Of a stretch of 47,165 nt of DNA, positions 1 through 47,165 are shown piece by piece. Positions within the stretch are counted from its first letter, which is position 1. The number at the start of each line of letters is the position of its first letter. Position numbers and translations under genes: made by a program. The notes beneath the pieces were generated by a model. The model was not told where the DNA came from and made no database searches. It was given only the letters and a program-made list of their open reading frames with translations. Source of the stretch: Candidatus Bathycorpusculum acetigenes (GTDB taxonomy: Archaea; Thermoproteota; Bathyarchaeia; Bathyarchaeales; Bathycorpusculaceae); NCBI GenBank assembly GCA_009781675.1, contig WQVG01000008.1:1-47165 (forward strand), given 5' to 3'.

Positions 1-2
1 CT

Positions 3-89
3 TCTGCTAAAGCAGACATACCCAAACGCTACCTAGGAAGAAGAGTCTACATCATAATAACCAAAGAGGCGGGGACACACAAAGAATAA
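3..89 (+). CDS. C-terminal end of a small DUF2080-like protein (partial)
   Basis: The window opens inside a reading frame that ends at a TAA. The visible 28 residues contain IPKRYLGRRVYIIITKE and finish with a short polar tail. This ending resembles the C-terminus of small archaeal DUF2080 proteins ('putative transposon-encoded'), which carry a VPKxWxGKxVxVxxx-type strand. The match is by eye only and the N-terminus is outside the window, so both the family and the existence of the gene are tentative. Confidence 0.4.
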   Translation, partial: SAKADIPKRYLGRRVYIIITKEAGTHKE

Positions 90-132
90 AAAACCCTTCA
101 TCTACAAACAGCTAAACACATACAACGTTTTA

Positions 133-2244
133 ATGGATAAGATAACTGGTGGTGTATGGTTAGAGCATGTGAAGTACACACTGATCGTTACTGAAAAACC
201 CGATGCCGCAAACCGGATAGCCACTGCGTTAGACGAAGAGGGTAAACCCAAAAAATCAACCCAAAATGGCGTGCCCTACTATACAGTATACCGTGGAGGC
301 GCCATTGTGGTTGTCCCAGCAATTGGACATCTCTACACTATAAACAGTAAGAAGAAAAATTGTGGCTACCCGGTCTTTGATTACCAGTGGGTCCCTCGCT
401 ATCAAGCAGAAAAAAAGGCAAAACGGGTTCGAGTTTGGCTCAAGGTCATCTCAGACTTGGCTAAAAATGCAGAGACATTTGTGGATGGCTGTGACTTCGA
501 TATAGAAGGCAGTATTATTGGCTACACTATCCTCAAGTATGCTTGCGGTGAAAAACAGGATACTGCTAAACGTATGAAATACTCCACCCTCACCAACGAA
601 GAACTACAAACAGCCTACGATAATCTACTGCCCCACCTTGATTTCGCGCTGGTAGAAGCCGGTTTAACCCGCCACGAAATTGATTGGCTCTATGGCATAA
701 ACCTCAGCCGGGCCCTCACAGAGGCCGTTAAAGCCACCAGCGGACAATATGCCACACTGAGCACCGGCAGAGTACAAGGTCCAACATTGCAGTTTCTAGA
801 GGAACGTGAAAAAGACATCCAGTCGTTTGTACCCACACCATATTGGAAGCTCACCGCAAAAATCGGTATAGACGGTAAGGCTTATGCCGTGGAGTATGAA
901 CCGGTGCTTGAAACCTTAGCTGAAGCAAAAATGATTCAGGATGCCGCTAAAACCAAAACAGGTACAATCACTTCAGTTGAGATATATGAGTCTACGGTTA
1001 ATCCACCTATACCCTTTGACTTAGGTAGCCTGCAGAGGGAAGCCTATAAACTCTTCCGCTATAGCCCCATGCGTACCTCCAAGACTTTGCAACGTCTCTA
1101 CCTTGATGCTCTGATTTCTTATCCGCGGACGAGCAGTCAAAAACTACCGTCTGTAATCGGATACGGAAATATACTCAAAAAACTTCAAAAGGCGCCAGCC
1201 TACACAAAACAGGCTACAGAACTATTAGTTAAGTCTAGCTTAAAGCCAAACGAGGGCAAAAAAATTGACCCAGCCCATCCCGCCATTTATCCCACAGGAA
1301 ATTTAGCACAAAAACCCCTAGACACCGCATCAAAAAATATCTTTGATCTGACGGTGAAACGCTTTTTGGCTGTTTTCGCTGAACCCGCTGTGCGCCAAAA
1401 CGTAAACGTTACCATCAGCCTCAATGATTATCCCTTTCGCCTTAGCTTGACACGAACGCTTGCGGAGGGCTGGTTTAGGTTTTATCAGCCCTACGTTTGG
1501 TTCAGAGAAGATGTTTTGCCACCGTTAGTTGAGGGCTATCCGGTGGAGGTTTCACGGGTCAGCTTAAAAGGGCACTACACCCAGCCTCCACCACGCTATA
1601 ATCCACGCAGTCTGCTTCTCGAGATGGAGAAAAAACAAATTGGAACTAAAGCCACCCGCGCCGCAATCATCCAAACCCTCCACGACCGCAGATATCTAAA
1701 CGGAACAGACCAGTTAGCTGTGAATGATTTAGGGTTTGGGGTTATCGGAGTACTGGAACGGTATTGCCCTACGGTTGTTTCACCGGAGATGACACGTATA
1801 CTGGAGGAGAAGATGGATGATATTCAGCAAGGCAAAGAAAACAAGCAGAAGGTGCTTGCAGATACAGTGGAAACCTTAAAGCAGATTACCACAGAACTCA
1901 AAAACAAGGAGAACCTGATTGGGATACAGTTAAGTTTAGCACTTACACAGGCCCGTTTAGATGATCGCACCGTTGGGGCATGTCCAAAATGTGGGTATGG
2001 TCAACTGGTTATTCTGCGGTCAAAAAAGTCAAAGAAACGGTTTGTGGGTTGCACTGGCTTTTTTGAGGGCAAATGTAACATGGCCTATCCATTACCGCAG
2101 ATAGGCACTGTTAAACCGTGTGGAGACATTTGCAAAAAATGTGGAGCCCCTGTGGTGACTGTTTATCTGCGAGGAAAAAAGCCATGGACGCTCTGTTTGG
2201 ATCCACAATGTACCCCAAAAAGTACTGACCTAAAAACGGGCTAA
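133..2244 (+). CDS. topA: DNA topoisomerase I (type IA)
   Basis: Relaxes negatively supercoiled DNA by transient cleavage of one strand. The N-terminus holds the Toprim domain (TLIVTEKPDAANRIA, then DCDFDIEGSIIGY with its acidic residues). The catalytic tyrosine lies in ALISYPRTSSQ near residue 332. Two C-terminal zinc ribbons follow, CPKCG...GC...GKC and CKKCG...CLDPQC, as is usual in archaeal topoisomerase I. The length of 703 residues fits the family. ATG at 133 has no Shine-Dalgarno; GTG at 169 would give VKYTLIVTEKPDA, which matches the usual family start better, so the true start may be 169. It is a single gene, separated by 123 nt from the next gene. Confidence 0.95.
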   Translation: MDKITGGVWLEHVKYTLIVTEKPDAANRIATALDEEGKPKKSTQNGVPYYTVYRGGAIVVVPAIGHLYTINSKKKNCGYPVFDYQWVPRYQAEKKAKRVRVWLKVISDLAKNAETFVDGCDFDIEGSIIGYTILKYACGEKQDTAKRMKYSTLTNEELQTAYDNLLPHLDFALVEAGLTRHEIDWLYGINLSRALTEAVKATSGQYATLSTGRVQGPTLQFLEEREKDIQSFVPTPYWKLTAKIGIDGKAYAVEYEPVLETLAEAKMIQDAAKTKTGTITSVEIYESTVNPPIPFDLGSLQREAYKLFRYSPMRTSKTLQRLYLDALISYPRTSSQKLPSVIGYGNILKKLQKAPAYTKQATELLVKSSLKPNEGKKIDPAHPAIYPTGNLAQKPLDTASKNIFDLTVKRFLAVFAEPAVRQNVNVTISLNDYPFRLSLTRTLAEGWFRFYQPYVWFREDVLPPLVEGYPVEVSRVSLKGHYTQPPPRYNPRSLLLEMEKKQIGTKATRAAIIQTLHDRRYLNGTDQLAVNDLGFGVIGVLERYCPTVVSPEMTRILEEKMDDIQQGKENKQKVLADTVETLKQITTELKNKENLIGIQLSLALTQARLDDRTVGACPKCGYGQLVILRSKKSKKRFVGCTGFFEGKCNMAYPLPQIGTVKPCGDICKKCGAPVVTVYLRGKKPWTLCLDPQCTPKSTDLKTG

Positions 2245-2367
2245 ATACCGCTAATAACAGGTTATGGTAGTAGTTTGTTAGTAATGTTGATGGCAAGAAA
2301 AAGTTAAAGGTATGCAGTATTATTCGTTTGAGTACCGCGCACAGTAACGCTAAAAGAAGATAGAATT

Positions 2368-2610
2368 ATGAAATGCAAAATCTGTAATAGAGAAACTGAA
2401 GATAAAGGGTTTTGTCCGTTACATTTGAGGGCATACCGCAATATTGTGGAGAAATATGCGGGTTGGCAAAGAGCACTGAATATAGATTGGACAGAATATT
2501 TAGTTCAAATTCAGAAAAATTCATTAACTGGAGAATGGGCTAAAGATGTAGCAAAGGACATAATTACAGGAGAGAGCATAGATGTCAGAAAAAATGAAGA
2601 AACATACTGA
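2368..2610 (+). CDS. Small zinc-ribbon protein, function unknown
   Basis: An 80-residue protein starting MKCKICNRETEDKGFCPLHL, a CxxC...CxxH arrangement that should bind one zinc ion, followed by a helical region with several aromatic residues (YRNIVEKYAGWQRALN, WTEYLVQ). I do not recognise a named family. Its last 29 nt overlap the start of the next gene, a membrane protein, which points to translational coupling and a shared job. A role in nucleic-acid binding or as an adaptor to the membrane partner would be guesswork. Confidence 0.75.
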   Translation: MKCKICNRETEDKGFCPLHLRAYRNIVEKYAGWQRALNIDWTEYLVQIQKNSLTGEWAKDVAKDIITGESIDVRKNEETY

Positions 2611-3007
2611 GGACATGTCGTTCTCACTTAGCCGATGGTTCCGTCGAGTGTCGACAAATACACCCTCAACATTCATAATTACAGTAGCGGTCATTGCCTA
2701 CGCAATATTTCTCTTTGGCGGGGGTTTATACACCCTTATCAACAAACCTATAATGGTATATCCATCCGGGAGCGCGATTTTGTTTTTGTACCCTAATCTC
2801 AGTATGCAATTTGGTGGAGATACCATAATATCAGTAATTCTCTATGCAATAGGTTTCTTTGGTATGCTCGCTATTTATCAGAGCGCAAAAAGCACCTATA
2901 AGCCCAAACAAGCTTACATGTTGCTTATTGCCGGCGTCAGCTTATTATTAATATCGTACATATTCCTAGAAAGCGCAATTAATTGGAAGATAACCGGCGG
3001 AAGATAA
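2582..3007 (+). CDS. Membrane protein resembling OST3/OST6 of oligosaccharyltransferase
   Basis: A 141-residue protein with a basic N-terminus and about three membrane segments (near 30-52, 82-102 and 112-132). The segment order, short outer loop with LYPNLSMQFGGDTI before the second helix, and the final hairpin resemble the C-terminal membrane part of eukaryotic OST3/TUSC3 and the OST3/6-like proteins reported from Asgard and some TACK archaea. The thioredoxin domain of eukaryotic OST3 is absent. If right, it would assist an AglB/STT3-type enzyme in N-glycosylation; no such enzyme is in this window. Overlaps the upstream zinc-ribbon gene. Similarity was judged by eye. Confidence 0.5.
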   Translation: MSEKMKKHTEDMSFSLSRWFRRVSTNTPSTFIITVAVIAYAIFLFGGGLYTLINKPIMVYPSGSAILFLYPNLSMQFGGDTIISVILYAIGFFGMLAIYQSAKSTYKPKQAYMLLIAGVSLLLISYIFLESAINWKITGGR

Positions 3008-3034
3008 CCAACAGCGCTTAAAAGAACATCCAAA

Positions 3035-3084
3035 CAGTACATGTACTGCTGGCAACCCAGTTCATTAGTGGGTTGGCGGCAGTA
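3035..3084. other. Long hairpin and overlapping 14-bp palindrome between convergent genes
   Basis: Positions 3046-3059 (CTGCTGGCAACCCA) pair with 3069-3082 (TGGGTTGGCGGCAG) around a 9-nt loop, with one G-G mismatch and one T-G pair; T3044-A3045 and T3083-A3084 extend the stem. A perfect palindrome CAGTACATGTACTG (3035-3048) overlaps the left arm, so the two structures exclude each other. It lies between the stop of the OST3/6-like gene and the stop of carS. It may act as a bidirectional terminator or mRNA 3' stabiliser; no strong U-run follows. Confidence 0.6.
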
Positions 3085-3182
3085 TGTAACATTTTCCCCT
3101 ATAAATGCGAATTTGATATTTTACGATATTTAGGCAGATTTGCTAGTTTAGCGGTTTTGATGTTTGTTGAAAATCAGGATAC

Positions 3183-3701
3183 TTACCAAGGGTGCCTTTT
3201 GAGTTTTAGCTTATAGGCTATAAAGTTAGTAAGCAAGTGGATCGGTGGAGTCAACAGCAATACTATAACGATAACTTCCCAGCTTAGTCCCTGCCAACTA
3301 ATCAACGCTAGGGGCAACGCAAACACTACAGCACCCACCACAAAATCGATTTGGTCTACTATGGGCAACAAGCCGCCGGGGACAATATCGATCCGACGTT
3401 TAATGAATGCACCAGTTAAATCTCCTAATAATGCACCTAAGGGAATAAGAACACTAAACAACAGAGGATAATTATCAAAACCAAAAATAAAGCCTTCCAC
3501 TATACCAACTAGAAAACCCACAGCCCAACCCAAGAAGAAACCACGCCAGGTTTTATTGTTGCCAAAGATGCGTTTGCCGTCGATAAAGTTTTTGTCAAAA
3601 TCCATTTTTGTACCGCCTCCTGCAAGAACGGGAGTGGCGTTAGCGCAGTATGCAGGGAAAATGAATTTCAGAGCCTCTATGAGGAGCAGAGCAATATTCA
3701 T
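3183..3701 (-). CDS. carS: CDP-archaeol synthase
   Basis: Transfers CMP from CTP to unsaturated archaeol (digeranylgeranylglyceryl phosphate), giving the CDP-activated precursor of archaeal polar lipids in the membrane. The protein is a hydrophobic 172-residue polytopic membrane protein with the family landmarks DGKRIFGNNKTWRGFF, GALLGDLTGAFIKRRIDI and PGGLLPIVDQIDFV, the last two carrying the metal-binding acidic residues shared with CdsA. The start is placed at ATG 3701 (MNIALLLIEAL); a longer frame to 3767 would run into the coding end of radB. It follows radB by 14 nt on the same strand and may be co-transcribed. Confidence 0.93.
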   Translation of the reverse strand: MNIALLLIEALKFIFPAYCANATPVLAGGGTKMDFDKNFIDGKRIFGNNKTWRGFFLGWAVGFLVGIVEGFIFGFDNYPLLFSVLIPLGALLGDLTGAFIKRRIDIVPGGLLPIVDQIDFVVGAVVFALPLALISWQGLSWEVIVIVLLLTPPIHLLTNFIAYKLKLKRHPW

Positions 3702-3715
3702 GGGTTCAGCCAGCT

Positions 3716-4405
3716 TTAGTATGGTCGTGTATCCTTTATTCCGTTTCCTCCTATTTGTACATAACATACAACGCTGTGGAGGAGCTCGGGTGCTTTTTCA
3801 ACGGTCACTTTGATTGTCTGGGGGAACTCGATGGGTTTTAGGAACAATATGTTTTCAGCCCAGAACTGCAGAACCCGTGTTGCCACAGGACGTACTTCGG
3901 AGGCTCCGTTGCTGATTACACTTCGGACTTGACTGGTCAGGACCAATGGAATCTTTTTGGTTTTCACAGTTTGGGCTAAGACGGCGAGTTGTCGATTTAA
4001 CTCGCGGTTAGTACCAAACGCTCTAGAGTGTTCGGCTGTTTTGACGCTGTATAGAGAAGTGAGAGTATCTATGATTATCAAGCCGACACCGAGGGTGTAA
4101 TCTTCTATGTGGTCAATCAAAGCGATTTGTTCTCGGAAATCTTTAGGTTTCACCAAAACAATGCGTTCGGCGACTTCGTCAAATCGGTCTCCGGAGAGCT
4201 GGGCGAGACGCTGGGCTGCGAAGGTGTTGTCACAGTCTGCATAGAGAACTTTTTTTCCCTGCAGTGCACAGTGAACTGCTGATTGCATTGCTAGGGTGGA
4301 TTTACCGGTTTCGGGTTCTCCATAGATAAGGGTGATTGTCTGGGGGTTTATACCTCCACCGATGGCTTTATCGATGCATTCTACGCCGATTGATATTTGC
4401 GCCAT
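3716..4405 (-). CDS. radB: DNA repair and recombination protein RadB
   Basis: A 229-residue RecA-superfamily ATPase without the N-terminal helix-hairpin-helix domain of RadA, which is the hallmark of RadB. Walker A is GEPETGKSTLA near residue 30, Walker B is GLIIIDTLTSLY near 105, and an ESR-like loop (LTSQVRSV) follows. RadB acts as a recombination mediator with RadA. It is read divergently from the RNase H-fold gene at 4484 and sits upstream of carS. The C-terminal residues GIKDTRPY run to the stop just before the carS start. Confidence 0.9.
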   Translation of the reverse strand: MAQISIGVECIDKAIGGGINPQTITLIYGEPETGKSTLAMQSAVHCALQGKKVLYADCDNTFAAQRLAQLSGDRFDEVAERIVLVKPKDFREQIALIDHIEDYTLGVGLIIIDTLTSLYSVKTAEHSRAFGTNRELNRQLAVLAQTVKTKKIPLVLTSQVRSVISNGASEVRPVATRVLQFWAENILFLKPIEFPQTIKVTVEKAPELLHSVVCYVQIGGNGIKDTRPY

Positions 4406-4483
4406 GGAATCACTTTTTAAGGATTATTAACTTAAAATAGATATTGTGTTTGCACTTAAACGTATACTCTTTAAGGATGTTGT

Positions 4484-5140
4484 ATGAACAAAAAAGTTGC
4501 TGTTGCAACAGTACGAGGCAGGGCCTACTTCCACATAGTTAACATGCTGAGAGAACACAACATTTCTTTCACCAATCTGGTTCCAGGCATGCCGATTCCA
4601 CCTAAGGTATGCCTTGTTATTACTACCCCAGAGGAACGTCATCTGGTAGATTTTGAGCGGGTTTTGGTTTTTTACTGTGAAGAGGAAATGGACAGTTTAA
4701 TTAATGCAACCAAACGGCTGATGCTTGGCAAGGAAGCCTACGGAAAAATTGTCATAGGTATCGATCCAGGGGAAGCCATGGGTTTAGCAGTTGTCGCCGA
4801 CGGAAAAGTCATAGAGCAAGAAACCTGTTATAGCAACCAACAATTGGTTTTAAACATACAAAGAATCCTTAAAAACATCAACTACGCCTTAACCAGCGTT
4901 ACAATAAAGATTGGCAACGGCGTTCCAGTTTATAGAGACTTACTCGAAGAACTTGATTATACCCTACCGGCTCAGGTTGTGCTCGAGGTGGTAGGTGAAG
5001 CCGGGACCAATCGCCCCCTAAAAGAGCACAGGCATAGCCGGAAGGCAAGGCATATCTCTTCAGCTATACATATAGCTGGGCGATTAGGTAATTCAGTGCA
5101 CAGGAGACCGATGATTGCGTCAAACCATACAACCCAATAA
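4484..5140 (+). CDS. RNase H-fold (RuvC/YqgF-like) protein of unknown function
   Basis: A 218-residue protein. An N-terminal half of about 85 residues looks like a small alpha/beta domain (VAVATVRGRAYFHIV). It is followed by GKIVIGIDPGEAMGLAVVADG, the first strand-loop-strand of an RNase H/RuvC-like fold with its first acidic residue, then TVKIGNG-like (VTIKIGNGVPVY) and VLEVVGEAGTNRPLKEHRHS, which suits later active-site strands. An AAGGATG Shine-Dalgarno lies 5 nt before the ATG. It overlaps the polynucleotide kinase gene by 26 nt. A nuclease or nucleic-acid role is inferred from the fold and the neighbour only. Confidence 0.7.
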   Translation: MNKKVAVATVRGRAYFHIVNMLREHNISFTNLVPGMPIPPKVCLVITTPEERHLVDFERVLVFYCEEEMDSLINATKRLMLGKEAYGKIVIGIDPGEAMGLAVVADGKVIEQETCYSNQQLVLNIQRILKNINYALTSVTIKIGNGVPVYRDLLEELDYTLPAQVVLEVVGEAGTNRPLKEHRHSRKARHISSAIHIAGRLGNSVHRRPMIASNHTTQ

Positions 5141-6203
5141 GACTCTCATAGTGGATGGTCCAGCGTCAGTTGAATTGATTACTGGAAAAGCAGAAGTTTT
5201 CGGATGCCCCTTTAATGAATTACAACAGGTCATAGTCAGGGAGGGCAAACGCACACCTTTCTTTGTCTCTGAAACTTCTGTTTTTGAAGTTGTGTTGGGC
5301 GCAAACGCAACTGTGCAGGAGATGGAAGGCAATACTGTTCCGGAATCGTGGAATAAACCCATCCAAACCGTGTTGGGTCTAGATAAGAAGCCTGTGGTGG
5401 TTTTGGTTTTAGGTGCAACTGATGCCGGGAAAAGTAGCTTCTGTACCTACATGCTAAACAAAATGGTTGAAGCCAAATGTAGAGTTGCAGTTCTTGATGG
5501 TGATTTGGGACAATCTGATATTGGTCCGTGTGCAAGTGTTGGCTACGCCATAGCTACCAAACCTGTTGTGGAGCTCTATGACTTACGGTACCAAAACGGC
5601 TATTTCATCGGTGTTACTTCGCCGCCAACGGCAGTCACCAAAACGCTTGAAGGCCTAACGGCCATGATGCAAGAAGCCGTTCAGCGCCAGGCAGATACCA
5701 TACTAGTCAACACTGATGGTTTTGTCGTTGGCAACGATGCAATCCGCTATAAGTTGAGTCTAATTAAGGCGTTAAAACCTGACGTAGTTGTCGGTGTTCA
5801 GATACAGAATGAACTTGAAACGTTGCTGTCCTATCTAGGAGGCGGGGGTGTATTGACCGTAGAGCCCTCGGTAGCGTTGAATCTGCGTACAAATGAGAAA
5901 CGCAGAATCCTGCGTGAAATGACCTATGCCAAGTATCTGCGCAAATCAAAGTTACAGTGTTTTCCCCTCAGCCAGATTACTGTTGAACCCCGAAATGCTG
6001 TACCTAAAAAGCAAGACCCCGAGAAAGGCATATTGGTTGGCTTGTATGGATGGGGAAGCAGATTTTTGGGAATAGGGGTTTTGCGTGCGGTCAATGTGGA
6101 GAGACGAACTTTGAAGGTTCAAACTGCAGTTACCACAAAACCTCATCGGCTCATCATCGGCAGAGTCTTCTTAAACCGGAAGCTCCAAGAAATTTATGAT
6201 TGA
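5115..6203 (+). CDS. Clp1/Grc3-family polynucleotide 5'-kinase
   Basis: Phosphorylates 5'-OH ends of RNA or DNA, acting in tRNA splicing and rRNA processing in archaea. Walker A is VLGATDAGKSSFCTYM near residue 95; the kinase signature VLDGDLGQSDIGPCASVGYA follows at about 120, then TDGFV near 200. An N-terminal beta-rich domain (LIVDGPASVELITGKAEVFG) and a C-terminal domain (GILVGLYGWGSRFLGIGVLRA) match the three-part layout of Clp1. The start overlaps the preceding RNase H-fold gene by 26 nt, so the two are probably translated together. Its 3' end overlaps the convergent helicase gene by 10 nt. Confidence 0.88.
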   Translation: MRQTIQPNKTLIVDGPASVELITGKAEVFGCPFNELQQVIVREGKRTPFFVSETSVFEVVLGANATVQEMEGNTVPESWNKPIQTVLGLDKKPVVVLVLGATDAGKSSFCTYMLNKMVEAKCRVAVLDGDLGQSDIGPCASVGYAIATKPVVELYDLRYQNGYFIGVTSPPTAVTKTLEGLTAMMQEAVQRQADTILVNTDGFVVGNDAIRYKLSLIKALKPDVVVGVQIQNELETLLSYLGGGGVLTVEPSVALNLRTNEKRRILREMTYAKYLRKSKLQCFPLSQITVEPRNAVPKKQDPEKGILVGLYGWGSRFLGIGVLRAVNVERRTLKVQTAVTTKPHRLIIGRVFLNRKLQEIYD

Positions 6204-8122
6204 GACGAAAAAAAAGCTCGGACTTCATCTGCTAATACTCCTGGTTTGTCGGGTAGATTTTTCATGCCATTTGTTATCCAACTTGGTATGAAGCTTTTGC
6301 AGTAGGCAGATCCAAAACGGTAGTCGAGAAAGACTATGGCACCTTTGTCGTCTAGGGTACGGATTGGACGGCCTGCGGCCTGAGTTGCTTTTTTCATCGC
6401 GGGCAATATATAGCCGTATTCGCGCCCTCTACTTGGGAAACAGCGCTCATAGTAATCGATCTGAGCTTTTACTCGAGGGGTCGGCTCAGCGTAGGGTACC
6501 CCCACAACTAACACTGAATTCATCTGATTGCCGGGAAAATCTACACCTTCTGAGGTACGTCCACCCTGGACACCTAAAAAGACAGCACCACCACGGTCTC
6601 CACACCCCTTGAAATCCTGCACTAACTTCTCATTAGCTTTGGAGGTCATACCACTTTTCTCGCAGTACAATGGCTTTAGTAGTTGCTCTTCAAGCCCTTC
6701 TGAGAGCAAAGAATTGAGCACTTGGAAACTGGCCGCAAAAATCCCTGTGTTTGTTGGTGTGCTGTTAACGACTTCGTTTATGAGGTCAATCATGGTTTGA
6801 TACATTTTGGGAGTACGTTTCTCCATTGATGTGGTAACACCGCTACAGACGGCGGAGAAAACATGCTCCTTTGGAAAAGGCGAAGGTGCCAAGAACTGCA
6901 CAGTGTTTTGTGGGAGGTGGGTTATGCGTGCGTAGGCTTCCAGAGGCTGTAGTGTACCTGACATTATCACATTGGAGTAGGTGGCGCTGAAAACTGGTTC
7001 AGTGATTTTAGAGGGGTCGAGCGCGGCGATTTCGAGTTTGCCGGTTTTATTGCCTTCTTTGGTAAAGTAACGACTTGCTACATTGATGTAGGAATCATCT
7101 TCGATTGTTTCAACCCATTTCTGAAGGTATTCGCCCATAGAATTAATGTAGGAGCGGGGGTGTTTGCCCTCAGCAAGCATTGCTTTTCTTATTGCCAAAC
7201 CGGCTTCGTTGATGTGTTCGAAAAATTCTCGTGGTTTTTGGATTCCACCTTTTTCGATTATATCTTTTATACGGCTTGAAGGGATGATTTCTTCTTTGTG
7301 GATTTTATCTGTTAAGGTTTCTATTTCATTGCGGAAGTAGTGGATGAATTGTTCGATGTCGCGATAGTTGTATTTTTCGGCTTCTATCTCGGCGGCTTTC
7401 ATAACAAATGAGGTTAGTTGGCTACCAAAGATGTCTATGGCGGTTTCGGGTAGGTTGTGAGCTTCATCCACAACTAAGATAATCTTTGAGAGATCAGTTT
7501 CTAGGTTTTTAAGAAAGGCTGTTCGAATCAGGGGGTCAAAGACATAGAGGTAGCTCAATGCGATAACCCGAGCGTCAGGAATTGCGGTCTTTACTAGATC
7601 ATATGCGCAGAGTTCTTTCTTTTTGCAGGAGCGTAGAATTTCAGAACCCATGTATGGTCGGCGGGAGATTTCCTGTTGCATCTGGAGGTATTCCCAAGAG
7701 CGGCTTTGTACATTTGTGTGGTAGGTACATCTGCCTTTGGCTTTGAGCATCTCGCAGAGCTCCATAAGTGAGCGCGAATCAGAGGCACCCTTAGAAGCGA
7801 ACGCGTTTAGGCACATTTCGTTACGTCCTCGGATAGATACGCCTGTGACTGGGTGCTGTTTGTAGACGGCCCGGAGTTCTTCGATGACTCGGTCATGCTG
7901 GCGGTGGGTTCTTGCGACATAGAGGATTTTGAGGTCCTTTTTTATCGCAATGGGGAGCACTGCGGAGAGTGCTGAGATTGTTTTTCCCAGGCCGTTGCTA
8001 CCTTCGATGAGTACGCTTTTGTGGTCGTTGACGGCTTTGTTAACGGTTGCTATGAATTCGTCTTGGTGGGGACGTGCACTGTTGTAGGGAAAGTATTCTT
8101 GGACTTCTGCTGGTAATTGCAT
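6194..8122 (-). CDS. XPD/DinG-type iron-sulfur DNA helicase
   Basis: A superfamily 2 ATP-dependent 5'-3' helicase of 642 residues. Motif I is GSNGLGKTISAL near residue 42, the DEAH box is ILVVDEAHNLPE near 220, and motif VI is KKATQAAGRPIRT near 590. Between motif I and DEAH, cysteines in EMCLN, ELCEM, GRCTYH, RSCKKK and ELCAYD can supply the four 4Fe-4S ligands of the XPD/FancJ/DinG group. Likely roles are repair or unwinding of structured DNA. The start codon overlaps the nth stop by one base (TAATG), so nth and this gene form one repair operon. The exact subfamily is not fixed by eye. Confidence 0.9.
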   Translation of the reverse strand: MQLPAEVQEYFPYNSARPHQDEFIATVNKAVNDHKSVLIEGSNGLGKTISALSAVLPIAIKKDLKILYVARTHRQHDRVIEELRAVYKQHPVTGVSIRGRNEMCLNAFASKGASDSRSLMELCEMLKAKGRCTYHTNVQSRSWEYLQMQQEISRRPYMGSEILRSCKKKELCAYDLVKTAIPDARVIALSYLYVFDPLIRTAFLKNLETDLSKIILVVDEAHNLPETAIDIFGSQLTSFVMKAAEIEAEKYNYRDIEQFIHYFRNEIETLTDKIHKEEIIPSSRIKDIIEKGGIQKPREFFEHINEAGLAIRKAMLAEGKHPRSYINSMGEYLQKWVETIEDDSYINVASRYFTKEGNKTGKLEIAALDPSKITEPVFSATYSNVIMSGTLQPLEAYARITHLPQNTVQFLAPSPFPKEHVFSAVCSGVTTSMEKRTPKMYQTMIDLINEVVNSTPTNTGIFAASFQVLNSLLSEGLEEQLLKPLYCEKSGMTSKANEKLVQDFKGCGDRGGAVFLGVQGGRTSEGVDFPGNQMNSVLVVGVPYAEPTPRVKAQIDYYERCFPSRGREYGYILPAMKKATQAAGRPIRTLDDKGAIVFLDYRFGSAYCKSFIPSWITNGMKNLPDKPGVLADEVRAFFSSQS

Positions 8123-8730
8123 TAGTTGACTCTCCTAGCTGATGGGCAGTAAACGTTGAGGGGGCATGTTGTGCAGAGCGGTTTTTGGGCTTTACAGGTT
8201 TTTCGGCCATGCGCAATAAAGAGCAAATGGGCTAAGCGGTAATCTTTGGGTTCAAAAAACCTCTGCAAGTTTAGCCGCACCTCTTCATATCCGCTATTTG
8301 CAGGTGCCAAGCCTAGTCGCTTTGAAACGCGATTAACATGTGTGTCCACAGGTATTGTAGGCTTACCAGCAGAAAACAGTAACACCACATCTGCCGTTTT
8401 TGGTCCCACACCGGACATATCCATAAGTGTCTTTCGAGCTTCTTGGGTTGGTAACACTAAAATTGATTTGAGGTTCCCGTCAAACTTTTCAAGGAGGGTT
8501 TGGGATACCGTTTTGATGGTTTTAGCTTTAGTTTGGTAGAGTCCAGCCACCCGTATGCAGGTCTCAATTTGGCTGATTTCTGCGTTAGCCAACACCTTTG
8601 GTGTAATTTGAAACCGCTCGGAGAGGTTTTTGTAGGCGCGTTCAGTGTTGGTGTCAGCAGTATTCTGGGAAATAATGGTAACTACAAGTGTTTGATAAGG
8701 ATCTTCTTCGGATTTGATAAGCCTAGGCAA
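8122..8730 (-). CDS. nth: Endonuclease III (DNA glycosylase/AP lyase)
   Basis: Removes oxidised pyrimidines and cuts at the abasic site. The helix-hairpin-helix MSGVGPKTADVVLL contains the catalytic lysine and VDTHVNRVSKRLGL the catalytic aspartate; the C-terminal CKAQKPLCTTCPLNVYC (Cx6Cx2Cx5C) is the 4Fe-4S loop. The first usable start codon in frame is TTG 8730, but the frame runs upstream with ILTILEGSLSLP, which looks like the family's conserved N-terminal helix. A strong GAGGAGGGT site at 8804-8796 (minus strand) stands 8 nt before an ATA codon at 8787, and an in-frame stop lies just upstream. The true N-terminus may therefore use a rare start codon. Confidence 0.92.
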   Translation of the reverse strand: MPRLIKSEEDPYQTLVVTIISQNTADTNTERAYKNLSERFQITPKVLANAEISQIETCIRVAGLYQTKAKTIKTVSQTLLEKFDGNLKSILVLPTQEARKTLMDMSGVGPKTADVVLLFSAGKPTIPVDTHVNRVSKRLGLAPANSGYEEVRLNLQRFFEPKDYRLAHLLFIAHGRKTCKAQKPLCTTCPLNVYCPSARRVN

Positions 8731-8825
8731 AGACAGAGAACCCTCTAGAATAGTCAGGATTGCTGTCGAACAGTTCGATGGTAATATCTGTCTCTACCCT
8801 CCTCAAGCATCTGCAAACAATGGTT

Positions 8826-8840
8826 TATCAGCTTATAAAT
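8826..8840 (-). promoter_or_regulatory. Candidate TATA box for the nth-helicase operon
   Basis: On the minus strand AGTATTTATAAGCTG carries an 8-bp TATA-like core (TTTATAAG) about 30 nt upstream of the GAGGAGGGT ribosome-binding site of nth. The spacing would put the transcript start shortly before that site. This is a pattern match only. Confidence 0.4.
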
Positions 8841-8991
8841 ACTGAGCACACAAAAAAAGCATCCAGAGTTTGCCTAAATGGGAATATAGAGGCTGACCAC
8901 AGTGATGTAGTAGGCTTTCGAAACTTTTTTGCACTATAACTTCACGTGTGGTTTTTTGAGCATATTTTCAAGAAATAGAAACAAGGCAGCG

Positions 8992-10209
8992 TTAGCTATG
9001 TTCTACCGTTTTGCCTATACCTGAAAATAAAAAGACCACAGCTGATGATACAAGCAATAGTGTTAGAGATGAAAATAGCCCCGTGTAGGCAAACGTTGTG
9101 GCTAGTATTACGCCGCTTATTATTGGGCCAAGAGCTTGCCCTATATCCATTATAGTGCACAAAAAGCCCATCGAAGTTCCGACTAGCTTGGGGGGTGTTA
9201 GTTCGCACATTAGAGGTGAAGTTGATGAAACAACCAAGGCAAAACCCACGCCATATCCTATGGAGATAACCAGCAACAGTGCAAAATGGGTTGTAAACGG
9301 AACAACAAAAAGAAGAACCCCACTTACTATGCAACCTAAAACGATTGGCAGGCGTCTGCCATATTTATCAGAAAATCGGCCAAGCAACGGTCTAGAGACA
9401 ATCATAGAGATAACTTGCATGCCGATAATCACTGATACTGCTAATGCGTTGAGGTTTGCTACCTCTATCATGTATTGAACAAGATAAAACTCCATAACGC
9501 CATAAACATAGTACTGACACGCCTGAACAAAACTAACAATCAATGCACCTCTGTTGCGGGCAACCTCCAGCCAGCATTTTAGCACTGTCCCTGTTGCAAT
9601 CTTGGCCTTCATTGGCGGAGAATTAGAGGCTTTGTTTTCCGATAACAAGAGCAAAGCCATTACAAAGGAAGTAACACCTACTATTGCGACTGCTAAGTAT
9701 AGAGTATGAAAGCCATAGTTGGTAACAAAAAGGATAGCCCCACCTAGGAAGGGAGCAACGCCTCGACCTATAGAGGTTACTGAATTAAAGACTGATATGC
9801 GTTCACCCCTCTTAGTGGGAAAACGTTCGGCTAATGTGGCTTCTGCGACGGGAATAAAAATGGCAGTTGCAAATCCATGATAAAAACGCACAAATGCTAG
9901 TTGCCACCAGCTTGTCACGAAGAGATAGAGAAAGGGGGCGGAGGCGAAAATGAACGCGGCAAATAAGAGGACTTTTTTTCTATCAAAAAAATCTGAGAGA
10001 GATGCAACAGGTAGACTAATTAGAATACCCGGAATGGTAGAGGCCGCCGCTATTATCCCGATCAGATCAGGGGGCGTTCCCAAACTAACGGCAAAGGGGT
10101 TAAGAACAGGGGTTTTAGACATCGTTGAACTCAGAATTGCCAGCGCACCCATTATGCAAAGTACAATAAAGCAGGCATTACCTGTCGAGTAGGCATTCTT
10201 TAAGTTCAC
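8992..10209 (-). CDS. Major facilitator superfamily transporter
   Basis: A 405-residue polytopic membrane protein with about 12 hydrophobic segments. The MFS loop 2-3 motif appears as ASLSDFFDRKKVLLFAA, and its C-half equivalent as GRFSDKYGRRLPIVLG; FYHGFATAIFIPVAEATLAE resembles the family's fourth helix. These features match drug/H+ antiporter-type MFS proteins, but the substrate cannot be read. GTG 10209 is preferred as start because AGGA stands 7 nt upstream; the frame can be extended to 10251. It is divergent from copA, with about 260 nt between, but there is no evidence that it handles copper. Confidence 0.88.
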   Translation of the reverse strand: MNLKNAYSTGNACFIVLCIMGALAILSSTMSKTPVLNPFAVSLGTPPDLIGIIAAASTIPGILISLPVASLSDFFDRKKVLLFAAFIFASAPFLYLFVTSWWQLAFVRFYHGFATAIFIPVAEATLAERFPTKRGERISVFNSVTSIGRGVAPFLGGAILFVTNYGFHTLYLAVAIVGVTSFVMALLLLSENKASNSPPMKAKIATGTVLKCWLEVARNRGALIVSFVQACQYYVYGVMEFYLVQYMIEVANLNALAVSVIIGMQVISMIVSRPLLGRFSDKYGRRLPIVLGCIVSGVLLFVVPFTTHFALLLVISIGYGVGFALVVSSTSPLMCELTPPKLVGTSMGFLCTIMDIGQALGPIISGVILATTFAYTGLFSSLTLLLVSSAVVFLFSGIGKTVEHS

Positions 10210-10471
10210 ATTTAGTCCTGCCAATCTATAGACGATAAATAGGCATACCACTTGTTATATAAATAAGCAGTCTCAAATAGTCGCCTTTCAAGTGTGAGAA
10301 AAGGCGAGAAGGAATCCGCAAATAAACTCAATTCTGCCTGTAATCAGACTGATTCGATGCGTAGGTGTAAAATATAACACAATATATTGCAACTTAACTC
10401 TTTACTTCCGGAGCCTTGTTTAGAAAACTATATGCTTAATGAATTGTTGATAATTAATTGGAGAAGTAGCA

Positions 10472-12604
10472 ATCAGAAAAATAACGCTTAGAATAATAGG
10501 CATGACCTGTGCCGCGTGCTCTGCGCGGGTTGAAAGATCAGTAGGTAAAATAGAGGGCGTAGAGAGCTGTAGCGTAAATTTAACTACCGAACGTATGACG
10601 GTCGAGTTTGATCCAGTAAAAACAGATTTGGACACTATCAAAAAAACGATTGAAAAAATCGGATATAGCTGGGCGGAAATTAAAAGCGACAGCGTTGATG
10701 AGGATAAACTACGTAGAGAGAAAGCGGTCAGAGTTTTATGGATCAAGTTTATCGTATCGGCTGTGTTTGTCCTGCCTTTGTTATATGTTGCTATGGGACA
10801 TATGTTACCGTTTGGTTTGCATTTACCATTACCGGAAATACTTCAGCCTATGGCTTATCCGCTTAATTTTGCGTTGATACAAATTGTGCTAACTATTCCC
10901 ATTATCATTATGGGGTACCGGTTTTATGTGGTAGGCTTCCGTGCGATATGGCACCGTGCCCCAAATATGGATAGCCTTATTGCTATTGGGACATCGGTAG
11001 CAGTGTTGTATAGTCTATATGCAATATATCAAATTATACAAGGCCATTTTGCGTTTGCAGAGCATCTATACTTTGAAACTGCAGGGGTAATTATAACGCT
11101 GGTTTTACTTGGGAAATCCCTTGAAGCGGTTTCAAAGGGACGCACCAGTGGGGCGATTAAAAATCTTATGGGACTTGCGCCCAAAACGGCAACAATCCTT
11201 GTAGAGGACAAGGAACGGAATATACCCCTTGAAGATGTAAAGATTGGCGATATAATTATCGTTAAGCCAGGAGGCAAAATTCCTGTTGACGGTACAGTTG
11301 TATCAGGCAACACGACTATTGATGAAAGTGCACTAACTGGAGAGAGCATGCCTGTTGATAAAAAAGTGGGCGATAACGTATTTGCTGCAACGATAAACAC
11401 AACAGGTTCAATCCAATTTCGCGCAGACAAAATCGGCGCAGACACCGCATTGGCACAGATTATCAAGTTAGTTGAGGATGCACAGAACTCTAAAGCCCCT
11501 ATTGCACAACTAGCAGATATTGTGAGCAGCTACTTTGTACCGGTTGTGTTGGGTATTGCAACATTTAGTGGACTTGCATGGTTTGCTGTAACAGGCGATG
11601 TAGAGTTTGCGTTGACTATATTGATCTCAGTGCTGGTTATTGCCTGTCCCTGTGCCTTGGGACTTGCTACGCCAACAGCAATTATGGTTGGTACAGGAAA
11701 GGGGGCAGAAAACGGTATCTTGATTAAAAATGGGGAAGCACTTGAGGCTTTGCACAAAATCGATACCATTGTATTTGATAAGACCGGCACAATAACTGAA
11801 GGCAAACCAGAAGTGATAACGGTTGAGGGAGATGTGTTACAGCTTGCGGCATCATTAGAGAGATATTCCGAACATCCTATCGCAAGGGCAATTTGTAATT
11901 ATTATAAAGGTGAGTATTTGGAAGTCAAGGATTTTAAGGCAGTAGTTGGGCAGGGCGTTGAGGGCATAATTGACGGTAAGAAAATTGAGATTGGACGCGG
12001 TATTGTTGTTTTAGTTGACGGCGAATATGTTGGGCGTGTTGTCATTTCTGATAAGCCAAAAACAAGCAGTTACACAGCTCTAAAAAAACTAAGAGACAGG
12101 GGCATTGAAACCGTAATGATTACGGGCGATAATAGAGAAACTGCAGAGGCCATTGCAAAACAAGTAGGCATTGAACGGGTGTTTGCAGAAGTGATGCCGC
12201 GAGATAAGGCAAATGAAGTTAAGAAACTGCAAAATGAGGGCCGTAAAGTCGCTATGGTTGGTGATGGTATTAACGATGCACCTGCGCTTGCACAAGCGGA
12301 TATTGGGATTGCCATCGGAAGCGGCACCGATGTTGCTATTGAAAGTGCAACTATTGTCCTAATGAAAAGTGATTTAATGGCAGTACCTATGGCAATAAAT
12401 CTAAGTCACGCTACTATTCGCAACATCAAGCAAAATTTATTTTGGGCGTTTGGGTATAATATTGTAGGAATACCCGTTGCCGCAGGGATATTGTATATAT
12501 TTGGTGGTCCGCTGTTGACTCCAGTTTTTGCGGCGGCCGCTATGAGTTTATCATCGGTATCGGTAGTAGCAAATGCACTTAGGTTGAAAGGAACAAGGCT
12601 ATGA
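10472..12604 (+). CDS. copA: Copper-exporting P1B-type ATPase
   Basis: Pumps Cu+ out of the cell at the expense of ATP. One N-terminal heavy-metal domain ([13 protein letters not shown]), a membrane CPC motif in [12 protein letters not shown], the phosphorylated aspartate in [12 protein letters not shown], the SEHPIARAI motif of the nucleotide-binding domain, and [16 protein letters not shown] are all present. The first ATG (10502) starts inside the CxxC motif; the frame continues upstream with [10 protein letters not shown], the expected first strand. GGAG at 10460-10463 stands 8 nt before ATC 10472, so a non-canonical start is proposed. Sequence style resembles Firmicutes CopA, suggesting gene transfer. 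The stop overlaps copZ (ATGA). Confidence 0.95.
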
Positions 12605-12810
12605 TGGAAACAATTAAACTAACCGTTGAAGGAATGTCGTGTAAACATTGTGTTCATACGGTTACATCAGCCCTATCGAAATTGGAGGGTGTGATTAATG
12701 TCAAAGTCGATTTGGCAACAAAAACTATAAGCTTAAACTTTAATTCCGATTTAATTTCTCTGACCGAACTTAAGAAAACAATTACAGACGAAGGTTATAG
12801 AGTAGTATAA
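12601..12810 (+). CDS. copZ: Copper chaperone CopZ (heavy-metal-associated domain)
   Basis: A 69-residue single HMA domain with the metal site [11 protein letters not shown] near residue 13 and the usual beta-alpha-beta-beta-alpha-beta pattern ending DEGYRVV. It should bind Cu+ and hand it to the ATPase encoded just upstream. ATG 12601 overlaps the copA TGA in the form ATGA, so the pair is translationally coupled. ATG 12604 is an alternative start with no consequence for the domain. Confidence 0.93.
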
Positions 12811-12939
12811 AGAGAACCAAACCCAAAACGTATACACCACATGATCAAATCAGAATTTAAAACACAAACGTTGCCGATATAACAGTTAATAAAATCAGTA
12901 AAAAACTAATTCAATACTTAACCAATATTTTTGGGATAT

Positions 12940-13947
12940 TTAGCGTGACAGTGCTATCCAGAGGTGGTCTGATATGGGCCGGGGCAGTTCTTCTGCGGAA
13001 TCATCACTTTTTATGAGGAGACGCTTATTGGGGTTTGGCAGAAATTCGCCGATGATACCAGCGGAGATATGTTGGGTTGCGAGGCTTTGTATGATTTTTG
13101 TCGCCGTTTGAGACTCTGTTGCGATAAGCAAAGCACCAGAGCTGATGAGCATGAGAGGGTTGATTTCGTAGTAACGGCAAATTTTTGCGGTTTCGGGTTC
13201 AATGGTTATTTTTTCTTCAAAAATTTGTACACCTAAACCAGCGGCATCTGCCATTTCATGTACACCATTTAGGATGCCGCCTTCTGTTGGATCATGCATC
13301 GCATGAACGCCGCCTGTGCGGTATGCAGTTAGGGCATCTTTGACAATGCTGATTTGCTTGTAGAAGCGTTTGGCGTTATCGAGCAGAGATTGGCTGAGGA
13401 CTTTTTGGAGTTGTTGTTCACGGTCTGTGGCGAGGATAGCTGTGCCCTCGATACCGGCACTTTTGGTCAGGATGAGTTTGTCGCCTGCTTTTGCTCCTGC
13501 GGCTGTCACGTATTTGCCTTTCTCGGTTAGGCCCATGATATAGCCCACAACGATGGGATTTGTTAGTCCTTGGGTAACTTCGCAGTGACCCCCAACGATG
13601 GCTATACCTAGTTCTTCTGCGGCGTGGTGCATCTGTGTGCTGATGCTTTCGATGATTTTGCTGTCAGTGTTTGGTGGGAGCAAGATACAGCTAAAGAAAA
13701 ATGCGGGTTCAACACCAAAGGTTGCGATATCATTGGCATTGACGTTGATGGCTTCCCAGCCAATGCGTTCCACTGCACCTGTAATAGGATCAGCCGATAC
13801 AATGGCGTCTTGGGCACCCATATCCAACACTGCCCCATCAACACCTATGGCGGGTCCCAGTTTTACGTCACATCTTTTGGCACCTAGGTTTTTAAAAACC
13901 ACGTTCTTTAGGATGTCGTGAGGGATTTTTCCAGGTTGAAGTTTCAT
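12940..13947 (-). CDS. AIR synthase-related (HypE/COG0309-like) protein
   Basis: A 335-residue member of the PurM/HypE/ThiL/SelD ATP-binding superfamily. Seen are VGVDGAVLD-like IGVDGAVLDMG, INVNANDIATFGVEP (the conserved ND motif), VGGHCEVTQGLTNPI and HDPTEGGILNGVHEMA with glycine-rich loops. Unlike true HypE it has no C-terminal cysteine: the protein ends PISDHLWIALSR. It may therefore not be the thiocarbamoyl-AMP enzyme of hydrogenase maturation, and its substrate is unknown. ATG 13947 (MKLQPGKIPHDIL) is preferred; the frame to 14022 overlaps the upstream ECF gene. The gene follows that transporter gene by 13 nt, suggesting a common cofactor pathway. Confidence 0.8.
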   Translation of the reverse strand: MKLQPGKIPHDILKNVVFKNLGAKRCDVKLGPAIGVDGAVLDMGAQDAIVSADPITGAVERIGWEAINVNANDIATFGVEPAFFFSCILLPPNTDSKIIESISTQMHHAAEELGIAIVGGHCEVTQGLTNPIVVGYIMGLTEKGKYVTAAGAKAGDKLILTKSAGIEGTAILATDREQQLQKVLSQSLLDNAKRFYKQISIVKDALTAYRTGGVHAMHDPTEGGILNGVHEMADAAGLGVQIFEEKITIEPETAKICRYYEINPLMLISSGALLIATESQTATKIIQSLATQHISAGIIGEFLPNPNKRLLIKSDDSAEELPRPISDHLWIALSR

Positions 13948-13960
13948 GGGTATATCTCTG

Positions 13961-14512
13961 TTAAAGGTAGTTTTTAAGTTGTGGGAAAACCCGTTGAACG
14001 GCATGCATGACTGGAACTGCAATCAGCAAACCTACCAACATCTGGGCAATATTTATCGGTATTTCGGCGAGTGCATAGATTTCTAACCCCGGAATGAGAA
14101 TTGCAAGCAGATTTTCATACATAAAATAGCCTAAAACCATCACTGACCCACCCATCACCACTGAAGTGACGGCACACAAAGTTGTGTTTTGGATGTAGGT
14201 TTTCAGTTTGATGTTTAATAATCCAACGACTGCACCTTCGGCGCCTTTTATTACCAATGTTCCTGGAGCAAAGTGTGCAAACCCCAAATAAACATCTGAG
14301 AGAGCAGCGCCCATTCCTCCAGCAAATGCACCAACAAAGGGACCGAAAAGCAGAGCCGCAACATAGAGGGCAGTTTCACCTAAGTTAAAGTATCCTGATG
14401 TGGCAGGAATAGGTATGGGTGGGATTTGTGAAATTATTATGAATATGATTGCAGTAAAAATTGTGGTTACAGCAATTATAGCAGGGCTTCGGGGGATTAT
14501 TTTTGTGTCCAT
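13961..14512 (-). CDS. ECF transporter substrate-binding (S) component
   Basis: A 183-residue membrane protein with about five or six hydrophobic helices. The stretch GYFNLGETALYVAALLFGP followed by GGMGAALSDVYLG and IKGAEGAVVGLL is typical of vitamin-specific S components of energy-coupling factor transporters (ECF_trnsprt/PF07155-type). S components deliver a vitamin or related substrate to a shared ATPase/T module encoded elsewhere. The substrate cannot be assigned from the sequence. It is the first gene of a two-gene unit with the AIR synthase-like gene downstream; no riboswitch fold was recognised upstream. Confidence 0.82.
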   Translation of the reverse strand: MDTKIIPRSPAIIAVTTIFTAIIFIIISQIPPIPIPATSGYFNLGETALYVAALLFGPFVGAFAGGMGAALSDVYLGFAHFAPGTLVIKGAEGAVVGLLNIKLKTYIQNTTLCAVTSVVMGGSVMVLGYFMYENLLAILIPGLEIYALAEIPINIAQMLVGLLIAVPVMHAVQRVFPQLKNYL

Positions 14513-14824
14513 TGAGGCCTTCTCAAGTATAACAGGGTTATCAGTATTTTGATAGCATAATCAGAACTATACTAATAAACAGTTTTAAATCCAAAAAACA
14601 TCACAACACACCCAAACAGGCTAAAACCCGCCATACCCGCTCAAGCTCCAAGAGGGCTACTAATTACGTCTTGCAAAAAGTAAGTTTTGTTAACAATCTT
14701 TGCAACGAAAAGCCTACCTTTTAGAAACATTTATCTTTGACTTAACCCTAACTTGTTTGGTGCTATGCACGGACATTTTGGGCGTTAAACTTTAGCAAAT
14801 CGCCCGTGGTCCAATGCATGTCTT
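14513..14824. promoter_or_regulatory. Divergent intergenic region between ECF and RHH operons
   Basis: This 312-nt stretch has no supported gene. AAACATTTATCTTTGAC (about 14725-14741) contains a TATA-like TTTATC box suited to the rightward RHH operon. Its right end holds the long dyad listed separately. Nothing resembling a known riboswitch was seen before the leftward ECF gene. Confidence 0.4.
14765..14819 (+). promoter_or_regulatory. Three-block dyad/hairpin just before the RHH gene start
   Basis: Three nested complementary blocks face one another: ATGCA 14765-14769 with TGCAT 14815-14819; GGAC 14771-14774 with GTCC 14809-14812; GGGCG 14780-14784 with CGCCC 14801-14805. The loop is 16 nt. 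The element ends 5 nt before the ATG at 14825. It could be an operator for the ribbon-helix-helix protein encoded next, or a 5' leader hairpin that masks the start. Confidence 0.5.
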
Positions 14825-15433
14825 ATGATCAAACAAACTAACGTTATAAAACGGAAAACTTTTGTTGCCAGAGAAGACCTACTAAACCGTTTAAGCGAAA
14901 TTGCTAAAGCTAATGGTTACAGCGTGTTTGAGCTGGTTAACGAGATTTTCCAGTTAGAAATAGAGTCTAATGGCATAAATTTAAGCTTAAAAAAAATGGC
15001 GAGCGAACACAGACAACTAGAGACAGCTCGGCAAGCAGGTTTTATGCTTGGATTAGAGAATGTTTGGTATGACATGGCGGATTTAGCCTACGGCAAAGAT
15101 AAGCATTTGGCTCAAAAAAGCTGGTTTGATGCTGGAGTCTGGTTCGCCTCCCGTTACACTTCTAATGACCAATCAAGGGCTTCGCTGAGTATGTTTAAAG
15201 GTGACTTGTCGGCTTTTATTTGGAATGCCCCTGAACTGTATTTCGAGCAAACGGATAATCAGGTTTTGATTAGGGTTACCAGCCCCCGGTTTACAGAGGC
15301 CTACACGTTTCTGTTTACTTCATTTCTATTGGGTGCAATGCAGAGGCTAGGTTACAAACCGACAGTTCAAGAGGTTACACGGGGAGTTATCCGTTTAGGT
15401 TGTGTGAAGGAGGCAGAATATGGTTCAACGTAG
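14825..15433 (+). CDS. RHH-domain protein with V4R-like C-terminal region, first paralogue
   Basis: A 202-residue protein. Residues 10-50 (KTFVAREDLLNRLSEIAKANGYSV, split here as strand then two helices) fit a ribbon-helix-helix DNA-binding motif. The C-terminal ~120 residues (SWFDAGVWFASRY, ELYFEQTDNQVLIRVTSPRF, FTSFLLGAMQRLGYKPTV) show the helix-strand-helix order of 4-vinyl-reductase (V4R)/TRAPP-like domains, by eye only. It is a clear paralogue of the next gene: WFxxGxW, RV/RC-S strands, FxxGxMxxxGY and a final G-I strand line up. The two genes overlap by 14 nt. A ligand-responsive regulator pair is inferred; no family name recognised. Confidence 0.75.
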   Translation: MIKQTNVIKRKTFVAREDLLNRLSEIAKANGYSVFELVNEIFQLEIESNGINLSLKKMASEHRQLETARQAGFMLGLENVWYDMADLAYGKDKHLAQKSWFDAGVWFASRYTSNDQSRASLSMFKGDLSAFIWNAPELYFEQTDNQVLIRVTSPRFTEAYTFLFTSFLLGAMQRLGYKPTVQEVTRGVIRLGCVKEAEYGST

Positions 15434-15992
15434 AGAAAAAAAATTGGTTTACGTTAATCCCGACTTGCTTGAAGAAGCCGCTAAAGCATCCCAAAGTCGA
15501 GGAGAAACAGTAACCAAATTTCTTGAAGAAGCGCTGGCGCAAGCGGTGAAGGTTACAGCAGTGGGTTATGATTTGGAGCAGTCCGGCGAGTTCTTTGAGG
15601 TTATGCAGGCTCAAAGAATTCTGGGAGGCACATTTGTTCCTTTGGCGGTCTTGGAATACTTAACTGAACTTGCTTGCAGGGAAAGTAAAGAGCAACTAGG
15701 GGCAGTGTGGTTTGAAAGCGGAAAGTGGCATGGCAAATACTTAAAGGAAAGATTTAGCGACTCCACTAGAGCATTAGAGAGGTTTCTTTGGGCAAGTCGA
15801 TGGGACTTAAGCGAGGTTCAAATAAAACGCTCAGATAAAGACATACGAATCAGATGCGTCTCCACAGTGCTTACTGAGGAGGCAACCGATCATCTTGCGC
15901 AATTCGTCAGGGGAATCATGGAGGGCATTGGTTATCATACAATCAAAAGCGAAGTCCTAAAAGGCATGATAGTTCAGGATTTCAAACAATAA
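15420..15992 (+). CDS. RHH-domain protein with V4R-like C-terminal region, second paralogue
   Basis: A 190-residue paralogue of the preceding protein. The N-terminal KLVYVNPDLLEEAAKASQSR, then GETVTKFLEEALAQAV, is a good ribbon-helix-helix match. The C-terminal domain holds VWFESGKWHGKYLKERF, DLSEVQIKRSDKDIRIRC and FVRGIMEGIGYHTI. Compared with the first paralogue the N-terminus is shorter before the helix and the central QAQRILGG segment replaces RQAGFMLG. A strong AAGGAGG Shine-Dalgarno at 15407-15413 inside the upstream gene sets the ATG at 15420. The tight overlap suggests equal production and possibly a heterodimer. Confidence 0.75.
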   Translation: MVQRREKKLVYVNPDLLEEAAKASQSRGETVTKFLEEALAQAVKVTAVGYDLEQSGEFFEVMQAQRILGGTFVPLAVLEYLTELACRESKEQLGAVWFESGKWHGKYLKERFSDSTRALERFLWASRWDLSEVQIKRSDKDIRIRCVSTVLTEEATDHLAQFVRGIMEGIGYHTIKSEVLKGMIVQDFKQ

Positions 15993-16370
15993 CTTTTGCT
16001 GTAGCCCTTATCAGCATAACAAACGGTATGCACCATATCTTTGGCGGGGGTAAGAGATTTTTAATTGATTGTGCCACCGTCTTATCGGACTATTTGCATA
16101 TGTCCTTGTCATGGTTGCTTATCACTTAGTAAAGGTTTTTGAATGTTTTAAAAATGGATTTTTTTAACTATGTTATGATGCAGTATTTTTTGTTGGGGTT
16201 TGCTTCTTTTGATTACGAAAAGCATAGCTGTGCTGTTAGGCAAATCCACTCAGATCACATAAAACAACAAAATTTTTAGATATGTTCTGTTAGTCGTCAT
16301 TTTTTAGGTGAATATAGGTGAATACGTTTATTATTGGGATTGCATTGGAATTGTGCAGGAAGAAAAGAAC
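15993..16370. other. 378-nt intergenic region upstream of the LX-pfdA-ftsY operon
   Basis: No gene is supported here. The right end has a TATA-like AATTTTTAGATATG (about 16270-16283) and a tandem AGGTGAATA repeat around 16306-16325. The LX frame is open upstream to 16308, but that extension lacks homology to LX and is treated as leader. The left part is AT-rich with no stable hairpin found. Confidence 0.4.
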
Positions 16371-16598
16371 ATGAAGGTCTTCAAAGTAACTGGTGAAATC
16401 AACAAGCCTAGGCTCTCGACTCCTTTCGTTAGAGAACTCTTAGCTGACAAAAGTGAACATGCCGTTGAGAAAGTTTATGCTGAAATAGGCAGTCGTCACC
16501 GCGTGAAACGTATGCATATAAAAATCACTGGTGCCAAAGAAATCTCTGCAGAAGATATCGAGAATCCGATCTTGAAGAAATTAGTCACTGGAGAATAA
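16371..16598 (+). CDS. rplX: 50S ribosomal protein LX (L20a / eL20)
   Basis: A 75-residue archaeal large-subunit protein related to eukaryotic eL20 (L18a). MKVFKVTGEINKP at the start and the strand-helix pattern FVRELLADKSEHAVEKVYAE, then SRHRVKRMHIKIT, match the family. ATG 16371 has a GGAAGAAAAG purine-rich site upstream and gives the standard N-terminus. It heads the LX-prefoldin alpha-FtsY cluster, an arrangement conserved in many archaea, with a 4-nt gap to the next gene. Confidence 0.93.
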   Translation: MKVFKVTGEINKPRLSTPFVRELLADKSEHAVEKVYAEIGSRHRVKRMHIKITGAKEISAEDIENPILKKLVTGE

Positions 16599-16602
16599 GA
16601 AA

Positions 16603-17031
16603 TTGAGTCAAAGAGCCCCAGCTGAAGAAGAACTGCGTAAACTCAGCATGGAGATGCGTTATTTAGAGCAGACTGCAGAAGCGCTCCAGCAACGCATAAG
16701 TATGGTTAACACAGCTATAGCTGATTTAACCTATGCCAACGAAACCCTAGATAGCATGGAAAAAGAACAGGAAAATGCTGAGATGCTGGTTCCCATCGGC
16801 GGTAGCTCTTATGTGAAAGTTAAACTTGCAGACCCCAACAAAGTCATTGTAGGCTTAGGCTCAGGCGTTTCTGTCGAAAAAACGCTATCTGATGCAAAAG
16901 TGGTTCTTAAAGAACGCCTCGATGAACTCGAGAAAGCCATGAATTCTGCTCAGCAACAGTTCAGTCAAGTTGCCGAACGCATAAACACCGGCAGAAGCAG
17001 GCTTGAATCGATGCTTGCAAGCGCCAAATAA
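16603..17031 (+). CDS. pfdA: Prefoldin alpha subunit
   Basis: A 142-residue subunit of the hexameric prefoldin chaperone that holds nascent proteins and passes them to the thermosome. Two long coiled coils (residues 5-50 and 95-140) flank a central beta-hairpin region (EMLVPIGGSSYVKVKLADPNKVIVG, seen as two strands), exactly the prefoldin alpha layout. The start is TTG 16603, four nt after the LX stop, with GGAGAATAA as ribosome-binding region. The next gene, ftsY, follows within 22 nt. Confidence 0.93.
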   Translation: MSQRAPAEEELRKLSMEMRYLEQTAEALQQRISMVNTAIADLTYANETLDSMEKEQENAEMLVPIGGSSYVKVKLADPNKVIVGLGSGVSVEKTLSDAKVVLKERLDELEKAMNSAQQQFSQVAERINTGRSRLESMLASAK

Positions 17032-17053
17032 TGCCAGACTAGAGCGGAAAATA

Positions 17054-17959
17054 ATGTTTGAGAAGCTCAAGTCCGGATTTAAAGGCTTAGTAAGCAAAGT
17101 AACCACGACTGAGCTTAAAACTGAAAGTTTAACCCCTATCATATCAGATTTTAAAATGAACCTCGCAGAGAACGATGTAGCTTTTCCAGTCGCAGATAAA
17201 ATCTGCGATGATCTAGTTGAGAGACTTGATGGCGTTCAGGTTAAACGGATGGAAGACCGTAAAAAAATCGTCGACGAAAACCTCCGCCAAGTTCTCTTAG
17301 AAGTCATGCTAACCAATCAAAGAATCGATTTGCTACAAAAAGCAGAAGAGAAACGCAGAAAAAAAGAGCCGCTAACACTTATGTTTGTGGGCATCAATGG
17401 TACAGGCAAAACCACCACGATCGCCAAAGTTGCTCGGTTCTTCCAAGATAAGGGATACTCAGTAGTGCTGGCGGGTGCAGACACATATCGGGCAGGCTCG
17501 ATCGAGCAACTTGAGGAACATGGTAAACGGCTGGGCATTCGTGTGATTAAGAGTACCTATGGTGGTGACCCTGCAGCAATTGCTTACGATACAGTCAATC
17601 ATGCTAGAGCACATGGAATCAATATGGTTTTAATCGACACTGCCGGTAGAATGCAAAATAACCAGAACCTTATGAATGAACTCATTAAGATCAAACGCGT
17701 CGTACAACCAGATTTAACGGTTTTCACAGTGGACTCACTTATTGGTAATGATGCAGTGTTACAGGCAGAAGAATTCAACAAAGCTGTAGGCATCGACGCA
17801 AACATCCTCACAAAGGTGGATGCGGATGTAAAAGGTGGAGCCGCTTTGAGTGTAACCTATGTGACACAAAAACCAATTCTTTTCATAGGCGTAGGACAGA
17901 CCTACAAAGACTTAGAACTGTTTAACCCCGATAAATTCGTCAATATGGTACTTGGCTGA
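17054..17959 (+). CDS. ftsY: Signal recognition particle receptor FtsY
   Basis: The SRP receptor GTPase that docks ribosome-SRP complexes at the membrane. A short N domain of helices (MFEKLKSGFKGLVSKV, then DDLVERLDGVQVK) is followed by the NG GTPase: GINGTGKTTTIAKVARF (G1), DTYRAGSIEQLEEH, VLIDTAGRMQ (G3), TKVDADVKGGAALS (G4 and closing loop) and FIGVGQTYKDLELF. At 301 residues it has almost no acidic extension. ATG 17054 is chosen because the longer frame to 17003 lies inside prefoldin alpha. Confidence 0.96.
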   Translation: MFEKLKSGFKGLVSKVTTTELKTESLTPIISDFKMNLAENDVAFPVADKICDDLVERLDGVQVKRMEDRKKIVDENLRQVLLEVMLTNQRIDLLQKAEEKRRKKEPLTLMFVGINGTGKTTTIAKVARFFQDKGYSVVLAGADTYRAGSIEQLEEHGKRLGIRVIKSTYGGDPAAIAYDTVNHARAHGINMVLIDTAGRMQNNQNLMNELIKIKRVVQPDLTVFTVDSLIGNDAVLQAEEFNKAVGIDANILTKVDADVKGGAALSVTYVTQKPILFIGVGQTYKDLELFNPDKFVNMVLG

Positions 17960-17989
17960 CACCGGACTAAAGCAGGGATATAAAACTTT

Positions 17990-18349
17990 TTAGGCTTCTT
18001 CTACTTCAGTGAGCTGGAAACAGATTTTACCGGGGTAATTCCAGTATGCTTTGATAAAGTCCTCCATGCGTTGTTCGACATCTAGAGTTTCAAAAAAACT
18101 CATAAAATCTGTTGCTACACCATCGAGGTTTTTTGAAGTATAAACTTGGAAGTTAAAGAGATATTCGTGGTTGATCTCAAGTTCAGCCAAGTTAATGGAA
18201 TTGAGGACTTCAACTGGAAAAATCAAACCGGTTACAACATCCAAAACGACGAGTTTTCGGGGATGCTCACTTTTGATTTTAACAATGATTAATCTTTTGT
18301 CGGTTATTCGAAAGTTCCATTCAACTTCTTGATTCAAAGTCGCGGACAA
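17990..18349 (-). CDS. Conserved-looking hypothetical protein
   Basis: A 119-residue soluble protein, strand-rich at first (WNFRITDKRLIIVKIKSEH, RKLVVLDVVTGLIFPVEVL) with a helical, acidic C-terminus (FFETLDVEQRMEDFIKAYW). I do not recognise a family. The start is TTG 18349, supported by an AGGAG site nine nt upstream on the minus strand. It is convergent with ftsY and divergent from the glycosyltransferase gene. Confidence 0.65.
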   Translation of the reverse strand: MSATLNQEVEWNFRITDKRLIIVKIKSEHPRKLVVLDVVTGLIFPVEVLNSINLAELEINHEYLFNFQVYTSKNLDGVATDFMSFFETLDVEQRMEDFIKAYWNYPGKICFQLTEVEEA

Positions 18350-18524
18350 ATAAACACACTCCTAAAACTAGAAGCAAATGTGACTATTTTACTGTTACCT
18401 GTTGTCTATACGGACTAAAACAGCGCGCGGTTGCTTAAATTTGCCGTGGGAAGGGTTTAGCTGGTGGCGGTGGTTGGGGATAATTTTAAAATGCCTATCA
18501 GAGATGTTATAGGGGAATCCAGTG

Positions 18525-19865
18525 ATGGCAAACCTCAAAGCGGCCTTGGCGGCTCATTATCCCATAATTGGAATCTTGCTGGGTAGCCTGCTGATTACGT
18601 CATATATGGGTACCTATACAAATTGGGATGCCCAATTGGAATACGAAGCCGCCACAAGTGTGCTCACGCATGGTTTTCCCTATCTCTCAACAGGTCTTAT
18701 GATTAATCAGCCGCCTCTGGGTTTTTACATCGCGGCCCTGTTTTTTGGAGCATCAAGTTTATCCTATCTCAATGGTGTATGGCTGGCTACAGCATTTGGG
18801 CTTGGCAGTGTCTTTCTTCTATACGTGCTTGGCAACGTGATGTATGGTAGAAGAACAGGGCTTGTCGCAGCAGCACTCTTTGGTATGGTTCCCTGGCATA
18901 CCTACCTGACGCGGATCTTTCTGATAGACAATCAATACCTCTTTTTGGGGTTACTCTTTTTAATCATGGGTATCCTAGCGGTTAAGCGTAATTCTCAAAA
19001 GCTTGTGTTTGGGGCAGGGATCGTTTTTGCAACAGCACTTCTAACAAAGCTCTATGCAGTTTTCATGCTCATACCCATGCTGTTGATAATATATCTGCAT
19101 CGAAAAGAAACGGACTTTAAACTTGATGTCAAGAATACCTTGCTGTTTGTTTTACCCTCGTTGGTTCTGCAGGCGGTTTGGTTTGGCGGTTTTGCAAATC
19201 AGAACTTCCTTGGTGTTTACTTCAATAGCGACTTTACGCATCCTGAGCTTGTGGCTGAACCTGTGCTTGCGTTTTTGCCCATTATCTTTGTCAACAGTGC
19301 GGGGTGGTTTCTTTTTCTTGGAGGGTTTTTTTCTTTAGCATTTGCAGTTGTCTACAGAAAGAGGCTGAGGGAATTTTTACGATTGGACGCTGTTTGTCTT
19401 GGAACCATAGGGGTAATCATGGTGCTGGATATGTTTTTAGTGTTAGGTTTGCACTTAACAGTGCCCTATATCAGTGCTTTTAAGTACAATTATTCTGCAT
19501 TGCCATTCTTTTGTTTGCTTGCCGCATCGTTAATAGACAAAAGTGGCAGGTTAATTGCTTACATGGACCACAAAAAGGATCGTCTAATCGTGATGGTGCT
19601 TGGCGCTATTGGATTGGTTATGTTATTTGCTTCTCTGATTGAGAGTGTGTTGTTTTTAAATTATTGGTGGGGGTTTGTATCTTTTGGTGTGGATAGCGTC
19701 ACTTACTATGGTCTTAATGTGTTTTCTGAGGCCATGGAGCGCAATCTATTGGTGGTGCTTCATTTTGGAGTGTTAATTTTAGTGGCATTATGTATGGTTT
19801 TACCGTCTTTGATTGTTGGCTTAAGGAGATTTGCTATGTGGTTAAGAGTTGTGCTGTCAAGTTAA
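18525..19865 (+). CDS. GT-C membrane glycosyltransferase (GT39/ArnT-like)
   Basis: A 446-residue polytopic membrane protein with about 10-12 helices. The first outer loop holds YTNWDAQLEYEAATSVLTHG, with an acidic residue in the catalytic position, followed by LINQPPLGFYIAALFFG, the pattern of dolichyl-phosphate-sugar-dependent mannosyl/aminoarabinose transferases (PMT/ArnT). The acceptor is unknown. AGGGGA at 18511-18516 is 8 nt before ATG 18525; GTG 18522 is an alternative. It lies upstream of the signal peptidase gene on the same strand, which hints at cell-surface protein processing. Confidence 0.8.
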   Translation: MANLKAALAAHYPIIGILLGSLLITSYMGTYTNWDAQLEYEAATSVLTHGFPYLSTGLMINQPPLGFYIAALFFGASSLSYLNGVWLATAFGLGSVFLLYVLGNVMYGRRTGLVAAALFGMVPWHTYLTRIFLIDNQYLFLGLLFLIMGILAVKRNSQKLVFGAGIVFATALLTKLYAVFMLIPMLLIIYLHRKETDFKLDVKNTLLFVLPSLVLQAVWFGGFANQNFLGVYFNSDFTHPELVAEPVLAFLPIIFVNSAGWFLFLGGFFSLAFAVVYRKRLREFLRLDAVCLGTIGVIMVLDMFLVLGLHLTVPYISAFKYNYSALPFFCLLAASLIDKSGRLIAYMDHKKDRLIVMVLGAIGLVMLFASLIESVLFLNYWWGFVSFGVDSVTYYGLNVFSEAMERNLLVVLHFGVLILVALCMVLPSLIVGLRRFAMWLRVVLSS

Positions 19866-19976
19866 ATCAAATCAAACAGGACGCAATCAGTAGATTAGTT
19901 TGTTAGGTGTAATGTGTGAATGATTGTGTTTATTAGGATTGGCTGTGTTGGTCTATGAATCGTAGTTGAAGATAGT

Positions 19977-20663
19977 ATGAGTATTACCCAAAAAATTGCC
20001 CGCAACGATTACATAAAGTCTGCAGTAGTTATTGGTATAGTCTTTCTTATAGTCGGCATCTTCTATTTTGGGATGTGTTTTGCCCTAAACGTTGATGTCC
20101 CGGTGCGGGTGGTTGAAAGCGGCAGTATGTGTGTAACCTATGGTGGTTCCTGCGACGGTTGGAACCATGTCTTTGAGTCTACCCTGCATGTTGGCGATAT
20201 AATCATCATTCAAGGGGTGGATGGCAAAGACATAAATGCCAATTATCCTAACAGCGACGTCATTGTGTACCAAAACCCGACTAACCCCACATCTACACCC
20301 ATTGTTCACAGGGTAGTCGAAAGCTATGAAGTTGACGGCAAACTTTACTTCCAAACCAAAGGGGACGGGAACCCAACCATGAAATGGCCAAACCCGGTAT
20401 CAAAAGAGGAGTATGATTCTAACTGTATATGGCGTACAGGTGAGGGAGTATCTGAGGATCAAGTAATTGGCAGAGTAGTTATGCGTATTCCATGGTTTGG
20501 ACACATTACACTGTTTCTGCGAAGTAATCCATGGAGTCTACCAGTGATTATTGCGCTTATTCTTGGGATTGTAGTTTTAGAATTCATCTTACCCATAATA
20601 AAAAAGAAACCACAGGAGCCGGAAACCAAAATTGAACCTTCTGGCGACTTAACATATATATAA
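19977..20663 (+). CDS. Signal peptidase I, archaeal/ER Sec11 type
   Basis: Removes signal peptides from exported proteins at the outer face of the membrane. An N-terminal helix (SAVVIGIVFLIVGIFYFGM) precedes RVVESGSMCVT with the nucleophile serine near residue 43. PIVHRVVESYEV supplies the histidine that replaces the bacterial lysine, and FQTKGDGNPT the acidic residue. A second C-terminal helix (SLPVIIALILGIVVLEFIL) is followed by a charged tail. An insertion of about 30 residues between the Ser and the first strand contains two cysteines, possibly a disulfide. No clear Shine-Dalgarno; GTTTATTAGG upstream may be a TATA box. Confidence 0.9.
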   Translation: MSITQKIARNDYIKSAVVIGIVFLIVGIFYFGMCFALNVDVPVRVVESGSMCVTYGGSCDGWNHVFESTLHVGDIIIIQGVDGKDINANYPNSDVIVYQNPTNPTSTPIVHRVVESYEVDGKLYFQTKGDGNPTMKWPNPVSKEEYDSNCIWRTGEGVSEDQVIGRVVMRIPWFGHITLFLRSNPWSLPVIIALILGIVVLEFILPIIKKKPQEPETKIEPSGDLTYI

Positions 20664-20738
20664 ACATAAAACCATCAGGACCACAGGTATTGGACAAATA
20701 AATAATATATTAAAGAATATTTGTGTACCAGCAAAGGC

Positions 20739-22370
20739 TTATTCAGATGGGTTGGGCTTGTACCTTGAGAGGATGCCCTTAGTGATTTTTGGCGGCCGGG
20801 GTTTCCAAGCGGTTAAACGCGTTTGAAGTTCTTTGTCTGTAAGTTCGACGTTTAGGGTACGGTTGGGTATGTCGATGGTTATGGTATCGCCATTTTGGAT
20901 AACTGCAATGGGTCCGCCTTCGAAGGCTTCGGGTGTTACGTGTCCGATGCTACCCCCTCTGGTCGCGCCGCTAAATCGTCCGTCTGTGATAAGTGCGACT
21001 GATTCAGCGAGTCCCATGCCAGCTATGGTTGCGGTTGGAATGAGCATTTCGGGCATACCGGGTCCGCCTCTTGGTCCTTCATATCTGATGATTACAACAT
21101 CTCCAGGAACCACTTGGTTGGCACAGATAGCGGTTATGGCTTGTTTTTCGGATTCATAGATTTTTGCTGGTCCTGTGTGTTTTTGCATTTGAGGCGCAAC
21201 GCCTGCTGTTTTGATGACTGCTCCTCTGGGTGCGAGGTTACCGGTTAAGATGGCTATGCCGCCTTCTTTGTGCACTGGATCTGAGAGCGGTCGAATGACT
21301 AGAGGGTCAAGTACTTCTGCGTCTTGGATGTTTTCACCGATTGTTCTGCCACTGACCGTTGGTAGCCCTAAGTGGAGCAGGCCTTTGAGCTCGTTCATGA
21401 CTGCTGGGACGCCGCCTGCGGCATCTAAATCTTCTAATGCATAGATACCACTGGGGATCATACTGCAGAGATGGGGTACTTTTCGACCGATTTCATCAAA
21501 CACTGACAGCGGCAAGGTTAAACCGGCTTCTTTAGCTATAGCTGGCAAGTGTAGAGTGGTATTGGTTGATCCGCCCAAGGCCATATCTACAGAAATGGCG
21601 TTTTCAAAGGCGGCTTTAGTTAAAATTTCGGAGGGTTTGATGTCGTTTTTGATAAGGGTAACTATTTGGTGGCCTGATTGTTTGGCTAAACGTAGTTTAA
21701 AGGCGGTTGTCGCCAGTGAGGTGCCGCAGTAGGGTAGCGACATCCCCAGAGCTTCAGCCATACATGCCATAGTGTTGGCGGTGAACATGCCACTACAACT
21801 GCCACACCCGGGGCACGCAGAATTTTCTAGCCGAGTGAGCTCTTGTTCAGTCATTTTGCCTGCGGTAACTTGCCCCAATGCTTCTGGTACCGAACTGTAG
21901 CTGACTTTTCTGCCATTCAATCTACCAGCCGCCATTGGCCCGCCTGTAACCATGATGGAGGGGATGTCTATGCGCGCGGCTGCCATGAGCATACCGGGGG
22001 TGACTTTGTCACAGTTAGAAATCATAACAAGTCCGTCTAGGCGGTGGGCTTGGAGCATAATTTCCAGCGAGTCTGCGATGATTTCTCGTGATGGAAGCGA
22101 GTAACGCATACCTTCATGCCCCATAGCAATACCATCACAGACTGCAATAGTATTGAATTCGAATGGTTGTCCACCAGCTGAGAGGATGCCCTCTTTTACG
22201 GCTTCACCTAAGGTGCGAAGGTGAATATGTCCAGGAACAATGCTTGTGTAGCTATTGGCTATTCCGATGAATGGTTTTGTCATGTCATCGTCTGTTAAAC
22301 CCAAGGATTTAAGTAGGGCACGGTGGGGTGCTTTTTGGTTTCCCTTTTTGATTTCATCGCTTCTCAACAT
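20739..22370 (-). CDS. ilvD: Dihydroxy-acid dehydratase
   Basis: Dehydrates 2,3-dihydroxy-isovalerate and -methylvalerate to the 2-oxo acids of valine and isoleucine synthesis. The iron-sulfur cysteines are in MISNCDKVTPGML and NSACPGCGSCSGMFTANT; PGHIHLRTLGEAVKEG and GRFSGATRGGSIGHVTPEA are standard landmarks, and 543 residues is the normal length. ATG 22370 (MLRSDEIKKG) has AAGGT five nt upstream; the frame extends to TTG 22382. It is a single gene; the matching leuB-like gene lies 4.4 kb away. Confidence 0.96.
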   Translation of the reverse strand: MLRSDEIKKGNQKAPHRALLKSLGLTDDDMTKPFIGIANSYTSIVPGHIHLRTLGEAVKEGILSAGGQPFEFNTIAVCDGIAMGHEGMRYSLPSREIIADSLEIMLQAHRLDGLVMISNCDKVTPGMLMAAARIDIPSIMVTGGPMAAGRLNGRKVSYSSVPEALGQVTAGKMTEQELTRLENSACPGCGSCSGMFTANTMACMAEALGMSLPYCGTSLATTAFKLRLAKQSGHQIVTLIKNDIKPSEILTKAAFENAISVDMALGGSTNTTLHLPAIAKEAGLTLPLSVFDEIGRKVPHLCSMIPSGIYALEDLDAAGGVPAVMNELKGLLHLGLPTVSGRTIGENIQDAEVLDPLVIRPLSDPVHKEGGIAILTGNLAPRGAVIKTAGVAPQMQKHTGPAKIYESEKQAITAICANQVVPGDVVIIRYEGPRGGPGMPEMLIPTATIAGMGLAESVALITDGRFSGATRGGSIGHVTPEAFEGGPIAVIQNGDTITIDIPNRTLNVELTDKELQTRLTAWKPRPPKITKGILSRYKPNPSE

Positions 22371-22595
22371 AATGACCTTCAAGATGTAGTGAGAACTATT
22401 TGTTTGGGCGGCTGTTAAGTTTTTTGCACCCCAAAATGCCTTCTATAGACAACAAGAGAAGGTAGTCAACTGGAGTTTTCATCGACATGTGTATGATATG
22501 TCTGGGCTTTTAGGGTTTATTGTAGAAAATTTTTGTTGACGGTTAGTTTATTTGGAACCAATTGGAAACCATCAGAGAACCATCTCGGGGGTCAG

Positions 22596-22664
22596 ATGAA
22601 AAGATGGAGCGAAAAGGTGAAAAGCCACAACGAGGATACTCAAGACATAGGTGACTCAGAATGA
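22596..22664 (+). CDS. Possible 22-residue leader peptide coupled to the next gene
   Basis: A 22-codon frame begins at ATG 22596, with GGGGG at 22587-22591 four nt upstream, and ends in a TGA that overlaps the ATG of the next gene as ATGA. The peptide is highly charged (MKRWSEKVKSHNED...). TTAGTTTATTTGG near 22541-22553 may be its TATA box. The overlap suggests translational coupling, but the frame is short and could be chance. Confidence 0.35.
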   Translation: MKRWSEKVKSHNEDTQDIGDSE

Positions 22665-22855
22665 GTGAACAAGCAAACATGGCAACAATTCAGTTAAACG
22701 GTGATAAACAAAATTTTATCATAGACAAAAAAGATTTCAAAACCGGAAGTCGAGGATATTATGGAACAGGCAAAATGGTGGCCGGCGGCAAAAAATATCA
22801 GATAAGCATTCAAGTTGTCGAAATTGGATCCAAACCAAAAGAAGAAAAAAAATAA
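22661..22855 (+). CDS. Small basic beta-rich protein, unknown
   Basis: A 64-residue protein with three predicted strands (ATIQLNGDKQNFIID, SRGYYGTGKMVAGG, KKYQISIQVVEIG) and a lysine-rich tail. I do not recognise a named family, though small proteins of this kind recur in archaea. ATG 22679 (MATIQLNGDK) is a possible later start. It is read toward the convergent cyclophilin gene, and a TTTTTT tract near 22870-22876 could end its transcript. Confidence 0.6.
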   Translation: MSEQANMATIQLNGDKQNFIIDKKDFKTGSRGYYGTGKMVAGGKKYQISIQVVEIGSKPKEEKK

Positions 22856-22879
22856 ATTATTATCCTTTAATTTTTTGTT

Positions 22880-23386
22880 CTACGGCATGATTGTTGCTGT
22901 TACTATAATGATTTCTTTGAGCGGTTTGTCGTTCCGATCTGTTTTTGCTTGGGCGATTTTATCCACGACATCCATACCAGCTATGACTTTGCCGAATTGG
23001 GGATGCTTGTCATCTAGGTAGCTATTATTTTCTATGTTGATAAAGAATTGACTACTTCCTGTGTCTGGACCGGCGTTTGCCATAGCGATTGTACCACGGA
23101 TATTGCGGTTTTTGCGGGTGAATTCATCTTTAATTTCAGGGATGGAAGGGTCGCCATATCCGGTTCCTGTGGGATCACCACCTTGAATCATAAAACCGGC
23201 GATAACCCGGTGAAATATAGTTCCATTAAAAGTTCCGGTTAATACGAGATTTTTGAAATTACCGGTGGTTATTGGCATGTCGTTTCGTAGCTGAATCGTT
23301 ATGTCGCCCATATTGGTATTGAGAAGGACGTTTACACCGTTTACATACTCATCAGATATAGAGGAGCTTATTTTTTGATCGGTCAT
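22880..23386 (-). CDS. Cytoplasmic cyclophilin-type peptidyl-prolyl isomerase
   Basis: Catalyses cis-trans isomerisation of proline bonds during folding. The 168-residue protein is one cyclophilin domain after a 20-residue lead: NMGDITIQLRND, FHRVIAGFMIQGGDPTGTG with the catalytic arginine and glutamine, TIAMANAGPDTGSSQFFIN and PQFGKVIAGMDVVDKIAQ. The tryptophan of human CypA is absent (HPQFG), as in many prokaryotic cyclophilins. No signal or membrane segment. ATG 23386 is preferred over TTG 23395. It lies downstream of a membrane-anchored paralogue. Confidence 0.93.
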   Translation of the reverse strand: MTDQKISSSISDEYVNGVNVLLNTNMGDITIQLRNDMPITTGNFKNLVLTGTFNGTIFHRVIAGFMIQGGDPTGTGYGDPSIPEIKDEFTRKNRNIRGTIAMANAGPDTGSSQFFINIENNSYLDDKHPQFGKVIAGMDVVDKIAQAKTDRNDKPLKEIIIVTATIMP

Positions 23387-23491
23387 AAGTACCAAAACAA
23401 CTCAAGGGAACAATGGCTATTATGCCTATTGCAAAACGACTTATCGGATGATCAAAATGGGGTCAAATAAAGAAAAGGCGGTTACCTGCCA

Positions 23492-24169
23492 CTACGGTAA
23501 AACGGTAGCACGCAGGATTACTACAGGATCAATTGGAATACTCTCTTCACCGCTCATGATGGAAGGGTCTGAAGTTACAGGTGCGTTAGCTATCATGTCA
23601 ACCACATCTTGACCGTCAATTACAGTACCAAACACTGTATATTTTGAGTCAAAGCCACTGGTTCGTTGCCCATTGTCTACCAAGTTTATGAAGAATTCAC
23701 TTGATGCCGAATTCACACCATGGTTTGCCATAGCTATGGTGTATTTGGTGTTACGGTTATTAGTACCGATTTCGTCCCTTATTTCTGGAAGATCTCCACC
23801 CATTATACCCTTTCCACCTTGAATCACAAAGCCAGCTACTGTCCTGTAGAATGAGGTGTTGTCGTATTCGCCTGCATTGACGAGGTCTATAAAGTTAGTT
23901 GAGGTAATGGGTTTGTCTACTCTAAGGTCGATGGTTATGTTGCCTGCAGTGGTTTCCAGCACGACTTTAGTCGGCTCTATCGGGTCTGGCGTGGGACCTA
24001 AATCTACTGTGTCTGAACGGTTACCCAGTATCCCTGACGCAGCTAGAGCTCCAAAAATCACAACAACTGCCACTATTGCGGCTATTGCAATCCATGTCAT
24101 GCGGTTAGATTTTTGTTTCTGCTGTGCTGGCGTTAAGCGTCTCTTAGGTTTCTGTTTTTTGGGAGCCAT
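23492..24169 (-). CDS. Membrane-anchored cyclophilin-type peptidyl-prolyl isomerase
   Basis: A 225-residue cyclophilin with a basic, Lys/Arg/Gln-rich N-terminus (MAPKKQKPKRRLTPAQQ), one membrane helix (TWIAIAAIVAVVVIFGALAA) and a domain that should lie outside the cell. The domain has SFYRTVAGFVIQGGKG, where the usual FHR is FYR, TIAMANHGVNSASSEFFIN and FGTVIDGQDVVDMIAN. It likely helps fold exported proteins. It is about 105 nt upstream of the cytoplasmic paralogue, so the pair probably arose by duplication or forms an operon. Confidence 0.92.
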   Translation of the reverse strand: MAPKKQKPKRRLTPAQQKQKSNRMTWIAIAAIVAVVVIFGALAASGILGNRSDTVDLGPTPDPIEPTKVVLETTAGNITIDLRVDKPITSTNFIDLVNAGEYDNTSFYRTVAGFVIQGGKGIMGGDLPEIRDEIGTNNRNTKYTIAMANHGVNSASSEFFINLVDNGQRTSGFDSKYTVFGTVIDGQDVVDMIANAPVTSDPSIMSGEESIPIDPVVILRATVLP

Positions 24170-24274
24170 ATTTGTGTAGATAACAAATGTTTATATAAAA
24201 ATTCCTCTTGGAAACATAACAATGAACCCCAAACACACAAAACAACACGTGTTCGCTTTTGCTTTGCGATGCAG

Positions 24275-24321
24275 ACAACTGACCTACACGGGAAATGGAT
24301 GTAGAGCCAGTTGTGGTTGTC
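24275..24321. other. Inverted-repeat element with alternative pairing
   Basis: ACAACTG 24275-24281 pairs with CAGTTGT 24308-24314, and inside it CTACA 24284-24288 pairs with TGTAG 24300-24304 around an 11-nt loop. A competing pairing is possible between GACAAC 24274-24279 and GTTGTC 24316-24321. It lies in a 256-nt gap between the divergent membrane cyclophilin and mini-zincin genes. It could be a small RNA or leader structure; no tRNA or C/D-box features were found. Confidence 0.4.
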
Positions 24322-24425
24322 TTGCCCCTGTTGCAAAGGCTTTTTAGCGTCTGCTTCGTAGAGGTTAGTAAGTAACTGAGCCCTGAGGCGCGGTTTTTAG
24401 TTTTTGCAGATTAGCAGGTGTTTTT

Positions 24426-24782
24426 ATGATTGAGGTTGAAGGTTTAGAAATACATGCGGAATGCATCCCAAAGCAACAACTCATTGAAGCATGGAAAAAA
24501 CTCAGCGATAATCCGTTTCCAAAGATCAAGATGTTCCAGTTAAGCGATGGGGATTTTAATCATGTTCTGCAACATCGACGTTGTTTAGAGGATGATCTGG
24601 GGGAAATCAGAGAGTGGGGCAGAGTACTTCCTATCGAGAGTACTGATGCCTGTGTTTTTAACGACGAAGAAGATAGCACTGACTGTACCGATTATATTAT
24701 ACTGGTTCGTCAAAATCCCTATCACAGTCTTGAAGAAATCATCCTGCATGAACTGGGACATATAGCAAGAGGCGACCTCTAA
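24426..24782 (+). CDS. Small HExxH (mini-zincin-like) protein
   Basis: A 118-residue protein whose last residues are EEIILHELGHIARGDL. HELGH is a zincin metal-binding motif and the following GD could supply a third ligand, as in some ImmA/IrrE- and SprT-like peptidases. The body is mixed alpha/beta (MIEVEGLEIHAECIPKQQL, TDYIILVRQNPYHSLEEI). There is no room for a downstream C-terminal lobe, so the protein ends at the active-site helix. Function is unknown; proteolysis is an inference from the motif. The stop overlaps the convergent oxidoreductase gene by 4 nt. Confidence 0.72.
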   Translation: MIEVEGLEIHAECIPKQQLIEAWKKLSDNPFPKIKMFQLSDGDFNHVLQHRRCLEDDLGEIREWGRVLPIESTDACVFNDEEDSTDCTDYIILVRQNPYHSLEEIILHELGHIARGDL

Positions 24783-25732
24783 GTGGGAGAACAAACACTG
24801 GTGTCTTTGAACAGACGTAGACCATCAAGATGGGGTAAATCGGCAAAATATAACATAAAGTAGGTCACGCCTAAATCGATGTATGTCTGAAAACTCTGCA
24901 TACAGTCCTTAGCGGTACCCATTAAGGTGTATTGTTTGAATTCTTCAATTGTAGTGTTCGCAGATTTGTATTTGGCGATTTTTTCCTCAAGTTCCTGTTG
25001 GTTGGCCGCGATCAATATCTGTCCACTGGGCCAGCAAGATCGCTCTATTTGATGGAAATCTCTGCCGATGAGTTCACAGTTTTGTTTTAGAATAGATAAT
25101 TTATGTTTGTACAGTTCTATGGAGGGAAGAAAGCCCCAGTCGAAGCGGTCAGCATATTTAGCGGTGACCTTTAGGGTGTGTTTTTCTCCGCTACCACCCA
25201 CAGTGATGGGTGGATGGGGTTTCTGTTTGGGTTTGGGCTCGCATTGGGCATCTTTTAAGGTGTAGTATTTTCCTTGGTAATTGGCTTTTGGGCATATCCA
25301 GAGCCGTTGGGTAACTTCTATAGCCTCTGCCAGATGAGCTATTCTCACTTTGGGTAAAGGGAAGCTAAAGCCATATGCCTTATGCTCAGTCTCTTGTACA
25401 CCTGCGCCGATACCAAATTCCAATCGGCCATCGGAGATAACATCGAGAGTTGCCGCGGCTTTGGCCAGTAATGCGGGGTTACGGTGTGCATTGCAACTTA
25501 CCATTATGCCGAGACGGATTCTGCTGGTGATTGCGGCAAGCGCGGACAGCGTGGTCCAGCATTCAAGAATCGGCGTATTGGCGTACATGAGATGGTCATC
25601 GAGCCATACCGAGTCGTAACCGAGGCGTTCGCATTCTAAAACTATGGTTTTAAGCTGACTGAAGTATTGGGTTGAGGTTTGGGTTTGGAGTGCATAGAAA
25701 GGCAGAAAGACGCCATATTTGAGGTTAGTCAC
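24779..25732 (-). CDS. Luciferase-like (LLM class) F420/FMN-dependent oxidoreductase
   Basis: A 317-residue TIM-barrel protein of the bacterial luciferase/F420-dependent group. YGVFLPFYALQTQ begins the first strand; VWLDDHLMY, RLGIMVSCNAHRNPALLAKA, DVISDGRLEFGIGAGVQETE and HPPITVGGSGEKHTLKVTAK are family landmarks, the last two shaping the flavin/F420 pocket. The archaeal setting favours F420, but the substrate is unknown. GTG 25732 (VTNLKYG) with AGG upstream is the preferred start; the frame runs to 25756. Confidence 0.88.
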   Translation of the reverse strand: MTNLKYGVFLPFYALQTQTSTQYFSQLKTIVLECERLGYDSVWLDDHLMYANTPILECWTTLSALAAITSRIRLGIMVSCNAHRNPALLAKAAATLDVISDGRLEFGIGAGVQETEHKAYGFSFPLPKVRIAHLAEAIEVTQRLWICPKANYQGKYYTLKDAQCEPKPKQKPHPPITVGGSGEKHTLKVTAKYADRFDWGFLPSIELYKHKLSILKQNCELIGRDFHQIERSCWPSGQILIAANQQELEEKIAKYKSANTTIEEFKQYTLMGTAKDCMQSFQTYIDLGVTYFMLYFADLPHLDGLRLFKDTSVCSPT

Positions 25733-25745
25733 GTTTGTCAGCCTG

Positions 25746-25826
25746 CTACATAGCATTATGGGTGTCTGCCGTATTAGGTTTTAGCGTTATCCAGATGCCG
25801 ATAACCTCAACGATACATAGAATCAT
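25746..25826 (-). CDS. Possible leaderless 26-residue hydrophobic microprotein
   Basis: A frame from ATG 25826 to TAG 25746 encodes a short hydrophobic peptide (MILCIVEVIGIWITL...) with a polar tail, 13 nt before the oxidoreductase start. CTATAATTA on the minus strand stands about 26 nt before the ATG, the spacing expected for a leaderless archaeal transcript. There is no Shine-Dalgarno. It may simply be the oxidoreductase leader. Confidence 0.22.
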   Translation of the reverse strand: MILCIVEVIGIWITLKPNTADTHNAM

Positions 25827-25896
25827 GTAGTATAGCCAGATAAGTAATTATAGTTTAGAAAACTATTTTGATCAATCTTGTTAATCGTGAACATAG

Positions 25897-26409
25897 ATGC
25901 CGACACCCACAAAAGTTCCGTCTATATTCGACTTGATGAATGAAGAGGAAGCAGTAAACGAAGGAGAAGAACGACAAAAACGTCGTAAAGAACTCATAGA
26001 ACCCACAGGCGTCAAAGAACTCTTCAAAGAGGGTAAAATCAGCATCAATAAATTTACCTGTGTGGGGGGGCAATGCAAGCTTTGTATCAAAGTCTGCCCA
26101 ACTAATGCACTCTACTGGGGCACAGGTGAAATCGGTATAATCGAGGATCTTTGTGTGTACTGTGGCGCCTGCGTCACCATCTGTATGGTAGATAACTGCA
26201 TCAAAATCGAGCGCACTCGCGAAAATGGTACAGTTGAAAAATTTAGCAAATTATCTGACGTTGTTAAACTACAGGAAAAGAAAAACGCAGAAAAACGATG
26301 GGACCGAGTGAAAACCAACGCAATCATGCTACGCCATACCTACAAAGAAAAAGATGAAAATAAGCAACGAGAGCATAAACGTCAAAGACTCCTGAGCTAC
26401 AAAATCTAA
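25897..26409 (+). CDS. 4Fe-4S dicluster ferredoxin-like protein
   Basis: A 170-residue protein with two 4Fe-4S binding sites in the middle: CVGGQCKLCIKVCP near residue 55 and CVYCGACVTICMVDNC near 87. The flanks are charged and probably helical: an acidic/basic N-terminus (NEEEAVNEGEERQKRRKEL) and a lysine/arginine-rich C-terminus (QREHKRQRLLSYKI). It should carry electrons or hold clusters structurally; the partner is unknown. The basic tail could bind nucleic acid or an acidic partner. It stands alone, upstream of a 331-nt gap. Confidence 0.85.
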   Translation: MPTPTKVPSIFDLMNEEEAVNEGEERQKRRKELIEPTGVKELFKEGKISINKFTCVGGQCKLCIKVCPTNALYWGTGEIGIIEDLCVYCGACVTICMVDNCIKIERTRENGTVEKFSKLSDVVKLQEKKNAEKRWDRVKTNAIMLRHTYKEKDENKQREHKRQRLLSYKI

Positions 26410-26740
26410 CCGCCCAGTGAAGAGTTGATTCTACCCAACCCTTAATACAGATACATACAAGTATACAACTTAGTCTCATATCAGCTACCCATTGTAAACC
26501 CATCTGTTGTGCGTATGATTGTTTCTAAAGCGTAGATTTTTTGTTAAGGCCCAAAACATTTCTTGAATTTAAATATTGGCAACTATCAAGTCTGAACAAT
26601 CGGTTGTGTTAAGTTAGTATTTTCTGCAGGAGTGCTACAGAAAGGCAGTTCTCTATGTAAACAGTATAAAAATAGAAAATCGGACAGGAAAACACACATA
26701 AGCAGAAACAGTGTTTCTAAAAACTAGAGGAAGATAAATC
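26410..26740 (+). promoter_or_regulatory. Intergenic region with leuB-like promoter
   Basis: This 331-nt stretch has no supported gene. AGTATAAAAATAG (TATA core 26665-26672) should place the transcript start near 26693-26697. A second TATA-like TTTAAATA lies near 26568-26575. A TTTCTG...CAGAAA hairpin occurs around 26620-26643. AGAGGAAG at 26726-26733 is the ribosome-binding site of the gene at 26741. Confidence 0.5.
26704..26718. promoter_or_regulatory. 15-bp palindrome, candidate operator
   Basis: AGAAACA and TGTTTCT (7-bp perfect arms, one central G) lie just after the expected transcript start and 22 nt before the ATG of the isopropylmalate/isocitrate-type dehydrogenase. The position suits a repressor site or a small leader hairpin for amino acid control. 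Confidence 0.4.
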
Positions 26741-27757
26741 ATGACTAAATCCTACAGCATAGTTGCACTCAAAGGTGATGGCATCGGACCTGAAGTCACC
26801 GAAGCCACCATTAGAGTATTGGAAGCAGTTGAGAAAAAATCAGGTTTTAAACTAAACATACTCTACGGCGAAGCAGGAGCTCACTGTATCCCCGAACACG
26901 GCACAAATCTACCCAAAGAAACCATAGAGCTCATCAAGCAGAGCAACGCATGCCTAAAAGGACCCATGACTACTCCCGAAGAAGCAGGCGCACCCGTCAG
27001 CGTCGCAGTTACACTTCGACGGATGTTTGGGTTGTACGCAAATGTGCGTCCATGCCGTACTTTTCCAAATGTTGAATCGCTCAAACCCAACATCGATCTT
27101 GTTGTCGTCAGAGAAAACACCGAAGGTCTCTACTCAGGTGTAGAATCGCTCTTGGCACCAGGTGTAGGCATAGCGCTTCGAATTATCACAAAAGAAGCAT
27201 CCTTTAAAGTGGCAGATTTCGCCTTCAAACTGGCTATGCAACGTCGCAAGCATCTGACCTACATACACAAAGGCAACATTTTGCGCATAACCGACGGCAT
27301 CTTTAAAGATGCAGTCAAAGAAGCACAGAAAAACTATCCTGAAGTTGAAGTCGATGACCTCCATATCGATGCTGCCACCATGCAACTAATCAAACAACCT
27401 GAAAAATATGATGTTATGGTCACCACTAACCTCTTTGGTGATATCTTATCTGATGAGGCAGCACAAGTCACCGGTAGCCTAGGACTAGCCGCAGGAGCAA
27501 ACATCGGTGTAACCTATGGCATGTTCGAACCGGTCCATGGCTCAGCACCCAAATACACAGGCATGAACCGGGTAAATCCCATAGCCACCATCATGGCCGG
27601 AGCGATGATGCTAGATTGGCTAGGTGAGAGCGCCGCAGCTAAAAAAATCGAGGAAGCCATCATAGCTGTGCTCAAAGAAGGCAAAGTTAGAACCCACGAT
27701 TTAGGCGGAGAAGCCAAAGGCACAGAAATAACTGATGCTATTATTGCAAAAATTTAA
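26741..27757 (+). CDS. Isopropylmalate/isocitrate-type (beta-decarboxylating) dehydrogenase
   Basis: A 338-residue NAD(P)-dependent decarboxylating dehydrogenase. LKGDGIGPEVTEAT, TLRRMFGLYANVRPCR with the substrate arginines, VVVRENTEGLYSGVE, KGNILRITDGIF with the catalytic lysine, DAATMQLIKQPEKYDV, NLFGDILSDEAAQVTGS and EPVHGSAPKYTG are all present. The family includes 3-isopropylmalate, homoisocitrate and isocitrate dehydrogenases; the LRRMFGLYANVRP loop and the presence of ilvD in the window favour a leucine-pathway role, but IDH activity cannot be excluded. AGAGGAAG lies eight nt before the ATG. Confidence 0.92.
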   Translation: MTKSYSIVALKGDGIGPEVTEATIRVLEAVEKKSGFKLNILYGEAGAHCIPEHGTNLPKETIELIKQSNACLKGPMTTPEEAGAPVSVAVTLRRMFGLYANVRPCRTFPNVESLKPNIDLVVVRENTEGLYSGVESLLAPGVGIALRIITKEASFKVADFAFKLAMQRRKHLTYIHKGNILRITDGIFKDAVKEAQKNYPEVEVDDLHIDAATMQLIKQPEKYDVMVTTNLFGDILSDEAAQVTGSLGLAAGANIGVTYGMFEPVHGSAPKYTGMNRVNPIATIMAGAMMLDWLGESAAAKKIEEAIIAVLKEGKVRTHDLGGEAKGTEITDAIIAKI

Positions 27758-27766
27758 ACATTAACC

Positions 27767-27780
27767 TTTTTTATTTTTTT
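27767..27780 (+). terminator. T-rich archaeal terminator after the leuB-like gene
   Basis: TTTTTTATTTTTTT begins nine nt after the TAA. Archaeal RNA polymerase terminates at such runs without a hairpin. The site lies between two convergent genes. Confidence 0.6.
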
Positions 27781-27809
27781 GTCTGTTTACAAGTCGCCCT
27801 GTTCGCATT

Positions 27810-29051
27810 TTAATATGTCGCTGTATTTTTGATGTATTGTTTTCCTCTGCCAGTGAGTTTATAGCGGCCTGTTTTCTCTGTCAAGTAACCCTCATTGAGC
27901 AGAGGCGCTATGAGTTCAACAAAATTTGCCTCAAAATTTACGTCTATACCAGCCATGAATTCGGTGAACACAGCGGGTATGTAGTTGGGTCGAAAAGTCT
28001 TTTCCAATGAAGCCACAATCTCACTCTTAGTACGCAACTTGTCGTTATGTATGGTGTGCATTATCCAGTGTTGGAAGATGTTGGTGCGACGTTGGGTAAT
28101 CTGTTTTTCGAAGGGAAGTTTGAACTTAGAGAACTCTGGCGCGGAGCCTTGCAGACTTCGGACAGTTTCACGAATTAAACCGGCACCGTCAATGCTTATG
28201 CGAACAGCAATGATGGCTCCAACGATTGCATCAACCCAGTATATGCCAAAAAGGGAGAAGACAGCCCCGACTATTACTGCAACAGCGGAGTAAATGGCGT
28301 TTTTTGAGTCGATTGATTGGGAGATTAATGCAAAATTTTGGCTCCTTTTGCCCACAACCCGTTGGTAGAAGGAGAGTATAAACATGGAAAGCAGAACTAT
28401 TAGTTCAACTGCGATAACGACATATGGCATGGTCATAGGCAGAAAGGTACCGGCTAAATTAGCGAGGATAGAAGAAATCGAGTTGTAAAACAGGAGTGCA
28501 ACTGTGAGAAACATTAAACTGATGATAGTTAAAGTTCCTATGACTTCTTTTTTGAATTTTATGCCTGCCCAAACAATCGCTGAAGCCGCTGTATCAACTA
28601 TTGTGTCTGCGCCGTCTGCGATTAAACCGACGCTACCACTAATCAAACCAGCCGCCATCTTGAGAATGGCCACAGGGACATAACTCACAGTGGTATTTCT
28701 TGCGGCGGCAGAAGGACTAAGGAGTTGAGTTTCGAGTTTGTGGGCACTCTTCTCAAGTGTTTTAGTGGTTTGTTCCGCTTCCACCTGGCCTATATCAGTC
28801 AACTCGTACTTTGCTTGGGCACCAAGCCTTATCCAGTCTCTACAGACCAAATCCTTACATGCCGTCACTGCACTCAACTGTTTGTCGCCTCTTATGCGGC
28901 GCCTTTTCTGGATGCGGGTGTTAAAATTGATGGTCTGTAAGGCAGTTTTTTCTTTAAGTTGCTCTATGGTTTGAGGGCCATCCTTGTAGAGAATCAACAG
29001 TATAAAATTAGATAGGTCACCGTTGATTCTGCGCCTCTTCCTCTGTACCAT
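27810..29051 (-). CDS. CDF-type cation transporter flanked by winged-helix domains
   Basis: A 413-residue fusion. Residues 1-95 look like a winged helix (FILLILYKDGPQTIEQLKEK, LVCRDWIRLG, KYELTDIGQVEAE). A six-helix cation diffusion facilitator core follows: GLIADGADTIVDTAAS keeps a DxxxD pair in helix 2, but helix 5 reads ISQSIDSKNAIYS, where the usual HxxxD becomes DxxxA. The usual cytoplasmic metal-sensing domain is replaced by a second winged-helix-like region (MHTIHNDKLRTKSEIVASL, LLNEGYLTEKTGRYKLTGRG). ATG 29051 is chosen; ATG 29060 and 29114 are possible. A 12-bp palindrome lies just upstream. Confidence 0.82.
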   Translation of the reverse strand: MVQRKRRRINGDLSNFILLILYKDGPQTIEQLKEKTALQTINFNTRIQKRRRIRGDKQLSAVTACKDLVCRDWIRLGAQAKYELTDIGQVEAEQTTKTLEKSAHKLETQLLSPSAAARNTTVSYVPVAILKMAAGLISGSVGLIADGADTIVDTAASAIVWAGIKFKKEVIGTLTIISLMFLTVALLFYNSISSILANLAGTFLPMTMPYVVIAVELIVLLSMFILSFYQRVVGKRSQNFALISQSIDSKNAIYSAVAVIVGAVFSLFGIYWVDAIVGAIIAVRISIDGAGLIRETVRSLQGSAPEFSKFKLPFEKQITQRRTNIFQHWIMHTIHNDKLRTKSEIVASLEKTFRPNYIPAVFTEFMAGIDVNFEANFVELIAPLLNEGYLTEKTGRYKLTGRGKQYIKNTATY

Positions 29052-29067
29052 ACAGGCCATATGCAGT

Positions 29068-29079
29068 GTTAACGTTAAC
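29068..29079. promoter_or_regulatory. Perfect 12-bp palindrome before the transporter fusion gene
   Basis: GTTAACGTTAAC stands 8 nt upstream of ATG 29060 and 16 nt upstream of ATG 29051 on the minus strand. It would be inside the coding frame if the 29114 start were used. It suits an operator bound by a winged-helix protein, perhaps by the product itself. Confidence 0.35.
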
Positions 29080-29116
29080 TTTAAGTTTGCCCAAATTGAA
29101 AAACTAAGCCGCATAG

Positions 29117-29956
29117 TTACTGAACAGAAATATAGGTGTTTGAGTCCACATGCACCTCAACTGTACCAGCCTTTGCCTCCTTCACACGAGCATTAACCAA
29201 CAAAAGATGCACACTTTCACGAAAGAGTTTTTCGAGTTCTATTACTTTTTCGTTCCAGACAACCACTGTCGTCTCACCGGAATCGTCTCTCAATGCAAAT
29301 CGCATGACTACACCGTCGTTGTCGTTGTTTCGAGTAAATCCAGTTTTGCCAAAAACCGCCTTGACCACCCCAGCTATGTGCACAGTACCTGAATTGGAGT
29401 TTAAGCTACTGATTCTTGTTGTAAACTGGTTAAGAGATGGGCATACAGAGTTTTTTTCTGAGGACTCAAGTTCGATTATGCCTTTTGTGCCCAGATGTAA
29501 CTCAGTTTTGCCATAGCGATCGTCTCGGGTATAACCGTGTGACAGTTTAACTATTTGTCCGGCTTTAAGTTCACCCTTTTCTACCAGTTCGGCTTTCTCA
29601 TTCCAGAGCACCACACGCAACAAACCATCGTTGTCACCTATCATAAGTGTGGCTAATTTTCCGGATTTTTCTTCGCCACTAAAATTTTTAACGGGGAAAA
29701 CTGCAATTAGTCGACCAGCCACATTGACATCGTACAATCCTGCGAACAGGCATCCGGAGGAGATGATGTTGTTTAGTTGGAATGTAGTTTGTGATACCTG
29801 TACCCCGAGTTTGGCTGCAATCAGCCGTAGAAGGGTTTCGTCACCCAATAGCCCGTCTGTTTTGGTTCGCTCAGCCTCAAGTTGCTCCAAGATTTGATTT
29901 TGGCTTATCTGTGAGTTTTTGGCTTGAATCTCAGCGATGAGGTCTTGGGTGGTCAT
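29117..29956 (-). CDS. RPA-like single-stranded DNA-binding protein (two OB folds)
   Basis: A 279-residue protein. A helical N-terminus (residues 1-65) with ISQNQILEQLEAE is followed by two OB folds: VAGRLIAVFPVKNF...GKLATLMIGDNDGLLRVVLWNEKAE near 78-130 and IAGVVKAVFGKTGF...MRFALRDDSGETTVVVWNEKV near 195-245. The repeated (R/T)VVLWNEK strand is the mark of archaeal RPA OB folds. It protects single-stranded DNA in replication and repair. The gene precedes the transporter fusion by 2 to 65 nt depending on the start; the functional link is unclear. Confidence 0.88.
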   Translation of the reverse strand: MTTQDLIAEIQAKNSQISQNQILEQLEAERTKTDGLLGDETLLRLIAAKLGVQVSQTTFQLNNIISSGCLFAGLYDVNVAGRLIAVFPVKNFSGEEKSGKLATLMIGDNDGLLRVVLWNEKAELVEKGELKAGQIVKLSHGYTRDDRYGKTELHLGTKGIIELESSEKNSVCPSLNQFTTRISSLNSNSGTVHIAGVVKAVFGKTGFTRNNDNDGVVMRFALRDDSGETTVVVWNEKVIELEKLFRESVHLLLVNARVKEAKAGTVEVHVDSNTYISVQ

Positions 29957-30170
29957 TTTACGCCGACACGATAAAGAGTTTGCCGCTTTTAATTTTTGCG
30001 TTATCGTACCTCTATGGGCGTTGCGAGATCCAGATGGTTTTTGGCGGTAGATCTTTGTTTGTATAAGTGTTTTTTAAGTTGCGGTTTAGGTATGGTGCAG
30101 GGTATTTTTTTCAGGGTCTTGAGGTTTAGCGTATGATTGATTGAATAAGTAGACTTCTCAGTAATCAGCG

Positions 30171-30192
30171 TCTGTTTCTGCGTTTAAACAGA
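30171..30192. repeat. Inverted repeat (7-bp arms) between rpa and the microprotein gene
   Basis: TCTGTTT 30171-30177 pairs with AAACAGA 30186-30192 around an 8-nt loop. It lies downstream of the 40-residue microprotein and upstream of the RPA-like gene. No T-run follows on either strand, so a terminator role is uncertain. Confidence 0.35.
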
Positions 30193-30218
30193 TGGACGGA
30201 CGATTGAATTGGAAGGGA

Positions 30219-30341
30219 CTATTCGGTTGTTGCCTCTTCGTCTTTGCCATAGTAGGCGTACAGGAAGATTAGGGCAAGTGAGATGAAGATTGAGCCCATC
30301 AGGATGTATTGAAGGGTCATGAAGTATGTGCCTATATCCAT
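30219..30341 (-). CDS. 40-residue single-pass membrane microprotein
   Basis: The frame from ATG 30341 to TAG 30219 encodes a 40-residue peptide: a short lead MDIGTYFMTLQ, one membrane helix (YILMGSIFISLALIFLYAYY) and an acidic tail GKDEEATTE. A GAGGA Shine-Dalgarno (30352-30348) stands six nt before the ATG, and TTAAATAT at 30391-30384 is a TATA-like box about 45 nt upstream, giving a leader near 20 nt. The combination makes this a credible gene. Such small proteins often sit in a membrane complex; the partner is unknown. The TATA-like box overlaps the stop codon of the SWIM gene. Confidence 0.65.
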   Translation of the reverse strand: MDIGTYFMTLQYILMGSIFISLALIFLYAYYGKDEEATTE

Positions 30342-30383
30342 CGAGGTTCCTCTATATGTTTACCCTTACTCTTGTTACTTTAC

Positions 30384-30391
30384 ATATTTAA
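30384..30391 (-). promoter_or_regulatory. Candidate TATA box of the microprotein gene
   Basis: TTAAATAT on the minus strand lies about 45 nt before the microprotein ATG and includes the TAA stop of the upstream SWIM gene. The expected transcript start near 30361 would leave a short leader holding the GAGGA site. Confidence 0.4.
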
Positions 30392-30795
30392 GGAGTAGCT
30401 TTTTTCCACTCGTTCATTAACATGCCATAACAGTCGTCAGTTTCCTCAAAGGTTGCAAACCAGCCTAGATTCTGCGCAAGTTTCTGTGTCAGAAGATGAT
30501 AACACATATGCACTTGTCGGTCTAGCACTCGAAAGTAGAAATCATCGCAGGTGCAGAACGCCGCTTCAGGCATTATGAGGTAGTCACGTTCTCGACCCAC
30601 CACAATCCAAACCACTCGGCTGGAGGGTTTAAAAATGTATTTTTTGACTCTGCCTTCCCGTAGAGCATCGAGAGCTTTGCTGAAGCGATGCCCAAACAAT
30701 TCGTAGAGAACGTTTAGATTATCACCTGATAGTATACCTGTTGCTTTGGCTTTTTTGCAAACGTCATTTAGAGTATCGATTTCGGAATTATTCAT
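30388..30795 (-). CDS. SWIM zinc-finger protein
   Basis: A 135-residue protein. The N-terminal half is helical (EIDTLNDVCKKAKATG, LYELFGHRFSKALDALREG). The SWIM domain follows: a strand pair (VKKYIFKPSSRVVWIVVG) and FCTCDDFYFRVLDRQVHMCYHLL, giving CxC...CxH zinc ligands near residues 80-103. SWIM domains bind DNA or proteins; in archaea small SWIM proteins occur near recombination and repair genes (related to eukaryotic Sws1). A role with RPA-like protein nearby is only suggested by position. Confidence 0.8.
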   Translation of the reverse strand: MNNSEIDTLNDVCKKAKATGILSGDNLNVLYELFGHRFSKALDALREGRVKKYIFKPSSRVVWIVVGRERDYLIMPEAAFCTCDDFYFRVLDRQVHMCYHLLTQKLAQNLGWFATFEETDDCYGMLMNEWKKATP

Positions 30796-30835
30796 CGCTA
30801 CACAGCTTACTAGAATGGAGACTGAAATTTAGGTT

Positions 30836-31432
30836 TTAGCCTATGTTGATGGGTTCGCCTTTTGATTTGGATTGCTCTGCTTTAGGTAACACAATTTCTA
30901 GCACACCGTTTTTGTAGGTGGAATTTGCCTCTTTCACGTGAACTTTTGCGGGCAGTTGGACTTCTTTGTAGTACTTATACTGGGAGGTGTCCACCGAGAT
31001 ATCGATGGAGTCTTCGGTGCCATGGAGTTTTATATCAGTTTTCTCCACCCCGGGTAGTTCTGCGACCACACGAACTTCAGTTGGTGTTTCCATGATGTCC
31101 ACCAGCGGCTCACGTTCCTCTTTTACCTGCAATGGACCTTTGAGTCCCTTTTTGACGTTGCCGAACTGCTGGATTTCGGGTTTGCCATCGGAACCGATTT
31201 TTACGCTGTAACCATACACAAAAGGCCCAAGCTCTTTAACGGTGCGACCATCGGGAAGCTGGCGTTCCTTCACATATTCTTTGGGCACTTTTTTGGTGAA
31301 ATCATTGAACCGCTCATCCATCATCCGTTCCATCTCCTTGAACATATCGTCTATCTCACCAAAGAAAGGGTCTTTAGCTGGACGCTGACGTTTCTTGAAC
31401 CATTCAGGAAAATCTTCATTATCCGAAGACAT
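30836..31432 (-). CDS. Hsp20/alpha-crystallin small heat-shock protein
   Basis: An ATP-independent holdase that prevents aggregation of unfolded proteins. The 198-residue protein has a long N-terminal arm (residues 1-105) with DPFFGEIDDMFKEMERMMDE and a conserved FVYGYSVKIGSDGKPEIQQF segment seen in archaeal Hsp20s. The alpha-crystallin domain follows: PLVDIMETPTEVRVVAELPG, DIKLHGTEDSIDISV and the closing YKNGVLEIVLPKAE. No classic IxI motif at the C-terminus, but EPINIG ends the protein and may replace it. Confidence 0.92.
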   Translation of the reverse strand: MSSDNEDFPEWFKKRQRPAKDPFFGEIDDMFKEMERMMDERFNDFTKKVPKEYVKERQLPDGRTVKELGPFVYGYSVKIGSDGKPEIQQFGNVKKGLKGPLQVKEEREPLVDIMETPTEVRVVAELPGVEKTDIKLHGTEDSIDISVDTSQYKYYKEVQLPAKVHVKEANSTYKNGVLEIVLPKAEQSKSKGEPINIG

Positions 31433-31843
31433 ACAATCACATGTGGTATGGAGTTTTCCAAACCAATAAATTTATTGCAAAAACAGCAACAACCGTTGGA
31501 GACAAATCGCCCGTTTTCAGTAAACAAACAACAGACTAACCCATCTTACTAATGTTATCCATATACTATACTAAACGAGCCGCTTGTTGTACTCCCGATT
31601 ATCAGGCGAGTGTGATAATGTTTTTGAATTTATAGCTGATCATTACGGGGCCAAACTAAAAACGCTACAAGTAACATAATCAGAATTGATTAAACATATC
31701 TATTTCGCTTAGAGGAATATATCATGGGCTTGAAGCTTTTTTTTAATTTAGGGTATAAAAGTACGTTCAATCTACGATACAATGTGATACGATTGGTTAA
31801 ATAACTGTATTCGCCTTATTTGATTCTGTTTAGAGGTACGGCT
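31433..31843 (+). promoter_or_regulatory. 411-nt intergenic region with amylase-operon promoter
   Basis: No supported gene. GGGTATAAAAGTACG (TATA core 31754-31760) is the likely promoter of the rightward GH57 operon, with transcript start near 31783. Just downstream a direct repeat reads GATAC AATGT GATAC (about 31776-31790), a possible regulator site. A 26-codon frame from 31724 with an AGAGGA site upstream overlaps the TATA box and is not called. GAGGT at 31833-31837 is the amylase ribosome-binding site. Confidence 0.45.
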
Positions 31844-33385
31844 ATGACTGATGTTGTGTTTGTTTTTGAAGTTCATCAACCCCATCGGCTTCGTCGCAAT
31901 TTGTTTTGGGAGGGGAAAATGTTTCGGCGGCAAGCCAAAGAGGAACTTTTCGACTACTACTTCGACAATGAGGTTGATCGAGAGATCTTTAAGCGGGCGA
32001 CAAGAAAATGTTATTTTCCATCAAATCAGATAATTCTAAACGTCATTGATGAGCATAAACGCAGTCGCAAACAAGCAAAATTCTCGTTTAGTGTTTCAGG
32101 GGTTTTTCTTGAGCAATGTGAAAAGTTTGATAAGGACTTGTTGGAAACTTTTCGTCAGCTTGCCAAATCGGGATGCGTTGAATTTTTGAATCAGACATAC
32201 TATCACTCGATCGCTAGTCTCTATCCCCGTAAGGATGAATTTATAGCTCAAGTTCAAATGCATAAACAAACCATAAAAGATCTCACGGGCTATACGCCGA
32301 TAATTTTTGAGAACACAGAACTGTTATACAACAACACCATAGCCAAAACTGTTGAGGCTCTGGGGTATCGCGGCATCTACACTGAGGGGGTGGAGAGAAT
32401 TTTAGGTGAAAAATCTCCGAACTATCTCTACACACCCAAAGGTAGCAAGAAAATTCGTGTGTTGCTTCGCAACTACAAGTTGACTGATGATATTGGCTTT
32501 CGTTTCTCGGCGAGGTGGTGGTCTGAGTGGCCGCTTACAGCAGATAAATATGCGCATTGGCTGGCAACCACCAAAGGAGAAGTCATAAACATCTTTCCTG
32601 ACTATGAAACGTTTGGTGAACATCACTGGCCTGAAACAGGCATCCATAGTTTCCTCCAGCATCTCCCCGATAAAATCCTAAGTTATGATCATCTACAGAT
32701 GGTAATGCCCTCTGAGGTTGTTGAGAAGCATACCTCCGTGGGGGAAATCGATGTACCGGAAGCTAAAGGCACGGTTTCATGGGCAGATGTACAACGTGAT
32801 CAGTCGGGGTGGCTTGGCAATGTTATGCAGTGGGCATACTATGTAGTTTTACATCGATTAGAACCACTCGTTCTGGAAGCTGGTGATGCGGTGTTTTTAC
32901 GGTTGTGGCGGGATTTCCAAACAAGCGACCACCTCTACTACATGTTTACAGCGGGCGGTGGACCCGGCGAAGTGCACAGTTATTTTAGCCCCTACGAGTC
33001 GCCCATGGATGCCTTTGTCGTAGCACATACACTTATTAATGATTTTGAGGTGCGGCTAAAGCTTGCGGTTCTGGCTGCAAATGAACCGTTTTTGTTCTAC
33101 ACAGGTATTGGTGAAGAATGTTACACTGGCAGAAAAGTGTGGAGTCTATGGGGTTTTATAGGAGCGCTAAGTGAGGTGCCGCTTGGAGCCATTGAGTTTC
33201 ATGCAGATAAAGGTGATTTTGAGAGCTGGGCACGCTTCTCGCTACGGGACACCGAATTAGCCGACAACATTAAAGCGCTTAAAATACATAGAGGAGAAAA
33301 ACTGCGCAAATCCCTTGTCTGCGTCGCCAAGAAACACTTCGCAACCCAAACCCATCAAATACAGAATATCACTCAGCTGTCTTAG
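31844..33385 (+). CDS. GH57-family alpha-amylase-like glycoside hydrolase
   Basis: A 513-residue retaining glycosidase acting on alpha-glucans in the cytoplasm (no signal peptide). GH57 landmarks: VFVFEVHQPHRL (region 1), FLNQTYYHSIASLYP, IIFENTELLYNN whose second glutamate is a likely nucleophile, and NIFPDYETFGEHHW (region 4, catalytic acid/base aspartate). ATG 31844 is set by GAGGT upstream; the frame opens at 31820. It heads a unit of four same-strand genes that ends in a glycogen-synthase-like glycosyltransferase, so it probably serves turnover of a storage alpha-glucan. Confidence 0.92.
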   Translation: MTDVVFVFEVHQPHRLRRNLFWEGKMFRRQAKEELFDYYFDNEVDREIFKRATRKCYFPSNQIILNVIDEHKRSRKQAKFSFSVSGVFLEQCEKFDKDLLETFRQLAKSGCVEFLNQTYYHSIASLYPRKDEFIAQVQMHKQTIKDLTGYTPIIFENTELLYNNTIAKTVEALGYRGIYTEGVERILGEKSPNYLYTPKGSKKIRVLLRNYKLTDDIGFRFSARWWSEWPLTADKYAHWLATTKGEVINIFPDYETFGEHHWPETGIHSFLQHLPDKILSYDHLQMVMPSEVVEKHTSVGEIDVPEAKGTVSWADVQRDQSGWLGNVMQWAYYVVLHRLEPLVLEAGDAVFLRLWRDFQTSDHLYYMFTAGGGPGEVHSYFSPYESPMDAFVVAHTLINDFEVRLKLAVLAANEPFLFYTGIGEECYTGRKVWSLWGFIGALSEVPLGAIEFHADKGDFESWARFSLRDTELADNIKALKIHRGEKLRKSLVCVAKKHFATQTHQIQNITQLS

Positions 33386-33447
33386 TGAAGTGGTTCACAG
33401 TGTTTATAAGACGATGCATTAACTATTGAATGGTACGGTGCATTAGA

Positions 33448-33699
33448 ATGCGCGAAGAGCTTCCGTTTCCAGATAAAGTTCTGCAGACCCTCCACAACCT
33501 CTGCGCTACCGCCGCGGATTTAGCCAGACGGGGCGAGGAGGTGGCGCGGTTGTTGCAGAAAGATCCCCTTGAAATCGAGAATATTTTAGATCACTACAAA
33601 ACTGAGGGATTTGCTGAAAGTTTCATAGATAACGAAGGTAAGAAACGCTATTATCTCAACGGCAGAGGAATAATTAAGGTCTGTTCGCTGTTTACATAG
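33448..33699 (+). CDS. Small winged-helix protein
   Basis: An 83-residue protein with three helices (KVLQTLHNLCATAADLA, GEEVARLLQKDPLEIENIL) and a C-terminal wing (GFAESFIDNEGKKRYYLNG). This fits a small winged helix-turn-helix regulator or a non-DNA-binding adaptor. ATG 33448 has GGTG upstream and is preferred over ATG 33430, which lacks a site. It sits between the amylase and the glycosyltransferases with a gap of 12 nt to the next gene, so it may control this operon. Confidence 0.7.
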   Translation: MREELPFPDKVLQTLHNLCATAADLARRGEEVARLLQKDPLEIENILDHYKTEGFAESFIDNEGKKRYYLNGRGIIKVCSLFT

Positions 33700-33711
33700 T
33701 ATTGTGGAAAT

Positions 33712-34332
33712 ATGCGCGTCATCATTTTTTCTTGGGAATATCCTCCTCGGGTTGTAGGTCAGCTTTCTGAGTACGTTAAGGCCTTAACAACGCAACTTGC
33801 GGCCAGCAAAGTAGACGTTGATATCGTCACCTACGATGACAGCTCAACGGGTTTGACCCAAGAACCCAGCGGTGTAAAAACCATGCGTGTCAGCAACCCC
33901 GTGAAAACCCACATTGGTGTCTTAACTTGGGTGCTTACCCTAAACCAAGAGGTAGAACGCGCCGCAACCAACATTTACTATGACTCGGGCAAAAAAATCG
34001 ATGTAATCGATGTTTATGATTGGCACTTTATTCCTGCCGCGATCACGCTCAAAAACGGGTTAGATATTCCCTTTATCTATTCAGTGGAGAGTTTGGAGGA
34101 TCATCGGTCTCCGACAGCACAATCCTCCTACAACATGTCGATTAAAAGTATCGAGTGGCGAGGATTCTATGAGGCCACTAAGGTGAATGTGAAATCCCAG
34201 TGGATGAAAGAAGAAATCATCCGCATATACAACGTACCCCCAGAGAAGATAGCGGTTGCTCCAACTAACCAAGACACATGGACAAGCAACATCTTAAAAC
34301 TATACAACTCAGCAGGGGAGGTTGCTAAATAG
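33712..34332 (+). CDS. Half glycosyltransferase: GT-B N-terminal domain only
   Basis: A 206-residue protein that lines up with the first half of the next gene: IFSWEYPPRVVGQLSEY against MLSWEYPPRVIGGISPH, and IDVIDVYDWHFIPAAITLKN against IDVIHAHDWLVANAGIGLKH. It stops after the first Rossmann domain, so the donor-binding domain with the EX7E motif is missing. The glycine loop GGI is changed to GQL. It cannot be a complete GT-B enzyme alone. Reading frame and operon spacing are intact (its stop touches the next ATG), which argues for a kept role as partner or regulator. Confidence 0.8.
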   Translation: MRVIIFSWEYPPRVVGQLSEYVKALTTQLAASKVDVDIVTYDDSSTGLTQEPSGVKTMRVSNPVKTHIGVLTWVLTLNQEVERAATNIYYDSGKKIDVIDVYDWHFIPAAITLKNGLDIPFIYSVESLEDHRSPTAQSSYNMSIKSIEWRGFYEATKVNVKSQWMKEEIIRIYNVPPEKIAVAPTNQDTWTSNILKLYNSAGEVAK

Positions 34333-35532
34333 ATGGATAAGCTATCGGTTTTGATGCTTAGCTGGGAATATCCTCCGCGAGTCATCGGGGGTATATCACC
34401 GCATATCTACTTCCTCTCTAAACATTTAGCCAAACAAGACATCAAAGCCTATGTGGTTACCTGCGATTTTCCAGGTGCCCCAGCACATGAAGTCATCGAT
34501 GATGTAGAAGTATACCGAGTGGACTCCTACAAAAATCCCTCACCAGATTTCGCCACATGGGTTTATCTCATGAACATGAATATGCAAAGAGAAACCGCTA
34601 CACTCATAAAAAAAATCGACGGCAAAATCGATGTTATCCATGCGCATGACTGGCTTGTCGCCAATGCTGGCATTGGATTAAAACATATCTTCCGCAAACC
34701 CCTCTTGGTGACGATGCATTCAACCGAGATGGGCAGACGCGACGGACTACATACCACCGCAGAGAGGATGATCCATGAAACCGAAGCCTGGCTTACCTAT
34801 GAAGCCTGGAAAGTTATCTGTTGTAGCGACTATATGATAAACCACGTTAAATACGTCTTTGGTTTACCAAATGATAAACTAGTTATGGTTCCAAACGGCG
34901 TTAGCACCCACGACTATGGTGCAGACAAAGACTACCAAACCTTCCGCAGCAAATTCGCCTTGCCCGAAGAGAAAATAGTGCTCTTCGTTGGTCGACTAGT
35001 CTACGAAAAAGGCATCCACATCCTCATAAACGCTGTACCTAAAATACTAAGCAAGGTTAACGCGAAATTCATCATTGTTGGAAGCGGTTACATGCAAGAA
35101 CAGCTCCTAAACATCGTGCGCAGTATGGGTTTAGAGCACAAAGTACTCTTTGAAGGCTTCCTTGACAACACCACTTTAATGAAACTACAGAAATGCGCCG
35201 ATGTCTCTGTTGTGCCTTCGTTGTTTGAACCCTTTGGCATCGTCGCATTGGAAGCTATGGCCGCAGGAAGCCCAGTTGTCGCCTCAGATACGGGCGGACT
35301 CACAGAAATCGTCGAACATGACAGCACAGGCGTCAAAGTTTATCCCAACAACCCTGACTCGCTAGCATGGGGCATAACCAAAGTTCTCCTCGACAAGACC
35401 TACGCCCAATCCCTCCGCAATAACGCATACCGCCAAGTACAGGAGAAATATGATTGGGAAAAAATCGCTCAAAACACCAAACGCATCTACGAAGAGGTCT
35501 TGGGCGAGTACTCAAAAAGCTTCTGGGCCTAG
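34333..35532 (+). CDS. GT4/GT5 glycosyltransferase (glycogen synthase-like)
   Basis: A 399-residue two-domain GT-B enzyme. N-terminal SWEYPPRVIGGISPHIY with the glycine loop and VIHAHDWLVANAG; C-terminal VLFVGRLVYEKGIHILINA, FEGFLDNTTLMKLQ and the EX7E donor motif in EPFGIVALEAMAAGSPVVAS. The SWEYPP start and genomic link to a GH57 amylase point to alpha-glucan (glycogen) synthesis from ADP- or UDP-glucose, though other GT4 roles remain possible. The ATG follows directly on the TAG of the half-glycosyltransferase, so translation is coupled. Confidence 0.9.
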   Translation: MDKLSVLMLSWEYPPRVIGGISPHIYFLSKHLAKQDIKAYVVTCDFPGAPAHEVIDDVEVYRVDSYKNPSPDFATWVYLMNMNMQRETATLIKKIDGKIDVIHAHDWLVANAGIGLKHIFRKPLLVTMHSTEMGRRDGLHTTAERMIHETEAWLTYEAWKVICCSDYMINHVKYVFGLPNDKLVMVPNGVSTHDYGADKDYQTFRSKFALPEEKIVLFVGRLVYEKGIHILINAVPKILSKVNAKFIIVGSGYMQEQLLNIVRSMGLEHKVLFEGFLDNTTLMKLQKCADVSVVPSLFEPFGIVALEAMAAGSPVVASDTGGLTEIVEHDSTGVKVYPNNPDSLAWGITKVLLDKTYAQSLRNNAYRQVQEKYDWEKIAQNTKRIYEEVLGEYSKSFWA

Positions 35533-35557
35533 CCAGACGGCAGAAATATGTAACACA

Positions 35558-36928
35558 CTATTTTCCTATAATTTTCATACCTTCAGCTAAGATCCACGGT
35601 GCGACTATGGAACCCATTTGCCGTTCGTTAGCGCCTACTATTGTGATGTTTTTGAGCAGTTCAAAGATGTTGCCTGCTAGCATGATGGCTCTACAGGGAT
35701 GGGTTATCTCGCCGTTTTTGATTTTCCAGCAGGGATTGGCTACTACACTAAATTCACCGCTGATAGGGTTGCTACTATGCGCTCCTTGAAGGTAGTAAAT
35801 TATAAAGCCCTCTTCAACTTCGGCAAGTAGCTGTTGGGGTGTTTTGTTGCCGGGGATGATATGGAAGTTTGATGTGCTAATACTTGGGGTTGAGAGGTAT
35901 TCTGCCCGTGCGGCGTTGCCGGTACTTTCTTTGTTATCTTTTTTTGCGGCATAGTTATCATAAATAAAATTTTGTAGAATACCTTTTTCGATTATTTTGG
36001 TTTTCTGCTGGGGGACGCCTTCGCCGTCAAAGGCAGCTGTGCGCAGACCTCCAGGGTATAGACCGTCGTCATAGATGTTGAGGTTTTCGGAGGCGACTTG
36101 CATGCCGATTTTGTCTTTTAGGGGTGATTGGTTGCGTTGAACGCTATCTGCTTTGATTGCGATCATGAGCGTGTAGGCAAAGAGGTCTTGGAGTGCTAAT
36201 TGTGTGAGGATGACTTTGGCAGTTTGTGTTTCAACGGGTTTAGATTTGAGTGCTGAGATGGCGAGTTTGGCGGCTTCTTTACCTACTCGTAGGGGGTCGA
36301 GTTGGTGGTTTCTTGAGGCATCAAATTCAAAACAAACCGGTGTAGTTGAGTTGGTGTCTTTTGCCAGTGTGGCTAGGCTACATTCTGTTATAGTCCCTCG
36401 ATCGAAGGCGGCTATGCCATTGGAGTTGGCTATGGCGTTGGCAGCGTATCCACTACCGACTCCGCCCTCGATGGGGAATACCCGTTTGTCAACTTCGCTT
36501 GCTGTATCTAGCAGGGTGGAGGCTATTTTGACAAGGTCTTCAGGACTGAGGTCAACGATTTTTTGATCAAAGGTATCCTGTGTTTTGGGGTAGGGGTTGT
36601 TTTGGGGGAGGCTATACCAGTCAGGGTCAGATTTGCTGGCTTTAGCTGCGCTCAATGCTTGTGCGGCAGCGTCTTTGATGGCTTGGGGGTCGCCGATTAT
36701 GTTTGTGTATGCAAAACCTATGGCTTTGTTTATGGTGACTCGTATACCTATTCCGCGGTCGATGATGCGGTGGGTTTTGCTTATTTGTCCTAATTCGATG
36801 CCGATGTTGGTTGCTTGTCCATCATAGACGTAGGCCTCGGCCTCAGATGCGCCCAGTTTTAGGGCTGATTTAACTGCATCCTCAGCTAGACTGATTAGAA
36901 AGTTTTTTTCAAGCACTGCCACCGACAA
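35558..36928 (-). CDS. tldE: TldE/PmbA-family protein
   Basis: The non-catalytic partner of the TldD/TldE heterodimeric metalloprotease. The 456-residue protein has [18 protein letters not shown] in the N-terminal domain, [37 protein letters not shown] and the C-terminal [20 protein letters not shown]. The HExxxH motif is absent, as in TldE. The start is TTG 36928 (or GTG 36922) and overlaps the end of tldD by 20 nt, so the two are produced together. In bacteria the pair trims peptides such as microcin precursors; the archaeal substrate is unknown. Confidence 0.9.
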
Positions 36929-38294
36929 TCACCTCGCTTACGCGTATATGTGGTCCGCCGTCGCAGATAAAGGCTGTCTGGCCTTTTCCGCAACGTCCGG
37001 GGTCTATTGTGAAGTCTTTGCCGACACCGTCTACCATGTGTAGTGTTTCAAGAGTGTTACCGCTGATAGATGCGTTGCGGACAGGCGCTTGGATTTCGCC
37101 GTTTCTAATTTCATAGCCCTCTTGTATGCCTACCTGAAAGGTGCCGTCGAGACTGGCTTGTCCGCCGCGGAAGCTCTTGAAGTAGTAACCGTCTTTTATG
37201 CCTTCGAGTAACTCTTCGAGGGTTTGGTCTTTGGGTGCCATGTAGGTGCATCGCATGCGGATAATGGGCTCTACGCGGAAGTCCTCAGCGCGGGCGTTGC
37301 CGGTGGGTTGGGTGTTAAATTTTTGGGCGGTTTCTCGGTTATGCATCAGTCCTGAGACGATTCCGTCTTTTATGAGCAGGGTTTTATGACTGGCGACACC
37401 TTCATCGTCATATTTAAAGGCGCCAAATGCACCTTCGAGAGTACCGTCGTCATAGAATGTAACAAGGTCGGATCCGATTTTTTTGCCCATGTTGCTGTCA
37501 AGTAACCCGCCAGATAAGGCGAGGTCGGCCTCGGCGAGATGACCAAACGCTTCGTGTACAAACACTCCGACAACGTTTGGTCCAAGCACCACAGGAGCTT
37601 TGCCTCCTTTGGGTGGTTTGGCATTGATTTGTTCAATGGCGCGTTGGGCTACTTTTTGGCCCAGCTCCTCAGGCGGCTGGTCGTCGAAGAGTTCATAGCC
37701 TGCTGTGGAGCCGATTTCTTCTCTGCTAAAGGTAAAAGTGCCCTCAGCCTGTGCAGAGGCGGTTATGCGAGCCCAAACGTAGAGTTTGTCTTGTTCGATA
37801 CTTGTGCCTTCACTGTTAACAAAAAAGTTTGTACCCATCAAATCCATGTAGTCCAATCCGCAACTCTTTATGCGGCTATCAAACCCCAAACTGGCTGTGT
37901 TTATGACAAGGGCAGTTTTTATTTTGTCCTCCATGGCAATGCTGTGGGGATTTTTTTTGGGTTTAGCGTGCACATGATCTTCAACGGTTGGTGCGGATGC
38001 AAGCTTTATGGGAGTTTTGAGACGTTGGCTTACCAGCTTTGCCATGCGGCAAGCATCCGAAACGGCTTCCTCTAGAATCGAGCTGTCCAATGAACCCACA
38101 GAAGCAAATCCCCACGCGCCATTGACTAAAACGCGGATAGCTACACCAGATTCGATACCCTGCTTGGCGGCTTCTACGCGTTCCTCCTTGAGGATAAACA
38201 TGGTTTTTGCTAGTTGCTGTGCACGTGCTTCAGCATAGTTTGCGCCGAATTTGGCAGTTGCTGTGGCGGTGATTTTCTGTAAAATATCCTTCAA
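36909..38294 (-). CDS. tldD: TldD-family metalloprotease subunit
   Basis: The zinc-binding subunit of the TldD/TldE protease. The 461-residue protein carries the metal motif [14 protein letters not shown] (HExxxH) near residue 255, and the family landmarks [50 protein letters not shown] and [23 protein letters not shown] 38294 is the start; AGGT lies about ten nt upstream. It precedes tldE with a 20-nt overlap. Confidence 0.93.
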
Positions 38295-38363
38295 AGCATT
38301 TGACCTATAGAAAATAGGTTTGAGTGAGAATTAAACCATGCGTTTTAATCGCTGACTTTTATG

Positions 38364-39665
38364 TTAGCAAAAGTCGCTCATGCTCCGTTGCTGTACCCGC
38401 GGCACAGATAGGGGTTTAGTTTTGATCATTGAAACATCAGCAACATCGAGTGTAAGTTGTCCATATACGCCGTCGTAGCCTGGGGTGACCTTTGCTGAGC
38501 CATCGCGTACTTTTATGATTGCCTGTGCAAAGGGGGCAGTTACCACTGAGATCATTTCTTCAAATGATGCATCCATAAGCACCGAATATTCGTCCCCGAA
38601 TTTCTCTATAAGGGCGTTGTAGGGTTTCCAGACGGCTTGGATCGCAGGGGAGTCGGTTCCGATGACAGCTGCGATGACTTCACTTAGAGGTAAGAGACGC
38701 TTAAAGCCAGGGGCATCGTTGCGTCTGTAGTCTGAGGGGCGATCGGCGAGCTCTTCTACACGTTGCTCGACTCCTTTGACGAGTTTTCGGCGGCAGATAG
38801 GGCAGATGTTACCGAATTTTATGGCTTCAGGTGGTGAGAGGCTGATTTTACAGTTGCGATGTCCGGTCCAGTGGTATTTGCCATAGGCTGGGTCGGTTTC
38901 GATGGTGAATTTGAAGCGTTCAGGGTCATTATCAGATATTGCGGAGGTCACATGGTTGTAGGTAAGGCTGGGGAGATCAAATACATTGGCTTCTCTGCCG
39001 ATGCGCCAAGGCCAAAAGCTGTGGCAGTCGCTGTTTGATATTAGGGCGTATTTGTCTAGACCACTTAAACGCCAGTTCATCGCTGGATCAGAGGACAAGC
39101 CGGTTTCGAGGGCGTGGATGTGTTTGGTCATGTCTTGATAGCAGTCCTCAACTGTGTTAAAGCCGCTAAAAGCGCCAAAAATGCTAAACCAAGGTGTCCA
39201 AGCGTGCGCGGGGAAGATCAGGTTATCTGTGCTGACAGCCATGACTTCTTCGACGAGCTGAGGCGCGGTGCAATCCAAGATGGGGCGACCATCGGAAGCT
39301 AAATTCCCAAAGGGCGTCAGCCGCTCATTAATTTGATCAGCTGTCTCTATGCTTGGGGTTAATATGACATGATGTATTTTTTTGGATTGCCCTTTGTAGT
39401 CAAAGATTGTACAGACTTCTGTTTGAAGCACAAAACACACAGGTGAATCGACACTGGCAAGCTTGAATAGACCTGTATCTGCTTGAGGGACAAGGGTTTC
39501 GCGGATTTCTTTTAGCCACAATGGATGAGTAAAGTCACCTGTACCCACCAAGTTGAGCCCTTTGATTTTTGCATACTTTGCTATTTCACATAGACTCATT
39601 TGTTCGCTGGTCGCGCGGCTGTATCGACCGTGAATATGAAGATCAGCAATTACTCGAATTAGCAA
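38364..39665 (-). CDS. Endonuclease Q (PHP-domain, deaminated-base endonuclease)
   Basis: Cuts DNA 5' of hypoxanthine, uracil and related lesions. The PHP domain shows ADLHIHGRYSRATSEQM, GLNLVGTGDFTHPLWL, FPAHAWTPWFSIFG and ISNSDCHSFWPWRIGRE, holding the metal-binding His and Asp residues. The zinc site follows: HRNCKISLSPPEAIKFG, then ICPICRRKL. At 433 residues it matches the EndoQ family. The C-terminus is QQRSMSDFC, close to the PCNA-binding Qxx(h)xx(a)(a) peptide; EndoQ of Thermococcales is known to bind PCNA. TTG 39665 follows an AGGGGA site. Confidence 0.9.
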   Translation of the reverse strand: MLIRVIADLHIHGRYSRATSEQMSLCEIAKYAKIKGLNLVGTGDFTHPLWLKEIRETLVPQADTGLFKLASVDSPVCFVLQTEVCTIFDYKGQSKKIHHVILTPSIETADQINERLTPFGNLASDGRPILDCTAPQLVEEVMAVSTDNLIFPAHAWTPWFSIFGAFSGFNTVEDCYQDMTKHIHALETGLSSDPAMNWRLSGLDKYALISNSDCHSFWPWRIGREANVFDLPSLTYNHVTSAISDNDPERFKFTIETDPAYGKYHWTGHRNCKISLSPPEAIKFGNICPICRRKLVKGVEQRVEELADRPSDYRRNDAPGFKRLLPLSEVIAAVIGTDSPAIQAVWKPYNALIEKFGDEYSVLMDASFEEMISVVTAPFAQAIIKVRDGSAKVTPGYDGVYGQLTLDVADVSMIKTKPLSVPRVQQRSMSDFC

Positions 39666-40081
39666 ACATCCCCTTAACTACTTAAAGCTTGTTTAAAGTT
39701 GGGGTTATAGGTTAGCGGTGATAGATTAAGTTTGCTCGATATTATTCCACTATCCTTTCCCAAAACCATTTTTTCTAAATAACTCCCTTTGAGGAATACG
39801 GCCTCACCGCTTGTTAGTTATATCAAAGATTACGGGCTTAACTGATTAGAGGGATCTTAATGTAGAAAACACCCATCACCAGTATACGTTTACACTACGT
39901 TACTTATGCATATTGAATACGACTCTTATAGACAAGTGCAATAATCAACACCACTATTATTATCGAACATAGAATAAGTACTAAGAGAAACTCTGTCAAG
40001 GGAAACCGTATTATTATCAGGTCAGTTTGTGGTTCAGTTTGGTTTGTGGAAGAGGGGGAGTAAGGAGGATACCGGGTTTGT
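39666..40081. other. 416-nt intergenic region between EndoQ and the FMN reductase
   Basis: No full gene is supported. AT-rich on the left. The right half contains a hydrophobic minus-strand frame, listed separately. Promoter elements for EndoQ are not clear apart from its ribosome-binding site. Confidence 0.4.
39904..39999 (-). pseudogene. Hydrophobic 31-codon frame, possible remnant or microprotein
   Basis: From TTG 39999 to TAA 39904 the minus strand encodes TEFLLVLILCSIIIVVLIIA and a basic end YKSRIQYA. The same frame is open upstream through a Pro/Ser/Thr-rich stretch (YPPYSPSSTNQTEPQT) toward 40080 without a start codon. This stalk-helix-basic tail order is typical of the C-terminal anchor of secreted archaeal proteins, so it may be the leftover of a decayed gene. 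No Shine-Dalgarno is seen. Confidence 0.25.
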
Positions 40082-40654
40082 TTATTGTCGTTGGGGTTTG
40101 ATTTGTAATCTAGTGGTCCATGCCACCAAAGATTCCAAAAGTTGGCTGATGAGTTGTCGGGTTTGCGGGTTAGTTAGATTTCCCTTTTCATCTACGTTGT
40201 TTGATGCGTCGGAGAGCATCACTTCGGGACGGTTAATCGGGTGCATATCAAGGAAAACAAAAACTTGTCTTAGGTGATATTGGGCTCTAGCACCGCCGAA
40301 TTTTCCTCCAGAGGCGCTCATGATGGCAACAGGTTTACCTTCTAAGGGGTTACCTTTGGGGGGTCGACTGGCCCAGTCTAGGGCGTTTTTGAGAACACCT
40401 GAGAGGGAATAGTTGTATTCGGGAGTTGCGATGAGTAAAGCATCTGCAACGCGTACTTTTTCTTTGAACTCCCTAACTTTAGGGGGCAAGTTGCTTTCCA
40501 AGTCAGCGTTGTATAAGGGGATGCCCTCTAGATCATACGTTTCTATGGCCATTATTGGTGGCGCTACCTCTACGGCGGCACGAATTAAAGCCTTGTTATA
40601 AGAACCAGCGCGTAAGCTTCCCGCAAACGCCAGAACCTTGATTTTATCTGTCAA
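40082..40654 (-). CDS. NADPH-dependent FMN reductase
   Basis: A 190-residue flavodoxin-like reductase. VLAFAGSLRAGSYNKALIRA is the phosphate-binding loop for FMN, LIATPEYNYSLSGVLKNALDW is the family signature, and IMSASGGKFGGARAQYHLRQV completes the flavin site. It reduces free flavin, quinones or azo compounds in the cytoplasm, usually as a dimer or tetramer. TTG 40654 is the start. It is read divergently from hypA. Confidence 0.92.
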   Translation of the reverse strand: MTDKIKVLAFAGSLRAGSYNKALIRAAVEVAPPIMAIETYDLEGIPLYNADLESNLPPKVREFKEKVRVADALLIATPEYNYSLSGVLKNALDWASRPPKGNPLEGKPVAIMSASGGKFGGARAQYHLRQVFVFLDMHPINRPEVMLSDASNNVDEKGNLTNPQTRQLISQLLESLVAWTTRLQIKPQRQ

Positions 40655-40760
40655 AAGAACACCAAAAAGAGTAGGTTAAATAGCGATTTAAAGTTACTGA
40701 TGAACCAGAATAGAAGATCAATGCAATATTTTTTTATTGCGCCGTAGTGCACCTACATTT

Positions 40761-41168
40761 ATGCATGAATGGGCTTTAGCTGAATCTATCCTTGTTTCTG
40801 CACAACAAATCGCAGAGCAAGAACATCTAGTGATAGTTTCAGAAGTTACCATTCGGGTAGGAGAACTCCAACAGGTGGAACCACCGATTCTGCGGTTTGC
40901 CCTAAAACAGATGCGACAAGGCCTATTGGAGGGCGCTAAATTTCGAATCCTTAAAGCAAAATCTACCATGAAATGTCGCGTTTGCGGCGCCACCTGGCAT
41001 TACAACGCCAAAAAACTTGACAAAGATACCGCTGAGGCTATACATTTTGTGCCCGAAGTTGTCCATAGCTACATTAAGTGTCCCAAATGCGGCAGTCCCG
41101 ACTTTGAAATCGTAGGTGGTCGCGGCGTCTGGCTTGAGGACATAAAAGGAGTCAAGCATAGTGGTTGA
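40761..41168 (+). CDS. hypA: Hydrogenase nickel incorporation protein HypA
   Basis: Delivers nickel to the large subunit of [NiFe]-hydrogenase. The mature N-terminus MHEWALAE carries the histidine nickel ligand, which decides the ATG at 40761 over the longer frame to 40737. The zinc site is made of CRVCGATW and CPKCGSPDF, each CxxC. At 135 residues it is normal for the family. An 8-nt overlap joins it to the MinD-type ATPase gene, the HypA partner known from Thermococcus. No hydrogenase genes are in the window. Confidence 0.93.
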   Translation: MHEWALAESILVSAQQIAEQEHLVIVSEVTIRVGELQQVEPPILRFALKQMRQGLLEGAKFRILKAKSTMKCRVCGATWHYNAKKLDKDTAEAIHFVPEVVHSYIKCPKCGSPDFEIVGGRGVWLEDIKGVKHSG

Positions 41169-41904
41169 TCCCCGCATGAGCATAATCGGTGAGCGCCTAG
41201 CAAAAATAGGGCGTGTTGTGGCGATTTCCAGCGGTAAGGGTGGCGTTGGCAAAAGCATGGTTGCATCGACACTGGCACTCGCACTTGTTAGAGACGGCTT
41301 TAGAGTGGGATTGTTCGACGCAGATTTTACAGGTCCCTCAACACACATAATTCTTGGTATCGCTCAAGATGTGCAACCTAAAGAGGATCGGGGGCTAGTC
41401 CCAGCTGAAGTGGAGGGTTTGAGTTATATGTCGCTGGTTTATTTTATCGGTGATAAGCCAGCACCTCTGCGTGGAGTGGATGTTTCAAACGCACTTATCG
41501 AGTTGTTGTCGGTTACTCAGTGGGGTAGGCTTGATTTTCTCATAATCGATATGCCTCCGGGTATTGGGGATGCGGTACTGGATTTGGTACGGCTGGTTAG
41601 AAAAATTGAGTTTTTGATTATCACTACGCCGTCGCTTTTGGCTTTTGAGGTTGTTAAAAAACAGGCGGCTCTGCTGGGCGAACTTAAAATGCCCCTAATT
41701 GGTGTTCTAGAAAACATGAAAAGGGATAACGCAAGTGTTATCGAAGAGCAAACTAAGAAACTTGGGCTAAAATATTTGGGTGCAGTTAGTTTTGATTTAA
41801 AAGTGGAAGCAGCTATTGGTAATCCAGCTAAACTCTTAGGTACTGCCTTAGGAGAAACAATGGGTACAATAGAGAAGGCTCTTGCCGAAAAAAGGGAATT
41901 TTGA
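41161..41904 (+). CDS. Mrp/MinD-type ATPase, likely ATPase-type HypB
   Basis: A 247-residue deviant Walker ATPase. The P-loop is ISSGKGGVGKSMVAST with the signature lysine, then LFDADFTGPSTHIILG and LIIDMPPGIGDAVLDL. The Mrp CxxC near the C-terminus is absent. In Thermococcus kodakarensis a MinD/Mrp-family ATPase replaces the GTPase HypB and forms a nickel-donating complex with HypA; the overlap with hypA here supports the same role. GTG 41161 is supported by AAAGGAG nine nt upstream. Confidence 0.85.
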   Translation: MVDPRMSIIGERLAKIGRVVAISSGKGGVGKSMVASTLALALVRDGFRVGLFDADFTGPSTHIILGIAQDVQPKEDRGLVPAEVEGLSYMSLVYFIGDKPAPLRGVDVSNALIELLSVTQWGRLDFLIIDMPPGIGDAVLDLVRLVRKIEFLIITTPSLLAFEVVKKQAALLGELKMPLIGVLENMKRDNASVIEEQTKKLGLKYLGAVSFDLKVEAAIGNPAKLLGTALGETMGTIEKALAEKREF

Positions 41905-42641
41905 TGCCCCTGAAAGCAGTGATTTTTGATTTCATCGGTACTTTAGTTAACTGTAGAGACTACAATATGGTTGACTCTGAAGCTAAGCTCTATTCTGCAT
42001 TGATATCTGAGGGATTTGATATAGAGAAAGATAGATTTTTGGTATCTTATAAAGAGACACACCAGAAATATCGTAAAGTTCGTTATGAGCAGTTCAGAGA
42101 GGTGACTAATGCTGTGTGGGTTTCTGAGGCGTTGTGCAACCTAGGCTTTAAAGTAACACCCGAGAATAGGCAGGTTAAGACTGCTCTTAACGTATTTTTT
42201 CAAGATTTTCTTGACACCTTAGAACTCAGGAGAGGTGCAAAGCAACTCCTAAACCAGATATCCCAGCAGTATCGGGTGGGTTTAATTAGCAACTTTACCC
42301 ATGCGCCTGTCATCCACAAAGGTCTTCGGAAAATAGGCATACATAACTGCTTCAATGCGGTTGTCATCTCCCAAGATGTGAAATGGCGAAAGCCCAGTCC
42401 TAGAATTTTCTGTGATACCCTAATCCGGCTTGGCGTTCAGGCGCATGAAGCGGTGTTCATAGGAGACAGCCCCACAGAAGATATTGGGGGCGCCAAGGAG
42501 GCAGGTTTGAAAACGGTGTTTATACCCTCACAGTTCAACAGTCTAGATGATTTAGCCCAAAGTAAACAGGCTCCAGACGGAATAGTAGAAAGACTAGAAA
42601 GTATTCCTCAAAAACTACGCCAAATTTTTGTTGCTGTTTAA
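41904..42641 (+). CDS. HAD-superfamily hydrolase
   Basis: A 245-residue haloacid dehalogenase-like phosphatase. Motif I is VIFDFIGTLV, with the nucleophile aspartate but isoleucine in place of the second aspartate, as in dehalogenase-type members. Motif II is GLISNFTH, motif III the lysine in WRKPSPRIF, motif IV FIGDSPTEDIGGAKEAG. A helical cap lies between motifs I and II. ATG 41904 overlaps the stop of the ATPase gene by one base (TGATG), so it belongs to the hypA operon. The substrate is unknown. Confidence 0.87.
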   Translation: MPLKAVIFDFIGTLVNCRDYNMVDSEAKLYSALISEGFDIEKDRFLVSYKETHQKYRKVRYEQFREVTNAVWVSEALCNLGFKVTPENRQVKTALNVFFQDFLDTLELRRGAKQLLNQISQQYRVGLISNFTHAPVIHKGLRKIGIHNCFNAVVISQDVKWRKPSPRIFCDTLIRLGVQAHEAVFIGDSPTEDIGGAKEAGLKTVFIPSQFNSLDDLAQSKQAPDGIVERLESIPQKLRQIFVAV

Positions 42642-42721
42642 TATTATAATTAGAGCGTGTAGAGAGAAATTAGGCTTCGATATGTTTTTACGTTTAGAAC
42701 TATCTTTCTTTGTGAACTGCC

Positions 42722-43948
42722 GTGATTGGAAAGTTAGTGACGTTTGATGAGGCTAAACGAGCTGTTGAAAGCAATTTTAAGCCTCAGCCACCAGATGTGG
42801 AGGAAACGGTGTTGTTGGAAGCTTGTAACCGGGTGCTGGGTATTGATGTTGTAGCGTCGGTGGATATTCCGGGTTTTAACATTTCAGCCGTCAAGGGTTA
42901 TGCACTTAGCTCTCAGGATACTGTAGCAACAACCGAAGATAGCCCCACAGCATTCAAAGTTGAGCAAACAGTTGTTGCTGGAGAACAGCCCAGATTTAGG
43001 CTCTCAAGGGGGGAAGCTGCGGAGGTTTTGATGGGCGCGATTCTTCCGCAAGGTGCAGATGCAGTTATAGCCACTCAAGATAGTCAACGCACAGATGACA
43101 CCCTGCAGGTTTTTGGGAAGGTTTTTCAGGGCGAAAACGTGCATCAAGCGGGCGCAGACATTCAGAAAGGCACCGTTGTGCTTCGGAGAGGGCAGGTTTT
43201 GGGTTCTGCTGAAATCGGCGTTTTAGCGGCTTTGGGGTTCACACAGGTTATGGTTTTGAGAATTCCTATGGTTGCGGTTTTCTCAGTCGGAACCGAAATA
43301 GGTGAGCTTGGCAAACCGTTGCCTCCCGGGAAAACTTTCGATGTGGCCGCCTACAGCCTCTGTACTACCGTGATGGAATGCGGAGCCAAACCCGTCTGCT
43401 TGGGCGTAGTTCCAGACGACAAAGAGGCAATTATGCGGATGCTTCGGACTGCAACAACATCAGCCGACATGGTTGTGGTTTGTTCAAACACAGATATCGC
43501 TGAGATGACAGATTCATTGGGTAAACCCGGGGTCGTTGTCAGGGGTATTGCAGTAAAACCAGGCAGACAAACCGCCATTAGTTTTGTAGGTGAAAAACCT
43601 GTTTTCATATTGCCGGGCAACCCTTCGGCGGCGCTGTTGATGTTTCAGTTGTTTGCACGGTCATTAGTGCAACGTTTAGGCGGCAGACCTGTTTTAGGCT
43701 TAAAAACCGTGGTGGCATATGCTGGCTCGAGAATGTTTAGTGCTAAAGGCAACCGTGCCTATGTGCTGGTTCAGCTCAATTTTGATGAGAAATGTCGTTT
43801 AATCGCTGAACCTCTTGAAGCCATGGGTGCTGTGTCGGCTCTATTGAGTGCTGTGGGGTTTGTGGAGGTCCCGGAGAACACGCAGTATGTAGATGTAGAC
43901 CAAGAGGTTACGGTTATACTGTTTCGTGGTTTAACTAACAAGGGTTAA
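42722..43948 (+). CDS. MoeA-like protein with altered active-site motifs
   Basis: A 408-residue protein with the four-domain layout of molybdopterin molybdenumtransferase MoeA: VTFDEAKRAVESNF, ILPQGADAVIATQD, HQAGADIQKGTVVLRRGQ, VAVFSVGTEIGELGKPL, GVVPDDKEAIMRML, and a C-terminal FILPGNPSAALLMFQLF plus beta domain. However, the SAMDGYA motif reads SAVKGYA, putting lysine where MoeA has its essential aspartate; STGDEL reads SVGTEI; and SGGVSVG is shortened to VVVCSN. Molybdate insertion is therefore doubtful and a different role likely. The start is GTG 42722. Confidence 0.85.
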   Translation: MIGKLVTFDEAKRAVESNFKPQPPDVEETVLLEACNRVLGIDVVASVDIPGFNISAVKGYALSSQDTVATTEDSPTAFKVEQTVVAGEQPRFRLSRGEAAEVLMGAILPQGADAVIATQDSQRTDDTLQVFGKVFQGENVHQAGADIQKGTVVLRRGQVLGSAEIGVLAALGFTQVMVLRIPMVAVFSVGTEIGELGKPLPPGKTFDVAAYSLCTTVMECGAKPVCLGVVPDDKEAIMRMLRTATTSADMVVVCSNTDIAEMTDSLGKPGVVVRGIAVKPGRQTAISFVGEKPVFILPGNPSAALLMFQLFARSLVQRLGGRPVLGLKTVVAYAGSRMFSAKGNRAYVLVQLNFDEKCRLIAEPLEAMGAVSALLSAVGFVEVPENTQYVDVDQEVTVILFRGLTNKG

Positions 43949-44326
43949 GCTTTTCTCTCGTTTAATTTTAATCAGCACTATCGCTGTCACTATCCAAGTG
44001 AGTCCCGCGTAGGTAAGCATGCTTAGTGCAACCAACACGTTGCTAAGGCCTACGTAGTAGAGCGTATAGAGTGAAAACACGGTATTAGTAACCAGCAGAA
44101 TAAACACCAACCATGGCCCCCAAGCACGTTTTGATAGAAGGCTGTAGGCAGTTATGAGGCTGATTATACTCAAAAAGCCTAAATGCGGCGGGAAACTAGT
44201 AAGCGGCAGAGAAATCAACAGAAGTATACCTGCAAATCCATAGAAAACTATGGCTACCAACTGGCTACTACTGAGACCCCTAAGTTTGGCCGCTATGGAC
44301 ACAACATATTCGCCTACCATATGCAT
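43931..44326 (-). CDS. Four-helix membrane protein, unknown
   Basis: A 131-residue protein with four hydrophobic segments (QLVAIVFYGFAGILLLI, LGFLSIISLITAYSLLS, WLVFILLVTNTVFSLYTLYY, LSMLTYAGLTWIVTAIVLI), linked by short loops, and a basic C-terminus KIKREKSLTLVS. I do not recognise a family. ATG 44320 is an alternative start. The stop end overlaps the convergent MoeA-like gene by 18 nt. Confidence 0.7.
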   Translation of the reverse strand: MHMVGEYVVSIAAKLRGLSSSQLVAIVFYGFAGILLLISLPLTSFPPHLGFLSIISLITAYSLLSKRAWGPWLVFILLVTNTVFSLYTLYYVGLSNVLVALSMLTYAGLTWIVTAIVLIKIKREKSLTLVS

Positions 44327-44451
44327 ATATGAATAACTAATAATTTTTGCGGCTAACTATCTGCGTAGCTTACCAGTCAAAAACTTGGAACAAAACTAAA
44401 AAACTAATTGCGACTGCCAAAATGTATAATGATCGGCATATACAGCTTAGC

Positions 44452-44460
44452 TTATAAGAG
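44452..44460 (+). promoter_or_regulatory. Candidate TATA box for the DUF488 gene
   Basis: TTATAAGAG within CTTAGCTTATAAGAGAGC lies about 80 nt before the GTG start at 44536 and would place the transcript start near 44478. Confidence 0.4.
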
Positions 44461-44535
44461 AGCGCGACAGACTAAGCCGAAATCTGGAATCAGGTCATAA
44501 AAACTAAGGCTATAACCAGAAATGGGTGCACATAT

Positions 44536-45111
44536 GTGAGTCGAGAAGCAGAATTGGTTGTGTTCACAATTGGGTATTCCACGCGGTCGCTTGAAGAAGT
44601 CATAGAGCTGCTTAAAATTTATGACATCACAGTGCTATCAGATATTCGTACGGTGCCTCAAAGCCGCTACAATACTCAATTCAACAAAGAAACTCTCTCA
44701 GAGAATCTCAAACGTAGCGGCATTAAATACCTTCATCTCCCCGGAGTCGGTGGTTTGCGTCATCCTAAACCCAACAGCATCAACCTTGCAGTTGAGGGGC
44801 AACTTCGCGGCTATGCCGACTACATGCAGACTAAAGAATTCACTGAGCAACTCCTAAAAATAATGGTACTAGCACAAGAAAACCGGTTAGTGTTGATGTG
44901 CGCAGAGGCGTTGCCCTATAAATGTCACCGGATACTAATCAGCGATGTGTTAACAGCACGACATGTGCGTGTACTACACATCATAAGCAAAGAGAATACA
45001 GTTACGCATAAAATTAACGAACTGGCACATGTGGATGGTGTGAGGGTATCTTATCCGCTCTATACTAAAGAGACACCCCAGAGAACACTTAGTGATTTCG
45101 GAACCACCTAA
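44536..45111 (+). CDS. DUF488-family protein with a PIP-like C-terminus
   Basis: A 191-residue DUF488 protein: VFTIGYSTRSLEEVIELL, VLSDIRTVPQSRYNTQFN, YLHLPGVGGLRHPKP and VLMCAEALPYKCHRILISDVL with the conserved CxE and CHR residues. The family is uncharacterised; conserved Cys, Glu and Arg residues suggest a nucleic-acid-related enzyme. The C-terminus ends PQRTLSDFGTT, a good match to the PCNA-interacting peptide (QxxLxxF). EndoQ in this window ends almost identically (QRSMSDF). GTG 44536 is the start. Confidence 0.9.
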   Translation: MSREAELVVFTIGYSTRSLEEVIELLKIYDITVLSDIRTVPQSRYNTQFNKETLSENLKRSGIKYLHLPGVGGLRHPKPNSINLAVEGQLRGYADYMQTKEFTEQLLKIMVLAQENRLVLMCAEALPYKCHRILISDVLTARHVRVLHIISKENTVTHKINELAHVDGVRVSYPLYTKETPQRTLSDFGTT

Positions 45112-45245
45112 GAATGGTTATGTTGTTTGGTTGTTGACAACAATTTTTTAAGAAATCAAAATCAAAAACAGGTAGCAACAAGGGTTAAGCATGCAAAAGA
45201 ACCTCAATCAAACAGAATATATCAACTAACCCTTTTTGGGGTCTA

Positions 45246-45410
45246 TGGAAAGCAACATCGATCTAGCAGATTCTTGCAAGTTTCCCTGGTTTCTTTGGCT
45301 TTAGCGGCTTTTTAGCCTTCGCCGCTTTTGAATACCATAACCCTTGGTTTCTATGCCTATTTGTCTTTTTTACTCTTCAAAGAATTTAAACACTGGACCT
45401 GAAACTCAAG
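45246..45410 (+). pseudogene. Frameshifted small membrane protein (DUF3796-like)
   Basis: One frame reads SFPGFFGFSGFLAFAAFEY then HNPWFLCLFVFFTL, a Gly/Phe-rich double-helix pattern typical of small membrane proteins such as DUF3796 (FLGFLGFLGF...NPxxxxFFxFF). It is cut off by a stop, and shifting one base near 45370-45375 continues with LFKEFKHWT and a stop. The plausible start ATG 45246 is in yet another frame. At least two frameshifts are needed, so the gene looks dead. Confidence 0.4.
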
Positions 45411-45416
45411 TATCAT

Positions 45417-45448
45417 GCGCTTTAGGAATTAGGCGCTTTAGGAATAAT
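45417..45448. repeat. 16-nt tandem duplication
   Basis: GCGCTTTAGGAAT occurs at 45417-45429 and again at 45433-45445, so a 16-nt unit is repeated once with the last bases diverged. It lies beside the decayed membrane gene and looks like a slippage duplication in drifting sequence. Confidence 0.6.
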
Positions 45449-45584
45449 AGACGTAATAACCAGCTCGCTTGGAATAGCAGGCATAAGTGCTGTGTGATAA
45501 AAACAGACAACAAGGATGAATTAGGAAATGTGGGTATATATCGATGGTAGTAAATGTTCAAAGATTTGGCTATGCCATGTAACT

Positions 45585-46946
45585 TTATTGGTTATGTTGT
45601 GAAGTTTTTTGGAGTTTGGCTATGAAGAAGCCGTTACATTGGTGAATATGAGGGTAGAGTCGGCGGCATTCTGTTAGGCCGGCTAATCCGGGTGAACCGA
45701 ATTCGGGTGTAATCGGAGTTAGTTTAAAGTTAGGATGTTCTTTTAGGAATTGTTCCACTACACCTTCATTTTCTTCTATGGTTATGCTACAGGTGGAGTA
45801 TGTTAAGGTGCCGCCGGTTTTGACTTTTGGCACACAGTTGTTGATCAACTGTTGCTGAATTTTGCTCATATTGGCTATGGATTTTGGGCTCAGACGCCAT
45901 TTTGCTGAAGGTTGCTTGGCAAACACTCCGGAACTGGTACAGGGCGGGTCGAGAATCACCAAATCAGCTTCGCCTACAAATGGAATCGACATGCGGGCAT
46001 CTGCGACCAGCGGCTCTGCGATTTTGGCTTCCATTCGCTCAATTTCTTTCTGCCAGGTATGCATGCGTTTAGCCGAGAAATCCACTGAAATTATGTTTCC
46101 GTGGTTTTGCATGAGCTGGGCAAAAAAGGTTGTTTTTGCTCCAGGTGCTGCACAGACGTCAAAAACTGTGTTGTCAGGTGCTGGGTTTGCGGCTTGAACG
46201 GCAAAACAGCTGGCTTTATCTTGTACATAGAACAAACCGGATTTGAGGCTTGGAGAAGTGTTTAGGGGTGTTTTTTGTGCTATTACTTTATAGGTGTACC
46301 TTAGGGGTTGGACTTTTTCGAGTTTGATGTTTTCAGCTGTGAGTTTTTGGAGAATTTCTTCTTCGGGTGCCACTAGGGTGTTTATACGGATATAGGTGGG
46401 TGGTGGGGTGAGGCTGCCTTTGAGGAACGCGTCTGCTTCTTGGTTGCCAAAGAGGTTGATGCAGTACTCTACAAACCATGTTGGATGATAGGTTTCAAGG
46501 GCTATTTGCTCGGTTTTGTTGGTAGTTTCTATGATTGGTGCAAGTGGGCGGGTTAAGAGGAAACCCAAATGGGATTCGACTTCACGCATGGTTTGCCAGC
46601 CCAATATCGAGCGGCCTAGACTTGCGATGGATTGGGCTTCTTTGAGGGGGAGTTTGTCCCAGTTCTTGGCAACACGGGTTTGGTACACGTAGAGGCGTAG
46701 GAATGCCTGTAGGCCCTGAGTGTATTCGTCTGTTTTTTTAGGTGTGATTACGGTATTGATGAATTTGTCGATGAGGTTTTTGCGGCGGGTAGTTTCAACG
46801 ACGAGTCCGTATGCTAAGCGGATGGCTCCAGCGTCTTTTATGCCTAACTGTTTTGTGGTGCGCAACAGTGCTGAGCGTTCATTGAGCCGGCGTATCTCCA
46901 TCCAGCTCATGGTTTCGATTGCAATTGTCCAAGCTTCCCGTAGCAA
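45585..46946 (-). CDS. RsmB/NOL1/NOP2-type RNA m5C methyltransferase with NusB-like domain
   Basis: Methylates cytosine C5 in rRNA or tRNA using S-adenosylmethionine. The 453-residue protein has a NusB-like helical domain (residues 1-155, ALLRTTKQLGIKDAGAIRLA), a PUA-like/RNA-binding stretch with PPTYIRINTL, and the methyltransferase domain: VFDVCAAPGAKTTFFAQLM, ISVDFSAKRM, LVILDPPCTSSGVF with the release cysteine, and LTYSTCSITIEENEGVV with the catalytic cysteine. The start is TTG 46946; the frame is open upstream with a Cys-rich stretch but no standard start codon. Confidence 0.93.
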   Translation of the reverse strand: MLREAWTIAIETMSWMEIRRLNERSALLRTTKQLGIKDAGAIRLAYGLVVETTRRKNLIDKFINTVITPKKTDEYTQGLQAFLRLYVYQTRVAKNWDKLPLKEAQSIASLGRSILGWQTMREVESHLGFLLTRPLAPIIETTNKTEQIALETYHPTWFVEYCINLFGNQEADAFLKGSLTPPPTYIRINTLVAPEEEILQKLTAENIKLEKVQPLRYTYKVIAQKTPLNTSPSLKSGLFYVQDKASCFAVQAANPAPDNTVFDVCAAPGAKTTFFAQLMQNHGNIISVDFSAKRMHTWQKEIERMEAKIAEPLVADARMSIPFVGEADLVILDPPCTSSGVFAKQPSAKWRLSPKSIANMSKIQQQLINNCVPKVKTGGTLTYSTCSITIEENEGVVEQFLKEHPNFKLTPITPEFGSPGLAGLTECRRLYPHIHQCNGFFIAKLQKTSQHNQ

Positions 46947-47148
46947 ATTTTCATCACACTCAAAGCAAATACGGCGTCCTAAATAAGGGAATTCACAGGA
47001 TCTGTTACTTCAGGTCATCAGCCACATATGTTTATGAATTCTCCGTCGTGTGGTGTTGTGTTCTTTGACAAGCTCCATAAATGGATGGAGGTGACGGTAG
47101 TTGTCAAGAAGACAAATTCGAGAAGAAACGGACTTTAATAGAGGAAAA

Positions 47149-47165
47149 ATGACGGTACAAGAAGC
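47149..47165 (+). CDS. Start of a gene running off the window (partial)
   Basis: ATG 47149 begins MTVQE and is preceded by GAGG at 47141-47144 with a 4-nt spacer. Only five codons are inside the window, so the product cannot be named. The region before it (46947-47148) holds no other gene. Confidence 0.4.

Follow-up and report, generated by a model that had tools for sequence, protein, structure and literature searches.

A PIP-like C-terminal box on a DUF488 protein in one clade of Bathyarchaeia, with a probable link to PCNA and to base-damage repair

Contig WQVG01000008.1 of Candidatus Bathycorpusculum acetigenes (47,165 nucleotides, all of which were analysed and are called the window here) encodes a DUF488 protein whose last residues resemble those of EndoQ, encoded in the same window. 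Does this resemblance mark a DUF488 member as a client of the sliding clamp PCNA, and in which process would such a protein act? DUF488 occurs widely among bacteria and archaea, and we found no tested function for it; a literature search likewise returned nothing joining DUF488 with PCNA or with glycosylases. The host genome (2.1 Mb, 140 contigs, 95% complete) carries a single DUF488 gene. We propose, with a probability of about 0.7 for the explanation as a whole, that a PIP box gained in one clade docks this protein onto PCNA, where it would serve as an enzyme in the repair of damaged bases.

The DUF488 protein and its C-terminal tail

The gene lies on the forward strand at positions 44536 to 45111, in a stop-to-stop frame of 44476 to 45111, and encodes a long-form protein of 191 aa with a GTG start. 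Its translation matched the Pfam model DUF488 (PF04343) from end to end (1-121/121; E=4e-27; 95.6 bits, with a curated cut-off of 22.2). The catalytic-like domain occupies positions 44587 to 44952 (+ strand) and was modelled by AF2 mostly with a pLDDT above 90. Across 38 homologues from archaea and bacteria, we observed invariance of D36, R38, S43, R44, H67, the stretch ADYMQTKEF, MC122xE124, C130-H131-R132 and D137. Since these residues are held so widely, the tailed proteins are presumably active enzymes. Both the alignment and the AF2 model place the invariant C122 after a strand. Searching the PDB by sequence revealed no relatives of DUF488, and a Foldseek search with the model gave no match at E<=0.001. 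The weak matches included PTP-fold phosphatases and precorrin methyltransferases (probability mostly 0.8-0.96, TM about 0.4), those to the PTP fold having a probability of 0.92-0.96 but E>0.03 and a TM of about 0.4. These PTP-fold matches agree with the placement of DUF488 in the rhodanese-phosphatase superfamily that Burroughs and Aravind reportedly made in 2023. Elsewhere, DUF488 is found fused to a ParB-CTPase fold with an HTH (PMC12704722).

The protein ends in KETPQRTLSDFGTT (a longer stretch of the same end reads VSYPLYTKETPQRTLSDFGTT), and positions 45073 to 45111 (+) encode T-P-Q-R-T-L-S-D-F-G-T-T followed by the stop codon. After the last strand of the fold comes a linker, PLYTKETP (45052 to 45078, +), and it is about here, at TYP, that tail-less homologues stop. 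The predicted PCNA-binding peptide, the PIP box Q-R-T-L-S-D-F, follows at positions 45079 to 45099 (+); its assignment draws on the pattern match, its invariance, its single gain and the AF2 model. The remaining G-T-T and stop (45100 to 45111, +) are variable, as the residues behind the F/Y differ in kind and number between species; in two tailed orthologues (...QRKLINF and ...QRTLLDY) the aromatic is itself the last residue.

Taken alone, such an ending says little. The pattern Qxx[LIM]xx[FYW] was present within the last 20 residues of 3 of 216 other proteins from 14 loci (about 1.4%; 0.8% in shuffles), and because about 1% of C-termini match, one isolated QxxLxxF tail proves little. We thus relied on orthologues. 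A first survey of 30 loci (the window's own gene, 28 from the same genus and one from a second genus) found all of them tailed, and the later addition of further genera of the same family brought the total to 39 distinct tailed long-form sequences. Every one of the 39 long-form orthologues of the clade kept the motif, indicating that the tail of DUF488 is not a product of chance. Among 37 aligned tails, Q, R/K, L and F/Y were each present in 37/37 and D/E in 36/37. The codons of these invariant positions vary freely, the L being written with all six of its codons; the 'x' positions drift, with an entropy of 2.3 bits at the x position, and many different residues occur between L and D. The PIP positions are held while codons, the x position and the trailing residues vary, as is characteristic of a short linear motif under strong selection.

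The second aromatic or hydrophobic residue of the textbook PIP consensus is not kept by every archaeal PIP. It is absent here, alignment position 181 being mostly G (26/35), and we therefore speak of a PIP-like box whose function as a PIP is very probable. The PL of the linker ahead of the motif is nearly invariant among the aligned orthologues. In the AF2 model, the last 20 residues have a pLDDT of 51-60, with a short helix at 185-188, in keeping with an unbound PIP peptide in a flexible terminus that can take up a 3-10 helix. A flexible, extreme C-terminal position after a linker is also what known PIPs have (PMC4929162). The first-pass annotation of this DNA had taken the tail to fit the archaeal PCNA-interacting peptide, and this reading is supported: orthologues retain the tail without exception, and the invariance falls exactly on the PIP-defining positions.

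Distribution of the tail and other candidate clamp ligands

In a further step, the history of the tail was investigated with a tree built without the tail columns. One branch (SH-aLRT 99) separated all 39 tailed sequences from the remaining 70 long forms, which come from archaea and bacteria and all lack the tail. The tree thus points to a history that is one gain and no loss, in one clade of one Bathyarchaeia family. In Nitrososphaeria, Micrarchaeota, other families of Bathyarchaeia and bacteria, the long forms stop at TYP or shortly beyond it. Those of Nitrososphaeria, Micrarchaeota and bacteria share 40-50% identity with the tailed protein over 165-180 aa, together with the same invariant residues, but lack the PIP tail, and many of them adjoin a DNA glycosylase or MGMT gene. 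Accordingly, the initial idea of a clamp tail on an archaeal DUF488 holds within one Bathyarchaeia clade and fails as a general feature of archaeal DUF488 proteins.

Two genomes of the genus have, besides the tailed gene, a DUF488 copy without the tail, in each case on a small contig (about 3 kb). These copies group with foreign homologues in the tree and may be contamination or a recent transfer. In other genera of the family, short-form DUF488 proteins end in GQ[KRQVAT][SA][LI] (24 loci). Six short forms have a full QxxLxxF (e.g., QASILKF, QKALLNF, QTSLLKF and QVSLMKF) and others end early, most short-form ends being without the aromatic. The Q-S-L of the short forms may belong to the end of the domain, and these endings are perhaps an independent or decayed PIP.

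The other candidate clamp ligand of the window is EndoQ, a protein of 433 aa encoded on the reverse strand at positions 38364 to 39665. It matched NCBIfam TIGR00375 at 3.6e-63, though under the cut-off of that model, and the solved EndoQ of P. furiosus at 2e-64; its identification from these matches holds. It ends in QQRSMSDFC, with a predicted PIP box, Q-R-S-M-S-D-F, at positions 38370 to 38390 (-) by pattern match, so that the similarity of the two C-termini noticed at the outset is confirmed. Reading EndoQ tails by script, we found them PIP-like in 28/28 cases, the residue pair at the aromatic being mostly FW or FC. In T. kodakarensis, the EndoQ PIP is QRSITEFL; its KD for PCNA is 55 nM, binding is lost on truncation, and the very C-terminus is the usual site of archaeal PIP boxes (PMC4858679). 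EndoQ and DUF488 of one genome thus carry nearly identical C-terminal boxes on unrelated folds. They differ in that the activity of EndoQ is known (it nicks 5' of deaminated bases) and in that its PIP is widespread in archaea, whereas that of DUF488 is confined to one clade.

Three EndoQ proteins, from three Bathyarchaeia families, share an intein-like insertion, in frame and about 370-400 aa long, which lies at one common site (ETGLS/ETGMS | SDPPMNW), starts CYD.. and ends ..GN before S.

PCNA itself was found as one gene in each genome tested, the host included, and matched that of P. furiosus at E=1e-45. FEN1 and PolB were read in seven genomes of the host's family: FEN1 has the ending K[TVM][ST]LE[KR]WFG, and PolB has TRKLTDFF(SG), RRLTDFF, KSLMEYF or T[KR]L.[RS]F[LM]. 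These tails resemble that of DUF488 in position and in hydrophobic and aromatic pattern but are without the leading Q that DUF488 and EndoQ have. PolB proteins of the genus also show PIP-like N-termini (MARTLLDYC, MPQQSLDTYWG, MASTLDKWFSQ and MATLDRWFGQ among eight loci), and a PolB with such motifs at both ends would possibly make two clamp contacts. The first-pass annotation had suggested searching the genome for other proteins with the same ending. A DNA-pattern scan of the whole genome for QR[ST][LM]x(D/E..)F/Y, which covers one PIP sub-pattern, returned EndoQ and DUF488 as the only two sound C-terminal cases; because xAN is required at the sixth position, clients such as FEN1 are missed by it. 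Its other matches were set aside: one is a membrane protein with the ending QRSMYYY, the other a truncated AAA fragment where a contig ends. Among non-core archaeal PCNA clients, NucS, NreA/NreB and TIP offer a parallel, since they are lineage-restricted or poorly understood and their PIP, whether known or possible, is C-terminal in the case of NucS and NreA (PMC4929162). They have no homology to DUF488, which is a widespread enzyme-like family with tail-less bacterial relatives.

Gene neighbourhoods of tailed and tail-less DUF488

We then investigated the neighbours of DUF488. Among 84 proteins flanking tail-less homologues, picked by position only, a Pfam scan found UDG to be the commonest family (8/84), with HhH-GPD in 2/84. 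A UDG that reads as TDG/MUG-like by its GINP motif comes immediately after DUF488 in ten Nitrososphaeria loci, several of which belong to one species or to close ones, and immediately before it in three Micrarchaeota loci. It also lies behind DUF488 in a Dependentiae bacterium, at a distance of about 240 bp, and in another Bathyarchaeia family, at about 16 bp. As the two genes occur in opposite orders, their adjacency is not one frozen arrangement. In a Bacteriovoracaceae genome, a different UDG overlaps DUF488 convergently. AlkA-like HhH-GPD glycosylases were observed 15 bp upstream of DUF488 in one Nitrososphaeria genome and in tandem downstream of it in Phycisphaerales; in Acidithiobacillus an AlkA-like glycosylase lies near, one gene further on. 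MGMT-family genes adjoin DUF488 in Arthrobacter and Rhodococcus opacus, and Rhodococcus qingshengii has a UDG plus MGMT nearby. Of the bacterial plasmid loci viewed, only 4/15 have a repair neighbour, the remainder showing DUF2945, transketolase or unrelated genes. A repair neighbour is likewise missing from most of the divergent and short-form homologues in Nitrososphaeria.

DUF2945 stands beside or near DUF488 in 7/15 of these plasmid loci, which often include pentose-phosphate genes (transketolase, phosphoglucomutase and gnd).

In the loci of the tailed clade, we found no glycosylase near DUF488, and a TDG-like UDG was found in 2 of 163 Bathyarchaeia and was absent from 161. The conserved neighbour in the genus is an RsmB/F-like methyltransferase (45585 to 46946, -), which lies between DUF488 and PolB. 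Among the genus loci read, seven show the order DUF488, RsmB-like gene (other strand), PolB, with PolB about 3-7 kb from DUF488. In the host, the PolB-bearing contig breaks off shortly beyond the start of that gene and the window contig shortly beyond RsmB; the same order therefore likely spans the contig gap.

The tail of EndoQ in the window had been offered as a clue. The likeness of the tails stands, but a distance of 5-7 kb between EndoQ and DUF488 is kept in no more than five close species, the host included, so this closeness is weak evidence. Co-occurrence of EndoQ with tailed DUF488 is uninformative, because EndoQ is found almost throughout the class (139/163 genomes) and is hence not specific evidence.

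Weighing of the explanations and significance

That the tail docks the DUF488 enzyme onto PCNA is, in our view, very likely. Could the resemblance to a PIP box be accidental? About 1% of C-termini carry QxxLxxF, but conservation in 39/39 orthologues despite free codon choice leaves chance with next to no probability. A conserved tail might instead serve a partner other than PCNA or pack on the DUF488 domain itself, and the near invariance of PL ahead of the motif would suit such a role. We give this little credence, since the invariance falls exactly on PIP positions, the tail of the AF2 monomer is predicted to be flexible and unpacked, and EndoQ has the same ending, through which Thermococcales EndoQ binds PCNA (PMC4858679).

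The process served by the docked enzyme is a separate matter. It could bind PCNA and work at the replication fork rather than on base damage, in Okazaki or 3'-end processing or in nucleotide handling near PolB. The order DUF488-RsmB-PolB in seven genus members, with contig ends in the host compatible with the same order, is consistent with this, as are the Methanoperedens plasmids in which DUF488 lies beside RadC and a Dna2-like helicase in a replication/repair neighbourhood (PMC9674854). PolB is nevertheless outside the DUF488 operon, the intervening RsmB gene is on the opposite strand, the order is lost beyond the genus, and the glycosylase and MGMT neighbours of homologues favour base repair; we therefore consider a fork role unlikely. 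A place in an anti-phage or nucleic-acid-modification system, with the tail directing the protein to replicating DNA, appears decidedly improbable. Two PADLOC candidate models for phage defence, PDC-M45B (E 6.7e-34) and PDC-M19A (2e-23), match the DUF488 protein (44536 to 45108), and Burroughs and Aravind are said to have predicted, in 2023, that some members of DUF488's clade process DNA ends in conflict systems. These PADLOC models are unvalidated, however, and the gene is single-copy and near-constant on the chromosomes of the genus, with stable neighbours, unlike defence genes.

We thus return to repair of damaged bases on the clamp. Because the clamp tail is joined by the frequent position of tail-less relatives beside base-damage repair genes, DUF488 is probably a DNA-repair enzyme, and action on damaged bases is the process that we favour, with less assurance than PCNA docking itself. 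A role in DNA repair or base handling had been suggested from the tail alone, and the glycosylase and MGMT neighbours of tail-less homologues lend it independent support. In the proposed mechanism, a PIP box that arose once in the Bathyarchaeia clade would tether to PCNA an enzyme with a Cys-containing, Rossmannoid, PTP/rhodanese-like domain. The enzyme would act on an intermediate left by a glycosylase or by EndoQ; this might be the deoxyribose-phosphate at an abasic site or at a nicked end. Tail-less relatives would be coupled to repair by an operon shared with a glycosylase or MGMT gene, and the tailed clade by the clamp, where EndoQ, FEN1 and PolB would also dock. A substrate in the form of the sugar-phosphate at abasic or nicked sites is a tentative suggestion that we hold to be rather unlikely. 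Only slightly less doubtful is the broader notion that long-form DUF488 proteins are so far overlooked enzymes of base-damage repair that work after glycosylases (TDG/MUG-like UDG, AlkA-like) and EndoQ, probably acting on abasic-site or sugar-phosphate ends, with PCNA tethering having replaced glycosylase operon coupling in Bathyarchaeia.

What appears new here is a PIP-like box on a further protein family, a candidate for the known class of PCNA clients, and DUF488 would join the short list of non-core archaeal clients. The more valuable part of the finding is a functional hint for a widespread family of unknown function. Together, the clamp tail and the glycosylase, AlkA-like and MGMT genes beside its relatives yield a specific, testable claim, namely that DUF488 may be a base-damage repair enzyme, and they offer a candidate substrate class: damaged, abasic or nicked DNA.
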